Source: Desulfobulbaceae bacterium (GTDB lineage: Bacteria > Desulfobacterota > Desulfobulbia > Desulfobulbales > SURF-16). From it: DNA of 51,018 nt. The notes beneath the pieces were generated by a model that saw nothing but the letters and a program-made list of their open reading frames with translations, had not been told where the DNA came from and searched no databases. The stretch's first letter is position 1. Every line of letters starts with the position of its first letter. The position numbers were made by a program, and so were the translations under genes. This document shows, in pieces, positions 1 to 51,018 of this stretch. The stretch spans positions 1 through 51,018 of the forward strand of contig PKTX01000032.1 in NCBI GenBank assembly GCA_002868945.1, given 5' to 3'.

Positions 1-193
1 TTGGGGCTTTTTTTTTTGCGTTGGTGAATTTTGTTCACTCTGGTATCTTTATGATGATTTTGAAGACTACAGGTGCGTCGCCAGCCCAAAAAGGAGGACG
101 TGACGAAATAGCCCGAGAAGGCCGATGCGTTTTTTGTTTTCCACCTTGCCTGCTTGCCCGATTCCCGCTTTAAAAGCGATTGCTTTCCATTTT
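1..193. other. Left-edge non-coding stretch
   Basis: No convincing gene is seen here. The window opens with a run of T that could be the tail of a terminator for a gene further left. An AGGAGG-like purine stretch near 90-98 is followed only by a GTG that meets a stop three codons later. Confidence 0.4.
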
Positions 194-562
194 ATGATGA
201 ACAAATTTTTGCTCTTGCTGACCTTTTTTCTCTGTATGGCGCCTGTAAGCTCCATGGCCGCTTCTTTTTATTCCGTGGATGGCGATAAGTATAGTGTGGA
301 ATACAACAGGCATGGCGCTGTCTTGACATCAGAGCACGAAAAGTATTTTCCGGAAAATGAGGGCAGTGATGAGATGAAAAAAGAGAAATTGTTGCTCTAC
401 CTTGGGGTGGAGTGTGATGCCTATTCGGAAAACTACGGCAACGGCACATGGTGGCAGTCACCCGGAGGCTTTGTTATTCGCTTTGAGCGCAAGGCCTTTG
501 GCTTTATTCGCCAGGAGTTGGCCATTGCCAATGAGGAAAAATGTCTGCTGCCTGTTGAGTGA
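194..562 (+). CDS. Small secreted protein of unknown function
   Basis: I do not recognise this family. Translation from the ATG at 194 (or the next ATG at 197) gives about 122 residues. They begin with a typical Sec signal peptide: basic start, leucine/phenylalanine-rich core, and a likely cleavage after SSMA near residue 22. The mature part is acidic and short (about 100 aa), with two cysteines (one before DAYSENYG, one before LLPVE) that could form a periplasmic disulfide. An upstream in-frame ATG at 125 would add a poor hydrophobic leader, so I prefer 194. No clear Shine-Dalgarno is visible. It stands alone, pointing towards a convergent redox gene, so context gives no function. Confidence 0.5.
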   Translation: MMNKFLLLLTFFLCMAPVSSMAASFYSVDGDKYSVEYNRHGAVLTSEHEKYFPENEGSDEMKKEKLLLYLGVECDAYSENYGNGTWWQSPGGFVIRFERKAFGFIRQELAIANEEKCLLPVE

Positions 563-848
563 TGCGGTTTTTGGCAAGCACTGCTCTCGGAATGGTGTCT
601 GGGGGCAATGTTGCGGCACGATCTGTCCTGCCGGCTGAAAAGGCATTGTGTCTCTGAAAAGTAATCTTTCTGCCTGCTAGAGGCGGCAGCGCCACGCCAC
701 AAGGGTGTCCCCCCCTTGGCCCCATTCTTTTTGTCTATCTCCTGTCTGATCATAACACCGAATCTGCGCCGGCATGCCTCTCTTTATCCACCACGATTAT
801 CCGCCGTTTTTCCCTACGTCAAGAGACCCTAAAGCGCTGCTGTGCTGA
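563..848. other. Convergent intergenic region, nothing recognised
   Basis: About 290 bases between two convergent genes. It contains C-rich and GC-rich stretches (around 670-720) but no clear hairpin-plus-T terminator, and no open frame with coding character. Confidence 0.35.
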
Positions 849-1334
849 CTATTTTTGGCGGTCGCGTAACCACTGTTCAATCTCCGCAGCAGTGGGCATT
901 CTACCCTGACAGAGGAGCTCGCCGTTAATCTTGACGGCTGGTGGAGTTATTACGCCGTGGCGCCATATTTCATCAAGGTCGAAAATCTTTTCAATGTCCG
1001 CCACCAGGTTCTGGCGCTGCAGGATGTCAAAGAGCATGGCGGCGAGCTGGTCGCAGGTCACGCAGCCGCTGCCGAACACACGGACTTCAAGGATATCACT
1101 GGTCAGCTCGGTGCCGCTGAGGCGGCGTTGATATTCCTGGCGCAGGGCCTGGCGATAGTCGGCCTCGGCCCTGGGCGGCACATAGTTCTTTCGGGAAATG
1201 GCCTGAAAGAGGAATTCCTCGGCTTGTTCAGGACTCATCTCTTCGCTGATCGCCTTTTGCATGGCAGGATCAAGGCCGATAAGCCCCACAGAGGTCTTGC
1301 CTATTTTCAGGAGTCGTTGTGGCGGAGTTTCCAT
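849..1334 (-). CDS. Thioredoxin-like small redox-disulfide protein with N-terminal extension
   Basis: The C-terminal half (about residues 83-161) looks like the small redox-active disulfide (thioredoxin_3 / MTH895-type) fold. It has a beta strand EVRVFGSG, then the motif CVTC followed by DQL, a helix, and a late cis-proline-like segment TPPAVKINGELL. The family acts as a thiol-disulfide exchanger in the cytoplasm. The first 80 residues form a separate helical extension (MQKAISEEMSPEQAEEFLF). That is unusual because typical family members are only about 75-80 residues. No signal peptide is present. The gene is 87 bp downstream of the helicase on the same strand and may be co-transcribed. The redox partner cannot be told from sequence. 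Confidence 0.72.
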   Translation of the reverse strand: METPPQRLLKIGKTSVGLIGLDPAMQKAISEEMSPEQAEEFLFQAISRKNYVPPRAEADYRQALRQEYQRRLSGTELTSDILEVRVFGSGCVTCDQLAAMLFDILQRQNLVADIEKIFDLDEIWRHGVITPPAVKINGELLCQGRMPTAAEIEQWLRDRQK

Positions 1335-1421
1335 AGTGGTAAATCAATCTCATATAGTTATGATCGGCCGACAGTGGCCGTGCACCTGCCTTTGCTATGC
1401 GGCACGGATTTTCAGAAGTGT

Positions 1422-4400
1422 TCAAAAAAGCTTGAGCTGAATGCCCTGCGGCCTTTTCTTTGTTGTTTTCCGGGGAGAAATCTCTTGTTTCGTAAAAAGA
1501 CCTTCGGGTATCTCTGCCAGAAAACGAGACGGCTGGCATTCATGGCCGTGCCTGTTCAGGCTTCTGCTTAAAAAAAGTTGTTCCTTGGCCCGGGTCATGG
1601 CCACATACAAGAGGCGCCGCTCCTCTTCAAGTTCGCTGGTGGCCGAGAGGTAGGGGCAGAGTCCCTCTTCAAGTCCGGCAATAAAGACCACCGGAAATTC
1701 CAACCCCTTGGCGCCATGCATGGTCATCAGGGACACCGCTTCGGCCCGGTCATCGTAGACCGTGGCCTCTGCATGCTTGAGCAGGTGATGGGCCACCGCA
1801 TCCATACCACCCAGGGCCCTGGCCAGGTTGATAAACCTGATGACCAGTTCGTGGTCAAGGTCAAGGCCGACAAAGTTGGCGACCTGGGCCAAGCCGTGGC
1901 TGGCATCCGTACCGGCGCCATTGCGGTAGAGCTCCAGCATTTCATGGAGGGCGGCAATCTTTTCCATGGCGGGTCGGGGGATCTCGATGTGGGCCAGTTC
2001 CTGCCAGATGTCATGGCTGGTAACCGGTAGCTTCTGTTCAAGAAGGTCCAGCGTGGTATGGCCGATACCGTTGAGGGCCCCGAACAGATGCAGGGAATCG
2101 GCCATGGTGGCCCGGCCGGTGGCCTCCAGAAGAAAATGGTAGAGAGGGCGAATTTCGGGCTGCAGGAAAAAGGGAGAGGCACCGCTCTGTTGAAAGGGGA
2201 TACCGCGCTCTTCAAGTTCGGCCGACAGGATGGCTGCCTGTCGGCCCATACGGAAGAGGATGGCGATATCCCGGAAGGTGAAGTTGCCGGCATTGATCTG
2301 ATCCACGGTCAGACTGTTGGTGCCGCCCACCAGGCGTTCTATGGTGCGGGCAATGAGTCGGCCCTCCTGTTGGCCATTCTTGCTGATCATCTGATGCAGG
2401 CTGCCGCCCTTCTTACGAGTGGCGCTGAGGTCGATTTCACTGCGCAGGCTGTTGTGGCGGATGAGGCTGCCGGCTGCCTTGAGAATCTCCGGACGATTGC
2501 GATAGTTGGTGGAGAGAGACAGGCTTCTGGCGTTTTTGCGCCGGTTGAACTGAAAAAAGAATTTCAGGTCACTGCCGCGAAAGCCGTAAATAGCCTGATC
2601 CGGATCGCCGATGGCAAAGACCTGGGCCGTGTCGGCCAGGGTGGTGACCAGCTCATACTGGGCCTGGTTAACATCCTGGAATTCATCCACCAGCAGGTAG
2701 TGTACGGCGTTGCTCACCATTTTTTTGAAATCAGGGTCGTGCAGGCAGACGAGAAAGGTGGGGATGATGCCGTCCAGGTCCACAGCCACCAAGGACTCGA
2801 GGTGGGCGAGGTAGCTCTGCACCTGCGGTGAGGGCGGCAATGCCTGCTGCCGGGTGGTGTGGGCATGGAAATGGTTGGTGATCTCCGCCCTGATCCGACT
2901 ACGCTCTTGGCGATTCAAGGTGGCAAAGAGCTGCTTGAGTACAAGCTCTCGGCTTTCGTTGCCGATGACGGTGAGCTCCGGTTGCGCCTGGCGCAGCCAG
3001 TGCAGACAGAAGGTATGGAAGGTGCCGCTGAAGATGGGCTGGACCGTTTCAGCCAGTTTGGCGGTTAGGCGTTCACGGATTTCCCGAGCAGCCTTGTTGG
3101 TAAAGGTGATGGCAAAGAGGTGCTCCGGTGCCAGACCCCCTGCCAGCAGGCGGGCCATGCGCTCCACCATGGTATAGGTCTTGCCGCTGCCTGGTCCGGC
3201 TGCGACAATAATCTGCGGGGCACGGCTGGCAATGGCCTCTTGCTGCTGGCTGTTGAGTTGCGGTGCTGCCGTTGCGGTAGTATTTGTGGCTGGTGCGCAA
3301 GGGGCAGGAGGGGTCGAGAGGGGCCGGCCGGCCGCTGGTTTTCGATTCTTGCGCCGCACCTTTTGGTCGGCAAAGAGGGATTGAGCACCACTGAGCTGCT
3401 TGATCTCCTGTTCTTCAAAGACATGGATGACACCGAACTGGCCGTCAAAACCGGCCTGTCTGATCACCTCCCCGGCCCGCATCCTTTTGATCGCCTCACC
3501 CAGCAGGCTGGAGTCGTGGCTGATCTCTTCAATGGGGATGTCACGCAACAGACTGAACTCAGAACCGAACTTGCCGATAAGGCGACTGTATTGGGTCAGC
3601 ACGGTTTTGCTGCCGGGGCCGACGCCAAGGATCTCGGCGAGGATCTCCGGCAGGGGGATGAGGCTTTCAAAGAGAGGGCTGTCCTCTGGCAAGAGGGGGC
3701 GGCTGCGGTCGGCCAGCTCCATGACCCGGTGGTTGACCCCCACGGTGAGGGGTTTACCACAGACCGGACAGATGTTGTCATGGCGGCGGGTGGTGATGGG
3801 GTCGAAACAGACACCACACTTACGATGGCCGTCATGGTGGTATTTGCCCTCCTCCGGATAAAATTCAATGGTGCCGGTAAAGCCGCGGCTCGGATCGGCC
3901 ATGGCCCGACGGATGGCGGCAAAAGAGAGTTCGCAGCTCAGCAGGTTGGCCTCCCGGCCCAACTTGGCCGGTGAGTGACAGTCGGAGTTTGAGATCAGGG
4001 TGAAGCGGTCCAGGGCCGAGATCAGCCGATTCATATCCGGATCAGAGGAGAGTCCGGTTTCCAGGGCAAAGATGTGGTCGCTGAGGTCACCAAAACACTC
4101 CTCAATGGAATCAAAACCGGACTTGGAGCCAAAGAGGGAGAACCAGGGGGTCCAGATATGGGCCGGTACCAGAAAACCATCAGGGATATCCTCCAGGACG
4201 ATTTCCAGCAGATCATGGGCATCAAGGCCGAGGATGGGGCGACCGTCCGACTGGATGTTGCCGATGGCGGCCAGACGGGCATTAAAGGCCCGGGCCGAGG
4301 CCAGGTCCGGACAGAAGATGATATTGTGGATCTTGCGCACCTTGCCGTGCCGTTTGTAGATGGAGCTGATCTCGGCGGTGAGCATGAAACGGACGTCAAG

Positions 4401-4670
4401 GGGGGCGGGCGATGTGTCGGGCAGGGCCAGCGGCACGGCCTGATTCTTCAGTCTGAACAGACCCTGTTCGGCCGGGGTGAGTTGTTCTTCCAGGGCGGCG
4501 AACCACTCCGGATGGGTGAAGTCACCGGTGCCGATGAGATGAATGCCCTTGACCCGGGCCCAGGCCGTCAGGCCGGCAAGATCGGATTTTTTACTGGTGG
4601 CCCTGGAGTAGGGGGAGTGAATATGGAGATCGGCGATAAAATTCACGGCTGATCGTTTCCTTTTTGACAT
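1422..4670 (-). CDS. EndoQ-like PHP nuclease fused to UvrD/PcrA-family helicase
   Basis: A 1082-residue two-part protein. Residues about 10-430 resemble endonuclease Q, which nicks DNA 5' of deaminated bases. This part has PHP metal-site motifs (DLHIHSPYS near 14, GTGDFTH near 47, SNSDCHSP near 227) and a four-cysteine zinc ribbon (Cys 285, 288, 301, 304). After a Pro/Ala-rich linker (about 440-475) comes a complete SF1A helicase: Walker A GPGSGKT near 492, FHTFCLHWLR, DEFQD box, GDPDQAIYGFRGSD, NYRNRPEIL, TMHGAKGLEFPVVF and LLYVAMTRAKEQ. The ATG at 4670 is chosen because upstream in-frame codons reach only a TTG at 4715 and the extra 15 residues look non-coding. The expected role is repair of deaminated DNA coupled to unwinding; the coupling is inference from the fusion. 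Confidence 0.9.
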   Translation of the reverse strand: MSKRKRSAVNFIADLHIHSPYSRATSKKSDLAGLTAWARVKGIHLIGTGDFTHPEWFAALEEQLTPAEQGLFRLKNQAVPLALPDTSPAPLDVRFMLTAEISSIYKRHGKVRKIHNIIFCPDLASARAFNARLAAIGNIQSDGRPILGLDAHDLLEIVLEDIPDGFLVPAHIWTPWFSLFGSKSGFDSIEECFGDLSDHIFALETGLSSDPDMNRLISALDRFTLISNSDCHSPAKLGREANLLSCELSFAAIRRAMADPSRGFTGTIEFYPEEGKYHHDGHRKCGVCFDPITTRRHDNICPVCGKPLTVGVNHRVMELADRSRPLLPEDSPLFESLIPLPEILAEILGVGPGSKTVLTQYSRLIGKFGSEFSLLRDIPIEEISHDSSLLGEAIKRMRAGEVIRQAGFDGQFGVIHVFEEQEIKQLSGAQSLFADQKVRRKNRKPAAGRPLSTPPAPCAPATNTTATAAPQLNSQQQEAIASRAPQIIVAAGPGSGKTYTMVERMARLLAGGLAPEHLFAITFTNKAAREIRERLTAKLAETVQPIFSGTFHTFCLHWLRQAQPELTVIGNESRELVLKQLFATLNRQERSRIRAEITNHFHAHTTRQQALPPSPQVQSYLAHLESLVAVDLDGIIPTFLVCLHDPDFKKMVSNAVHYLLVDEFQDVNQAQYELVTTLADTAQVFAIGDPDQAIYGFRGSDLKFFFQFNRRKNARSLSLSTNYRNRPEILKAAGSLIRHNSLRSEIDLSATRKKGGSLHQMISKNGQQEGRLIARTIERLVGGTNSLTVDQINAGNFTFRDIAILFRMGRQAAILSAELEERGIPFQQSGASPFFLQPEIRPLYHFLLEATGRATMADSLHLFGALNGIGHTTLDLLEQKLPVTSHDIWQELAHIEIPRPAMEKIAALHEMLELYRNGAGTDASHGLAQVANFVGLDLDHELVIRFINLARALGGMDAVAHHLLKHAEATVYDDRAEAVSLMTMHGAKGLEFPVVFIAGLEEGLCPYLSATSELEEERRLLYVAMTRAKEQLFLSRSLNRHGHECQPSRFLAEIPEGLFTKQEISPRKTTKKRPQGIQLKLF

Positions 4671-4738
4671 TTGGCAGGGGCATAAGTAAAGTGCATCGTA
4701 TATGAAAAAGGGCAAAAAAGATAGCCTCTTTCCCCTTG

Positions 4739-4900
4739 AAGGGTATCGTTGAATAATGAGCTATTTGGGTTGCGTTTGCGAAGTATGGAAAATAAAAAGC
4801 GCGCCCCGTAAAGAAGTGCCCTTGGGGTGCAGCATGTTGAACAGATGTGAGCGTTTTTATTTTCATAGCGATGAAGAAATCGACCAAAAGGGTAATCCCA
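4739..4900 (-). repeat. Repeat family A, degenerate copy
   Basis: The left end reads AAGGGTATCGTTGAATAATG, close to the AAGGGT(G/A)TCTTGAATAATT end of other family A copies. The interior carries the reverse complement of the family segment CTGCACCCCAAGGGCAC. The right end is too degraded to place. It lies in the leader between the helicase fusion and the next plus-strand gene. Confidence 0.55.
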
Positions 4901-4964
4901 ACTTTCCGACTTGTGCTATCTTGTCGATAGCGTGTCAGTTAATGGTGGCAGGCTGAAGTTTCTT

Positions 4965-5045
4965 CCAAGATGCCGGAATTCAGCAATCAGAAGATGGATG
5001 TTTTAGATTTTCTCCTGACGCCTGAATTCTCTTGAATCGCAAGTG
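4965..5045 (+). repeat. Repeat family B, truncated copy
   Basis: It contains AAGATGCCGGAATTC and TTTTCTCCTGACGCCTGAAT followed by TCTCTTGAATCGCAAG. These match the first two thirds of the copies at 23655, 37802 (reverse) and 46650. The terminal TCAACT hairpin of the family is missing. Confidence 0.55.
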
Positions 5046-5160
5046 CGAATTCCTCCTGTTGCCGTCATCGACGGCGAGGGTGGTTGCTCCCGGCTGAGGC
5101 CGGGCGAGGCTGCTCCTTATCATGATCCGGCAGATCCCCATTTTTTTCCATGCTCAAGTA
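5046..5160. other. Spacer with two strong hairpins
   Basis: Two compact inverted repeats sit between repeat copies: GCCGTC-ATC-GACGGC (near 5060-5074) and CCCGGC-TGAG-GCCGGG (near 5089-5104). Neither has a T-tract directly after it, so I do not call a terminator. They may be remnants of other repeats. Confidence 0.4.
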
Positions 5161-5304
5161 AAGGGTGTCTTGAATAATTAGATTTTTCGTTCAAGATCAA
5201 GGCATGCGAAAAAAATAAGCGCAGGCATATATTTGATATTCCGAGCATTATTTTTTGAGTATAACGCAGAGATTGGACGAAAAAGCAATTGTTCAAGATA
5301 GCCT
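5161..5304 (-). repeat. Repeat family A, short copy with both ends
   Basis: One end is AAGGGTGTCTTGAATAATTA and the other is CAATTGTTCAAGATAGCCT, matching the two ends of the 221-bp copy at 22658-22878 in reverse orientation. The 144-bp length implies an internal deletion. Its right edge is only 15 bases before the start codon at 5320, so the element forms most of that gene's leader. Confidence 0.8.
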
Positions 5305-5319
5305 AAAGAAGGTGCAGGT

Positions 5320-6237
5320 ATGACAGAAGCTGTTGATGTGTTGATTATCGGGGCCGGTCCTGCCGGCTTGCAGGCCGCGGTCCATGCCGTGCGGAAGAAG
5401 ACCTCGGTGGTTGTTATCGGTCGTCCGGAACGCAGCGCCATCTACCGAGCCCATGTGGAAAACTACCTCTGCGTTGACGGCGTCAGCGAGGGTCATGCAA
5501 TGATAGAAACGGGGGTCGCCCAGGCCACCCGTTTCGGGGCCAGACTCATTGAGGAGGATGTCCTGCAGGTGGAGGCCGCTGAAGACGGCACCTTCCTGGT
5601 GCGCTCGGAGGGTAAAAAATTTCTGGCCACAAGCCTGATCATTGCCATCGGCACGGCCAAAAAGAAGCTGCGCGTTGCTGGGGAAAAGGAGTTGGCCGGC
5701 AGAGGAGTCAGCTACTGTGTGGACTGCGACTGTAATTTTTACCGCAATGCCAAGGTGGCGGTGGTGGGGAACGAGAGTGCGGCTGTGGATGGCGCCATCA
5801 CCCTGACTAACTACGCCTCTGAGGTTACCCTGATCTGCAAGGAGCTCCTTGTCTCGGAGGCCATGCAGCAGCGTCTGGCCGAAAGTGGCGTCACAGTCAG
5901 GCATGATACCTGGGTCAAGGAGATTGTCGGTGAAAATGCGGTGACCGCAGTGGTGCTGGAGGATGACTCCACCCTGGAGGTGGATGGCGTTTTTGTTGAG
6001 CTGGGTTCCAAGGGGCCCATGGAACTGGCCACAGCCCTGGGGGTTCAGCTGGATATGGAGACCTTCAGCTATATAGACACCAATAAAAAAATGGAAACCA
6101 ATATTGCCGGGGTCTATGCGGCCGGTGATGTTGCCGGACAGCCCTTTCAGATGGCCAAGGCCGTCGGGGATGGCTGTGTAGCCGGTTGGGAAGCGGCCAA
6201 CTATGTCAAAAAAATGAAGCGCCAGCAGGGCGAGTAG
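5320..6237 (+). CDS. Thioredoxin-reductase-like FAD/NAD(P) oxidoreductase
   Basis: A 305-aa flavoprotein of the TrxB family. It has an N-terminal FAD-binding GAGPAGLQAA (11-20), a redox-active CVDC (Cys133, Cys136; a third Cys at 138) in the usual central position, an NAD(P) site VAVVGNESAAVDGA (147-159), and the C-terminal FAD motif GVYAAGDVAGQPF. Classic TrxB has CATC; CVDC plus the extra Cys, and the lack of a canonical NADPH-ribose phosphate basic motif, suggest a divergent member that could use another donor or partner. The start is an ATG with AAGAAGG upstream. tadA follows after six bases, so the two are probably one transcript. It would be cytoplasmic and reduce a thioredoxin or similar protein. 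Confidence 0.85.
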   Translation: MTEAVDVLIIGAGPAGLQAAVHAVRKKTSVVVIGRPERSAIYRAHVENYLCVDGVSEGHAMIETGVAQATRFGARLIEEDVLQVEAAEDGTFLVRSEGKKFLATSLIIAIGTAKKKLRVAGEKELAGRGVSYCVDCDCNFYRNAKVAVVGNESAAVDGAITLTNYASEVTLICKELLVSEAMQQRLAESGVTVRHDTWVKEIVGENAVTAVVLEDDSTLEVDGVFVELGSKGPMELATALGVQLDMETFSYIDTNKKMETNIAGVYAAGDVAGQPFQMAKAVGDGCVAGWEAANYVKKMKRQQGE

Positions 6238-6243
6238 TCTCAG

Positions 6244-6732
6244 ATGGCTCTGTCGCTTTCTGCACACGTCTCTGTTGATGAGGCGTGCATGGCCCTGGCC
6301 CTGCAAGAGGCGGAGAAGGCGGCCCGGCGCGGTGAGGTGCCCATTGGTGCCGTTTTGGTGGGGGCTGACGGTGAAATTCTGGCCCGGGCCGGTAACAGCC
6401 CCATTGCGATGCATGATCCCACGGCCCATGCCGAGATTCTTGTCTTGCGGGCTGCGGCCCATAAGCTTGGCAATTACCGTCTTGCCGGGACCACCCTATA
6501 TGTCACCCTGGAGCCGTGTGTGATGTGCGCCGGCGCTCTGGTTCAGGCCCGGGTGGCTCGACTGGTCTATGGCGCTGATGATCCTAAGGCCGGCGGCATG
6601 GTATCCTGTTATCATGTCGGCAGTGATGCACTTCTCAACCATAGTCTGGCGGTGGAGGGAGGTGTTCTGGCCGAGCCGGCCAGCGCCCTGCTCAAGGATT
6701 TCTTCAAGAAGAAACGGCGAAAATCCTGCTGA
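6244..6732 (+). CDS. tadA: tRNA-specific adenosine deaminase
   Basis: A 162-aa protein of normal TadA length. It converts the wobble adenosine of tRNA-Arg(ACG) to inosine. The zinc-deaminase signature is complete: HAE (His62, catalytic Glu64) and PCVMC (Cys92, Cys95), with the flanking LAGTTLYVTLEP and the conserved ARVARLVYGADDPKAGG. The first ~15 residues before CMALALQEAEKAA are extra and weakly conserved, so initiation could be slightly later. It follows the flavoprotein by six bases and ends before a strong hairpin terminator. Confidence 0.95.
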   Translation: MALSLSAHVSVDEACMALALQEAEKAARRGEVPIGAVLVGADGEILARAGNSPIAMHDPTAHAEILVLRAAAHKLGNYRLAGTTLYVTLEPCVMCAGALVQARVARLVYGADDPKAGGMVSCYHVGSDALLNHSLAVEGGVLAEPASALLKDFFKKKRRKSC

Positions 6733-6802
6733 TTCGTGGTTTGTCGTTATCTCATATTTATAATGGCATGGACTCTGAGTCATTGGCTGTTGCCCGGCCA
6801 TA

Positions 6803-6842
6803 AAAAAAACGGCGTGACCTTTGTTGGTCGCGCCGTTTTTTT
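6803..6842. terminator. Bidirectional rho-independent terminator
   Basis: Stem GGCGTGACC (6811-6819), loop TTTGTT, stem GGTCGCGCC (6826-6834), with A-tract before and T-tract after (6835-6842). The only imperfect pair is one G-T. It lies between tadA (+) and the seven-haem cytochrome gene (-) and can serve both. Confidence 0.93.
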
Positions 6843-6965
6843 ATGGCCTCTTGGAATGAGTCGATTTCCGCCGGTTTGACAAAAAAAAGAGGCGGCAAGC
6901 CGGCGTCGTGCACGTGGTGGCGGCATCAGCGCCGCTTGGTTGGGTCGACCGGGGGCAGGGTCGTG

Positions 6966-8144
6966 TTAATCATCCTTGGTGGTATGACAGGTAAAGCACC
7001 CCGTATTGATGTCGCCGCTGTTGTGGGCGTTCATGCTGCTGTAGTCCCAGCGTAACATGTCGGGGTAGGGACTGGCATGGGCCATGTGGCAGGAGAGGCA
7101 GGTCACCACGTCTGTGCCTGGCGTAACGCTGCTGGACGGTGCGTCAGGTACTGTGGTGCGGCCTATGGGGGCTTCAACGCTGTAGGTTGTATAATGCTGA
7201 TACTCGTCACGATCCGGCAGCACCATGTCGGTGGGGTGACGAATAAAAGGTGAGACGATGTCTGTACCGACGCCATCGCTGTCACTGGTGGTCAGGGTGT
7301 GGAAGTTGCCGTGGCAGGTGGCGCAGAAGCCGCTGATTGTCTGGTTGGGAGGTGAGACCCCGTTGCTGCCGTGGCAGCTTGTTGTGCCGCAGCCCAGGGT
7401 CATGGGGGTGGTGGCGCCGTAATATTCGTTGTGGCTTTCCGCACTGATATTTTGCCATCTATCCAGCTGATTTTCGTACCCCTTGACGCCCACCAGAAAA
7501 CGGTAACTGTTTTCAACCGTGTCCGCCACGGTGAGCTTGCCCTCCACATTGTTGTGATGGGCTCCTGACATGGCGGCCACATCGGTGGGCGACCCCTCTG
7601 TATAACGGTAGCCGTGACAGCCATTCATGCCGGCGCAGGTCAGGTTTGAGGCGTTGACGATATAATCTTCATGGAATGATTGCTTGATGCCGCCGGGCAG
7701 GACATTGTCCAGGGTTTGTTCGATGAATTCTGTGCCAAGGTCAATGACATTGTGGCCATGGCTGTCGGCCGCAACTCCTTTCAGACCGGTGATATAGGCG
7801 AAGTTTCCTGCTGCCAGATCGCCGCTTGCGTCGGTATGCATAACCTGGGGGATGTGGCTGCCGTTATTTTCAAGAATCTTGGCAACGCCGGCCTGACCGT
7901 GGCAGCCCAGGCAGTCGCTGCGCAGCAGGTTGCGTTCCTGGGTGGCGCTGCTGTCAAACTGCATGGAGGCACCCTGCTGGCTGTTATGCATGGTATGGCA
8001 ATTGCTGCATAGTCCGGTAATTCTTGCCCAGGTCGAAGTGGCCGGTGTCAAAAGAAGGCAAATGATTGCGGCCTGGCTGAGCCGGATAAAGGCGCGGGCT
8101 GATTTTTTTTGCGGGTGGTGGATGTGTTTTTTGGGCACAGGCAT
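6966..8144 (-). CDS. Periplasmic seven-haem c-type cytochrome with atypical haem sites
   Basis: A 392-aa exported protein. The N-terminus is basic with a hydrophobic core ([10 protein letters not shown]) and a likely cleavage near residue 40. Haem-binding motifs: CSNCH (46-50), CLGCH (78-82), a CX5CH (170-177), a CX4CH (252-258), CATCH (274-278), CLSCH (349-353) and CFTCH (383-387). Several are followed by MAH or MH, which resembles the doubled-CXXCH cytochrome families. Such proteins carry electrons in the periplasm or to outer-membrane partners. The CX5CH is a very rare spacing and may or may not bind haem. The gene is monocistronic, facing the tadA terminator. No membrane anchor is seen after the signal peptide. 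Family assignment is broad. Confidence 0.88.
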
Positions 8145-8504
8145 AACCAGCTGGTTGAGGTAAGGGGTGGTTTTGGCTATTAATATTCTTTAAATATAGC
8201 ATATTTCGTGCCAAAACCTCAGGTAAAAGGCTGAAGCCGTTCTGGTGCTGCCCTGGTGCGACATTTTGTCATTTCTGACATGATGGAACGCCGGCTGAAA
8301 ACGACCAGGATCTGGTGAGTTGTTCTGTGCCGACGGCCAGTTTCTGGTGGGAGGAAAGGGGGGCGAATTTTTTATGTGAAAGTGTAGCATTCTGTCGCAC
8401 TGTGACTATTTGCCATATTCTCAAGCATGCTGATGGGTGCTAGGTTAATATTCGGCCAAGCAAGATGTACTGTTTTGTGACCATGGGGAGAGGGTTGCAT
8501 CTCT
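8145..8504. other. Leader and promoter region of the seven-haem cytochrome
   Basis: AT-rich sequence near 8180-8215 (upstream on the minus strand) probably holds the cytochrome promoter, but no clean -35/-10 pair could be fixed. I looked for a c-di-GMP-I (GEMM) riboswitch core and did not find it. Confidence 0.35.
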
Positions 8505-8650
8505 ATGCCATCTTGAATAATTGCTGTTTTGTTCGATTTTTTTGTCGCTACGAAAATAAAAATCCTCACATATGCTCGATATGCTGCGGTTTTTATTTTC
8601 TATGCTCCTAAAACTCAAGCAAGATATCTAATTATTCAAGATACCCTTTA
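8505..8650 (+). repeat. Repeat family A, copy with both ends
   Basis: The left end is ATCTTGAATAATTGC (from 8510) and the right end AATTATTCAAGATACCCTTT (8630-8649), so the ends are inverted repeats. The interior is diverged and has lost the GGAGTCTC hairpin. It lies about 85 bases upstream of the split-Soret cytochrome gene. Confidence 0.75.
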
Positions 8651-8734
8651 GTAAATGCATTTTGCTTACCATGAGCAACCACCTGACAAAGTGGGTGGCT
8701 TATTATTACCCTTATACAGAGAGGATGGGGAAGC

Positions 8735-9526
8735 ATGAATCAAGAAGAGAAGTGTTGTAAGGATGTATCAAGAAGATCTGTTTTGGTTGGTGCCGGGGCT
8801 CTTGCAGCCGGTACCGCTCTTGCTCACTTGGGGGGCATGCTGCCCACTGCGGCGGCCAAGGGCGGCAAGACCGAAAAGTGGCCGTGGCCCTACGTCAAGC
8901 TTGATCCCGTCAAAACGGCGGAGATTTGTTATGATGAGTGGTATCGCGTTTTTTGCGGCGGTGCTGTTATCAATAGTGTGGTGAGCCAGTTGCGCGAAAA
9001 GGTCGGCGAGCCCTATACCTCTTTTCCCAGCGACTCCTTTACCTTTCTCGAAGGCGGCCAGGTCGGCTGGGGCACCATCTGCGGTTCACCGGCAGGCGCC
9101 AATATTGTTGCCAACTTGATTATTGGTCCGCGTATTGCCGGTTCTCCGGACGGTCATCATATCTCGGCCGATATCATGCAGTGGTACTCAGAGGCCAATA
9201 TGCCTGTTTTTCAGCCCATCAATCCCCGGGTTGACCCCGCCAAGATCGTCAAGACCACAAGCCAGTCGCCACTCTGCCATATTTCCGTCGGGAAATGGAT
9301 GAAGGAGGCCGGCCTGTCCTTGAAGAGTGCCGAGCGTAAGGATCGTTGTGCCAGGGTGGCTGCCAGTACGGCCTATCGCCTGGTGGAGCTGCTCAATGCC
9401 TGGCACGACGGGACATACGAGCCAACCAATAACTTCAGTGCCGCCTCTGATTTCGGCATTACCGGCCAGTTCAACTGCATGGAATGTCATGGTGATGATG
9501 TGCCGGAGCCGCCGACCTCCTCATAA
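8735..9526 (+). CDS. Tat-exported split-Soret cytochrome c (C_GCAxxG_C_C-type)
   Basis: A 263-aa protein. It starts with a twin-arginine signal (SRRSVLV at 12-18, then an Ala/Gly-rich core), so it is probably exported folded. One haem site, CMECH (248-252), sits near the C-terminus, as in split-Soret cytochrome c of Desulfovibrio, where two monomers stack their haems. Other cysteines (65, 74, 116 in GTICGSPAGA, 181 and 205) are spaced like the C_GCAxxG_C_C family and may bind an Fe-S or iron centre. A GAGG-type ribosome site precedes the ATG. It is a single gene followed by a strong terminator. The physiological partner is unknown; nitrate or sulfur redox roles are only suggested in the literature. 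Confidence 0.9.
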   Translation: MNQEEKCCKDVSRRSVLVGAGALAAGTALAHLGGMLPTAAAKGGKTEKWPWPYVKLDPVKTAEICYDEWYRVFCGGAVINSVVSQLREKVGEPYTSFPSDSFTFLEGGQVGWGTICGSPAGANIVANLIIGPRIAGSPDGHHISADIMQWYSEANMPVFQPINPRVDPAKIVKTTSQSPLCHISVGKWMKEAGLSLKSAERKDRCARVAASTAYRLVELLNAWHDGTYEPTNNFSAASDFGITGQFNCMECHGDDVPEPPTSS

Positions 9527-9615
9527 CCACCCCTTTGAGTGGTAGGCAGCCCGTCGAATCAGTAGGTGCAGCATTACTTTTTCAGGCGGGCTGTTGACGC
9601 AGTGTTACCTCCCCG

Positions 9616-9661
9616 AGGCAGATATTGTCAGGAAGTTTTTCGACAGTATCTGCCTTTTTTT
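9616..9661 (+). terminator. Rho-independent terminator after the split-Soret gene
   Basis: A 14-bp perfect stem AGGCAGATATTGTC (9616-9629) and GACAGTATCTGCCT (9642-9655), a 12-base loop, then a T-run to 9661. Confidence 0.93.
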
Positions 9662-9805
9662 GTGGGATTCATGAAAAACGATGCTCTGGTCCGCTGCCTG
9701 AAGCGACCTCGCTGTTTTTACGGCGGCTGCCCTATTTTTTTCTACACCTCCCCTGCTTCCTTCGTTATAGTGCCCCTTTGCTTTAAATTTTTTCTAAGGT
9801 GCTGC

Positions 9806-10837
9806 ATGCAAATCTCCTGTCTTATCCTGGCCGCGGGCAAGGGAACCCGGATGAAATCCTCTCTGCCCAAGGTTCTCCATCCTGTATTTTTTCAGCCAAT
9901 GGTCTGCCATGTGCTGGCTGCCGTAGAGCAGCTGGCCGTGTCGCAAACCATTGTTGTTGTCGGTCATCAACACGAGCGGGTGCAAAGTGCCCTGGCCCAC
10001 TATCCGGTTTCCTTTGCCGTGCAGACGGAGCAGAATGGTACTGGCCATGCCGTGCAGGTCTGTGAACAGTTCGTTGCCGGTGATGCCGATACCGTGCTTA
10101 TTCTGTGTGGCGATACCCCGTTGGTGCGCGGTCAGACCCTGCAGGCTATGATTGAACGGCATCGGGCAGAGGCCAATGTTCTTTCGGTCATGGCCACTGA
10201 GATGGCCGATCCCACCGGTTATGGCCGCATTGTCTGCGATGAGGCAGGGCAGCTCCTTGAGATTGTTGAAGAGAAGGATGCCACCCTTAAGCAGCGCCGC
10301 ATTCGGGAGGTCAACGCCGGCATCTATCTGGTCGATCGTAATTTTTTATTCAAGACCTTGGCCCTGTTGGACACGGAAAATGCCCAGGGTGAGATCTATC
10401 TTACAGACATTGTCGGGCTGGCCCGGCAGAGGGCTGTCAAAGCCGGGCGCTACATATGTCCTGACAATCGCGAGATATTGGGGGTCAACTCTCGTCAGCA
10501 ATTGGCCGTGGCCCATGACATCAAACAGCAGGAATTCTTTGTTGCGTTGTGGGATGCCGGCGTGACCCTGCAGCGTCCCGCCACACTCTCCGTGCATCCC
10601 GGCACGGTCATCGGGGCTGACACGGTTATTGGCGCCAATTGTTCCATTCGGCACAATGTCCGTATCGGCAGGCGGTGTGATGTCGGGGCAAACACCTGTA
10701 TTGAAGAGAGCTGCCTGGGGGATGATGTTGTTGTGGGGCCGGGCTCGGTTCTGGTTGGTGTCAGGATCGATGCAGGCAATGTGCTGCCGGCCGGCACAGT
10801 GCGCGTCAGTGGGGAGAAAGGGGGCAGTATACTTTGA
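9806..10837 (+). CDS. GlmU-like sugar nucleotidyltransferase lacking the acetyltransferase domain
   Basis: About 343 aa. Residues 1-230 are a GlmU-type pyrophosphorylase domain: LAAGKGTRMKSSLPKVLHP, QNGTGHAVQ, ILCGDTPLV, EEKDA and VNAGIYLVD. It should make UDP-GlcNAc-type sugar nucleotides from UTP. The C-terminal part (about 255-343) has only three to four hexapeptide-repeat coils (GADTVIGANCSIRHNVRIGR). Bifunctional GlmU is about 450 aa, so the CoA-binding acetyltransferase domain is absent. The frame is open far upstream, but the ATG at 9806 has TAAGGTG before it and starts the conserved fold. The true GlmU may be elsewhere, or a separate acetyltransferase may complete the pathway. Confidence 0.85.
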   Translation: MQISCLILAAGKGTRMKSSLPKVLHPVFFQPMVCHVLAAVEQLAVSQTIVVVGHQHERVQSALAHYPVSFAVQTEQNGTGHAVQVCEQFVAGDADTVLILCGDTPLVRGQTLQAMIERHRAEANVLSVMATEMADPTGYGRIVCDEAGQLLEIVEEKDATLKQRRIREVNAGIYLVDRNFLFKTLALLDTENAQGEIYLTDIVGLARQRAVKAGRYICPDNREILGVNSRQQLAVAHDIKQQEFFVALWDAGVTLQRPATLSVHPGTVIGADTVIGANCSIRHNVRIGRRCDVGANTCIEESCLGDDVVVGPGSVLVGVRIDAGNVLPAGTVRVSGEKGGSIL

Positions 10838-11008
10838 CGGCTATGATCACCGGGGCAGGGGGTGTCAAGGGCGGCGCCGAGAAACATCCTTGACTTTGTT
10901 TTTTGAGGTTGATTATATGAAATTTGTTTATGTGTTTCTTTATAATATCGGCCTATGTCGCTGAAATTAAAATGATTCAGCTGATAGGGGCTGTTTGGGA
11001 GATGTTTC

Positions 11009-11338
11009 ATGGAAATAGAAGGCTTAACACGGCTGGAAGAGATTGTCGGTCGTTTACTGTCGCAATATGCTGACTTGCAGAAAAAAAACGAGACCTTGGC
11101 CGCAGAGTTGGAAAGCAAACAGCAGGAGCTCGATCATCTACAGGGTAAGCTGCAGGAGATGCATGGTGACAAGGATGAGGTCCACCAAAGGCTCAGCTCC
11201 ATCCTGACCAAGCTGGAAAAGTGGGAGCAGGGGGCTGAGGCTGAGGCTGAGGCCGTCGACAGGGACGATGAGGTGGGCAGTCCGGCTGAGGCGGCGGATA
11301 CCGAGGCACCGAAGCAGCTTTTTAATATGGGGGTATGA
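11009..11338 (+). CDS. Coiled-coil protein, ZapB-like position
   Basis: A 109-aa acidic protein. Residues 5-75 form a continuous predicted coiled coil (LTRLEEIVGRLLSQYADL and following heptads), and the tail is an Ala/Glu/Asp-rich disordered region. It lies 54 bases upstream of zapA on the same strand. In many proteobacteria a short ZapB-like or other division-associated coiled coil occupies this place. Sequence similarity to ZapB is not provable by eye, so the division role is inference from position and shape. Confidence 0.7.
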   Translation: MEIEGLTRLEEIVGRLLSQYADLQKKNETLAAELESKQQELDHLQGKLQEMHGDKDEVHQRLSSILTKLEKWEQGAEAEAEAVDRDDEVGSPAEAADTEAPKQLFNMGV

Positions 11339-11392
11339 GGTTCCGTACCGCCACGAATTTTGTAGCTTTTTTTTTCTTTAGGTGGGAATAGT

Positions 11393-11668
11393 ATGGAGAG
11401 AGTGGTTAAGTTTGAAGTGCTTGGACAGGAATACCCCCTCTATACTGATGCACCCGAAGAGGATGTTCAGGAGATATTAGGGCTGGTTAAGTCACAACTC
11501 GAAGGCCAAGGCCACCGCTCCAGCCTGCCGGTAAATAAGGTTGCCATACTTGCCAGTTTGAACATGGCGGGTAAGTATGTGCGGTTGAAGAGAGATTTTG
11601 AGGAGTACCGTTCGAAGATTCAGGAGTCTGTTGACCGCATTCAATATAATATTGATCAGGCCCTTTAG
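11393..11668 (+). CDS. zapA: Cell division protein ZapA
   Basis: A 91-aa protein with the ZapA layout: a small N-terminal beta domain (VVKFEVLGQEYPLYTDAPEE), then an alpha-helical dimer/tetramer region with NKVAILASLNMA and a C-terminal coiled coil. ZapA crosslinks FtsZ protofilaments at the septum. A clear GGTGGGAATAGT leader precedes the ATG. A 6S RNA follows it, a linkage well known in other proteobacteria, which supports the call. Confidence 0.88.
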   Translation: MERVVKFEVLGQEYPLYTDAPEEDVQEILGLVKSQLEGQGHRSSLPVNKVAILASLNMAGKYVRLKRDFEEYRSKIQESVDRIQYNIDQAL

Positions 11669-11739
11669 GGCTCCACGGACTGCCGGGATATAGGCCAGAT
11701 TGATTCATTACGAAGTGCTTCTGATGAGGTTACGTTTTT

Positions 11740-11924
11740 CCCCTGCCTGGTTCGTTATCATCAGCATTTTTCGAGCCAACTCTTTACATCTAGGGCGACT
11801 CCGCTGATACTCTAGAGAATGTTCGCCTTGCTTGCGAAATCACTCGAAGGTATTATGAGACTCACCCACCTAACTATGTTAGGTTCGATGTAGCTTTTGA
11901 GACGGCCAAGGCGGGGGATTTTTT
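11740..11924 (+). ncRNA. ssrS: 6S RNA (RNA polymerase-binding regulator)
   Basis: Directly downstream of zapA, the usual ssrS position. The ends pair: CCCCTGCCTGG (11740-11750) with CCAAGGCGGGGG (11906-11917), leaving one bulge, and a T-run follows at 11919-11924. The length (about 178-185 nt) equals typical 6S RNA. The interior is largely self-complementary, with an apical hairpin ACCTAAC-TATG-TTAGGT and a central GTTCGC/GCGAA region consistent with an open-promoter-like bubble. 6S RNA sequesters sigma-70 holoenzyme in slow growth. Exact ends need mapping. Confidence 0.75.
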
Positions 11925-12369
11925 ATGATCTTTCTGTCTGGCTAGACTGTTATTTTTTCGCCGTATTAATAGTACGGATTTTATATGGGACAGCAGCGTC
12001 CTTTTTTTGTAGAAGCGGCGGTTGTCAAAATGCCGCCTTTTGCGATGCAAAAGAGCAAAGTGCTAAAACAGGTGTCTTTCCTTGTGGAAGCAGCATGGCA
12101 AGGCACTGTTGAGAAACTCCTGGCCCGGGCCAGATTACATATTGAAGATGTTATGTTGGTTTATTTCGTTTTTTTAAAAGGGGCGCATAGCGGGCGTTAA
12201 CAAAAGCTGCAAGAGTCCCTCTTTCTTGACCATCTACTTCATTGTATCTGCCTGTTCTCTGGCGTTTTCTCGTTTTACACTTTCCTTCTTTTCTATACAA
12301 TTGACCTGCCGGGGATAGGTGTTTTTTGTCGACCCCCTGGTGCTTTTGGTCTAACAGTGGAGGTACCCC
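11925..12369. other. Spacer between 6S RNA and rny
   Basis: About 445 bases. There is a weak hairpin GGCGG...CCGCC at 12017-12037 followed by TTTTG, and an imperfect repeat of a TTTTTGTAGAAGC-like block. A 71-codon frame (11985-12200) has no ribosome site or recognisable fold. The rny promoter should lie in the AT-rich 12240-12340 part, but I cannot fix it. Confidence 0.35.
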
Positions 12370-13929
12370 GTGACTGCACAGGTACTTATATATAGTATTG
12401 TTTTTTTGCTGGTTGGCATTGCCGCCGGTTTCTTTTTGAAAAAGAAAATGGAGGAAAGCAGGCAGCAGGATGTTGAGGGGCAGCGCCGTAAGCTGCTGGA
12501 AAATGCCCTGGCCGAGGCGGCGCAGATAAAAAAAGATGCCGAACTGCAGATCAAGGCGGAATCTTTGCGTTTACGCCAAGAGGCGGAAAAGGATGCCCAG
12601 GACCTCAAGGTCACCCTCCTTAAGGAGGAAGAGCTCTTGGGGCAGCGTATTGAGCAGGCCAATCGGAAGGTCGATCTGCTCGATAAGCGGGAGATGGACC
12701 TGCTCAACAAGGAAGAGAACCTGGCCAAGAGCCAGCAAGAGCTGACTGAGCAGACCAGGGCGATTGATACCCTTGTTGAGGAGCAGCGTCTCAAGTTGGA
12801 GAAGATCTCCGGTATTACCAGGGATGAGGCCATGGCCAAGCTCATGGAGAGTATCGAGAGCGAGGCCCGTATGGAGGCGGCCAAGGCCATCCTGCGCATT
12901 GAAAACGATATGAAGATTCAGGCTGACAAGAAGGCCAAGAATATCTTGGCCCTGGCCATCAGCCGCTATGCCGGCGAATATGTTGCCGAGAAAACCGTTT
13001 CCGTTGTTTCCCTGCCCAACGAGGAGATGAAGGGCCGGATCATCGGCCGTGAAGGTCGTAATATTCGGGCCATTGAGGCTGCCACCGGTATTGATATCAT
13101 CATTGACGACACACCTGAGGCGGTGATTCTTTCCGGTTTTAATCCGGTACGTCGTGAGGTGGCAAGACAGGCCTTGGAGCAGCTCATTGTTGATGGCCGT
13201 ATTCATCCGGCCCGCATTGAAGAGATCGTTGGCAAGGTGGAGAAGGAGCTTGATGCCACCATGCGTGAATCGGGCGAACAGGCCACCTTTGATGTGGGCG
13301 CCCATGGCGTTCATCATGAGGTGGTTATGCTGCTGGGACGTCTACGCTATCGCACCAGCTATGGCCAGAATGTCCTCCAGCATTCCCTTGAGGTCGCCTT
13401 CCTCTGCGGCATTATGGCGGCCGAGCTGGGACTTGATGTCAAGGAGGCCAAACGCGCCGGTCTACTGCACGATATCGGCAAGGCGGTTGATCATGAGATT
13501 GAAGGTTCTCACGCCAGTATCGGTGCCAATCTGGCCAAGAAATATGGCGAGCACGAAGCCATTGTCCACGCCATTGCCGCCCACCATGAGGATGTCCCGC
13601 CCGAGTCGATCCTCGATGTCCTTGTCCAGTCGGCCGACGCCCTTTCCGGAGCCAGACCCGGCGCCCGTAAGGAAATGCTGGAGTCGTATGTCAAGCGGCT
13701 GGACGATCTGGAACAGATTGCCATGGCCTTTGATGGTGTGGAGAAATCTTATGCCATCCAGGCTGGTCGGGAGATTCGTATTGTGGTGGATAGTAAGGAT
13801 ATCACCGATCCTGATGCCTGCATGCTCAGCAAGGATATTGCCAAAAAAATCGAGAGTGATTTGACCTATCCGGGCCAGATCAAGGTCACGGTGATCCGGG
13901 AAACCCGCTCCGTGGAATATGCCAAGTAA
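12370..13929 (+). CDS. rny: Ribonuclease Y
   Basis: A 519-aa membrane-anchored endoribonuclease with the full RNase Y layout. An N-terminal transmembrane helix (about 4-23) is followed by a long charged coiled coil (30-190). A KH domain follows ([18 protein letters not shown] near 224; [17 protein letters not shown]). The HD domain has the metal motif [12 protein letters not shown] near 365 and ends with [15 protein letters not shown]. It initiates mRNA turnover at the membrane. The start is GTG at 12370 with TGGAGG seven bases upstream. tyrS follows, separated by an inverted tandem repeat. RNase Y is typical of Firmicutes but also widespread in deltaproteobacteria. Confidence 0.96.
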
Positions 13930-13937
13930 AAAAAACA

Positions 13938-14146
13938 AGAAATAGAGAAGTTAGAGAAGGTAAAGAAGTTAGAGAAGTTAGCGTCTCACACCACCTGCGG
14001 TTGCGATTTATCATTAGAGTAACTTTTCAGCAAATTGTTGCCAAAAATAGCGCCCGAAACAGAAGAATGTGAAAAACGCAATAACTTCTCTACCTTCTCT
14101 AACTTCTTTACCTTCTTTACCTTCTCTACCTCCTCTAACTTCGTAT
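13938..14146. repeat. Inverted pair of AGAGAAG(TT)A tandem repeats between rny and tyrS
   Basis: A purine block of short repeats (AGAGAAGTTAGAGAAGGTAA and more, 13943-13981) is mirrored by a pyrimidine block of TTCTCTA/CTTTACC repeats at 14085-14143. The spacer between them is about 100 bases. The two arms can pair into a long stem in RNA or cruciform DNA. The right arm ends only a few bases before the tyrS ATG, where no Shine-Dalgarno sequence is visible. Confidence 0.85.
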
Positions 14147-14155
14147 AGCCCATCC

Positions 14156-15256
14156 ATGAATTACACAATTGAAGAACAGATCGCCCTTATTGAACGGGGC
14201 ACGGTTGATATCATCAACAAAGAAGACCTTGCTGCCAAGCTCAAAAAGTCTGCCGAAACCGGCAGGTCGCTTAAGATCAAGGCCGGCTTTGATCCCACCG
14301 CCCCTGATCTGCACCTGGGCCATACCGTGCTTATCCAGAAGCTCAAGCATTTCCAGGATCTCGGCCATGAGATCCTTTTTTTGATCGGCGATTTTACCGG
14401 TATGATCGGCGACCCGACCGGCAAGAGCAAGACCAGACCGCCGCTGACCCGCGAGGATGTCGCCCGTAATGCCGAGACCTACAAGGAACAGATCTTCAAA
14501 ATCCTTGACCCGGACAAGACCAGGATTGTCTTTAACAGTGACTGGCTCAACAAACTCACCTCCCTGGACATGATTCGTCTGGCCTCGCAGCTCACCGTGG
14601 CCCGCATGCTGGAGCGAGATGATTTCCGTAAACGATTTGATACCCAGCAGGCCATCTCCATTCATGAATTTCTCTATCCCCTCATTCAGGGCTACGATTC
14701 AGTGGCCCTGGAGGCGGATGTGGAGCTGGGCGGCACCGATCAACGCTTCAATCTCTTGATGGGCCGTGATCTCCAGCGTACCTGGGAGCAGGAGCCGCAG
14801 GTGGTCATTACCCTGCCGCTGCTGGAAGGCCTTGACGGCGTCAATAAGATGAGCAAGTCCCTGGGCAATTACATCGGTATCACTGATGCCGCCAATGACA
14901 TCTACGGTAAGATGCTTTCCATTTCCGATGAACTGATGTGGCGTTACTATGAGCTGCTCAGTGATCTGAGCAGTGAGGAGATTGCCCACCTCAAGAGGGA
15001 GGTGGAGGAGGGCAGTGTCCACCCCAAGACCGCCAAGATGCAACTGGCCCGGGAGCTCACCGCCCGGTTCTATGATCAGGAGGCCGCCCTGGCGGCTGAG
15101 GCCCACTTTGAAACCGTCTTTAAGAAGCATGAACTGCCGGAGGAAATTCCCGAATATCACTGCACGCCGCCGGAGGCGACGATCTGGTTGCCCAAGCTGC
15201 TGGCCGAGGCCGGTATGGTCAAGGGCACTGGTGAGGGGCGGCGCATGATCAAGTAG
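14156..15256 (+). CDS. tyrS: Tyrosyl-tRNA synthetase, interrupted by an amber codon in its S4 domain
   Basis: 366 aa to the first stop. It charges tRNA-Tyr. Catalytic motifs are intact: [18 protein letters not shown] (HIGH-like), [14 protein letters not shown] and the [11 protein letters not shown] (KMSKS) loop. The frame is open from 14069, but the extra residues come from the pyrimidine repeat, so ATG 14156 is used. The TAG at 15254-15256 comes right after GRRMIK. The same frame then continues through NAVSLDGEKISDQE, GRGEVLLKVGKRKF and CRVFFGGQ to TAA at 15377-15379, which is the rest of a normal S4 RNA-binding domain. Homologues usually have Gln (CAG) at the TAG position. Full length would be 407 aa and overlap the next gene's ATG as TAATG. 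It could be a nonsense mutation, a base-call error or a readthrough codon. Confidence 0.93.
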
Positions 15257-15379
15257 AATGCCGTCAGCCTTGATGGTGAGAAGATCAGTGACCAGGAATA
15301 TCAGGTGACTGGCCGGGGCGAGGTGCTGCTTAAGGTGGGCAAGAGGAAGTTCTGCCGTGTCTTTTTTGGTGGCCAGTAA
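15254..15379 (+). other. In-frame continuation of tyrS beyond the amber codon
   Basis: From 15257 the tyrS frame stays open for 40 codons and encodes the second half of an S4 domain, ending KVGKRKFCRVFFGGQ at TAA 15377-15379. The conservation of this piece and its TAATG overlap with the next gene show that translation formerly, or still, extends to here. Confidence 0.88.
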
Positions 15380-16335
15380 TGGCTGCAGTCAGCCCTGGAA
15401 AAATTCTGGTCACCGGCGGTGCCGGTTTTATCGGCTCCCATCTGGTTGATGCCCTGTTGGCGTCCGGTTTTTCGGTACGTGTTGTTGACGATTTTTCCAC
15501 CGGCAGCCTGACTAATCTGCCCGGGGATCACCCCGACCTTGAGGTTGTAGAGGCCGATGTGGCGCACGCGCAGGTGGCAGAGCAGGCCGTGGCAGGCGTC
15601 GCCGCTGTTGTCCATCTGGCAGCAGTGGCCTCGGTGCAGGCCTCGGTGGAAAATCCGGCGGTCACGCATTCTGCTAATTTTATCAGCACCCTCCATCTCC
15701 TGGAGGCGTGTCGACGCCATGGCGTCAGTCGTTTCATCTATGCCTCATCCGCAGCCGTCTATGGCAATGGTGCACCGTTGCCCATCAGCGAAGAGGCAGC
15801 TGTGCAGCCTCTGACCCCTTATGCCGTGGATAAGCTGACCAGCGAGTATTATCTTGATTTCTACGGACGCCAGTATGGCCTTGAGCCCGCTATCTTTCGC
15901 TTTTTTAATGTCTTTGGTCCCAGGCAGGATCCCTCCTCTCCCTACTCCGGGGTGATCAGTATCTTTGTGGATCGGGCCCTGACCCGGCGACCCTTGACCA
16001 TTTATGGTGACGGCCGACAGAGCCGTGATTTTATCTATGTTGCCGACCTGGTAGGTATTCTGGTCAAGGCCATTACCGCGCCCGCCTTGGCGGCAGGCCC
16101 GGTCAATGTGGGCACCGGCAGCCGCATCACTCTTCTTGAGCTGGTTGAACAGCTCCAGGAGCTGTTGGGCTATAAACTGGAGGTGCACCATGAAGAGGCC
16201 CGCCAGGGGGATGTCAAACATTCCCGGGCCGATATCAGCCGGCTTGATAAGCGCTTTGCCTTTGAGCCGAAATATACCTTTGCCGCCGGCCTGCAGCACT
16301 TAGTCAAGCATGTGGTCGCGGGCGGCAATGTTTAG
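15379..16335 (+). CDS. NAD-dependent nucleotide-sugar epimerase/dehydratase (GalE-like)
   Basis: A 318-aa short-chain dehydrogenase of the extended type. It has the NAD-binding GGAGFIGSHL (14-23), VDDFSTGS, HLAAVASVQASVENP, the catalytic Ser region YASSAAVYG and YAVDK (the YxxxK pair), and the nucleotide-sugar segment RFFNVFGPRQDPSSPYSGV. These fit UDP-hexose 4-epimerases or 4,6-dehydratases acting on surface-polysaccharide precursors; the exact sugar cannot be set. Its ATG overlaps the distal TAA of the tyrS frame, implying translational coupling to full-length TyrRS. Confidence 0.88.
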   Translation: MAAVSPGKILVTGGAGFIGSHLVDALLASGFSVRVVDDFSTGSLTNLPGDHPDLEVVEADVAHAQVAEQAVAGVAAVVHLAAVASVQASVENPAVTHSANFISTLHLLEACRRHGVSRFIYASSAAVYGNGAPLPISEEAAVQPLTPYAVDKLTSEYYLDFYGRQYGLEPAIFRFFNVFGPRQDPSSPYSGVISIFVDRALTRRPLTIYGDGRQSRDFIYVADLVGILVKAITAPALAAGPVNVGTGSRITLLELVEQLQELLGYKLEVHHEEARQGDVKHSRADISRLDKRFAFEPKYTFAAGLQHLVKHVVAGGNV

Positions 16336-16338
16336 CTT

Positions 16339-16441
16339 GTGCCTGTTCAGAAATGGCCCTCTCGGAGTCTCGTAAACTCGCTTACCGGCCCGATCTCCCG
16401 GAGTCTCGCGAGACCCCGAAAGAGCAATTATTCAAGATGTC
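16339..16441 (+). repeat. Repeat family A, short copy
   Basis: It begins GTGCCTGTTCAGAAATGGCC, then CTCGGAGTCTCGTAAACTCG, then CCCGGAGTCTCGCGAGA, and ends GCAATTATTCAAGATG. The first part matches copies at 28108 and 49772; the last part matches the ATCTTGAATAATTGC end in reverse. Confidence 0.75.
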
Positions 16442-16443
16442 CA

Positions 16444-16611
16444 CTAGGAGCCTGTTGGACTTAGAGAATCGTAGCGAAAATTCGAAAAATCAAGGCCAGA
16501 TTTACATGGATTTGAGGCGAATAGCAGAGCTATTTAACGAAAAGCCATGGGAATATGGACCGATTTTTCGAATTTGCAGTAGATTTATGTCTAAGTCCGA
16601 CAGGCTCCTAG
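16444..16611. mobile_element. MITE-like element with 22-bp terminal inverted repeats (family D)
   Basis: 168 bp bounded by CTAGGAGCCTGTTGGACTTA and its inverse TAAGTCCGACAGGCTCCTAG; the two 22-bp ends differ at one position. Near-matching subterminal AATTCGAAAAATC blocks lie inside each end. No transposase is encoded. CTAG at both edges could be part of the inverted repeat or a target duplication. It is inserted immediately next to a family A copy. Confidence 0.85.
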
Positions 16612-16854
16612 GTTGTGATGATAGTCAGCCGTGCCGGTTGCCGAGCGCCGTCATGGGTCGCCGGCCGGGGTGGGACGAGAGGTGTAAGACGCCAGGGAAA
16701 TTTAAAAATCCGCTGAACGCGAGCTTTTTTGCTCCTCATTCCTAACGCCTCACCCTTCACCGCCTAAAAGAGCGGTGCTGCACAAAACCATTATGCCATG
16801 GCGGCATGATAAAACAATTCAGTCGATTGAAACTCAATGTAAGGATAGATCCGT
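16612..16854. other. Leader region of cysC
   Basis: Nothing coding is seen. A small inverted repeat ATGCC-ATGGC-GGCAT lies at 16794-16808 upstream of the ribosome site AAGGAT. A promoter could not be assigned with confidence. Confidence 0.35.
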
Positions 16855-17457
16855 ATGAGCAGTTCTCCCAATGTCGTACGCCATCAGGCCGCCGTCATCC
16901 GGTCGCGACGAGAGACCCTGAATGGCCATCGCAGTGTCAACCTCTGGTTTACCGGTCTTTCCGGTTCCGGCAAGTCCACCCTGGCCCATGCCGTGGAAGA
17001 GCGTCTGCATCTCATGGGCTGTCGCACTTATGTCTTTGACGGTGATAATGTCCGGCATGGCCTCTGTAGCGATCTCGGCTTCAGCCTGGAGGACCGCAGT
17101 GAGAATCTGCGCCGTATCGCCGAGATGGTCAATCTCTTCCTTGATGCCGGTGTTATCTCGCTCACCGCCTTTATCTCGCCGCTTAAGGCCGACCGGCAGC
17201 GGGTCAAGGAGATCATCGGTCGCGACAATCTTATTGAGGTCTATTGCAACTGTCCCCTGGAGGTGTGTGAGGCCCGCGATGTCAAAGGACTCTATAAAAA
17301 GGCGAGACGCGGTGAGATTGAAAACTATACCGGTATTTCGTCGCCCTATGAAGCGCCGGCCACCCCCGATATTGAGGTGAAGACCAACGAGCAGACCCTG
17401 AATGAATGTGTGAAGATGATTGTTGAAGAGCTCAAGGAGCGGGCCATTATCTTTTGA
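16855..17457 (+). CDS. cysC: Adenylylsulfate (APS) kinase
   Basis: A 200-aa kinase that phosphorylates APS to PAPS using ATP. It has Walker A GLSGSGKST (34-42), the DGDNVRHGL substrate loop, DLGFSLEDRSENLRRIAEM, and the FISPLKADRQRV lid segment. CNCPLEVCEARDVKGLYKKA and GISSPYEAP are the typical C-terminal motifs. It is stand-alone (not fused to ATP sulfurylase). In a dissimilatory sulfate reducer APS is the respiratory intermediate, so this gene more likely serves sulfation or assimilation; that is inference. ATG with AAGGAT upstream. It ends before a perfect palindromic terminator. Confidence 0.95.
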   Translation: MSSSPNVVRHQAAVIRSRRETLNGHRSVNLWFTGLSGSGKSTLAHAVEERLHLMGCRTYVFDGDNVRHGLCSDLGFSLEDRSENLRRIAEMVNLFLDAGVISLTAFISPLKADRQRVKEIIGRDNLIEVYCNCPLEVCEARDVKGLYKKARRGEIENYTGISSPYEAPATPDIEVKTNEQTLNECVKMIVEELKERAIIF

Positions 17458-17531
17458 GCCAATATTTCCGGCGTATGTTCTCCGGCGCGGCGGCAAGCTG
17501 ATCGCTTTCTTTGCCGCCCGGACGTTTATAT

Positions 17532-17573
17532 AAAAAAAGGGCGGGGTGGAAATTTCCACCCCGCCCTTTTTTT
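17532..17573. terminator. Perfect palindromic bidirectional terminator
   Basis: GGGCGGGGTGGAAA directly followed by its exact complement TTTCCACCCCGCCC (17539-17566), with A-tract before and T-tract after. It serves cysC (+) and nifJ (-). Confidence 0.95.
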
Positions 17574-17601
17574 GTAGGCTTACATGAGAAACAAGGAGCT
17601 C

Positions 17602-20600
17602 TTATTTCTCAGGCTCAAGCGCTGCGGCACGTCCCTTCAGGAACTTCCAGGACTTGTCCACGTCCTTCTGGGAGGCAGCCATCAGCTCTTCGGCATGATC
17701 CGGGTTCATCATCTTCAGCATGCGGTAGCGGTTCTCGGTAAGGGCATACTCCTCGAACTTGATGGTCGGCTCTTTGGAGTCGATGCTGAGGGGATTCTTG
17801 CCCGCATCTTCAAGTTCAGGGTTGTAGCGATAGAGCGGCCAGTGGCCACAGTCCACCGCCATCTTCTGCTGATGGAGGCCCTTGGTCATGTTGATACCGT
17901 GGTTGATGCAATGGGCATAGGCGATGATCAGCGAGGGGCCGTCATAGGCCTCGGCCTCGGCAATGGCCTTGGCAACCTGACCCGGATTGGCACCCATGTT
18001 GACCTTAGCCACATAAACGTTGCCGTAGGTGGAGAAGATCATGCCGATATCCTTCTTGGGCATCTTCTTGCCGCCGGCGGCAAACTGGGCAGTGGCCGCC
18101 CGGGGGGTGGACTTGGACATCTGACCACCGGTGTTGGAGTAGACCTCGGTATCAAGGATCATGACGTTGACGTTCTCGCCGGAGGCCAGCACATGGTCAA
18201 GGCCGCCGTAGCCGATATCGTAGGCCCAGCCGTCACCACCGAAGATCCAGACCGACTTCTTCACCAGGTAGTCGGCAACGCCCAGCAGTCGCTTGGCAAT
18301 GGCGTTATCCTTGCCCTCCAGCTTGGCCTTGAGTTTGGCAACGCGATCGCGTTGTGCCTCGATATCCATCTGGCTCTTCTGGGAAGCGTTCAGGATTTCA
18401 TCCGCCATTTTGGCCTGAATGAGCTTGGCGGTTACCGCCTCGTTGAGCAGCTCAATGGCCTGGGAGGACAGCTTGTTGACTGAGGAGCGCATGCCAAGGC
18501 CAAACTCGGCATTATCCTCAAACAGGGAGTTGGCCCAAGCCGGACCACGACCATCTTCCCGCTTGCTGTACGGGGTGGTGGGCAGGTTACCACCGTAGAT
18601 GGAGGAGCAACCGGTGGCGTTGGCAATGAGCATCCGGTCGCCGAACATCTGGGTGACAAGTTTGATATAGGGGGTCTCGCCGCAACCGGCACAGGCGCCG
18701 GAGAACTCAAAGAGGGGGCGCAGCAGCTGGCTGCCCTTGACCGTGGCGGGATTCACCTCGCTGGGATCGATCTCCGGCAGGCTGAGGAAGTACTTGACGT
18801 TCTTCTGCTGTACCTTGCGAATCTCTTCATTGTTGGCGATCATCTGCAGGGCCTTGTTGCCCTTGGTGCCTGGACAGGTGTCCACGCAGAGGGTACAGCC
18901 GCAGCAATCCTCGGTAAAGACCTGGATGGCAAACTGACGGCCCTTGAATTCCTTGCCGACAGCGTCCTTGGATTTGAAGGTCTTGGGAGTGGCGCCCTTC
19001 AGGTTCTTGACCACCTTCATGCGGATGGCGGCATGGGGACAAACCAGGGAGCAGCGGCCACACTGGATGCAGTTTTCCGGCAGCCATTCCGGGACATTCA
19101 CCGCAATGTTGCGTTTCTCGTACTGGGTGGTGGCGGTTGGCCAGCTGCCGTCCTCGGGCATCTGGGAGACCTTGATCTGCTCACCCTTGCCCTCGATCAT
19201 TCTGGCAGTGACCTCCTTGACAAAGGCCGGGGCCTCGGCCGGCACAGTGGGCGGCAGGGCATGACCCTTGGTGGATTTGCCGAGTTTGACCTCAACAATG
19301 TTCTCAATGGCGCCGTCCACGGCGTCATAGTTCATCTTGACAACCTTGTCGCCTTTTTTGCCGTAAGTCTTCTTGATGGCGTTCTTGATGGCGTCAATGG
19401 CCTCCTGCTTGGTGAGAATGCCGGAGATCATGAAAAAGGCGGTCTGCATGATCATGTTGATACGGGCGCCAAGACCGAGGGCCTGGCCAAGGGCGATGGC
19501 ATCAATGATGTAGAATTTGGCCTTCTTGTTGAGCAGGTCACGCTGCACCGTATTGGGCAGATGCTTCCAGATCTCCTTGGCACTGTAAGGTGTGGTGAGC
19601 AGGAAGGTGCCGCCCTCCTCCAGGTTGCTCAGCATGTCATACTGGTCAAGGAAGGTGGGGTTATGGCAGGCGATGAAGTTGGCCTTTTTGATAAGGTAGG
19701 GGGCGACCACCTGATTCTTGCCGAAGCGCAGATGGCTGGTGGTGATGGAACCCGACTTCTTGGAGTCGTAGACAAAGTAGCCCTGGGCAGAGTTGTCGGT
19801 TTCAGTACCAATGATCTTAATGGTGTTCTTGTTGGCGCCAACCGTACCGTCGGAGCCGAGGCCGTAGAACATGGCACGGTAGACATCCTCACCTTCGATG
19901 TTGAAGTTTTCATCATAGTCGAGGCTGGTAAAGGTGACATCGTCGTTGGGGCCCACGCAAAAATGATTTTTGGGAGCCATGCCCGCCATGTTGTCAAAGA
20001 CGGCCTTGACCATGGCCGGAGTGAATTCGGCTGAACCCAGACCGTAACGACCGGACAGGATGATGGGCTTATTGGCGGCGGCATTGGCCTCAGTGGCCTC
20101 GCCCACGGCGCAGCGGACATCGAGGTAGAGGGGCTCGCCGGCGGCGCCGGGCTCTTTGGTGCGGTCAAGCACGGTGATGCGCTTAACCGTGGCCGGCAGG
20201 GCATTGACCATGGCCTTGGCGTCAAAGGGCCGGAAGAGACGGACAATGACCAGGCCAAGCTTGGCGCCCTGGGAGGCCAGGTAGTCGATGGTGGCGGCTA
20301 CGGTTTCGCAACCGGATCCCATCATCACAACAACATCCGTGGCATCCGGTGAACCATGGTAATCAAAGAGGTGGTACTGGCGGCCGGAGATGGCGGCGAA
20401 CTTGTCCATGGTGTCCTGGATGATGCCGGGTACGGCATTGTAATACTTGTTTACCGTTTCACGACCGGTGAAGTAGACATCCGGATTCTGGGCGGTACCG
20501 CGGATGGTGGGGCGATCCGGGGTCAGGGCCCGCTGGCGATGGGCAATGATCAGGTCCTCATCGATGATGGCAGCCATGTCTTCGTTGGTGAGCTGTTCGA

Positions 20601-21147
20601 TTTTCTGGATCTCGTGGGAGGTGCGGAAACCGTCGAAGAAATGCATGAAGGGCACGCGGGATTGCAGGGAGGCCTGGGTGGAGATCAGGGCCATATCCTG
20701 GCACTCCTGGACATTCTGGGAGCAGAGCATACCCCAGCCGGTCTGGCGGGCAGCCATGACGTCGCTGTGGTCGCCGAAGATGGACAGACCCTGGCAGGCA
20801 AGAGAGCGAGCCGTAATGTGGAAAACAGTGGGAGTCAGCTCACCGGCGATCTTGTACATGTTGGGGATCATCAGCAGCAGACCCTGGGAAGCGGTAAAAG
20901 TGGTGCACAGGGAGCCGGTGGCAAGGGAGCCGTGCAGGGAGCCGGCAACGCCGCCTTCGGACTGCATCTGGGTAACAACAGGCACTGAACCCCAGATGTT
21001 TTTCTGCATGCCGGTTGCCTTGGCATCCGCCTCGGCCGCCATGGGTGAAGATGGGGTAATGGGATAAATTGTAATGACCTCGCTGGTAGCATAGGCAACA
21101 TGGGTACATGCCTGATTACCGTCGATGGTTACCATTTTCCTGGACAT
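17602..21147 (-). CDS. nifJ: Pyruvate:ferredoxin (flavodoxin) oxidoreductase, single-chain
   Basis: An 1181-aa homodimer-type PFOR, normal family length, that oxidatively decarboxylates pyruvate to acetyl-CoA with reduction of ferredoxin. Domains in order: N-terminal TPP-pyrimidine domain (AYATSEVITIYPITPSSPMA), CoA-binding domain II (MMGSGCETVAATIDYL), linker domain, then a ferredoxin domain with CIQCGRCSLVCP and CCGCTLCVDTCP (two 4Fe-4S clusters). The C-terminal TPP domain follows, with a Cys cluster CAGCGETPYIK and GDGWAYDIGYGGLDH...NTGGQMSKSTPRAA. The ATG at 21147 has AAAGGAG five bases upstream, better than the GTG at 21153. It is monocistronic and central to anaerobic carbon metabolism. 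Oxygen-protective C-terminal features were not judged. Confidence 0.97.
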   Translation of the reverse strand: MSRKMVTIDGNQACTHVAYATSEVITIYPITPSSPMAAEADAKATGMQKNIWGSVPVVTQMQSEGGVAGSLHGSLATGSLCTTFTASQGLLLMIPNMYKIAGELTPTVFHITARSLACQGLSIFGDHSDVMAARQTGWGMLCSQNVQECQDMALISTQASLQSRVPFMHFFDGFRTSHEIQKIEQLTNEDMAAIIDEDLIIAHRQRALTPDRPTIRGTAQNPDVYFTGRETVNKYYNAVPGIIQDTMDKFAAISGRQYHLFDYHGSPDATDVVVMMGSGCETVAATIDYLASQGAKLGLVIVRLFRPFDAKAMVNALPATVKRITVLDRTKEPGAAGEPLYLDVRCAVGEATEANAAANKPIILSGRYGLGSAEFTPAMVKAVFDNMAGMAPKNHFCVGPNDDVTFTSLDYDENFNIEGEDVYRAMFYGLGSDGTVGANKNTIKIIGTETDNSAQGYFVYDSKKSGSITTSHLRFGKNQVVAPYLIKKANFIACHNPTFLDQYDMLSNLEEGGTFLLTTPYSAKEIWKHLPNTVQRDLLNKKAKFYIIDAIALGQALGLGARINMIMQTAFFMISGILTKQEAIDAIKNAIKKTYGKKGDKVVKMNYDAVDGAIENIVEVKLGKSTKGHALPPTVPAEAPAFVKEVTARMIEGKGEQIKVSQMPEDGSWPTATTQYEKRNIAVNVPEWLPENCIQCGRCSLVCPHAAIRMKVVKNLKGATPKTFKSKDAVGKEFKGRQFAIQVFTEDCCGCTLCVDTCPGTKGNKALQMIANNEEIRKVQQKNVKYFLSLPEIDPSEVNPATVKGSQLLRPLFEFSGACAGCGETPYIKLVTQMFGDRMLIANATGCSSIYGGNLPTTPYSKREDGRGPAWANSLFEDNAEFGLGMRSSVNKLSSQAIELLNEAVTAKLIQAKMADEILNASQKSQMDIEAQRDRVAKLKAKLEGKDNAIAKRLLGVADYLVKKSVWIFGGDGWAYDIGYGGLDHVLASGENVNVMILDTEVYSNTGGQMSKSTPRAATAQFAAGGKKMPKKDIGMIFSTYGNVYVAKVNMGANPGQVAKAIAEAEAYDGPSLIIAYAHCINHGINMTKGLHQQKMAVDCGHWPLYRYNPELEDAGKNPLSIDSKEPTIKFEEYALTENRYRMLKMMNPDHAEELMAASQKDVDKSWKFLKGRAAALEPEK

Positions 21148-21628
21148 AACCACTCCTTTTGTTGTGTTTTTTTGTTAATGGTTAAAACTGTCTATGAATA
21201 TGCACCACAGGATCCGCCGGCGAATCCTATGGTCTTTTTTTTAAGGATCTTGAGCAGTAAGCCCGGCTTTGTCGCTGCCTTTCGTCAGTACTATCGAAAA
21301 TCTGTACAACACTGTTTGCATCTGCGAAACAGGGGACAGCTTTTAATGGACGACCTGCGCACCGCGATCATCCAAAGACCGAGATGTTGCCGTGGTCACA
21401 TGCTGGCAGGCTTTATTTCTCAAGGAGCAAAAAAAAATCGGCTTAAGGCCAATTGTGAGTGCAAAACCCTGAAAATTTACCCTACTTTTTGAAAAATCGC
21501 TACTGTTTCGTGGTGGATTTCGGTTTTTTTGTTCTCCGGGCGACCTGGTGGTGCGGCAGCCCATAACAGTTTGCTCGGCAGGGTATGGTAAGAATGGCAA
21601 ACTCTCCATCCATATAAAGGGGCATTGA
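21148..21628. other. Upstream region of nifJ / downstream region of cysE
   Basis: About 480 bases without a credible gene. It should contain the nifJ promoter (minus strand), but no clear consensus boxes are visible. No hairpin terminator for cysE is obvious. Confidence 0.35.
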
Positions 21629-22591
21629 TCACTTGATGATCAGTTCCGGTGGGTTGAGGAGGACCTTGGTGTTGGGGGGGATCGATTTGGTCAGCCAGAC
21701 ATTGCCGCCCACCACCGAGTTTTTGCCGATGATGGTGTCACCGCCCAGGATTGTGGTGCCGGCATAGACGGTGACATTATCCTCCAGGGTGGGGTGACGT
21801 TTACGGTGACGGTCAAGCTTGCCGGACTGGTCGCGGGTGAAGGAGAGGGCACCCAGGGTGACGCCCTGGTAGATCTTCACCTGATTGCCGATCTCGCAGG
21901 TCTGGCCGATGACCACGCCGGTGCCGTGGTCGATGAAGAAGGATTCGCCGATCTGGGCGCCCGGATGGATGTCGATGCCGGTTACCGAATGGGCGTATTC
22001 CGTCATGATGCGCGGCAGGATGGGCACCTCCAGCTCATAAAGCCGGTGGGCGATGCGGTAGATGGTGATGGCCTGGATGCCGGGGTAGCAGAAGATGATC
22101 TCATCATAACTGCTCACCGCCGGATCGCCGTCATAGGTGGCCCGGACGTCGGTGGCCAACACCTGGCGCATCTCGCCCAGGGACTGGAGAAAGGCAAAGG
22201 CCTTTTCCTTGCCCTGCTGGTCGCAGTGTTGGCAGGTCTTGTTGTGGCGTACGCATTCATGGCGGATGGCATAGGTGATTTCCGCAGCAAGCCGGTCGTA
22301 GAGGGCTGAGACTTCCAGCCCCATGTGGTACTCCAGGTTCACCTTGTCGATATCCTGATGCCGGAAGTAGCCGGGAAAAAGGAGGTCCTGGCAGCGCTGG
22401 ACAAGGTCAAGGGCCTTTCCCCGCGAGGGCAGGGGGTCGGCGTTGATGTGTTCAAAGCAGTTCTGGCTCAGACAGCTGCCCACCAGATCCTTAATAATAT
22501 CAGGGAGCATTGTCCGGTATTCACAGGATGTGAAACGCTCGTCGTTGCACTCCCCCTTGTTGCTTGTCGGGAGACCATGTTTAATGTCCAT
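21629..22591 (-). CDS. cysE: Serine O-acetyltransferase (EpsC/SAT type)
   Basis: A 320-aa protein that makes O-acetylserine from serine and acetyl-CoA, the committed step of cysteine synthesis. A helical N-terminal domain (about 1-180, with a CXXC-like CQHC segment) leads into a left-handed beta-helix: DIHPGAQIGESFFIDHGTGV, VIGQTCEIGNQVKIYQGVTL, HPTLEDNVTVYAGTTILGGD and TIIGKNSVVGGNVWLT. Catalytic His residues lie in DIHPGA and DHGTG. The ATG at 22591 is preceded by GAGG at good spacing; 21 further in-frame residues upstream to a GTG (22654) run into a repeat and look non-coding. With cysC nearby it suggests a local sulfur-assimilation theme, on opposite strands. Confidence 0.93.
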   Translation of the reverse strand: MDIKHGLPTSNKGECNDERFTSCEYRTMLPDIIKDLVGSCLSQNCFEHINADPLPSRGKALDLVQRCQDLLFPGYFRHQDIDKVNLEYHMGLEVSALYDRLAAEITYAIRHECVRHNKTCQHCDQQGKEKAFAFLQSLGEMRQVLATDVRATYDGDPAVSSYDEIIFCYPGIQAITIYRIAHRLYELEVPILPRIMTEYAHSVTGIDIHPGAQIGESFFIDHGTGVVIGQTCEIGNQVKIYQGVTLGALSFTRDQSGKLDRHRKRHPTLEDNVTVYAGTTILGGDTIIGKNSVVGGNVWLTKSIPPNTKVLLNPPELIIK

Positions 22592-22657
22592 CAGCAGACC
22601 TCTGTAATGAAGATAATCAAAGCCGCCGAGAAGGCGTTGCCTTGTGGCGGCCACTTA

Positions 22658-22878
22658 AGGCTATCTTGAATAATTGCTTTTTCGTCCAATCTCCCGGAGT
22701 CTCGCGAGCTCGCTTACCTCGTTATGCTCAAAAAATAATGCTCAGAGGTAAGCGAAACGAAGTGGAGACTCCGATATCAAGTATATGCCTGCACCCCAAG
22801 GGCACTTCTTGCAGGGCGCGCTTATTTTTTCGCATTCCTTGATCTTGAACGAAAAATCTAATTATTCAAGACACCCTT
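22658..22878 (+). repeat. Repeat family A, full-length reference copy
   Basis: 221 bp. Left end AGGCTATCTTGAATAATTGC, right end CTAATTATTCAAGACACCC(TT). The ends form a ~28-bp imperfect inverted repeat including TTTTTCGT(C/T)CAA. Inside, GGAGTCTC (22693) pairs with GAGACTCC and GCTTACCTC pairs with GAGGTAAGC, giving a long hairpin around ATGCTCAAAAAATAATGCTC. It sits upstream of cysE and downstream of the tetrahaem cytochrome gene. It has no coding capacity. Confidence 0.88.
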
Positions 22879-22942
22879 CAAAGAACCAGCCCGCCGGTTG
22901 ATGCGGCCTTAAAACAAGACGCAGGGCTGAGTCGACACGACT

Positions 22943-23317
22943 CTAGCCCTCTTTTCTGAGCATGTAGGGGCTTCGGTTGGAGCCGTGCGGATCGTGACAC
23001 TGCAGACAGTTGCCGGCGGCGTTGGCGTGCAGGCTGCCGGTTCCTTTTGTGTGACAGGTCACGCACATCTCCTTGGCTTTGAGTTGGAAGAGGCCTTTTC
23101 TCTGGGGAGTGCAGCCCGGCCCGTTCGGAATGTGGCAGATGACGCAGGCCGGCATGCCGGCCAGTTCGGCGCCGATGGGACCGTGCATGTGCTTCATCCG
23201 GGTCAGATCCGCATGGCAGCCGCCATTGAGGCAGCCTGTCGGCGGACCGGCTGCGGCCGGACCAGGATTCAAAAAGAGTGTGAAAAGAAAGAGGGATGCG
23301 GGTATGAGTTGTTTCAT
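22943..23317 (-). CDS. Small periplasmic tetrahaem cytochrome c
   Basis: A 124-aa exported protein. It has a signal peptide (MKQLIPASLFLFTLFLNP...AAA, cleavage near 23), then four haem sites: a CX4CH (29-35), CVICH (58-62), CVTCH (85-89) and CLQCH (104-108). The last is followed by DPHGS, as in doubled-CXXCH cytochromes. Extra histidines (KHMHG, SLHANA) can be distal ligands. It is smaller than the seven-haem protein but of the same general type, probably a soluble electron carrier. The ATG at 23317 is chosen because it begins the signal peptide; upstream in-frame residues to 23395 are unlikely. No neighbouring oxidoreductase is on the same strand, so the partner is unknown. Confidence 0.87.
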   Translation of the reverse strand: MKQLIPASLFLFTLFLNPGPAAAGPPTGCLNGGCHADLTRMKHMHGPIGAELAGMPACVICHIPNGPGCTPQRKGLFQLKAKEMCVTCHTKGTGSLHANAAGNCLQCHDPHGSNRSPYMLRKEG

Positions 23318-23654
23318 GCCTTTCGTTGGATGTTGTAGGTTTTTCCGGATAGTTTGGCCATGGGGACATATTGCCGTCAAACGGCAGGGCGGCACTGCCT
23401 AGAGTGATCAACATACCCTGGAACGGTTACAGGAAAAAGTATTTTGTCCCTGTCCTGCCGCATAAAGTTCTTATGGTGATATCGTCTCTTTTGGCACCGG
23501 ACATTATCGGCCTCGGGTGGTACAGTGGCGAAACAAGATTCCATGGACACCATCCGGCAGCATGTGGCTGGCGGCGTCCCTGACATGTTTGAAGCTTTAC
23601 TTTTCATCTCGTTGTATCTTTTTGATGTTATGTGTTTAATAGTGGTGTGGAAAA
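23318..23654. other. Upstream region of the tetrahaem cytochrome
   Basis: About 340 bases with no gene I can support. It separates divergently placed genes and should hold the minus-strand cytochrome promoter. Confidence 0.3.
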
Positions 23655-23815
23655 GTTTTTTCAGCATGCCGGAATGCGGAGGTGAGAACAACTGTTTTTT
23701 AAGCTTTTCTGACTCGTGACTCCTGAATTCTCGTTAAATCACGTCTGAAGCCGCTGTTAACTCCTTTAATGTCGAATAGTTATGTCAACTCTGAAAGTTG
23801 AGTTGAAAAGTATAG
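23655..23815 (+). repeat. Repeat family B, complete copy
   Basis: It contains CAGCATGCCGGAATGC, then TTTTTTAAGCTTTTCTGACT, CTCCTGAATTCTCGTTAAATC, and TGTCGAATAGTTATGTCAAC. It ends in a hairpin TCAACT-CTGAA-AGTTGA. All blocks recur in the same order at 37802 (reverse) and 46650. It ends 40 bases before the HD-GYP start. Confidence 0.8.
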
Positions 23816-23854
23816 TTGCTCTCTCCCTGAGAAAGTTTACGAAGCCAGGCCGGC

Positions 23855-24841
23855 ATGGAGGGCCCTTTGCAAGCGGACAAGAAGCAGGATACCTTTATTA
23901 CAGTCAGCCGTGACGAGCTGCTGGCAGGCGCAAGCAAACTCAGTTTTGATCTCTTTTCCGTCGACCTTGATAAGGAGGATCTGGAACCGCGGCTTTTATG
24001 CCGGCGCGGCACTTCGGCCGCTGCTGTTGCCGATATCCTCAAGGAGCGCGTCTTTGCCAAGCTCTTGATCAGAAAGGAGGCCCTGCAAAGTTTTTATGAT
24101 CACATGGAGGGGGCTTTAAGTGCCATTATCGACAACCCCCGCCTGCCCACTGCAAAAAAGTCGAATCTGATCTACACCTGTGCCACCAAGGTGATGCAGG
24201 ATATCTACAATGATCCGCGCAGTGGCGACAACCTGGCCCGTTCCCGGCAGATGAGTGATACCATCATCAAATATACCCTCAGTGATCCGGCCTCCATCCC
24301 CTCGCTGCTCTCCCTCTCTTCCCATGATTATTATACCTTTACCCACTGTGTTAATGTGGCGGTCTTTGCCGTGGGGCTCTGGCAATTCATCGGTCTCGGC
24401 AGTGAGGAGGAGCTGCGCGAGTTTGCCCTGGGATGCATACTGCATGATGTGGGCAAGTCGGCTATAGCCGATGCCATCCTCAACAAGCCGGGTCGGCTCA
24501 CCGCCGAGGAGTTTGCAACCATCAAGACCCACCCCGGCAAGGGCTATGCCCTGATGGCCGAGAGCCTGTCGCCCACCGCCCTTGATATTATCCTGCATCA
24601 CCATGAGCGTTATGACGGCAGCGGTTATCCGGAGAGCCTGCAGGGTGATGGCATCTCCGACAATGCCAAGGTGGCCATTATCGCCGATGTCTATGATGCG
24701 CTCACCACCAACCGACCCTACGGCGAGGCCCGTGATCCCTTTGCCGCCCTGTTGTTGATGAAGGAAAAGATGGTGGGCCACTTTGAACAGAAGAAGTTTA
24801 TCGCCTTTATCAAGTTTTTGAGTAACACCCGGAACGGCTGA
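23855..24841 (+). CDS. HD-GYP domain protein, probable c-di-GMP phosphodiesterase
   Basis: 328 aa. The N-terminal ~130 residues are not recognised (no receiver domain). The C-terminal half is an HD-GYP domain: HDVGK near 206, followed by SAIADAILNKPGRLTAEEF, then HHHERYDGSGYPESLQGD (the GYP signature) and IADVYDALTTNRPYGEA. Active members hydrolyse c-di-GMP with a di- or tri-iron centre. All key metal-binding His/Asp and the GYP loop are present, so activity is likely. It is soluble and monocistronic. c-di-GMP could link it to the PilZ protein at 50.3 kb and the MshEN-like ATPase at 42 kb; that is inference. Confidence 0.9.
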   Translation: MEGPLQADKKQDTFITVSRDELLAGASKLSFDLFSVDLDKEDLEPRLLCRRGTSAAAVADILKERVFAKLLIRKEALQSFYDHMEGALSAIIDNPRLPTAKKSNLIYTCATKVMQDIYNDPRSGDNLARSRQMSDTIIKYTLSDPASIPSLLSLSSHDYYTFTHCVNVAVFAVGLWQFIGLGSEEELREFALGCILHDVGKSAIADAILNKPGRLTAEEFATIKTHPGKGYALMAESLSPTALDIILHHHERYDGSGYPESLQGDGISDNAKVAIIADVYDALTTNRPYGEARDPFAALLLMKEKMVGHFEQKKFIAFIKFLSNTRNG

Positions 24842-25221
24842 GCGCCCGGCGATTGCCCCGGGGAAAAGAAGCGCTGGCGACGATCCCTCATCTGTTATAG
24901 AGGCTCAAGGTGCAAGGGGGAGTGCGGCCTCATGGTGGGGATGTGTGGCTGCCTGGGCGGGTCTTTTTTTCCAACCTTTCGAACCGCTCAACACACCTTG
25001 AAATCATCCTATGTTCCTTCCTCTGTCTTCCACTGCCGCAAGCTGAAAAATGTAAAAAATAACGAAATTTCAATTGGTTGACATTTTCGGCAGGTTGGGC
25101 TCGGCCTGTTTTGCAGGCAAGGCAGGCAAAATAAGCCTTTGCATGTGCCGCGTTTGTTGATAGGAGTGGTGTTTAAGGAAATGCTTTTTTATGATCAATG
25201 CCCTGCGCCAGAGAGTTGTCC
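24842..25221. other. Spacer before rnc
   Basis: About 380 bases. TTGACA at 25078-25083 could be a -35 box, but no good -10 follows at normal spacing. A stem TTTTGC...GCAAAA lies near 25112-25131. An AAGGAA at 25175 is not in register with rnc. Confidence 0.3.
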
Positions 25222-25992
25222 ATGACCATGCTTGAAGCCCTTGTCATCAAAAACCGGGAAGACCTGGTCTTGTTTCAAGAGAGAATCGACTATCATTTCA
25301 AGGATATCTCGCTGTTGCAGGAGGCCTTTATCCACAGCTCCTACGCCTTTGAGCAGGGCAAGGACCTGCGCCGCGATAATGAGACCCTGGAGTTTCTCGG
25401 CGATGCGGTGCTTGATCTCACCGTGGCCCATGCCCTTTACCGGCGCTATCCGGCCATGGAAGAGGGCGAGCTCACCCAGTTACGGGCTGCCCTGGTCAAG
25501 GAGAGCCATCTGGCCCGCATGGCCCGCCAGGTCGATATCGGTCCCGCCCTGCTCCTGGGCCGGGGCGAGGAGCACTCCCTGGGCCGCAACAAGAATTCCA
25601 TCCTCTCCTGTGCCTTTGAGGCGGTGATGGGCGCCATCTTTTTGGATGGCGGCTATGACGCGGCGGATGGGGTGGTCCATAAGCTGGTGGTGCCCTGGTT
25701 CGAGGAACGGCGCAAGGCCCTGGAAGTGGCGGATGCCAAAAGTCGCCTGCAGGCCATGCTTCAGGAGCTTTTCAATGAAGGCCCCACCTATCACCTGGAT
25801 GAGACCAGCGGCCCGGATCATGACAAGGTATTCCGCGTTTCAGTACGCTTTCGGGGCCGGATTCTGGCCTGTGGTGAGGCGAAAAACAAGAAAAAGGCAG
25901 AACAGCAGGCCGCCGCCAAGGTCGTTGTCGATTTTGATTCCTATAATTTTAGGCAAGGTTCACAGGAGGAAGGCGATAATGACAACCTATAA
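25222..25992 (+). CDS. rnc: Ribonuclease III
   Basis: About 256 aa, usual family length. It cleaves double-stranded RNA in rRNA maturation and mRNA decay. The catalytic domain carries ETLEFLGDAVLDL (signature with Glu/Asp metal ligands) and CAFEAVMGAIFLDGG (second acidic cluster). A dsRNA-binding domain follows (DAKSRLQAMLQELFNEGPTY and KNKKKAEQQAAAKVV). ATG 25222 has GAGAG six bases upstream; an ATG at 25198 in the same frame is possible but has no ribosome site. It overlaps the downstream hydrolase gene by 14 bases, so the two are translationally linked. Confidence 0.95.
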   Translation: MTMLEALVIKNREDLVLFQERIDYHFKDISLLQEAFIHSSYAFEQGKDLRRDNETLEFLGDAVLDLTVAHALYRRYPAMEEGELTQLRAALVKESHLARMARQVDIGPALLLGRGEEHSLGRNKNSILSCAFEAVMGAIFLDGGYDAADGVVHKLVVPWFEERRKALEVADAKSRLQAMLQELFNEGPTYHLDETSGPDHDKVFRVSVRFRGRILACGEAKNKKKAEQQAAAKVVVDFDSYNFRQGSQEEGDNDNL

Positions 25993-26722
25993 GATTCACC
26001 CCATTGTCATGGGCACCAAGGTCTTTGACAAGGGCATGATGACCTATCAGCACGGCTACGGCACGCCCTACACCATTCCCATCTACTGCTGGTACCTTGA
26101 GGGCGGTGACAAGAAGATTCTGGTGGATACCGGCGAGATGCGACCCATTCAATCCGAAGACCGGCAACAGGCCATCGGCGGCCCCATCCATACCTTTGAA
26201 GAGGGCCTGGCCAAGTGGGGGTTGACCGGTGACGATATCGACATGGTCATCCATACCCACCTCCATGCCGACCACTGCGAAAACGACTATAAATGCCCCA
26301 ATGCCGAATTCTACGTGCATGAGGCGGAGCTGACCGCCATCCATGGCTATCATCCCCTGGATTTTCGCTATGTGGAGGATTATATCTACGAAGTGGAGGA
26401 GGCCGGCCGAATCAGGGCGCTGAGCGGCGACACCGAGGTGGCGCCCGGCATCACCATGATCCACACCCCGGCCCATACCCGAGGCGGCATGAGTGTGCTG
26501 GTTGATACGGCAGAGGGCAGGGCGGCTATCACCGGTTTTTGCGTGATCCGCGAGAATTTCGAGCCGCCCCGGGAGGTGCGGGCCATGGAGATGGAGGTTA
26601 TTCCGCCCGGCACCCATGTTGATGCCTATGCCGCCTATGACATCATGGTGCGGTTGCGTGACATGGCCGATATCATTATCCCCCTGCATGAACCGCACTT
26701 TGCCGGAGTAGATACCGTTTGA
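25979..26722 (+). CDS. Metallo-beta-lactamase-fold hydrolase (lactonase-like)
   Basis: 247 aa. The MBL motif HTHLHADH (92-99) supplies four metal ligands; further ligands are in TPAHTRGG and near the C-terminal LHEPHF. The layout, with IPIYCWYLEGGDKKILVDTG at the start, resembles the N-acyl homoserine lactonase / quorum-quenching-like branch, but substrates in this branch vary widely. The ATG is preceded by AGGAGGAAGG, a very strong ribosome site located within the rnc coding end. The stop overlaps the TTG start of the next gene. It is cytoplasmic; I do not assign a substrate. Confidence 0.85.
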   Translation: MTTYKIHPIVMGTKVFDKGMMTYQHGYGTPYTIPIYCWYLEGGDKKILVDTGEMRPIQSEDRQQAIGGPIHTFEEGLAKWGLTGDDIDMVIHTHLHADHCENDYKCPNAEFYVHEAELTAIHGYHPLDFRYVEDYIYEVEEAGRIRALSGDTEVAPGITMIHTPAHTRGGMSVLVDTAEGRAAITGFCVIRENFEPPREVRAMEMEVIPPGTHVDAYAAYDIMVRLRDMADIIIPLHEPHFAGVDTV

Positions 26723-27729
26723 CCCCCTGTGTCATTCCCTTTTTCATCCCCCACCAGGGCTGCCCGCATCAGTGTCTCTTCTGTAACCAGCATGCCATCT
26801 CCGGGGTCGGAGCGACGGAGATCGATGCCGACCGGGTGGCCCTGGAGATCAGGGAAAAACTGGTCTGGCCCCGGACCCCGAATCGACCGGTGCAGGTGGC
26901 CTTTTACGGTGGCAGCTTTACGGCCCTGCCCCTGCGCCGCCAACAGGAGCTGCTGGCAGCGGTGGCCCCCTTTCGGGCCACAGGCGAGGTGGCGGAGATT
27001 CGCATCTCCACCCGGCCCGATTATATTACGACAGAGCTGACCCGGCATCTGCGCCACTATGGGGTGGGCTTGGTGGAGCTTGGCATCCAGTCCCTGCATG
27101 ATGAGGTGCTGCGCAGGAGCGGCCGCGGCCATACGGTGGCCCATGTGGAAGAGGCCGTTGCCTGTCTGAGGGAGGCGGGTTTGCAGGTGGGGGGGCAGCT
27201 CATGGTGGGGTTGCCCGGTGACAGCCGACAGCGGAGCCTGGTCGGCGCCGCCAAACTGGCCGCCCTGCAGCCGGACCTGGTGCGTATCTATCCCACCCTG
27301 GTGATGGCCGGCAGCCCCCTGGCCGATCTTTATGGCGAAGGCCGCTTTCAGCCCTGGTCCCTGGCCCTGGCCACCGTGGTTTGTGCTGCCATGAAGGAGA
27401 TCTTTGACCGGCATCATATTCCGGTGATCCGCCTGGGCCTGCAGAGCTGTGCCGAACTGGAGGAGCAGTTGCTGGCCGGGCCCTATCATCCCGCCTTTGG
27501 CGAACTGGTCATGGGCCGCCTCTTCTTTAGGATGGTGCGGCGCCGTCTGCAGGAGGCCCGGCAGGTGGGGGGCCAGGCCCTGACCCTGCGGCTGGCGGAG
27601 CGTGACCGCTCCCTTTTTGTCGGGATGAATAAGGGGAATATGGTACGAATGCAGAGGCGGCACCTGCTGGACAATGTCACTGTCCAGTTCAGGACCGATC
27701 AACCCAGAAACAGTGTGGAGGTCGTCTGA
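26719..27729 (+). CDS. Elp3/oxygen-independent-coproporphyrinogen-like radical SAM protein
   Basis: 336 aa. The radical SAM cluster is CPHQCLFC (Cys15, 19, 22), preceded by PFFIPHQG and followed by AFYGGSFTALP. Later segments (RISTRPDYI, VELGIQSLHDEVLRRSGRGH, GGQLMVGLPGD, VRIYPTLVMAGSPLADLY) are those of the Elp3-related subfamily lacking the acetyltransferase domain. The substrate is unknown; tRNA modification has been proposed for relatives. The start is TTG at 26719, overlapping the upstream stop (TTGA), with CCGGAG about ten bases before it; no ATG is available before the Cys motif. The stop overlaps the next ATG (TGATG). Confidence 0.85.
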   Translation: MTPCVIPFFIPHQGCPHQCLFCNQHAISGVGATEIDADRVALEIREKLVWPRTPNRPVQVAFYGGSFTALPLRRQQELLAAVAPFRATGEVAEIRISTRPDYITTELTRHLRHYGVGLVELGIQSLHDEVLRRSGRGHTVAHVEEAVACLREAGLQVGGQLMVGLPGDSRQRSLVGAAKLAALQPDLVRIYPTLVMAGSPLADLYGEGRFQPWSLALATVVCAAMKEIFDRHHIPVIRLGLQSCAELEEQLLAGPYHPAFGELVMGRLFFRMVRRRLQEARQVGGQALTLRLAERDRSLFVGMNKGNMVRMQRRHLLDNVTVQFRTDQPRNSVEVV

Positions 27730-28103
27730 TGGAGGCCTTTCGTCTCATTGCCGAACGGCGGCTCAATCAGGCCATTGCCGACGGCACGCTTACCTTTCAC
27801 CAGTGGAAGGATGTCCCTCTGGTCTTGGAGGACGACTCCTTTGTGCCGGCCGACCTGAAGATGGCCTATAAGATCCTCAAAAACAGCGGTCATCTGCCCC
27901 AGGAGGTCCTGGATCGCCGGGAGGTCCAGCGGCTGGAGGAGCTCATTGCCACCTGTGAGGATGAGCATGTCCGTCTCAGGCAGATGCGGAAGCTCTCTCT
28001 CCTGCTCACAAGAATGGAGGCACGCGGCAGCCGCCCCGTCAATCTGGAGGCCAGCCGGGACTATTATGCCAAGGTGGTTGAACGGGTGGAGGTCAAACGC
28101 TAG
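27729..28103 (+). CDS. DUF1992 (DnaJ-homologue-associated) protein
   Basis: 124 aa. The conserved core is ERRLNQAIADGTL, then PLVLEDDSFVPADLKMAYKI and LKNSGHLPQEV, characteristic of the DUF1992 family, found alone in bacteria and in human DNAJC28. The function is unknown. The usual glycine-rich GKPL element is altered here (WKDVPLVLED). The ATG shares bases with the stop of the radical SAM gene. It is the last gene of a four-gene overlapping set starting at rnc. Confidence 0.85.
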   Translation: MEAFRLIAERRLNQAIADGTLTFHQWKDVPLVLEDDSFVPADLKMAYKILKNSGHLPQEVLDRREVQRLEELIATCEDEHVRLRQMRKLSLLLTRMEARGSRPVNLEASRDYYAKVVERVEVKR

Positions 28104-28107
28104 TGCA

Positions 28108-28232
28108 GTGTCTCTCCGTCAATGGCCCTCTCGGAGTCTCGTAAACGCACTTACCGGGCCGATTTCCCGGGGTCTCGAGAGCTCGCTTACCTCGTTATGC
28201 TCAAAAAAAAATGCTCGGAAGATAAAATTTTT
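28108..28232 (+). repeat. Repeat family A, truncated copy
   Basis: It starts GTGTCTCTCCGTCAATGGCC, then CTCTCGGAGTCTCGTAAACG, GGGGTCTCGAGAGCTCGCTT and ACCTCGTTATGCTCAAAAAA, and stops after ATGCTCGGAAG, where the cmoB coding end begins. The right half seen at 22658 is missing. It lies between the convergent DUF1992 and cmoB genes. Confidence 0.75.
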
Positions 28233-28235
28233 CCC

Positions 28236-29201
28236 TCAGGCCATGCCCTTCAAGAAAACGCGCAGAGGAGCCGGGTAGCCCTCAATGGTGCGCTGCCGAT
28301 TGACCGGGTCGATGAAGTCGGCATAGGATTCAAAATCCATCCAGGCGGTGCGCCGCTGTTCCTCGCTGCTCATGGCGTGGCTGCAGACAATCTCCACATC
28401 CTGGAAGCCGGCACGCACCATCCAGTTGCGCAGGCATGCTCCGGTGGGCACGAAATAGGTGCCAGGCACCTTGGCGTAACGATCCTCGGGAAAGAGGGCC
28501 ACCGGCTCGTCACCGGCAATGGCCTGCGACTCCACGATGAGGGAACCGCCGGGCCGCAGGGCTTTTTTGACCTCCTTGAGGCATTCCAGCGGTGAAATAC
28601 GATGGTAGAGAATGCCCATCAGGAAGATGATATCAAAGGTGTCCGGAAAGAGCCCCAGATCCTCCACCCCGAGCAGTTCAGGCTCCAGGTGGCGGCAGCC
28701 GGCCATGGCGTTCAAGGCCCGGAAGGCGAAGTGGTGATGGATATAGGGCTCAAACCCCACCACCAGCCTGGGCTTATGATGGGCCATGCGGAACATGTAG
28801 TAGCCGTTGTTGCTGCCCACGTCTGCGATCACCTTGCCCGTCAGGTCGGGCAGCACCGGCAGCAGCCGGTCCCATTTTCTGTTTGAGCGCCACTCGGCGT
28901 CGATATCTACTCCGAATATGGAAAAGGGTCCCTTGCGCCACGGCATGAAGCCGCGCAGGGCCGTGCTCAGCTGCGCCTGCTCGGCGCTGCTGATCTCATG
29001 GGCGGCACCGATGGTCACCACGTCGCCTGAAAAATCAAGATGACGGGCGCTGAGGTGGCTGATGGATTCGGCCAGTTCGCGCAGGCGGCGGATGCCCTTT
29101 TTCAGGCTGGTGAGACGTTTGATGGTGTGGGCCTGGCGGCGGCGCAGCTCGGCCTGATCAGCATGAGGCAGCAGGCTATAATAGTCACTGTGGAAATTCA
29201 T
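28236..29201 (-). CDS. cmoB: tRNA U34 carboxymethyltransferase CmoB
   Basis: 321 aa, normal CmoB length. It transfers a carboxymethyl group from carboxy-SAM to 5-hydroxyuridine-34 of tRNA. Landmarks: WRKGPFSIFGVDIDAEWRS, KWDRLLPVL, the SAM-binding DVGSNNGYYMFRM, the CmoB-specific VGFEPYIHH-type loop, MGILYHRISPLECLKEVKKA, and ESQAIAGDEP...LFPEDRYAKVPGTYFVP. The ATG is at 29201, overlapping the stop of cmoA. The pair makes the complete Cx-SAM route to cmo5U. Confidence 0.96.
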   Translation of the reverse strand: MNFHSDYYSLLPHADQAELRRRQAHTIKRLTSLKKGIRRLRELAESISHLSARHLDFSGDVVTIGAAHEISSAEQAQLSTALRGFMPWRKGPFSIFGVDIDAEWRSNRKWDRLLPVLPDLTGKVIADVGSNNGYYMFRMAHHKPRLVVGFEPYIHHHFAFRALNAMAGCRHLEPELLGVEDLGLFPDTFDIIFLMGILYHRISPLECLKEVKKALRPGGSLIVESQAIAGDEPVALFPEDRYAKVPGTYFVPTGACLRNWMVRAGFQDVEIVCSHAMSSEEQRRTAWMDFESYADFIDPVNRQRTIEGYPAPLRVFLKGMA

Positions 29202-29926
29202 TACTGCTTGATGGCGATAAAAGAGACAAAATTAAACCACTGAAAAAAACTCTCGCAGCCGCTAAAGCCCGCCTCTTTCAGGAGGTTGAGGTTCTCCTGG
29301 ATGGAAAAGGGGATAAGGATATTCTCCAGGGCCTCGCGCTTCTTGGTGATTTCGATTTCTGAATAGCCCTGGCGGCGTTTGAAGTCGAGGTAGATATCAA
29401 GAAAGCCGTTGTTGATGGCCGGGTGGTGCGAGATGATCTTTTCGGACAGAATGAGGACGCCGCCGGGCTGCAAGGCCGCGTAAATCTTGTTGAGAAAGGC
29501 GGCGCGCTGCAGGGGGCGGAGGAACTGCAGGGTGTAGTTGAGCAGCACGGCCCGGCAGGGAGCCAGCTCGGCGTCGGTGATATCGGCCAGTTCAAAACAG
29601 ACCTCTTCCTGTTTGGCGTACATCTCCGCCTTGAGCCGGGCCTTGTTGATCATGGCCTCGGAGCTGTCCAGGCCGATATAGTGCAGCTGCCTTTCCTTGA
29701 GCATCTCGGCCAGGGCAATGAGGGGTCGACCGGTGGAACAGCCCAGATCATAGATGAGATCGCCTTGCCTTACAAAAGGCTCCAGCAGCTGGCCGGTCAT
29801 GTCGATCACCTGCCGGTAGCAGGGCACGGAGCGCTCCAGCATGTCGTCAAAGACTTCGGCAACCTTCTCGTTAAAGGTGAAGGGGCTGGGTGCCCGGCTG
29901 TTGGTAAAGAGTTTGTCGATGGTCAT
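29201..29926 (-). CDS. cmoA: Carboxy-SAM synthase CmoA
   Basis: 242 aa. It makes carboxy-S-adenosylmethionine from SAM and prephenate. Motifs: DKLFTNSRAPSPFTFNEKVA near the start, LIYDLGCSTGRPL (SAM site), GLDSSEAMINKA, LLNYTLQFLRPLQRAAF, and LILSEKIISHHPAINNGFLD. The ATG at 29926 is chosen because it starts the conserved MTIDKLF; upstream in-frame residues to 29965 look non-coding. The stop overlaps the cmoB ATG by one base, so the genes are coupled. Confidence 0.96.
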   Translation of the reverse strand: MTIDKLFTNSRAPSPFTFNEKVAEVFDDMLERSVPCYRQVIDMTGQLLEPFVRQGDLIYDLGCSTGRPLIALAEMLKERQLHYIGLDSSEAMINKARLKAEMYAKQEEVCFELADITDAELAPCRAVLLNYTLQFLRPLQRAAFLNKIYAALQPGGVLILSEKIISHHPAINNGFLDIYLDFKRRQGYSEIEITKKREALENILIPFSIQENLNLLKEAGFSGCESFFQWFNFVSFIAIKQ

Positions 29927-30061
29927 GATAGCGGCGGATTGAGGGCAATGAACCGGCGTTGGCACCGGTATCTTTATTGCGCGGCACTATAGCAGTGCCG
30001 GCCTGCTCCGGGCAAGGCATAAAAAAATGCGAGCCCATCATCAAAGCACCATCAAAAAAAT

Positions 30062-30092
30062 GCCCCCACCCGGGAGAGAGTCGGGCAGGGGC
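30062..30092 (-). terminator. Terminator for the DVU0772-family gene
   Basis: On the minus strand GCCCC-TG-CCCGA is followed by CCGGG-TG-GGGGC and then seven T (30054-30060 read in reverse). It lies about 100 bases beyond the stop codon at 30194 and upstream of cmoA. Confidence 0.75.
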
Positions 30093-30193
30093 GAGGAGAG
30101 AAGAGAGGTGTAACGTTTATGATTAGTTCCGGGCGCCTTCAGAGCATCCGTACCAAATGACGTGGATGCTGTCTGAGGAGAAGAGGGGTGTTG

Positions 30194-30577
30194 CTAATTT
30201 ATACTGAAATCCACCGGCGGCGTGTGGAGAATTTTTTCAAGATATTTTTTCAGGTCATGATTGAGTCTGTGCACCGAACCGCCCGGTCTGCTGCCGTCAT
30301 CCCGCCAGGCCGCCTCAAAGAGCTCATCCGGCACAGCAATCTTGGCAAGCTCTTCGGCGCCCTCCACCGTTCTTCTGATCAGGGTGACATACGGTTTTTC
30401 CCAATCAAAGAGGACAAAGTAGTATGACTCATCATTGCGGCCGGCCACGAAGTCATGGCCACGCACCCAGCCGGTTCCCCATTCAAGATACATCTCAACC
30501 GCCTTTTCAGGGGTCATCTGCCAGTCAATCTTATTGAGTAGCGGTCGGTTTGCCTGGAGTTGAGCAAGGGTCAGCAT
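30194..30577 (-). CDS. DVU0772-family protein of unknown function
   Basis: 127 aa, cytoplasmic. It matches by eye the family named after Desulfovibrio DVU0772: LANRPLLNKIDW-type N-terminus, MTPEKAVEMYLEWGTGW, YYFVLFDWEKPYVTLIRR, ELAKI and a C-terminal HDLKKYLEKIL. The family is largely restricted to sulfate-reducing deltaproteobacteria and has no known biochemical role. The ribosome site AGGAGGTG before the ATG is near-ideal and the promoter is strong, so high expression is expected. It is monocistronic. Confidence 0.85.
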   Translation of the reverse strand: MLTLAQLQANRPLLNKIDWQMTPEKAVEMYLEWGTGWVRGHDFVAGRNDESYYFVLFDWEKPYVTLIRRTVEGAEELAKIAVPDELFEAAWRDDGSRPGGSVHRLNHDLKKYLEKILHTPPVDFSIN

Positions 30578-30607
30578 GGTGCACCTCCTGTTGTCATCTT
30601 TTGTATA

Positions 30608-30636
30608 TTATTAATAATTATTACTAGGTAGGTCAA
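30608..30636 (-). promoter_or_regulatory. Sigma-70-type promoter of the DVU0772-family gene
   Basis: On the minus strand: TTGACC (30631-30636), 17-base spacer, TAATAA (30608-30613) in a very AT-rich setting. It lies about 30 bases upstream of the ATG with a strong AGGAGGTG ribosome site. Confidence 0.65.
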
Positions 30637-30984
30637 GGCAAAAATAGCCGGGGCTGTTTTTTTTTAGCTGATCATCTTTACACACCTGCCCTTTGCCGGG
30701 ATGCGGCCGCAGGCGAGGAGCTTGCCGGACAGGCACCAGGACAAGGCCCGGATCATACTTTTCGGGCCGCCATGGGAAGGAGTTTTCGAGGGGAAGGGAG
30801 AAGGGAAAAGGGGGGGCAAATGGTAGGAGTCTGGCGGGGGTAACGCTTTTCGACTGCGGAAAGAGGGTGTGGCCATATCAGCTGATCTTTGTCGCTCAAG
30901 AGGTCCACTCTTCGCTGCAAAGGATCGAAAAAACTGGCTCAAACCGGCTTGTCACGCCACGCCAGGAGCACTGCAGGCAGGCCC
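30637..30984. other. Spacer upstream of the DVU0772-family gene
   Basis: About 350 bases. A short AGCC-GG-GGCT stem with T-run at 30646-30665 might terminate rightward transcription. Otherwise it is GC-rich sequence with no supported gene. Confidence 0.3.
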
Positions 30985-31842
30985 CTAGGAGGAGTAGCGT
31001 TTATCTTCCCGGTAATATTCAGGAAAACCGATAATATCCTTGAGGCTGCTGAAGGAGATATGGTGCGGATAGTGGCCGGCGGCCAGGCTGATGAGGGATT
31101 TTTGCATGGCCTCGGTGGCGGCACTGAGCAGGGTCAGCGGATAGGCGGCTATTTTGAAGCCCAGTTCGGCCAGCCGGGCCGGCGGCAGCAGCGGAGTTTG
31201 GCCATCCTGGATCATATTGGCCATGCAGGGCACCTTGATTTCGCTGCAGAAGCGGGCCATTTCCGCCTGATTGAGCGGCGCCTCCGGAAAGATGATGTCA
31301 GCACCGATGTCGGCAAAGTCGCGGCAACGGCCCAGGGCCTCATCAAGCCCCAAGGGGCCGCGGGCATCGGTACGGGCCATGATCAGAATATCAGCCCCCT
31401 CGTTGCGAGCGTCCACTGCCGCCTCGATACGGCGACAGGCCTCGGCACGATCCACCACCTGTTTGCCGCTGATATGGCCGCAGCGCTTGGGGCTTACCTG
31501 GTCTTCGATCATCACACAGGCAAAACCGGCTTGTCCATAGCCGCGTACCGTTCGTTTTACGTTAACGGCATTGCCGTAACCGGTGTCGCCGTCGCCCAGT
31601 ACCGGCAGTGTGGTGGCCGCGCAGATGGCCCGGCCCTGGTCAAGCATCTCGCCGTAGGAAATGAGGCCGGTATCCGGCAGTCCGAGGCGGGCGGCGGCCA
31701 CGGCAAATCCGCTCATGAAGGTGAGCGCAAAACCGGCCTGTTCAATGAGCTTGGCACTCAGGGCGTCGTAACAGCAGGGCATGACCAGCAGGCGCGGTTC
31801 GGCCAGCAGGGCGCGCAGACGGCTCGCAGGGGCGTTGGACAT
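30985..31842 (-). CDS. Isocitrate lyase / PEP mutase superfamily enzyme
   Basis: 285 aa, the length of small superfamily members (methylisocitrate lyase, oxaloacetate decarboxylase, carboxyPEP mutase). Features: MPCCYDALSAKLIEQAGF start motif, GDGDTGYG metal loop, VMIEDQVSPKRCGH (catalytic KRCGH near 119-123), ILIMARTDA and a C-terminal YPLTLLSAATEAM. KRCGH with MARTDA favours a C-C bond lyase; the exact substrate is not fixed. The ATG at 31842 overlaps the stop of the upstream RNA-binding gene (TGATG); a GTG at 31845 is an alternative. Confidence 0.85.
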   Translation of the reverse strand: MSNAPASRLRALLAEPRLLVMPCCYDALSAKLIEQAGFALTFMSGFAVAAARLGLPDTGLISYGEMLDQGRAICAATTLPVLGDGDTGYGNAVNVKRTVRGYGQAGFACVMIEDQVSPKRCGHISGKQVVDRAEACRRIEAAVDARNEGADILIMARTDARGPLGLDEALGRCRDFADIGADIIFPEAPLNQAEMARFCSEIKVPCMANMIQDGQTPLLPPARLAELGFKIAAYPLTLLSAATEAMQKSLISLAAGHYPHHISFSSLKDIIGFPEYYREDKRYSS

Positions 31843-32180
31843 CACGAGGGCCTGGGTAGATGGATGGTGCGGTCACTGGGCAGGTCAGGGTTGGGACGAT
31901 AGAGGACGATCATGCCGCCGATGATCTGCACCAGGGCGGCCCCTGTTTGTTGGGCCAGCCGGGCGGCTGTTTCCGGTCGTTCCACCGTGGCCGTGCTCTG
32001 CACCTTGACCTTGATCAGCTCGTGGGTGTGAAAGACATCCTCCACCGATTTTATCACCTGATCGGTGAGGCCGTGTTGGCCGATCATGGCCAGGGGGTCG
32101 ACATGGTGGGCCAGCCCCCGCAGGAAGCGAAGTTGTTTTTTGGAGAGGGCCGGAGCCCGTTTCTTTTTTTTGCTGGACAT
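31842..32180 (-). CDS. YhbY-family CRM-domain RNA-binding protein
   Basis: 112 aa. The CRM fold is clear: LSKKQLRFLRGLAHHVDPLA, MIGQHGLTDQVIKSV, HELIKVKVQ, ETAARLAQQTGAALVQIIGG and a final IVLYRPNP. YhbY binds pre-50S ribosomal subunits in E. coli. Starting at the ATG at 32180 it has a lysine-rich N-terminus (SSKKKKRAP) suited to RNA binding. The open frame continues upstream only because of a repeat element. Its stop overlaps the downstream lyase start. Confidence 0.9.
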   Translation of the reverse strand: MSSKKKKRAPALSKKQLRFLRGLAHHVDPLAMIGQHGLTDQVIKSVEDVFHTHELIKVKVQSTATVERPETAARLAQQTGAALVQIIGGMIVLYRPNPDLPSDRTIHLPRPS

Positions 32181-32198
32181 AAGCTTTGGAGATCCTGT

Positions 32199-32417
32199 CA
32201 GCCCGTTGAAAAAAATGCTGCGTTCGAAGGTCTCGCTTCGATCGCTCCCTGCCGATGCGTCGGCAAAAATCGGCGTGAGCGGAGCGGGCCGGCGGGGGGC
32301 CGAAATGCTCCTAGACCACATGTGAAATGCGTGCCCCGCGGGCAATACCTTTGTGGTCCTTGTTCGCCTCATTTTTCTTAGCATCAGCTGCAGGCGCTGC
32401 TGTTTTTCAACGGGCTG
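32199..32417. repeat. Repeat family C element with inverted ends CAGCCCGTTGAAAAA
   Basis: 219 bp bounded by CAGCCCGTTGAAAAA (32199-32213) and TTTTTCAACGGGCTG (32403-32417). The right end abuts the stop codon of the TraB-family gene (32418) and the left end is 18 bases from the yhbY start, so it fills the whole gap. The interior has CGATGCGTCGG-type hairpins and no ORF of its own. A short relative is at 38657-38725. Confidence 0.85.
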
Positions 32418-33593
32418 CTAAAAGAGGTTTGAAATAATTTCGTAGCCGCCGATCCAGGTGCCGATCATACTGCCGATGCTGGGCAGCACAAAGGCGAGAA
32501 AGACCTTGAGCAGGTTGTTGTGCCACCAGCCCTTCAGGCTGGCCATATCCTCTGTGGCGCTTTCAAACTCGCGCACCAGGGGGGGGCTCATCATGGCCTG
32601 CACAAAGGCGCAGACATAGCCGGCGCCGATCACCGGTGTCAGTGAGGTGATGGGCGCCGCCAGAAAGGCGGTGAGGATGGTGACGGGGTGGGCCAGGGCC
32701 AAGGCGGCGCCAATGGAGGAGGGGATGCCGTTGGCCAGCACCCAGTAGAGGGCATTGGCGCCGGCCGCCTGGCTGCCCTTGGTCAGACCGATATAGCCGA
32801 GGGAGGCCAGAATGACAAGGGGAATAAGCCAGCCCACGATCTTCCAGGCCGGCGATACCGGTGGAATGGCGCTGATTTCAGCCATCAGCCGGCGCCGGTC
32901 CTCATCCAGGGCCTTTTTGATGCCTGCCACATGCCCGGCCCCCACCACGGCGACAATTTTGTCGCCCTTGGCCTCCTTGATCTTTTCGGCCAGATAGGTG
33001 TCGCGTTCGTCAATAAGCACCTCCTTGATCTCCGGCAGGGCCTGGCCCATTTCGGCAAGCAGTTCGGAAAGGGCGTCGCTTTCGCGCAGCTCGGTGAGCT
33101 TTTCCTCACTCAGTTCCGTCTTGTCAAAGAGGCTGGCAAAGAGTGAGGCCAGTAAATAGCCCTTTTTGAAAAAGGAAGTTTTCTTCCAGGCCCGTCGCAG
33201 GGTGACACGCACATCACGGTCGCACAGGGCAATGGGGATATCGAGTTTCTCGGCGCTGCGGGTGGCCTCCAGCAGTTCGGAGCCGGGTGTGACGCCGAGC
33301 TGATTGCCCAGCTTTTTCTGGTAAGAGGCCAGGGTCAGGTTGATCATCAGGGTGGCCAGTTGTTTCTTCTTGATGACCTCCTTGATGTCAAGGGATTGCC
33401 AGCGCTGCTTTTGGGCCAGTGATTGATAGCGCTTGTCATCCAGCTCAACGCAGACGCAGTCGGGCCGTTGCTCCTCAATGACCTGATGGACCAGGTCCAC
33501 GGATTTCCGGGAGACGTGGGCTGTACCCACCAGGATAATGCGGCGGCCGGCGTGGTCAATGAGATGTACGTCGCTGTTGTCGGTGGAGGTCAA
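32418..33593 (-). CDS. TraB/GumN-family integral membrane protein
   Basis: 391 aa. The N-terminal TraB domain has IILVGTAHVSRKSVDLV, VCVELDDKRYQSL, DIPIALCDRDVRVTLRRAW, LIDERDTYLAEKI and VAVVGAGHVAGI. These GxxH, E and GxGH motifs suggest a metal-dependent hydrolase fold of the erythromycin-esterase/TIKI kind. The C-terminal third has four hydrophobic helices (about 250-390). The function of bacterial members is unsettled; plasmid-pheromone relatives act on peptides. The start is TTG at 33593, the only start codon before an upstream in-frame stop, with no strong ribosome site. A family C repeat follows immediately. Confidence 0.82.
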   Translation of the reverse strand: MTSTDNSDVHLIDHAGRRIILVGTAHVSRKSVDLVHQVIEEQRPDCVCVELDDKRYQSLAQKQRWQSLDIKEVIKKKQLATLMINLTLASYQKKLGNQLGVTPGSELLEATRSAEKLDIPIALCDRDVRVTLRRAWKKTSFFKKGYLLASLFASLFDKTELSEEKLTELRESDALSELLAEMGQALPEIKEVLIDERDTYLAEKIKEAKGDKIVAVVGAGHVAGIKKALDEDRRRLMAEISAIPPVSPAWKIVGWLIPLVILASLGYIGLTKGSQAAGANALYWVLANGIPSSIGAALALAHPVTILTAFLAAPITSLTPVIGAGYVCAFVQAMMSPPLVREFESATEDMASLKGWWHNNLLKVFLAFVLPSIGSMIGTWIGGYEIISNLF

Positions 33594-33643
33594 GAAGAGT
33601 GGTCCCTGCGCAGATGATAATTAAGGAAAGGCTTGCATGTTGT

Positions 33644-33674
33644 ACAAAGAGGATGCCTGCGACATCCTCTTTGT
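33644..33674. terminator. Hairpin after fadL
   Basis: A 12-bp perfect stem ACAAAGAGGATG (33644-33655) / CATCCTCTTTGT (33663-33674) with a 7-base loop lies about 45 bases past the fadL stop (minus strand). The T-tract is short, so it could be a terminator or an mRNA-stabilising hairpin. Confidence 0.6.
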
Positions 33675-33720
33675 TCCCGATAATGCTTCGACGAGCGCGG
33701 CCGGCATGGGGCTCGGCTCA

Positions 33721-35001
33721 TTAAAACGTGGTGTTGAGACCGATGGTGACCAGGTGGGCGGCGGCATTGGTGAACTCGCCGACAATGGCGTTGTTGTCGT
33801 CGAGACGCAGCTGGCGCTCTTCCTTGTCGTCATAGAGGTAGGCCAGGCCCAATTCGTACTGGTCATTAAGCTTGTACTTACAGCCCACCGAGTAGATCTT
33901 GGCGTCCGAGTCGGGCAGCTCAAAGCCCAGGGAGTGGTCCGGTACCGGCGTCTTGTCAATGGCAAAGCCGGCCATCAGGGTCAGACGCTCCTCCAGAAGT
34001 TTCTGGGTGACACCGATACGGAAGGCGTCGGCATCGTTGTAATCACGGGCCTGGGGAGTGTCAAAGGCGGCCTGCAGAATGGGAGTAAGGGCAATGGCGG
34101 CATCGTAATCAAAATCGAGCTGCTTGTAGTCGGACCAGAAGGTGCGATCCCAGCTGATCTCAACCGTGGTGTTGCCCATGCTGTAGGCGGCGGCCACGGT
34201 GAGGACCTCGGGCAGGGGCACGGTGACGCTGCCGCCGCCGCTGTAAAGCTGGTCGGTCAGAGCCGGTATCAGGCCGGTGGAACGCAGGGTCAGGTCGTCC
34301 GCCTCCAGGGTGAGATCCACCCGGGAGCGCCAGGTAACGGCAGTGGTCAGGTTCTCCAGGGGGTTGACGGTGAGAGCCAGGTTGTAGCCCTCGTCAATGG
34401 AATCCCCCTCCAGTTCCCGGGAAACCGTGGTGAGAAGCGGGCTGCCGGTAAAGGCGCCCTGAGCATCACTGCTCACCCGGCCCTTGCTGTAGACACCGCG
34501 CACGCCGGCTGCAATCGACACCCGTTCATGGAGTTTATAGGAGAGGCTGGGGTTGAGTTCCAGGACCTCCAGGGAAAATTCACCGGCCGTGGCACCCTGG
34601 TAAGGGTCGTCCCAGCGCTTGGCCAGGCCGCCGGGCACGGTGAAGGAGAGGCCCAGACGCATATTGCTGAACTCAGGCGATACCAGGTGAAAGAGGGGCA
34701 GCAGGAAATCCTCCTTTTTGGAATCGCCGTCCATGATCGGGGTGGTCAGGTGTTCAAACTCAACAGAGTTCAGGTGGATGTACATGGCGTCCACCTCCAC
34801 TTGCCACCGCTCCTTTTCGTCTGCAAAGCTCATGTTGGCCGGATTGAAATAGGCGGCATCAGCACCATGGGCATTGGCCACATAGGCACCGCTTAGGGCC
34901 GTGGAGTTGACCGATTGCTCAGGGATGCGCCAGCCCGAGGCCAGGGCGCTGCCGGCGCTGAAGACACCGATTAAGGCCAGTAAGGTTATTCTTTTCTTCA
35001 T
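33721..35001 (-). CDS. FadL-family outer-membrane transport protein
   Basis: 426 aa with a cleavable signal peptide (MKKRITLLALIGVFSAGSALA). The mature start ASGWRIPEQSVNSTALSGAY is the FadL hatch motif, with NPANMSF shortly after. The rest alternates as amphipathic strands of a 14-strand barrel, and the C-terminus ends in phenylalanine (LVTIGLNTTF), as outer-membrane proteins do. FadL proteins pass long-chain fatty acids or aromatic hydrocarbons across the outer membrane. It lies downstream of an acyl-CoA synthetase gene on the same strand (210-bp gap). Together they would import and activate fatty acids. Confidence 0.92.
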   Translation of the reverse strand: MKKRITLLALIGVFSAGSALASGWRIPEQSVNSTALSGAYVANAHGADAAYFNPANMSFADEKERWQVEVDAMYIHLNSVEFEHLTTPIMDGDSKKEDFLLPLFHLVSPEFSNMRLGLSFTVPGGLAKRWDDPYQGATAGEFSLEVLELNPSLSYKLHERVSIAAGVRGVYSKGRVSSDAQGAFTGSPLLTTVSRELEGDSIDEGYNLALTVNPLENLTTAVTWRSRVDLTLEADDLTLRSTGLIPALTDQLYSGGGSVTVPLPEVLTVAAAYSMGNTTVEISWDRTFWSDYKQLDFDYDAAIALTPILQAAFDTPQARDYNDADAFRIGVTQKLLEERLTLMAGFAIDKTPVPDHSLGFELPDSDAKIYSVGCKYKLNDQYELGLAYLYDDKEERQLRLDDNNAIVGEFTNAAAHLVTIGLNTTF

Positions 35002-35210
35002 ATCTTCTCCCTCTCTGAGGCCGTGACTGGCGGCCCTTGTTTATTCGGTAAAGGTTGATGGAATCAGTCGGCGAGAGCCGCCATCTTTCACAAGTTCCCG
35101 GCTGTGCAGCGGACACGCTCCCTTTCTGCTTGTGCCGCATGCCTGCAAAAGCAGGTGTACAGGTCTGCCGTTCCCGGTTGCCGGAAAATGATCCTTATGA
35201 AAAATGCAGG

Positions 35211-36893
35211 CTACTGCCCCTCTGTATAGAGATAGCGTTTAATCTTGTGGGTAGCCGTCTTGATAAACGGTTCCTGCCGTTCTGTAAAGTGGTGAATCTT
35301 GGAGTAGACGGGCAGCCGGCTGTTGATCTCCGTCTTGAGCCGGTTCATCAGGTCGCGGATATAGCTCAGGCGTTCGTCGGCGGATTTGCCGGCCGTATCT
35401 CGATCAATAACATCGTGGTCCACATAGATCTTGGCCTCAAGCCGATTGTTCGTTTCCACCACCAGGGCCTCGGCTATCCATTCCACGGCATTAAGCTTCT
35501 CCTCAATGGTTTCCGGATAGATATTCTCGCCGCTGGACAGGACAATGACGCTCTTGGAGCGCCCCATTATATAGAGAAAACCATGATCGTCAAGGTAGCC
35601 CAGGTCGCCGGTGGCCAGCCAGCCGCCCTCCTGCAGGGTGGCTTTGGTGGCGGCGGCATTGTCCTCATAGCCGCGCATGATGTTGTTCCCCCGGGCCCAT
35701 ATCTCACCAATGCCGGTGTGCGGATCCGGCTTGTGGATATGAAGCTCGACGCCGGGGATGGGGCGACCGCAGGAACCGATGGGAATTTTTACCCCAGCCA
35801 CCGGACCGCCGCTCAGCAGGGGGGCGGATTCGGTGAGGCCGTAGCCGACAATATAGGGCAGGCCCGCCTCACTCAAAAAGGTTTCGGCCTCATGGTTCAA
35901 GGCAGCGCCGCCGATGGCCAGAATCTCTAGTCTGCCGCCGAAAAAAGCCTTGAGCCGCTCACCGATACGGGCCATGATCGTGCGGCGCAGCGGGCCGACC
36001 TTGCAGGCCAGGCGCAGAATTCTTTTTTCGTGCAGGGCGGCCAGGACCCTTTTCTTGTAGATCTTTTCCATGACCATGGGCACAACACACAAGGCATGGG
36101 GCTGCTCTTTTTTACATATGCGCTCCAGGAAGGTCGGTGTGGGGGCCTTGCCGGCATAGACCACCCGGCAGCCGCGGCTGAGGGGAAGAAGGAGGCCGAT
36201 GGTGAACTCGTAGGTGTGGCTCATGGGCAGAATGGAGAGAAAGACCCATTCCGGGGTTGCCACGTTCAGGATCTTGTCGGCTGATTCGACATTGGCGCAG
36301 AAGTTGCCGTGGCTGAGCATGACGGCCTTGGAGTGGCCGGAGGTGCCGGAGGTGTAGATCACCGAGGCCAGGTCACGGCCATCCACATCCGCGGCTATTT
36401 TGGCCACCTTGGCCATGGTTTTTTCCGCAAGGGGGGCGCCCTCCTCCATAAACTGAGTGAAGGGGATAACCTGGTGCGAGGCGGAAGGATCCTGGCTGTT
36501 GTCGAGGGTGATGATGGTTTTCAGCCTGGCGCGTTCAAGTTCGTAGGTCTTTTCGATCTGGCGCTGGCTGGTGAAGATGATCCGGCAGCGGGCCTCGGCC
36601 AGGATGTGGCGGACATCGGCTGGTGGGAAGTCGGGCAGGATGGGCACGGCAACGGCACCGAGACGGATGATGGCAAAATAGGCAATGGCCCAGTTGGGCG
36701 AATTTTCCGCCAGGATCGCCACCTTGTCTTTTCGTCTGATGCCCTCCTGGTGCAGAACCGCGGCAAGGGTGCAGACCTGCGCATGGATGCGAGCATAGGA
36801 GAGGGGCGCTTCAAAGGCGAGAGCCAGGGCCGGCTGTGGGCCATAGGCGGCGCAGCTTTGGTCAAGGAGTTGGTTTAAGGTGGTGAATGACAT
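35211..36893 (-). CDS. Long-chain acyl-CoA synthetase / AMP-binding ligase
   Basis: 561 aa of the ANL superfamily. The ATP P-loop is SVIYTSGTSGHSKAVMLSHG; further motifs are LPMSHTYEFTIGLLLPL, the AMP motif IVGYGLTESAPLLS, WLATGDLGYLDDHGFLYIMG and the C-terminal hinge/lysine region RSKSVIVLSSGENIYPETIE...IKRYLYTEGQ. It activates a carboxylic acid to acyl-CoA via acyl-AMP. The adjacent FadL favours long-chain fatty acids. The ATG at 36893 starts the conserved fold; further upstream in-frame residues are Arg/Cys/Pro-rich and not credible. It is cytoplasmic or membrane-associated. Confidence 0.92.
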   Translation of the reverse strand: MSFTTLNQLLDQSCAAYGPQPALALAFEAPLSYARIHAQVCTLAAVLHQEGIRRKDKVAILAENSPNWAIAYFAIIRLGAVAVPILPDFPPADVRHILAEARCRIIFTSQRQIEKTYELERARLKTIITLDNSQDPSASHQVIPFTQFMEEGAPLAEKTMAKVAKIAADVDGRDLASVIYTSGTSGHSKAVMLSHGNFCANVESADKILNVATPEWVFLSILPMSHTYEFTIGLLLPLSRGCRVVYAGKAPTPTFLERICKKEQPHALCVVPMVMEKIYKKRVLAALHEKRILRLACKVGPLRRTIMARIGERLKAFFGGRLEILAIGGAALNHEAETFLSEAGLPYIVGYGLTESAPLLSGGPVAGVKIPIGSCGRPIPGVELHIHKPDPHTGIGEIWARGNNIMRGYEDNAAATKATLQEGGWLATGDLGYLDDHGFLYIMGRSKSVIVLSSGENIYPETIEEKLNAVEWIAEALVVETNNRLEAKIYVDHDVIDRDTAGKSADERLSYIRDLMNRLKTEINSRLPVYSKIHHFTERQEPFIKTATHKIKRYLYTEGQ

Positions 36894-37315
36894 TGTCTCT
36901 GGTGGTTGGCGTTTGTCGTGTATCCGTCCTCTGCCGGTTTCTGCGCCAGGCCCGTTTTTTTTATAAAAAGGCAAGCAGGGGCAGGGGGCCAGTCGTCTTA
37001 TGCGCAACATCCTGGGGCTGATGAGGCTGGTTGGTCATGGCCGACCGGGCAGGGCAGCATCTCACAATGCTTCATATTGTGAAGCAGCCGGTTCGTCAAG
37101 GCTGCTTCTTGTCGGGGTGTGCGAAGTTCTTTGAGGTGGCAGATGGGTGGCGCGTCGTCCCCCGTTTTTCATAAGAAATCTTCTGCAAAAGCGGTTGGCG
37201 CCGGCTCTTCAGCGTTACGTGACGCGCGGCGGTTTCACTCTGTCGGCTCTCCGTCTCCACACCACGTCCAGGCTTCTCGCTGCGATGTCCGTGAGACGTG
37301 CGGGCCGCAAAGCGG
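36894..37315. other. Spacer between acyl-CoA synthetase and Nudix gene
   Basis: About 420 bases, same-strand neighbours. Frames of 60-120 codons occur here, but they are rich in Arg/Ser and have no ribosome site. A stem around TCACAATGCTTCATATTGTGA (37062-37082) is the only clear structure. Confidence 0.35.
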
Positions 37316-37801
37316 TTAGAGGCGGACAAAACTCCACTGGGTCGGCTGGCCATCCTTATAAGGCAGGTAACCGTGAAAGGGTCTGGGGTCGCCGTCAAAG
37401 ACCAGGGGCAAGAAAAAGCGATCCCCGGGCCACATGGGCAGGCGGTGCAGCTCTGTCAGTCGGTGCCAGGCCAGGGTCCCTTCCTTGTTGGCCGACCGGG
37501 GGGTGCCCTTGAAGGCGTTAATCAAAAAGATAAAGCCGAGCCAGTCTTCACCGTTGGGGCCGAAGTGCGGCCAGTTTACAGTGCCGCGTAGCTCCATCTG
37601 CGTACACGTCAGGCCGGTTTCTTCATGGATTTCCCGTCTCATACAGGTGGCCACATCTTCATCCTCCTTCATCTTGCCGCCCAGGCCGTTGTATTTGCCG
37701 AGGTGGTGGTCGTGGTCACGTCTGTTGCGATGGACAAGGAGGGTCTGGCTGGCATCGGCTGAGAGGATATAACCCAGGGTGCCGACAATCGGGGTATACA
37801 T
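37316..37801 (-). CDS. MutT-like Nudix hydrolase
   Basis: 161 aa. The Nudix box spans about residues 38-63: GGK-MKEDEDVATCM-RREIHEETGL, matching GX5EX7REUXEEXGU. N-terminal TPIVGTLGYILS and VHRNRRDHDHHLGKYNG resemble MTH1/MutT-type 8-oxo-dGTP diphosphatases, and WHRLTELHRLPMWPGDRFFL fits the MTH1-like C-terminus. It likely sanitises oxidised nucleotides. ATG 37801 is used; a TTG three codons upstream is possible. No ribosome site is visible because a family B repeat ends seven bases before the start. Confidence 0.88.
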   Translation of the reverse strand: MYTPIVGTLGYILSADASQTLLVHRNRRDHDHHLGKYNGLGGKMKEDEDVATCMRREIHEETGLTCTQMELRGTVNWPHFGPNGEDWLGFIFLINAFKGTPRSANKEGTLAWHRLTELHRLPMWPGDRFFLPLVFDGDPRPFHGYLPYKDGQPTQWSFVRL

Positions 37802-37965
37802 ATAATTCAACTTGCTGAGTTGAGATAACTATCCGACATGAAACGATTTGAAAGACATTTTGGTCTTGTGAATCAAAAAGAATTCAGGAGTCAGGAAACA
37901 GAAGACAAGCTAAAAAAAGTCGTTCTGACGTTTGCATTCCGGCATCGAGCTGGATGGAGGTGCAT
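37802..37965 (-). repeat. Repeat family B, inverted copy
   Basis: Read on the minus strand: GATGCCGGAATGC, TTTTTTTAGCTTGTCTTCTG, TTTCCTGACTCCTGAATTCT, CATGTCGGATAGTTATCTCA and a terminal hairpin CAACT-CAGCA-AGTTG. It has the same block order as 23655 and 46650. The hairpin end faces and nearly touches the Nudix start codon. Confidence 0.82.
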
Positions 37966-38405
37966 TTCTTGTCGGTGACGATTCTCTTTCTTTATTTTAT
38001 GGAGGCGTGGTTTTGCAAGGTTTTTGTTGAACCAATTCGCCTTTTGATATGGGACGATTTTGCCGGCTGCAGAGCCTTGCAAACAGAAGGGCGGCGCGGC
38101 TGTCGGGCCAGGATGTTTTGTTGACAGTCTGCTGAGAAGTTGGTATCCAAATTGGAGATTTCTTTGCGGCGGCCCTTGCCAAGGCTCGGCTGCTTCCGCC
38201 AACAGGGGCGAGGGCAGGCCACGCGGTCAAAGGGGTGCCAGCCCTTTTCCTGGCGGCTGGTAAGTGCTTCATGGACATTATCCTGTGTTCGCTGCACTCT
38301 GCAAGGCAGAGGGCTCACGCTTCTTGACCGTACGCGGTTGACGACGTCCTTGACACTACAATTATTCGAGATGACCATAAGGTCTTCACTGCTTAGGCAT
38401 AGTGG
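37966..38405. other. Unexplained GC-rich stretch, possible structured RNA or remnant
   Basis: About 440 bases in a 1.3-kb gap. The part at 38080-38340 is rich in local inverted repeats (GGCGGC...GCCGCC types) and ends near an AATTATTCGAGATGACC that resembles a family A end. A 128-codon minus-strand frame is Arg/Ser/Gln/Cys-rich and lacks a ribosome site. I see no SRP, tmRNA, RNase P or riboswitch core. Confidence 0.35.
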
Positions 38406-38542
38406 GTGCCTGTCCAGGCATGGTCCTTTTTTGAGATCAGGGAGTGTGAAGCAATAAGCACGGGCATAGGATACATATGCCGGGCATTATTTTTTTGAGC
38501 CGACGCAAGAGATCGGGCAAAGGACCATGCCTGGGCAGACAC
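38406..38542. repeat. Repeat family A-related element with 21-bp inverted ends
   Basis: Ends GTGCCTGTCCAGGCATGGTC and GACCATGCCTGGGCAGACAC form an inverted repeat with two mismatches. The interior shares TGCCGGGCATTATTTTTTTGA with family A. GTGCCTGTCCAG also begins the copies at 16339 and 49772. Confidence 0.75.
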
Positions 38543-38656
38543 CACTTCATCCATCGCCATGTCGACTGTTCCTGGGGGCTTTTTGGGGGGTGTGCTGGGG
38601 ATTGCCTTGCCCTGGTCGCCTATCTTGTAAGAAAAAGAGCCGCCTCTGCTCCTCAG

Positions 38657-38725
38657 TAGCCCCATTGAAAAATGTAGCGAACGAAGAGAGATCTTCGAGC
38701 GCAGGAGTTTTTCAACGGGCTGTTA
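38657..38725. repeat. Repeat family C, short copy
   Basis: Ends AGCCCCATTGAAAAA and TTTTTCAACGGGCTGTT enclose GTAGCGAACGAAGAGAG, which parallels the left end of the element at 32199. The 69 bp can fold as one hairpin. Confidence 0.75.
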
Positions 38726-38915
38726 GGCCATCTTCTCTGCCGCAGGCTCATAAACAGCGAGAAATTGTTCTGCTTTCCAGTTATATTTAACGGTAGCCGC
38801 CGGCCAAAGCCGAAGCGGCGCCGGGTCCGGGGTTCCAGTGGAGGCCGGCTGGCACGCCATCCCGCTCTGCCGTAGATGGAATTCTCGGTATTTTTTTTGT
38901 TATTTCAGTAGGTTC

Positions 38916-38950
38916 ACTTGTTGACAAGTTTGTTGGGTAAAACATAAAAT
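38916..38950 (+). promoter_or_regulatory. Promoter of the GTPase/roadblock operon with overlapping operator-like repeat
   Basis: TTGACA (38921-38926), 18-base spacer, TAAAAT (38945-38950): a near-consensus sigma-70 promoter. An inverted repeat ACTTGT-TG-ACAAGT (38916-38929) covers the -35 box and could bind a dimeric repressor. The first gene starts about 180 bases downstream. Confidence 0.7.
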
Positions 38951-39058
38951 GATATCTGGCGACTTTGCCAGTGATGTTGCCAGGTTTGCCGCGATATACC
39001 ATCCGTATGCGAAAGTGTTGTCGATATAGAGGGGCGCCGATTTTTCAGCAAGTTTATT

Positions 39059-39104
39059 CCCCTGGGCTCAGGGCCATTGCCGGATGGCCTGCGGGGCTCA
39101 GGGG
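39059..39104 (+). promoter_or_regulatory. Structured 5' leader of the GTPase/roadblock operon
   Basis: In the ~180-base leader, CCCCTG (39059-39064) pairs with CAGGGG (39099-39104) and GGCCAT (39072-39077) with ATGGCC (39084-39089), giving a stacked stem-loop about 30 bases before the ribosome site AGGGGGGAG. It matches no riboswitch I know. Confidence 0.5.
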
Positions 39105-39134
39105 TTTCATTAACATCTAGAGGGGGGAGTGTAC

Positions 39135-39530
39135 GTGCCTGATATGATTTTGACAGCAAAGTCTGTCGAGGATGTGAAATCAATAATTAATGAAAAGCTG
39201 ATCAGTGAAAACGTTCAGACGGTCATGGTTATTGATGGAGCGGGAAATATCTTGGCCCACTGCGGCCAGGATGCTGATGGTCTGGATGCTATTTCACTGG
39301 CGGCCTTGACTGCTGCCAACTTCGGCGCAACCTCACAGATTGCCAAGCTCATTGGTGAAAATGACTTCTCCCTTCTCTATCACAAGGGAGAGAAAGCGAA
39401 CATCCATTTTGCCCGCCTGGGGGGAGAGATGATTCTGGTAAGTATTTTCGGCGATGATGTTTCCTTGGGCCTGGTCCGCGTTCGTGTGGAAGAACTGGCC
39501 GATGATATCAATCAGATTTTTGAAGGATAA
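39135..39530 (+). CDS. Roadblock/LC7 (MglB-like) protein
   Basis: 131 aa from GTG 39135, six bases after AGGGGGGAG (a GTG at 39129 and an ATG at 39144 are alternatives). The protein is one roadblock/LC7 fold: helix SVEDVKSIINEKL, strand TVMVIDGAGNILAHCG, central helix DAISLAALTAANFGATSQIA, then GGEMILVSIF and a C-terminal helix. MglB proteins are the GTPase-activating partners of MglA and control cell polarity. It is directly followed (3-base gap) by an MglA-like gene, so a GTPase/GAP pair is likely. It is cytoplasmic. Confidence 0.88.
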   Translation: MPDMILTAKSVEDVKSIINEKLISENVQTVMVIDGAGNILAHCGQDADGLDAISLAALTAANFGATSQIAKLIGENDFSLLYHKGEKANIHFARLGGEMILVSIFGDDVSLGLVRVRVEELADDINQIFEG

Positions 39531-39533
39531 TAC

Positions 39534-40148
39534 ATGGCCTTAATTGATCTTGGCAAAAAAGAAGTGCACTGTAAGATTGTCTATTACGGTGCGGGAAGAT
39601 GCGGCAAGACCACCAATCTTCTCTATATCTATAATGCCATGAGTGATAATGATCGTGGCAAGATGCTGACCATTGACACCAAGGGTGACCGGACCCTCTT
39701 TTTTGATCTCCTGCCCCTCAACCTTGGGAAGATCAGTGGTTTCGATATCAGGATACAGCTGTATACCGTGCCTGGTCAGGTCATGTATGAGGCCACCAGG
39801 AAACTGGTTCTTAAAGGTGTTGACGGCCTGGTGTTTGTGGCGGATCCCCTCAAGGTGAGACAGGAACGCAATATTGAAAGTCTGGAAGACTTACGCCGTA
39901 ATCTTGCCGATCATGGTTTAAATCTCAAGGAAATGCCTCTTGTCCTGCAATATAATAAGCGCGACCTGTGCGAGACACCGGTGCCCACCCTGAGTGTTGA
40001 GGAGCTTGAGCAGGATCTTAATCAAGAGTACCAGGCCCCCGGTTTTGAAGCGATAGCCACCAAGGGGCCCGGTGTGTTTGAGACCTTGAAGGAGATCAGT
40101 AAGCGGACAGTGAATTATGTCGCCCAAAAGCATCTTTTCAACAAATAG
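39534..40148 (+). CDS. MglA-like small Ras-family GTPase
   Basis: 204 aa. P-loop GAGRCGKT (19-26), switch-I region KGDRTLFFD (50-58), TVPGQ (78-82, the MglA form of the G3 box), and NKRD (141-144) for guanine specificity. The GRCGKTTNLLYIY and TLFFDLLPL segments are typical of gliding/twitching protein MglA, which recruits pilus or gliding machinery to a pole in its GTP form. The ribosome site GAAGGA lies before the ATG. With the preceding roadblock protein it forms a switch. No frz or rom polarity genes are in view, so the output is probably the encoded PilB-like ATPase. Confidence 0.93.
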   Translation: MALIDLGKKEVHCKIVYYGAGRCGKTTNLLYIYNAMSDNDRGKMLTIDTKGDRTLFFDLLPLNLGKISGFDIRIQLYTVPGQVMYEATRKLVLKGVDGLVFVADPLKVRQERNIESLEDLRRNLADHGLNLKEMPLVLQYNKRDLCETPVPTLSVEELEQDLNQEYQAPGFEAIATKGPGVFETLKEISKRTVNYVAQKHLFNK

Positions 40149-40225
40149 GGGTGCCCGTCTTGGATGAGCTCCGGGATTTAGAAGAGTCTGAAGGGTGGAG
40201 CGATCTGCCTCGGCACAGGTAGAGG

Positions 40226-40293
40226 CCATCTTGGATAATTGCTGTTTCGGAGTCTCGCGAGACTCCGAGGGGGCCCGTTCTGGACAGGCGCAG
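40226..40293. repeat. Repeat family A remnant containing a perfect 20-bp palindrome
   Basis: CCATCTTGGATAATTGC is followed by CGGAGTCTCGCGAGACTCCG (40249-40268, perfect palindrome) and GTTCTGGACAGGCGCA, the reverse of the GTGCCTGTCCAGAA end. It interrupts the operon between the GTPase gene and the 540-aa gene. The palindrome could act as an internal terminator or processing site. Confidence 0.75.
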
Positions 40294-40488
40294 TAACTGT
40301 TCACAGGCTGAATGCCGGAAATGACTACAACCAGCCAATTCGTAAATCTTTGAGCAGTGTCACGGATTGCCGCATGCGGCTCGGCGAAGGGTGCAGCGAC
40401 CACGAGAGCCGAACCAATCACCGCAAGAGGGGACGTTGCTCGACGGTTACCAGGGATTTTCAGATCAGAATAGATAAGGAGTAGGCTG

Positions 40489-42111
40489 ATGGGAAGTGAC
40501 GACCTCAATCAGGGCGATTTTAATGCAAAGATTTCCGATGCCGTTGACGAGCTCTTTAATGCAGTACGGCAGATTGAAATAGATCCGAAAACCAACGAGG
40601 TCAAGGAGTTGGCCACCCCCTCGTCGCCAGCCTCGGCAACCGGCAAGGAGATACCTCCCCTTGAGATGGAGAGCGACGCCGATAATCAGGTCGAGTCGGC
40701 ACCAGCCCCCCAGTCTCCCGGTACCGACTCGGAAACCTTGTCGCGACTCGATCAGGCCTTGATGACCCTTGACTGGGAGGTCAGTCGTTCCAATGCCGGC
40801 AGTATGCGTGACCTGCTTGATAAGGCGACCCGGGAGTTTGATCTTGCTCCCCTGCAGGGAGAGGGTGGTCTTATCTCACTCATGCATGATCTGCTGGTGG
40901 CCATGAGTGAAAGACCTGAAGTCGTACCCACCTCCGGCCCCCTTGCCTTAAAGAGCAGTCTGGCCGCCATAAAGGCCGCGGCCCTGGAGGGGCAGCCTTA
41001 TGGTGATGAGACCTTGGAACTGGTGGAGCAGGGCCGTGCCGCCCTGCGCTCCGTACTCCCGGAGCAGGGCGAGGCCGCGGCTGCTCCGCAGCCCACTGTG
41101 GCCAGCAGCAGCGCGCCGCCTCTTCCGCACGAATTACAGGTCGCCCTGAAAAATCATATTAAGCGTCTGGATCAACTTCTCCAGAAGCGTGTTGTGCCGG
41201 TGGAGACTTTCTTTAGCAAGGCCCCCAGTCTGGCCAGGCTCCATGTGGTCATGAAGGCGGTGCGGCAACAACTGGCCGAGCAGATTGCCCAAATGAAAGG
41301 GGCCTTGGCCGGGGAATATGGCGATGTGATGCCTGTGGCCGATCCCGTTTCAATCAGCCTCAAGCTCGGTGATGAGTGTCAGAAACTCATGCAGTATCAC
41401 CTGCAGGTGCTTAATCAATGTGCCCGCCGCATTGCTCCCATTGAAAAATTGTTTGCCGACATGGAGGGGCAGCATAAGCTGCATGCCATTCATTTTGAGT
41501 TGCGCAGCGGCTTGATGACCCAGCTCCACTATGTGGCGGCCGCCTTAAACGGCGATTTCGGCCCACTGCCTCCTTTGCCGAAGCTCGACAAAACAGCCGA
41601 TTCCGAGGCAGGACAGGCAGCAGCGGCGCCACCTGCCGCCACGGCCGTTCCCCCTTGGTCAACCTTGAAGGTGGGACGCTGGCGAGGTGAACATATTGCC
41701 TTTATTCCGGAGCAGATCTGTTTTGAAGGGCCTGCCGGATTTGGTGCCGGCAATATCGCCCGGCAGGCCACCTTGAAACTGAATAAACTGAAACCCTGGC
41801 CCTGGTCCGGTCTGAAGTCGAAACTCCGCGGTGAGTTGGCGGACAAGGGCAAAAAAGAATTGGCCGGCCTGGAGCTGCCTGTTCTTGATCTGCCGGTGCC
41901 GTCCTCCGGTCGGGGCGGCAAACATGTCGTTGTCCTTTTTCAGGGGGGCAAGGGTGGAGTTGTCGTGATTGATAGCCCCCTTGATGATCTGGAACTCGGT
42001 GACCAGTATGAATGGGCGCCGGTCAGCGATGCTGAGGGTGATGTGATTTGCGGTCGGATCTTATCGGATTTTGGCGACCCCATTCCCGTGGTGGATGTCA
42101 CCCGGCTTTAG
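40489..42111 (+). CDS. 540-aa protein with possible CheW-like C-terminal region
   Basis: I do not recognise the full protein. The N-terminus (1-90) is acidic and Pro/Ser-rich. Residues 90-370 are helical, with two similar-looking helical blocks (LDQALMTLDWEVSRSNAG and LHVVMKAVRQQLAEQIAQM), and an Ala/Pro linker follows. The last ~150 residues are strand-rich and end in HVVVLFQGGKGGVVVIDSPL and GRILSDFGDPIPVVDVTRL, which resembles the closing strands of CheW-type adaptors (low confidence). AAGGAG precedes the ATG. The position between an MglA-like GTPase and a PilB-like ATPase suggests an adaptor or scaffold that couples them. Confidence 0.75.
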   Translation: MGSDDLNQGDFNAKISDAVDELFNAVRQIEIDPKTNEVKELATPSSPASATGKEIPPLEMESDADNQVESAPAPQSPGTDSETLSRLDQALMTLDWEVSRSNAGSMRDLLDKATREFDLAPLQGEGGLISLMHDLLVAMSERPEVVPTSGPLALKSSLAAIKAAALEGQPYGDETLELVEQGRAALRSVLPEQGEAAAAPQPTVASSSAPPLPHELQVALKNHIKRLDQLLQKRVVPVETFFSKAPSLARLHVVMKAVRQQLAEQIAQMKGALAGEYGDVMPVADPVSISLKLGDECQKLMQYHLQVLNQCARRIAPIEKLFADMEGQHKLHAIHFELRSGLMTQLHYVAAALNGDFGPLPPLPKLDKTADSEAGQAAAAPPAATAVPPWSTLKVGRWRGEHIAFIPEQICFEGPAGFGAGNIARQATLKLNKLKPWPWSGLKSKLRGELADKGKKELAGLELPVLDLPVPSSGRGGKHVVVLFQGGKGGVVVIDSPLDDLELGDQYEWAPVSDAEGDVICGRILSDFGDPIPVVDVTRL

Positions 42112-42177
42112 CAGCTCAGATCTCTCCTATCTGTGTTGCTCTAGAGGCACTTTTTCCTGTTTTTTAGCGTATCATTA

Positions 42178-44496
42178 ATGACGGACACAAAACAGTATTT
42201 CGAAGATCGCCTGGCAGAGGCTGACCTCTACAAGACCCATGGCCTTGACAGTGAAGCCTGCGCCATTTATGAGGAGCTGCTGGCCAAGCTTGACCCTGAC
42301 AAACACGCCAAGCTCTACAGCCATATCCAGGAACAGTTGGCCTCTGCCCGTGGTCCGGGCGAAGTTCACCAGCAGGAACTCGACTCGCCCAAGGGCGAAG
42401 ATGATCTGCATCGTCTGGAGAATTGCGATGGCCTTGTGGAGGCCGGTTTCCTTCAGGAGGCCATTGATGAGCTCCATAAGCTCTTTGATTCCTCCATTCA
42501 GCCGGGTCTCATCTGCTTCCGCATCGGTCAGTGCTATAACCGTCTTGAAAAGCCCTATGAGGCAGTGGAGTATTTTGAAAAGGCCCTGAGCGATGTCGGC
42601 CTGGAGGACAAGGATCGTCTCGATATCCTGGATCGTCTTGCCGTTGCCCAGGAACAAAACGGCAACATGAAGGATGCCATACGGGCCCTGGAGGCCATTT
42701 GCTCGCTTGACTCCACCTTTCGTGATGCCGATAAAAGACTTGAACATATTAAACAGAATGCCGCCAAGGCCGGTCGTTTTTTTCGCCTGCTCAGTGCCGG
42801 CTATCTCATTGACCAGGATCTTGAACAGGCCAGAAAGGCCGCCAAGCAGCAGGGTAAATCCCTCGAAAGCGTCCTTATTGAAAATTACAGTATCGACAAG
42901 AAGGACCTGGGCAAGTCCCTCAGTGAATACTACAACTGTCCTTTTGTGGAGTTTATCGAGGGCGGGATAGGACCGCAGCCCAGCTGTGTGAAGGGGATTA
43001 CCGAGAAGTTCTTCAGGTCAAACAGGTGTGTGCCGGTCTATGATGAGGATCACAACCTGCTGCTGGCCATTGATAATCCCACCGACAGTGTCCGGGCCGA
43101 TAATGTCCGGATGTCGCTCAATGTTCCTGATATTGAGCTTGCCGTTGCCCTCAAGGATGACATCGACAAGTTTATCGATGTCTACTACGGCATGGAGACC
43201 TCCTTTGACAGCGATGATGACGATGATGTCTTTGAGCAGCTGGAGCTTGTCGAGGAGAGCGAAGAGGAAGAGGTGGTCGAGGATACCGGCGCCGTGGCTG
43301 ACGGCGTCGTTGTCCAGATGGTCAATAAGACCATTGAAGATGCCTATGCCCGCGATGCCTCTGATATTCATATCGAGGCCCAGCCCGGTAAACGCGGTGT
43401 TCTTATCCGTTTTCGTATTGATGGTGAATGTGTTCACTATAAGACCGTGCCGGCCCAGTTCAAACGGCCACTGGTTGCCCGCATCAAGATCATTTCCAAG
43501 CTTGACATCTCGGAACGGCGCATGCCCCAGGACGGCAAGATCAAGTTCAAGACTCGGACCGGTAAAATCATCGAGCTCAGGGTGGCCACCCTGCCCACTG
43601 TGGGCGGTAATGAGGATGCCGTCTTGCGTCTGCTGGCGGCAAGCGGCGCCATGCCCCTTGAAAAGATGGGCCTTTTGGATCATGTCTATGAAAAGTTCAT
43701 GGAGATCCTTGCCATTCCCTATGGTCTGATTCTGGTGGTTGGCCCCACCGGATCCGGTAAGACCACCACCTTGCATGCCGCCATGGCCAAGATCAACACC
43801 CCCCAGAAAAAGGTGTGGACCGCCGAGGACCCGGTGGAGATCATCCAAAATGGTCTGCGGCAGGTGCAGGTGCAACCCAAGATCAATCTCGATTTTGCCA
43901 GGGTCCTGCGCGCCTTTCTGCGGGCCGATCCCGATGTGATCATGGTGGGTGAGACACGTGACGAGGAAACAGCGGAGATCGTTGTTGAGGCGGCATTAAC
44001 CGGCCACCTGGTTTTTTCCACCCTGCATACCAACTCAGCGCCGGAAACCGTTACCCGTCTGCTTGGTATGGGCATTGACCCTTTTAATTTTGCCGATTCC
44101 CTGCTTGGGGTTCTGGCCCAGCGTCTTGTCCGGCGCCTCTGCGTTCATTGCAAGGAGAAGTATCGCCCGGATCAGAAGGAAAAGGAGTTGATCATGTCCC
44201 TCTATGGCGATCATAAAGTCTATCCGCTCACCGAGAACGATCTTGATATCGATCTTTATCGCAATAAGGGATGTCCAAAATGTATGCATTCCGGTTATAA
44301 GGGCCGGATGGCCGTGCACGAGTTGCTGACCAACAGCGACGATTTGCAGCGCAAGATCGCCACCAATGCTCCGGTGGCGGATATCCGCACTGAGGCGATG
44401 AACAACGGTATGTTAACCTTGATGCAGGATGGCATCTGGAAGGTGCTGCAGGGCCACACCGATCTCATGCAGATCCGGGCAACCTGTGCCAAATAA
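42178..44496 (+). CDS. PilB/GspE-family ATPase with TPR-like and MshEN-like N-terminal regions
   Basis: 772 aa, longer than PilB (~560). Residues 1-190 are TPR-like (CDGLVEAGFLQEAIDELHKL, RIGQCYNRLEKPYEAVEYFEKAL). Residues 198-270 look like an MshEN/GspE-N domain (GRFFRLLSAGYLIDQDLEQA...) that in relatives can bind c-di-GMP. An acidic linker (340-370) precedes the motor: GPTGSGKTTT Walker A (522-531), DFARVLRAFLRADPDVIMVG with Asp/Glu boxes and Walker B, GHLVFSTLHTNSA His box, and a zinc tetracysteine (Cys655, 658, 699, 702). It would drive type IV pilus or type II secretion assembly. No pilC, pilM-Q or gsp genes are nearby, so it is an orphan motor under this operon's control. The ribosome site is weak. 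Confidence 0.92.
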   Translation: MTDTKQYFEDRLAEADLYKTHGLDSEACAIYEELLAKLDPDKHAKLYSHIQEQLASARGPGEVHQQELDSPKGEDDLHRLENCDGLVEAGFLQEAIDELHKLFDSSIQPGLICFRIGQCYNRLEKPYEAVEYFEKALSDVGLEDKDRLDILDRLAVAQEQNGNMKDAIRALEAICSLDSTFRDADKRLEHIKQNAAKAGRFFRLLSAGYLIDQDLEQARKAAKQQGKSLESVLIENYSIDKKDLGKSLSEYYNCPFVEFIEGGIGPQPSCVKGITEKFFRSNRCVPVYDEDHNLLLAIDNPTDSVRADNVRMSLNVPDIELAVALKDDIDKFIDVYYGMETSFDSDDDDDVFEQLELVEESEEEEVVEDTGAVADGVVVQMVNKTIEDAYARDASDIHIEAQPGKRGVLIRFRIDGECVHYKTVPAQFKRPLVARIKIISKLDISERRMPQDGKIKFKTRTGKIIELRVATLPTVGGNEDAVLRLLAASGAMPLEKMGLLDHVYEKFMEILAIPYGLILVVGPTGSGKTTTLHAAMAKINTPQKKVWTAEDPVEIIQNGLRQVQVQPKINLDFARVLRAFLRADPDVIMVGETRDEETAEIVVEAALTGHLVFSTLHTNSAPETVTRLLGMGIDPFNFADSLLGVLAQRLVRRLCVHCKEKYRPDQKEKELIMSLYGDHKVYPLTENDLDIDLYRNKGCPKCMHSGYKGRMAVHELLTNSDDLQRKIATNAPVADIRTEAMNNGMLTLMQDGIWKVLQGHTDLMQIRATCAK

Positions 44497-44559
44497 GATG
44501 GACGCGTAACAAACCGCTTTCTGTGAAAGAGTGACACCTTTACGCTTGCAAGGAATGGT

Positions 44560-45765
44560 ATGAAAAAAATATTGATAGTCGATGATGAGAGTAATTTTCT
44601 GTTGAGTCTGGAAGATGGTCTCAAAGAGTTCAGCGACTCTTTTTCCATTGCCACGGCTCATAACGGCAAAGAGGCGGCCGCCATAATCGACCGGGAACAG
44701 GTTAACCTGATCATCACGGATATCAAGATGCCGGAGATGGACGGTTTTGAGTTGCTTGCCCACCTGAGCACCGATCATGCCGATATTCCGGTGATTGTCA
44801 TGACGGCCTTCGGCTCCTCGGAGATAGAGGAGCGTCTCGACAGTATGGGGGCCTTTCAGTACATCGAAAAACCTATAGATTTTGATCTGCTCATTGAAAA
44901 GGTGAACGAAGGTCTTGCTGCTGCTGAAAAAGGCCACATCTCCGGTGTTTCGTTGACCTCCTTCATGCAGCTGCTCTCCCTGGACAACAAGACCGCCACC
45001 CTCAAGGTGATTTCCGGGGACCGGGTGGGCACCATTTTTTTCCTTGACGGGGAATTGATGAATGCCTTTACCGATACCCTGCAGGGCCAGGAGGCCGCCC
45101 TGGAAATTGCCTGCTGGGATTCTGTGGAGATAGAGATTCAACATCTCTGCCGCCAGCGCGAAAAAGTGATCAAGGCACCCTTGGGTTTCGTCCTCATAGA
45201 GTCGGCCCGCATGAAGGATGAACGGCAGGATCGAGCCTCCGGCGGTAGAGGTCTTGCCGCGGAAGAGGAGAAGAAGAAGAAAAAGACGCAAAAAAAAGAG
45301 GGGGAGCCGGCCGAGGGCGCGGCGCGTGAGATCGATCCTGCCACCTTGGCCCAACCGGCCGAGACAGCCGAGGGAGTGGCCCGCGAGGTTGATCCCGCCA
45401 GCCTGGTTTCCGAGCCGGAGAGACCAGTGCCTCCTGCCATAGCGCCCATGCTGGATGCCTTAACCTCCATGGATGAGGTGAGCTGTCTGGCTATTTTAGA
45501 TCGGCAGGGCGTCCTGCTTGCCGAACACAAAAAAGGGGGAGAGTTTGCCTCCTACGCCGCTATTTTGGTGGCGGAAACGGAAAAACTGAATGCCGATCTT
45601 GACCTTTCGCCTCCCCAGAGTCTGGTGGTCAATAAACGGACCGGAAGCAAGATCCTTATTATTCCCGGGCCGCATATTATTGTCGGTATCGAGTTGTCAA
45701 GCGACGCCTCAGCCGGTGCCATTGCCGGGAGCATGTGTCCCATGGTAAAACGAGTAGCCCTGTAG
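44560..45765 (+). CDS. Response regulator with DUF4388-like and roadblock-like regions
   Basis: 401 aa. Receiver domain 1-120: acidic pair DD (8-9), phospho-acceptor Asp54 in ITDIKMPEMDGF, MTAFGS Thr switch, EKPID Lys. Residues 125-215 resemble the DUF4388/PATAN domain (SLTSFMQLLSLDNKTATLKV, GTIFFLDGELMNAFTDTLQG, EAALEIACWDSVEIEIQ). A lysine-rich then Ala/Pro linker (225-285) follows. The last ~115 residues look like a roadblock fold (SCLAILDRQGVLLAEHKK, KILIIPGPHIIVGIELS). There is no DNA-binding output, so signalling is by protein contact. DUF4388 regulators partner with MglA-type GTPases and type IV pilus control in other bacteria. AAGGA precedes the ATG. Confidence 0.85.
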   Translation: MKKILIVDDESNFLLSLEDGLKEFSDSFSIATAHNGKEAAAIIDREQVNLIITDIKMPEMDGFELLAHLSTDHADIPVIVMTAFGSSEIEERLDSMGAFQYIEKPIDFDLLIEKVNEGLAAAEKGHISGVSLTSFMQLLSLDNKTATLKVISGDRVGTIFFLDGELMNAFTDTLQGQEAALEIACWDSVEIEIQHLCRQREKVIKAPLGFVLIESARMKDERQDRASGGRGLAAEEEKKKKKTQKKEGEPAEGAAREIDPATLAQPAETAEGVAREVDPASLVSEPERPVPPAIAPMLDALTSMDEVSCLAILDRQGVLLAEHKKGGEFASYAAILVAETEKLNADLDLSPPQSLVVNKRTGSKILIIPGPHIIVGIELSSDASAGAIAGSMCPMVKRVAL

Positions 45766-45846
45766 GGCAATGATTGGCGCCTGCGCCCCTTCCGTATATG
45801 GGTTGCTGTTTCGTGAAAAAAATCTGGGCTATCAGTGGGAAACTAA

Positions 45847-46560
45847 ATGAATGATTTATTAGAAGAGATCAAGATGCTCAAGGGTGTGCAAGGGGCATTT
45901 GTTTATACGGAAAAATTTGGTTTGGTGGCGTCTGACATGCCTGCTTCCGCCGGTTTTTCCCTTGCCGCCATGGAGAGACTGGGTGTTTTTGTCAAACGCT
46001 TTTTCAGCAACCCCACCACCATGGAACTCGGGGTCATGAGCTATGAGGTGAGAAATCCTGAGTCTTTGATATTGCTCAAAAAAATCGACAACCAGGCAAC
46101 CTTGATCACGGTGTGTGACACAACGGTGAGTATGCCCCTGGTCAATATGACCACCAGCATGCTCATTGCTGAGCTGAAGTCGGCTGTGGACCTTATTACC
46201 GAGAAGCCTGATGTCAGTAAACTGCAACCCCAGGCAAAACCGGCGCAAACCGCGGCGGCGCAGGCCAAGAAACCTGCCAGCCAAGTGCCTCCCAAGCCCC
46301 AGACAAAGGTGGTTGATGTTGATAAATTGCTGAAGGAGGGGCCCTTTGCCGCCATTGCCCGCAAGCTGGAAGACTCCATGGCCCGCGCCATCGGGCCGGT
46401 GGGCAGCATGGTTGTTCGGGATTGTGTGGAAAAGTGGGTGGCGACCGGCTCCCCGTCAAAGGATCGCTTCGGGGAACTGATGGCCCTGCTGCTTAAGGAA
46501 ATAGGCGACAGCCGTTTGGAGGAGGAGTTCAAGCAGGAGGTTGGCTCTCTGCTAAGCTAA
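45847..46560 (+). CDS. Roadblock-like protein with conserved C-terminal helical domain
   Basis: 237 aa. The N-terminal ~125 residues look like a roadblock fold (GVQGAFVYTEKFGLVASDMP, ESLILLKKIDNQATLITVC). A Pro/Ala/Gln/Lys linker (125-155) follows. Residues 158-237 form a compact helical domain with conserved-looking FAAIARKLEDSMARAIGPVG and a strand-helix VVRDCVEKW; similar tails occur in signalling proteins that sense membrane or polar partners, but I cannot name it firmly. It is the last gene of the operon, ending before repeat B and a terminator. It may be a second GAP or scaffold for the GTPase. Confidence 0.75.
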   Translation: MNDLLEEIKMLKGVQGAFVYTEKFGLVASDMPASAGFSLAAMERLGVFVKRFFSNPTTMELGVMSYEVRNPESLILLKKIDNQATLITVCDTTVSMPLVNMTTSMLIAELKSAVDLITEKPDVSKLQPQAKPAQTAAAQAKKPASQVPPKPQTKVVDVDKLLKEGPFAAIARKLEDSMARAIGPVGSMVVRDCVEKWVATGSPSKDRFGELMALLLKEIGDSRLEEEFKQEVGSLLS

Positions 46561-46649
46561 TGTCTTCTCTTTGTTTTGCAACGTGGTTAATTTTCTGAAG
46601 TATCGTTTTTTTGCATGATGCTTTCGGTTTGGTGAGGCGCCCTTTAATG

Positions 46650-46812
46650 TGTGAGGGATAAGACGTTAGGGCCAAAAACAGCTGAGTCGCCTCTGTTTTA
46701 AGCTTTTCTTCTGTTTCCTGACTTCTCAATTCTCGTGGGACCACAAGTCAGAAATGGTTTTTAACTCGTTTTATATCGAATAGTTATCTCAACTTCAGAA
46801 GGTTGAAGTATT
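46650..46812 (+). repeat. Repeat family B copy
   Basis: TTTTAAGCTTTTCTTCTGTT, TCCTGACTTCTCAATTCTCG, ATATCGAATAGTTATCTCAA and a hairpin TCAACTTCAGAAGGTTGA. Most blocks are shared with 23655 and 37802. It sits between the operon end and its terminator. Confidence 0.75.
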
Positions 46813-46820
46813 AACCTGAA

Positions 46821-46860
46821 AAAACCTCAGCTGGATGCATAATCCTGCTGAGGTTTTTTT
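46821..46860. terminator. Bidirectional rho-independent terminator
   Basis: AAAACCTCAGC (46821-46831) pairs with GCTGAGGTTTT (46847-46857), followed by more T. It ends the GTPase operon (+) and the TPR-protein gene (-). Confidence 0.93.
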
Positions 46861-46899
46861 ATGGTGCTTCATTTAAGATACCCTAAAGAGGTATGCCGC

Positions 46900-47610
46900 T
46901 TAATCGGCGCCGATCTCTTTATCGTCCAGGGAACCGGTAATGTCTGAATGGCCGGCCTTGTCAAAGACAAATTTCTGCAAGGTCTCGGGCTGCAGAGGCG
47001 TGGCCACAAGTGGTTGCATGGTTGCCGGTTTGTGCATAATGAAGGCCTGGGTCGGTTCATAGGGCACAGGTGGCAGCTCCGGGCCTTTGTTCTTTTGTGG
47101 AACAGTCAGTGGCGCTGCAGCCGGTTTTTCGGGTGCAAGGGGATTGACAAAGCCGGCTATGCTCTCATCACTGTCACCCATCTTTTTGGCGGCCAGTCTG
47201 GCCTCCTGCAGGGAGTTCATGGCCCGTTGGTTTTCCGGTTCAAGGGAGAGACCGGTTTCATAGGCCTTGATGGCATCTTTCGGTCTGTCCAGCTGCAGGT
47301 ACATGTCACCCATGCCAAAGTAACTCTTGGAGAATTTGGGCGCCAGCTTTGCCGCTGCCTGGTAGTGCTTAAGGGCTATCTTGTATTTGCGAAAACGCTC
47401 CATGGAGTAGGCGTATTCGAAGTTGATGACCGGGTCATTGGGGCAATCGCTTATCCCCTGGCTGGCAAGTTCCTTGCGTTGCAGGATATCGTTTTGCTCC
47501 TCAATGTTTTTGCGGATGGCCAGACAGTCTGCCGACCAGGCAAGATTGGCGCTTGCCAGGAGCATGAGGAGGGTGGAGATCAGCGGAAGTGTGAAGGGTC
47601 TCGTTTTCAT
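46900..47610 (-). CDS. Exported TPR-repeat protein
   Basis: 236 aa. Signal peptide MKTRPFTLPLISTLLMLLASANLAWS, cleavage near 26; no lipobox. Mature residues 55-145 contain about two and a half TPR motifs (FEYAYSMERFRKYKIALKHY, SKSYFGMGDMYLQLDRPKDA, AYETGLSLEPENQRAM). The rest is a Pro/Ala-rich tail. It probably scaffolds a periplasmic complex. It starts one base after the stop of the haem-sensor gene upstream, so the two are surely co-transcribed. Function is unknown. Confidence 0.82.
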   Translation of the reverse strand: MKTRPFTLPLISTLLMLLASANLAWSADCLAIRKNIEEQNDILQRKELASQGISDCPNDPVINFEYAYSMERFRKYKIALKHYQAAAKLAPKFSKSYFGMGDMYLQLDRPKDAIKAYETGLSLEPENQRAMNSLQEARLAAKKMGDSDESIAGFVNPLAPEKPAAAPLTVPQKNKGPELPPVPYEPTQAFIMHKPATMQPLVATPLQPETLQKFVFDKAGHSDITGSLDDKEIGAD

Positions 47611-47611
47611 T

Positions 47612-48484
47612 TTAGCGCCTGCTCAGCATGCGGCCCACACTGATGCGAAGTCTGTCGATGGCCCGGGACAGGGAGCCGATTTCATCGTTTGAGGCGACAA
47701 CCACCGGTTGCTCAAGTCCCTTTCCGAGGCTGATTTCCTCGGTTCTGTTGTTGAGTCTGATGAGAGGCCGCACCACACCACGCTCCAGAAAAATACTGAT
47801 AATAAAGAGAGCAAAGATGAGGCAGCCGGCCCCGATGGCCAGGAGAAACAAGGCATTCTGTTTGGCCTGGGCAATGGCCTCGGAAATGGGGATATAGACC
47901 ACCAGGCTCGCCACAGTATCGTTGAGCTGCCAGTTATAACCGCTTTCCGTGCCGTAGATAACCACCTGGTCCTTGGGAGCAACAGCGGGATCGGAGTGGC
48001 ACTGAAGGCAGTCGGGGTGATCGACCTTGAGGGGGATGGCCCGATAAAAGAAGTTGATGCCGTTTTTGCTGATGGTGCCGCTGGTTTCCTTGAGCTGTTT
48101 ATCCTGTCGAAACTGTTTGAGGATGGTGTCCTCAAAGTCATCGGCCCGGTTGGTCTCCTTCAGGGGATTGTCAGCCGCGTATTTGATCATAAAGCCGGGC
48201 ATCTTCTGGTTAAAATAATCAAAGGTGGTACTGGTGGCGGCAAAGCCTGACATGAGGTTGGGATAAAAGCGATCTTTCTCGATGAGTTCGGAGATCAGGG
48301 GGGTCTGGTTCTTCCTGAAGAAGTGGCGCTGGGCCTGCAGGTAGTTGAAGATGATTTCGCCCTTGCTGGCCGCCGACTGCATAGCGGCTCGCGTGCTGAA
48401 TTTGTAGCTTGCCCAGCCCAACGCCACAAGGGCCAGCAGGCTGAGGAGTCCCATGATGATTATAAAACGTGTTCGTATACCCAA
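47612..48484 (-). CDS. Membrane haem sensor: Tll0287-like (DUF3365) domain plus HAMP
   Basis: 290 aa. TM1 is about 7-25 (FIIIMGLLSLLALVALGWAS). A periplasmic Tll0287-like region with NPLKETNRADDFEDTILKQF and one c-haem site CLQCHSDPAVAPK (near 157-161) follows. TM2 is near 215-238. A cytoplasmic HAMP segment (PLIRLNNRTEEISLGKGLEQ...NDEIGSLSRAIDRLR) then ends the protein: no kinase or methyl-accepting domain. The start is TTG at 48484 with AAGGAG eight bases upstream. Redox or ligand sensing by the haem is expected. The adjacent soluble kinase is the obvious output partner. Confidence 0.85.
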   Translation of the reverse strand: MGIRTRFIIIMGLLSLLALVALGWASYKFSTRAAMQSAASKGEIIFNYLQAQRHFFRKNQTPLISELIEKDRFYPNLMSGFAATSTTFDYFNQKMPGFMIKYAADNPLKETNRADDFEDTILKQFRQDKQLKETSGTISKNGINFFYRAIPLKVDHPDCLQCHSDPAVAPKDQVVIYGTESGYNWQLNDTVASLVVYIPISEAIAQAKQNALFLLAIGAGCLIFALFIISIFLERGVVRPLIRLNNRTEEISLGKGLEQPVVVASNDEIGSLSRAIDRLRISVGRMLSRR

Positions 48485-48603
48485 CCTCTATTCTCCTTGT
48501 TGAAGATGTTTCAAGGGCCTTACATTATTAAAAATAACATTTTTTCATAGTAGAAAACATGGCAACTCCTGTCAAGAAAAGCAGTGCGCCCCTGGTGCGC
48601 TGG

Positions 48604-49683
48604 TTAGTCCTGTGACAGTCGGAACTCCTCCACTTCATGGGCCCGTGCCTTGGGAATGGAGATGGTGACCGTGGTCCCTTCTCCCTCGGTACTGGAAAGG
48701 TCGATGGAGCAGTTCATCTGTGCCAGCATTTTTTTGGAAAGGGCCAGACCGAGACCTGTACCCTTCTCCTTGGTGGTGTAAAACGGTTTGAAGACGTCAT
48801 GCAGCGAGGCGGCCGGGATGCCGCAGCCGTTATCGGTTATCTCCAGCAGGATGCTGGGGCCGTGGGAACGCGAGGAGATTAACAGGCGCGATTCCTTGTT
48901 GTTCTGCATGGCATCCATGGCATTGGCCAGCACGTTCATGGTCACCTGCTGGAGGGCGCGGCGGTCCACCTTGACCATTTCAGAGCCCGGCTCAATGTCG
49001 ACGCTGATTCCGATCAGGGTATCCTTGACGCTGGAGTAAGCCGTAATAAGCTGGGTATTGTGCATGATAAAATCGGAGAGGTCCATCACCGCGGTCTGCG
49101 GTTTTTCATACATGTTGAAGTTTTTAAATGACTTCAGGAGATGTTCGATTCTGGCAATCTCTTCAAAGACGCGGACAAAATAGACCTCGATTTCATCGGG
49201 TGAATAGCGATCGATGTTTTTCTGCAGAACCGTGAGGGCCATTTTGATGGAGTTGAGCGGGTTGCCGATTTCATGGCGGATGCCGGTGAAGATATAACCG
49301 ACATTGTTCATGGTCACCACGGCTTCGGCAATGGAGTCCATCCTCTTCTGGTCGGTGATATCCTGGAGAAGTATGGAGATGAACCTTTTGTCTTTTCCCG
49401 GCATATCAAAGGTATAGCCGATAAATCGTTCGCCATGTTTTTTGATGGTCTTGACCTTGTGCCGCTTCGGGTCATTGAGCAGCTCCTGGACAGACGACTC
49501 GACAATGGGATAGAGGGAGCCGAATTCAGGGGAAAGCTTGATGACCTCAAAGATTTCAGCCGCCTGTTGGTTGCAGTAGGAGACCGCATGTTTTTGCATG
49601 TCAAGCACGACAATGCCCAGGTGGATTTTTTGAAAGATTTCCTGGAAGATGAGCTCGTTACATTCTTGGGAGGGAGTAGCCAT
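48604..49683 (-). CDS. Soluble PAS sensor histidine kinase
   Basis: 359 aa. PAS-like N-terminus (about 15-115: IHLGIVVLDMQKHAVSYCNQ), phospho-accepting His137 in GIRHEIGNPLNSIK, and a HATPase domain with NVLANAMDAM (N box), ITDNGCGIP (G1) and KGTGLGLALSKKM (G2). No transmembrane segment, so it must be activated by cytoplasmic contact or PAS ligand. The ATG at 49683 is chosen; the TTG further upstream adds non-conserved residues. It is 119 bases upstream of the haem-HAMP sensor gene on the same strand. No response regulator is adjacent; the receiver at 44.6 kb is a candidate. Confidence 0.92.
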   Translation of the reverse strand: MATPSQECNELIFQEIFQKIHLGIVVLDMQKHAVSYCNQQAAEIFEVIKLSPEFGSLYPIVESSVQELLNDPKRHKVKTIKKHGERFIGYTFDMPGKDKRFISILLQDITDQKRMDSIAEAVVTMNNVGYIFTGIRHEIGNPLNSIKMALTVLQKNIDRYSPDEIEVYFVRVFEEIARIEHLLKSFKNFNMYEKPQTAVMDLSDFIMHNTQLITAYSSVKDTLIGISVDIEPGSEMVKVDRRALQQVTMNVLANAMDAMQNNKESRLLISSRSHGPSILLEITDNGCGIPAASLHDVFKPFYTTKEKGTGLGLALSKKMLAQMNCSIDLSSTEGEGTTVTISIPKARAHEVEEFRLSQD

Positions 49684-49771
49684 GGGTGTGTGTTCGTGGT
49701 GTCTGAAGGAGGAGCTGCGCAAGCATAATGATGAGTTGGCATCTTATCTTACCTGCTCAACTCTCTAACGT

Positions 49772-49990
49772 GTGCCTGTCCAGAAATGGTCTTTTCGGAG
49801 TCTCGTAAACTCGCTTACCGGCTCGATCTCCCGGAGTCTCGCGAGCTCGCTTACCTTGTCATGCTCAAAAAATAATACTCGGAGGTAAGTGAAGCGAAGT
49901 GGAGACTCCGATATCGCATATATGCCTGCTCCCCAAGTCCACTTTGTTCAGGGCGTGCTTATTTTTTTGCACTCCATGATCTCAAAGAGG
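49772..49990 (+). repeat. Repeat family A, long copy
   Basis: It starts GTGCCTGTCCAGAAATGGTC, then two GGAGTCTCG blocks, ATGCTCAAAAAATAATACTC, GGAGGTAAGTGAAGCGAAGT, GGAGACTCCGATATCG, and GGGCGTGCTTATTTTTTTGC. Closely similar to 22658-22878 over its interior but with different ends. Confidence 0.82.
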
Positions 49991-50321
49991 TAAGCGAGCC
50001 TGCGCAACTGCGACACAACCTGTTTCTGGAGAGAGACGAGATGGCTACCAGGTGACAGGCGTAAATCTTGTTGCGTTAATGTGTAGAGCATTATAATGCT
50101 TAGGGAAGAAAAATGCGTTTATTTTTATTAACCGTCTGTTTTCTTAGTTGTTTTTATTATGGGTTGTCGGAGATGGGGCTTGGCAGGTGCCCTGCGTCGC
50201 AACCATAGCGCTGGCTGGGACCGGGACTGGGCGCGAATCAAAGGTTTCGTCGTCCAGGTTTGGTTTATTGCCAGGACGCCAGTCGGTAAGAGGATGGCTA
50301 TCATGGGAGATGATACGGTAT
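49991..50321. other. Leader of the PilZ gene
   Basis: About 330 bases. The open frame from 50148 is not coding-like. The ribosome site GGGAG at about 50304 precedes the ATG at 50322 with a long gap, and an in-frame ATG at 50310 is also present. Confidence 0.35.
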
Positions 50322-50816
50322 ATGTCGAAAAGAGTGCGAGTAAACAGTGACAATCTGGCGGCAATCAAGTGCCCACATTGTCAAAGCATGAAGCTGATTT
50401 CCGTGCATAAGTTCAAAGGGGTCAAACATTCTCTCAAGGTGAAATGCACCTGCAATAACAGTTTTCCGGTTGCCCTTGACTTTCGTGAGAGATATCGGAA
50501 GTCGACCAATATTGACGCGCACTATGTCAAGATGGACGGCCACCTGCCAAAAAACGGAACCCCGGTGGAACCCCACTTGAAATGCAAGGTGGCTGATTTG
50601 TCCCTGCAGGGACTGGCCCTGTCCATTGCCGGCGCCCATAACCTGCAGGTCGGTGACGATCTTATGGTGGAATTCACCCTCGACGACAAGGCCAATACCC
50701 ATATCAAGCGTAAGGCCAATGTTCGCGTTATCGGCCAGGGCTTTGTCGGCTGTCAGTTTGACGAGACAGATGCGCCTGCTTATGATAAGGCTCTTGGTTT
50801 TTATCTAATGCCGTAG
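50322..50816 (+). CDS. PilZ domain protein with N-terminal CXXC ribbon
   Basis: 164 aa. Residues 15-46 contain CPHC and CTC, suggesting a small zinc-ribbon. From about residue 55 the PilZ c-di-GMP motifs appear: RERYRK (RxxxR-type) and, 30 residues later, DLSLQGLAL ((D/N)xSxxG), followed by the beta-barrel strands (LMVEFTLDDK, KANVRVIGQGFVGCQF). Such proteins change partner binding on c-di-GMP. The HD-GYP enzyme at 23.9 kb and the MshEN-like ATPase could share this signal. The start at 50322 (or 50310) is uncertain. Confidence 0.88.
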   Translation: MSKRVRVNSDNLAAIKCPHCQSMKLISVHKFKGVKHSLKVKCTCNNSFPVALDFRERYRKSTNIDAHYVKMDGHLPKNGTPVEPHLKCKVADLSLQGLALSIAGAHNLQVGDDLMVEFTLDDKANTHIKRKANVRVIGQGFVGCQFDETDAPAYDKALGFYLMP

Positions 50817-50847
50817 CCGGTATCTGGTCGCACCTGCATTTTTGTCT

Positions 50848-51018
50848 TCGGCGTCATGCTCAAAAAAATAATGCTCGGAGGTAAGCGAAACGAGGTGGAG
50901 ACTCCGATATCGAATATGTCTGCACCCCAAGGGCACCCGGAGTGTCGCAGGCTCCCTTACCTCTTTCAGGGCGCGCTTATTTTTCTCGCAGTCCTTGATC
51001 TCGAACGAAATGACCTAT
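50848..51018 (+). repeat. Repeat family A, copy running off the window
   Basis: GTCATGCTCAAAAAAATAAT, CGGAGGTAAGCGAAACGAGG, GGAGACTCCGATATCG, CTGCACCCCAAGGGCAC and GGGCGCGCTTATTTTTCTCG match the 22658 copy. A 30-base block GGAGTGTCGCAGGCTCCCTT is inserted. It is cut by the window end before the TTGAATAATT terminus would appear. Confidence 0.8.

Follow-up and report, generated by a model that had tools for sequence, protein, structure and literature searches.

The 51,018-nt contig PKTX01000032.1 of Desulfobulbaceae bacterium (GCA_002868945.1), hereafter called the window, carries six ORFs on a single strand (genes A to F) that somewhat probably represent an MglA/MglB switch cassette coupled to a dedicated motor ATPase, with gene D coding for an alternative extension ATPase of a type IVa pilus. 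Support for this cautiously preferred reading comes from the A-D and A-F gene order, the MglA signature, the intact motifs of D, mutually exclusive PATAN-bearing inputs, the fusion of E with F, retention of the TPR arm when the effector is swapped, precedents in other bacteria, and the presence of PilM, PilC, and PilT genes in the genome. Counting against it are a D score below the PilB cut-off, a canonical PilB on contig C83, a kinase-like output in one clade, the near-universal presence of PilM (57/58 genomes), and a CheW assignment made on predicted structure alone. MglA/MglB control of type IV pili provides the known frame, and the apparently new element is an operon containing its own pilus-type motor ATPase.

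Operon organization

All six co-directional genes of the original prediction were found in the ORF listing, separated from A to F in turn by gaps of 3, 340, 66, 63, and 81 bp, with gene A starting from a GTG at 39135 where its homologues begin too. The promoter-like site was likewise borne out as a predicted sigma-70-type operon promoter at 38921..38950 (+; TTGACA-18-TAAAAT, scoring 11/12), of which the -35 box and the T-tract upstream of it were identical across four genus members. The structured leader claimed for the same region found no support, as it folded no better than shuffles (z -0.88, with 37/200 shuffles folding equally well) and its sequence was poorly conserved in the genus comparison. 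A single promoter for switch, regulators, adaptor, and motor would probably make the operon a ready-made unit directing when or where a surface-filament motor is used. The B-C gap (40149-40488), which contained a weak promoter-like site, was 340 bp long; two close relatives have gaps of about 110 bp.

The MglB-MglA pair and the 540-aa adaptor

Gene A (39135..39530, +) codes for an MglB-type roadblock protein, carrying a roadblock/LC7 domain (Pfam Robl_LC7, E 1e-12) and having MglB as its best solved relatives (E 4e-32). Gene B (39534..40148, +) codes for an MglA-family small GTPase, in agreement with the MglA-like GTPase that had been proposed; its small GTPase profile gave MglA as best match (E 1e-70 to MglA structures), and its conserved motifs (R53, TVPGQ82, and NKRD) were those of Group 1 type MglA, including G1 GxGxxGKT[TS], TVPGQ lacking the DxxG Asp, Arg53, and NKxD.

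Gene C (40489..42111, +) had been described as an unknown 540-aa adaptor, and no Pfam or NCBIfam family matched it, but its product is not featureless: its predicted model (AF2 pLDDT 82) was CheA/CheW-like. The model included a helical bundle resembling CheA P1/Hpt but lacking any conserved His (residues 76-196; 40714..41076, +; VIA Z 11.6 to CheA P1 1i5n for residues 72-196), two helical hairpin repeats identified by a repeat HMM (residues 212-356; 41122..41556, +) that occurred one to three times in most homologues, and a CheW/CheA-P5-like domain identified by Foldseek and VIA (residues 387-540; 41647..42108, +). Foldseek ranks 1-10 were all CheW or CheA P5 (prob 0.99-1.00, E 3e-3 to 3e-2) and VIA-align superposed residues 387-540 on CheA P5 (Z 10.5, with 8.6-10.5 for the CheW/CheA-P5 fold), such that the whole C-terminal domain adopted the CheW/CheA-P5 fold on the predicted model. 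The P1-like and P5-like domains followed the order found in CheA; the modeled P1/Hpt match is only suggestive of CheA P1 because the region is a helical bundle, and generic bundles were the sole matches of the middle helical region. A link to CheW by sequence failed, with no match to Pfam PF01584 in C or 14 homologues and an hhalign probability of 6% against the CheW profile, and CheA membership was not supported, as C had no HATPase domain and no conserved His in its P1-like part. Based on the fold likeness, the lack of a kinase domain and His, and the lack of profile support, C was named a predicted kinase-less CheA-like adaptor and was not counted as a CheW or CheA member. The gene nearly always adjoins mglBA, and in a phylum-wide search mglA lay alongside 32 of the 35 C-like loci examined, tying the C family to mglBA.

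The motor ATPase and pilus genes elsewhere in the genome

Gene D (42178..44496, +) matched Pfam T2SSE (E 2e-117), MshEN (6e-13), and TPR, confirming the proposed PilB/GspE ATPase with TPR and MshEN-like extensions. Its N-terminal TPR arm (42196..42747, +), which is common to a kinase-like variant D', is followed by an MshEN-like N1 domain (42787..43200, +; Pfam MshEN) and by an ATPase core (43300..44475, +) containing Walker A/B, Asp box, His box, and two CxxC. Walker A, Walker B, the Asp box, and the paired CxxC were present in 55/55 orthologues and the His box in 50/55, placing D among the T2SSE/PilB-GspE-like ATPases. D scored 521 against the PilB equivalog TIGR02538 (cut-off 675.65) and its MshEN domain 20.7 against the NCBIfam c-di-GMP motif model (cut-off 38), while the ATPase on C83 exceeded the PilB cut-off with 753 and is a canonical PilB. 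As D fell below this cut-off and a canonical PilB is present, D is probably dispensable for basic piliation. A D homologue in Thermodesulfatator autotrophicus (L132, 11946-14293) was divided into two ORFs (477 + 293 aa) by a frameshift, sequencing error, or decay, and a 260-aa protein in L151 (16220-17002, -) matched D solely in its MshEN and junction region (profile positions 195-418).

Searches for T2SSE, T2SSF, and PilM on the contig, which is the whole window, found no other pilus gene near the operon, consistent with the claim that no further pilus or secretion gene lies near. That a motor ATPase sits inside the switch operon also held, but its orphan status was not special because the pilus genes of this genome are all scattered: PilM on C64, a solitary PilC on C25, PilT-type ATPases on C3 and C66, and PilB on C83. 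This dispersal, together with the ATPases that other systems already possess, argues that D is an extra motor and that orphan status is usual here. D might instead power another machine, either the secretin-linked system on C57 or the type II systems on C42 and C11, given that the genome codes for several platform proteins and D has no adjacent platform; this is quite unlikely, as on C42, C57, and C11 alike an ATPase gene already adjoins the platform gene. Co-occurrence was uninformative on a tie between D and type IVa pili, since PilM was found in 57 of 58 relatives regardless of the presence of the operon. The solitary PilC (L071; G000:C25:84000-100000, 6964-8331) was located between short ORFs, one of them receiver-only, and lipid A genes, with no ATPase neighbors, which lends no support to its belonging to a D-specific cluster. 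Two further orphan PilB-like ATPases were observed, one of 892 aa beside a ParA-like gene (L070; G000:C64, 3184-5862) and the other of 615 aa and TfpB-like (L069, 7824-9671).

Receiver, roadblock, and sensor inputs

Gene E (44560..45765, +) codes for a receiver, a PATAN (DUF4388) domain, and a roadblock-like tail, in line with the receiver plus DUF4388-like region that had been proposed. Its acidic pair D8/D9, phospho-acceptor D54, T82, and K104 were invariant in every alignment row, as in phosphorylatable receivers. The tail resembled A (hhalign E 7e-5, probability 63%) and with moderate confidence is a roadblock module by sequence comparison. Gene F (45847..46560, +; AF2 pLDDT 83) has a predicted roadblock fold at residues 1-119 (AlphaFold with Foldseek E 4e-6; VIA Z 15-16 to roadblock/MglB) and a helical C-terminal domain at residues 158-236; no Pfam or NCBIfam family matched it and linking it to the MglB roadblock by sequence failed, leaving the assignment to the predicted fold. 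The three roadblock modules of the original prediction were thus recovered, A by Pfam, F from its modeled fold, and the E tail at moderate strength. In two loci (L140 and L142) all of F was fused to the PATAN portion of E, an argument for joint action of the two proteins. L140 also had a PilZ gene between D and the E/F fusion, and a PilZ-domain protein was located at 50148-50816 of the window, 3.6 kb downstream; together these hint at a c-di-GMP input.

Convergent to the operon, a trio of conserved neighbors recurred in the E/F clade: a TPR protein (46900..47610, -; Pfam and homologues, with an apparent signal peptide by eye), a Tll0287-type (CxxCH) haem-type sensor with HAMP (47612..48484, -; Pfam E 2e-30), and a PAS histidine kinase (48604..49722, -; HisKA/HATPase) that is a candidate kinase for E. 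The operon is therefore not self-contained as first supposed, with this sensor/kinase trio conserved directly downstream or, in other lineages, a full chemosensory cluster directly upstream.

Relation to known systems and proposed mechanism

SgmX of Myxococcus xanthus, a TPR protein and binding partner of MglA-GTP, localizes PilB to the pole (PMC7519303, PMC11580455), although how MglA-GTP and the TPR effector recruit PilB has been stated to be unknown (PMC11580455). The MglA/MglB/RomR/SgmX/PilB pathway shares with the operon an MglA, an MglB roadblock, a receiver input, a TPR effector, and a PilB output (PMC7519303, PMC11580455), whereas here the TPR arm and ATPase form one polypeptide, all parts are in one operon, and a PATAN receiver and a CheA-like adaptor replace RomR/RomX. 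In Synechocystis, PilB is a direct binding target of PATAN response regulators (PMC10519157, PMC7690835), and PixE, PixG, and PilG, whose target is an extension ATPase, resemble E as PATAN-receiver proteins (PMC10519157, PMC7690835); in contrast, E has a roadblock tail and a receiver-then-PATAN order, and its operon includes an MglA switch. PATAN genes close to MglA were already noted in the neighborhoods of Wuichet and Sogaard-Andersen (PMC4316618), where the passages found mention neither a motor ATPase nor a CheW-like adaptor or exchangeable effector. The Streptomyces conservons (CvnA-D) are likewise operons of kinase, MglB, and MglA (PMC4316618) but without a receiver or ATPase and with an MglA of another group. 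A literature search that covered only a minority of subscription papers returned no account of the operon or name for the set, in keeping with the earlier statement that no named system with this composition was known; the parts are of known kinds and their combination seems undescribed.

By analogy with SgmX and the PATAN regulators, GTPase gating of the ATPase is plausible. The haem-type sensor and histidine kinase would set the phosphorylation of E, and A, the tail of E, and F, as roadblock proteins, would decide between GTP and GDP on MglA. MglA-GTP would then bind the TPR arm of D, as with SgmX in Myxococcus, while C might tie up the complex and, in other lineages, also connect it to a chemosensory array, and the PATAN domain of E could contact the D ATPase as in Synechocystis. 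As outcome, D would be localized or licensed as an alternative extension ATPase at a type IVa pilus base, with the PilM, PilC, and PilT genes located elsewhere. The fusion of TPR arm and ATPase beside the GTPase turns the missing link between MglA and PilB into one testable protein.

Conservation and proposed exchange of inputs and outputs

The A-B-C-D order recurred across Thermodesulfobacteriota. Among 58 related genomes, C was found in 18, at loci with A-B-C-D in order and E and F present where the contig extends, and a GTPase-alignment scan across named genomes identified 80 loci with A-B-C adjacent in nearly all. The distribution was patchy, with the operon in three sampled genera only within the window's own family. 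In the synteny search, the same gene order was recovered from dozens of genomes, well beyond one strain, indicating that the gene set is more than chance.

The inputs (E/F or a Che cluster) were mutually exclusive and both contained PATAN. Gene E was present in 24 named loci, none with a Che cluster, and CheA and/or CheB-PATAN were upstream in 19, none with E/F, in a tally where some contigs stop too early for judging both flanks. The Che cluster of L087 included CheA, CheY, CheB-PATAN, two further CheB-like proteins, HDOD, and an MCP. E/F carriers formed one clade of the MglA tree (100/94) and the kinase-like variant another (96/93), with the Che-linked loci as a grade. Since many lineages have A-D without E/F, A-D could be the true unit, with E, F, and the sensor trio a two-component system that came to lie next to it by chance or through co-regulation; this is very unlikely, as E/F and the trio stay together throughout one clade, both E and F contain roadblock domains, and PATAN is also found in the alternative Che cluster.

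Outputs varied as well. In loci L145-L152 the position of D was occupied by D', in which a protein-kinase-like domain replaces the ATPase half and the same TPR arm is kept (D profile positions 7-224 matching the D' N-terminus). One D' group lacked the catalytic-loop Asp and the other DFG; kinase activity was therefore not assigned, and the label is "kinase-like" only. Given a kinase-like output in one clade, a motor is not an obligatory target of the switch, and D itself may be a signaling ATPase and not a filament motor, its ATP state reporting to the switch and controlling something else such as polysaccharide output, a role like that of M. xanthus PilB in EPS. This alternative is unlikely, although a TPR kinase-like protein at the homologous position shows that effectors are not necessarily motors, the genome has a canonical PilB, and PilB has been reported as a signaling protein (PMC5544727); against it, the motor motifs including the CxxC pairs were kept in 55 orthologues and the Synechocystis PATAN regulators act on the motor.

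A broader generalization, about as likely as not, is that MglB-MglA and the kinase-less CheA-like adaptor constitute a portable Ras-switch cassette. Evolution would have exchanged its inputs, either a chemosensory array or a haem sensor/kinase together with receiver-PATAN, as well as its outputs, a motor ATPase or a kinase-like domain borne on the TPR arm, and in the window's clade it would drive a dedicated second extension ATPase. If true, sensor and effector swaps around a constant MglB-MglA-adaptor core would make bacterial Ras-like switches interchangeable modules, and the CheA-like adaptor would connect such modules to chemosensory signaling. A second, divergent mglB-mglA-C-like set was observed in the window's own genome (L193; G000:C25:34500-40500, 1420-4309); its C-like protein (608 aa) had matches in the P1-like region only, and no ATPase gene adjoined the set.
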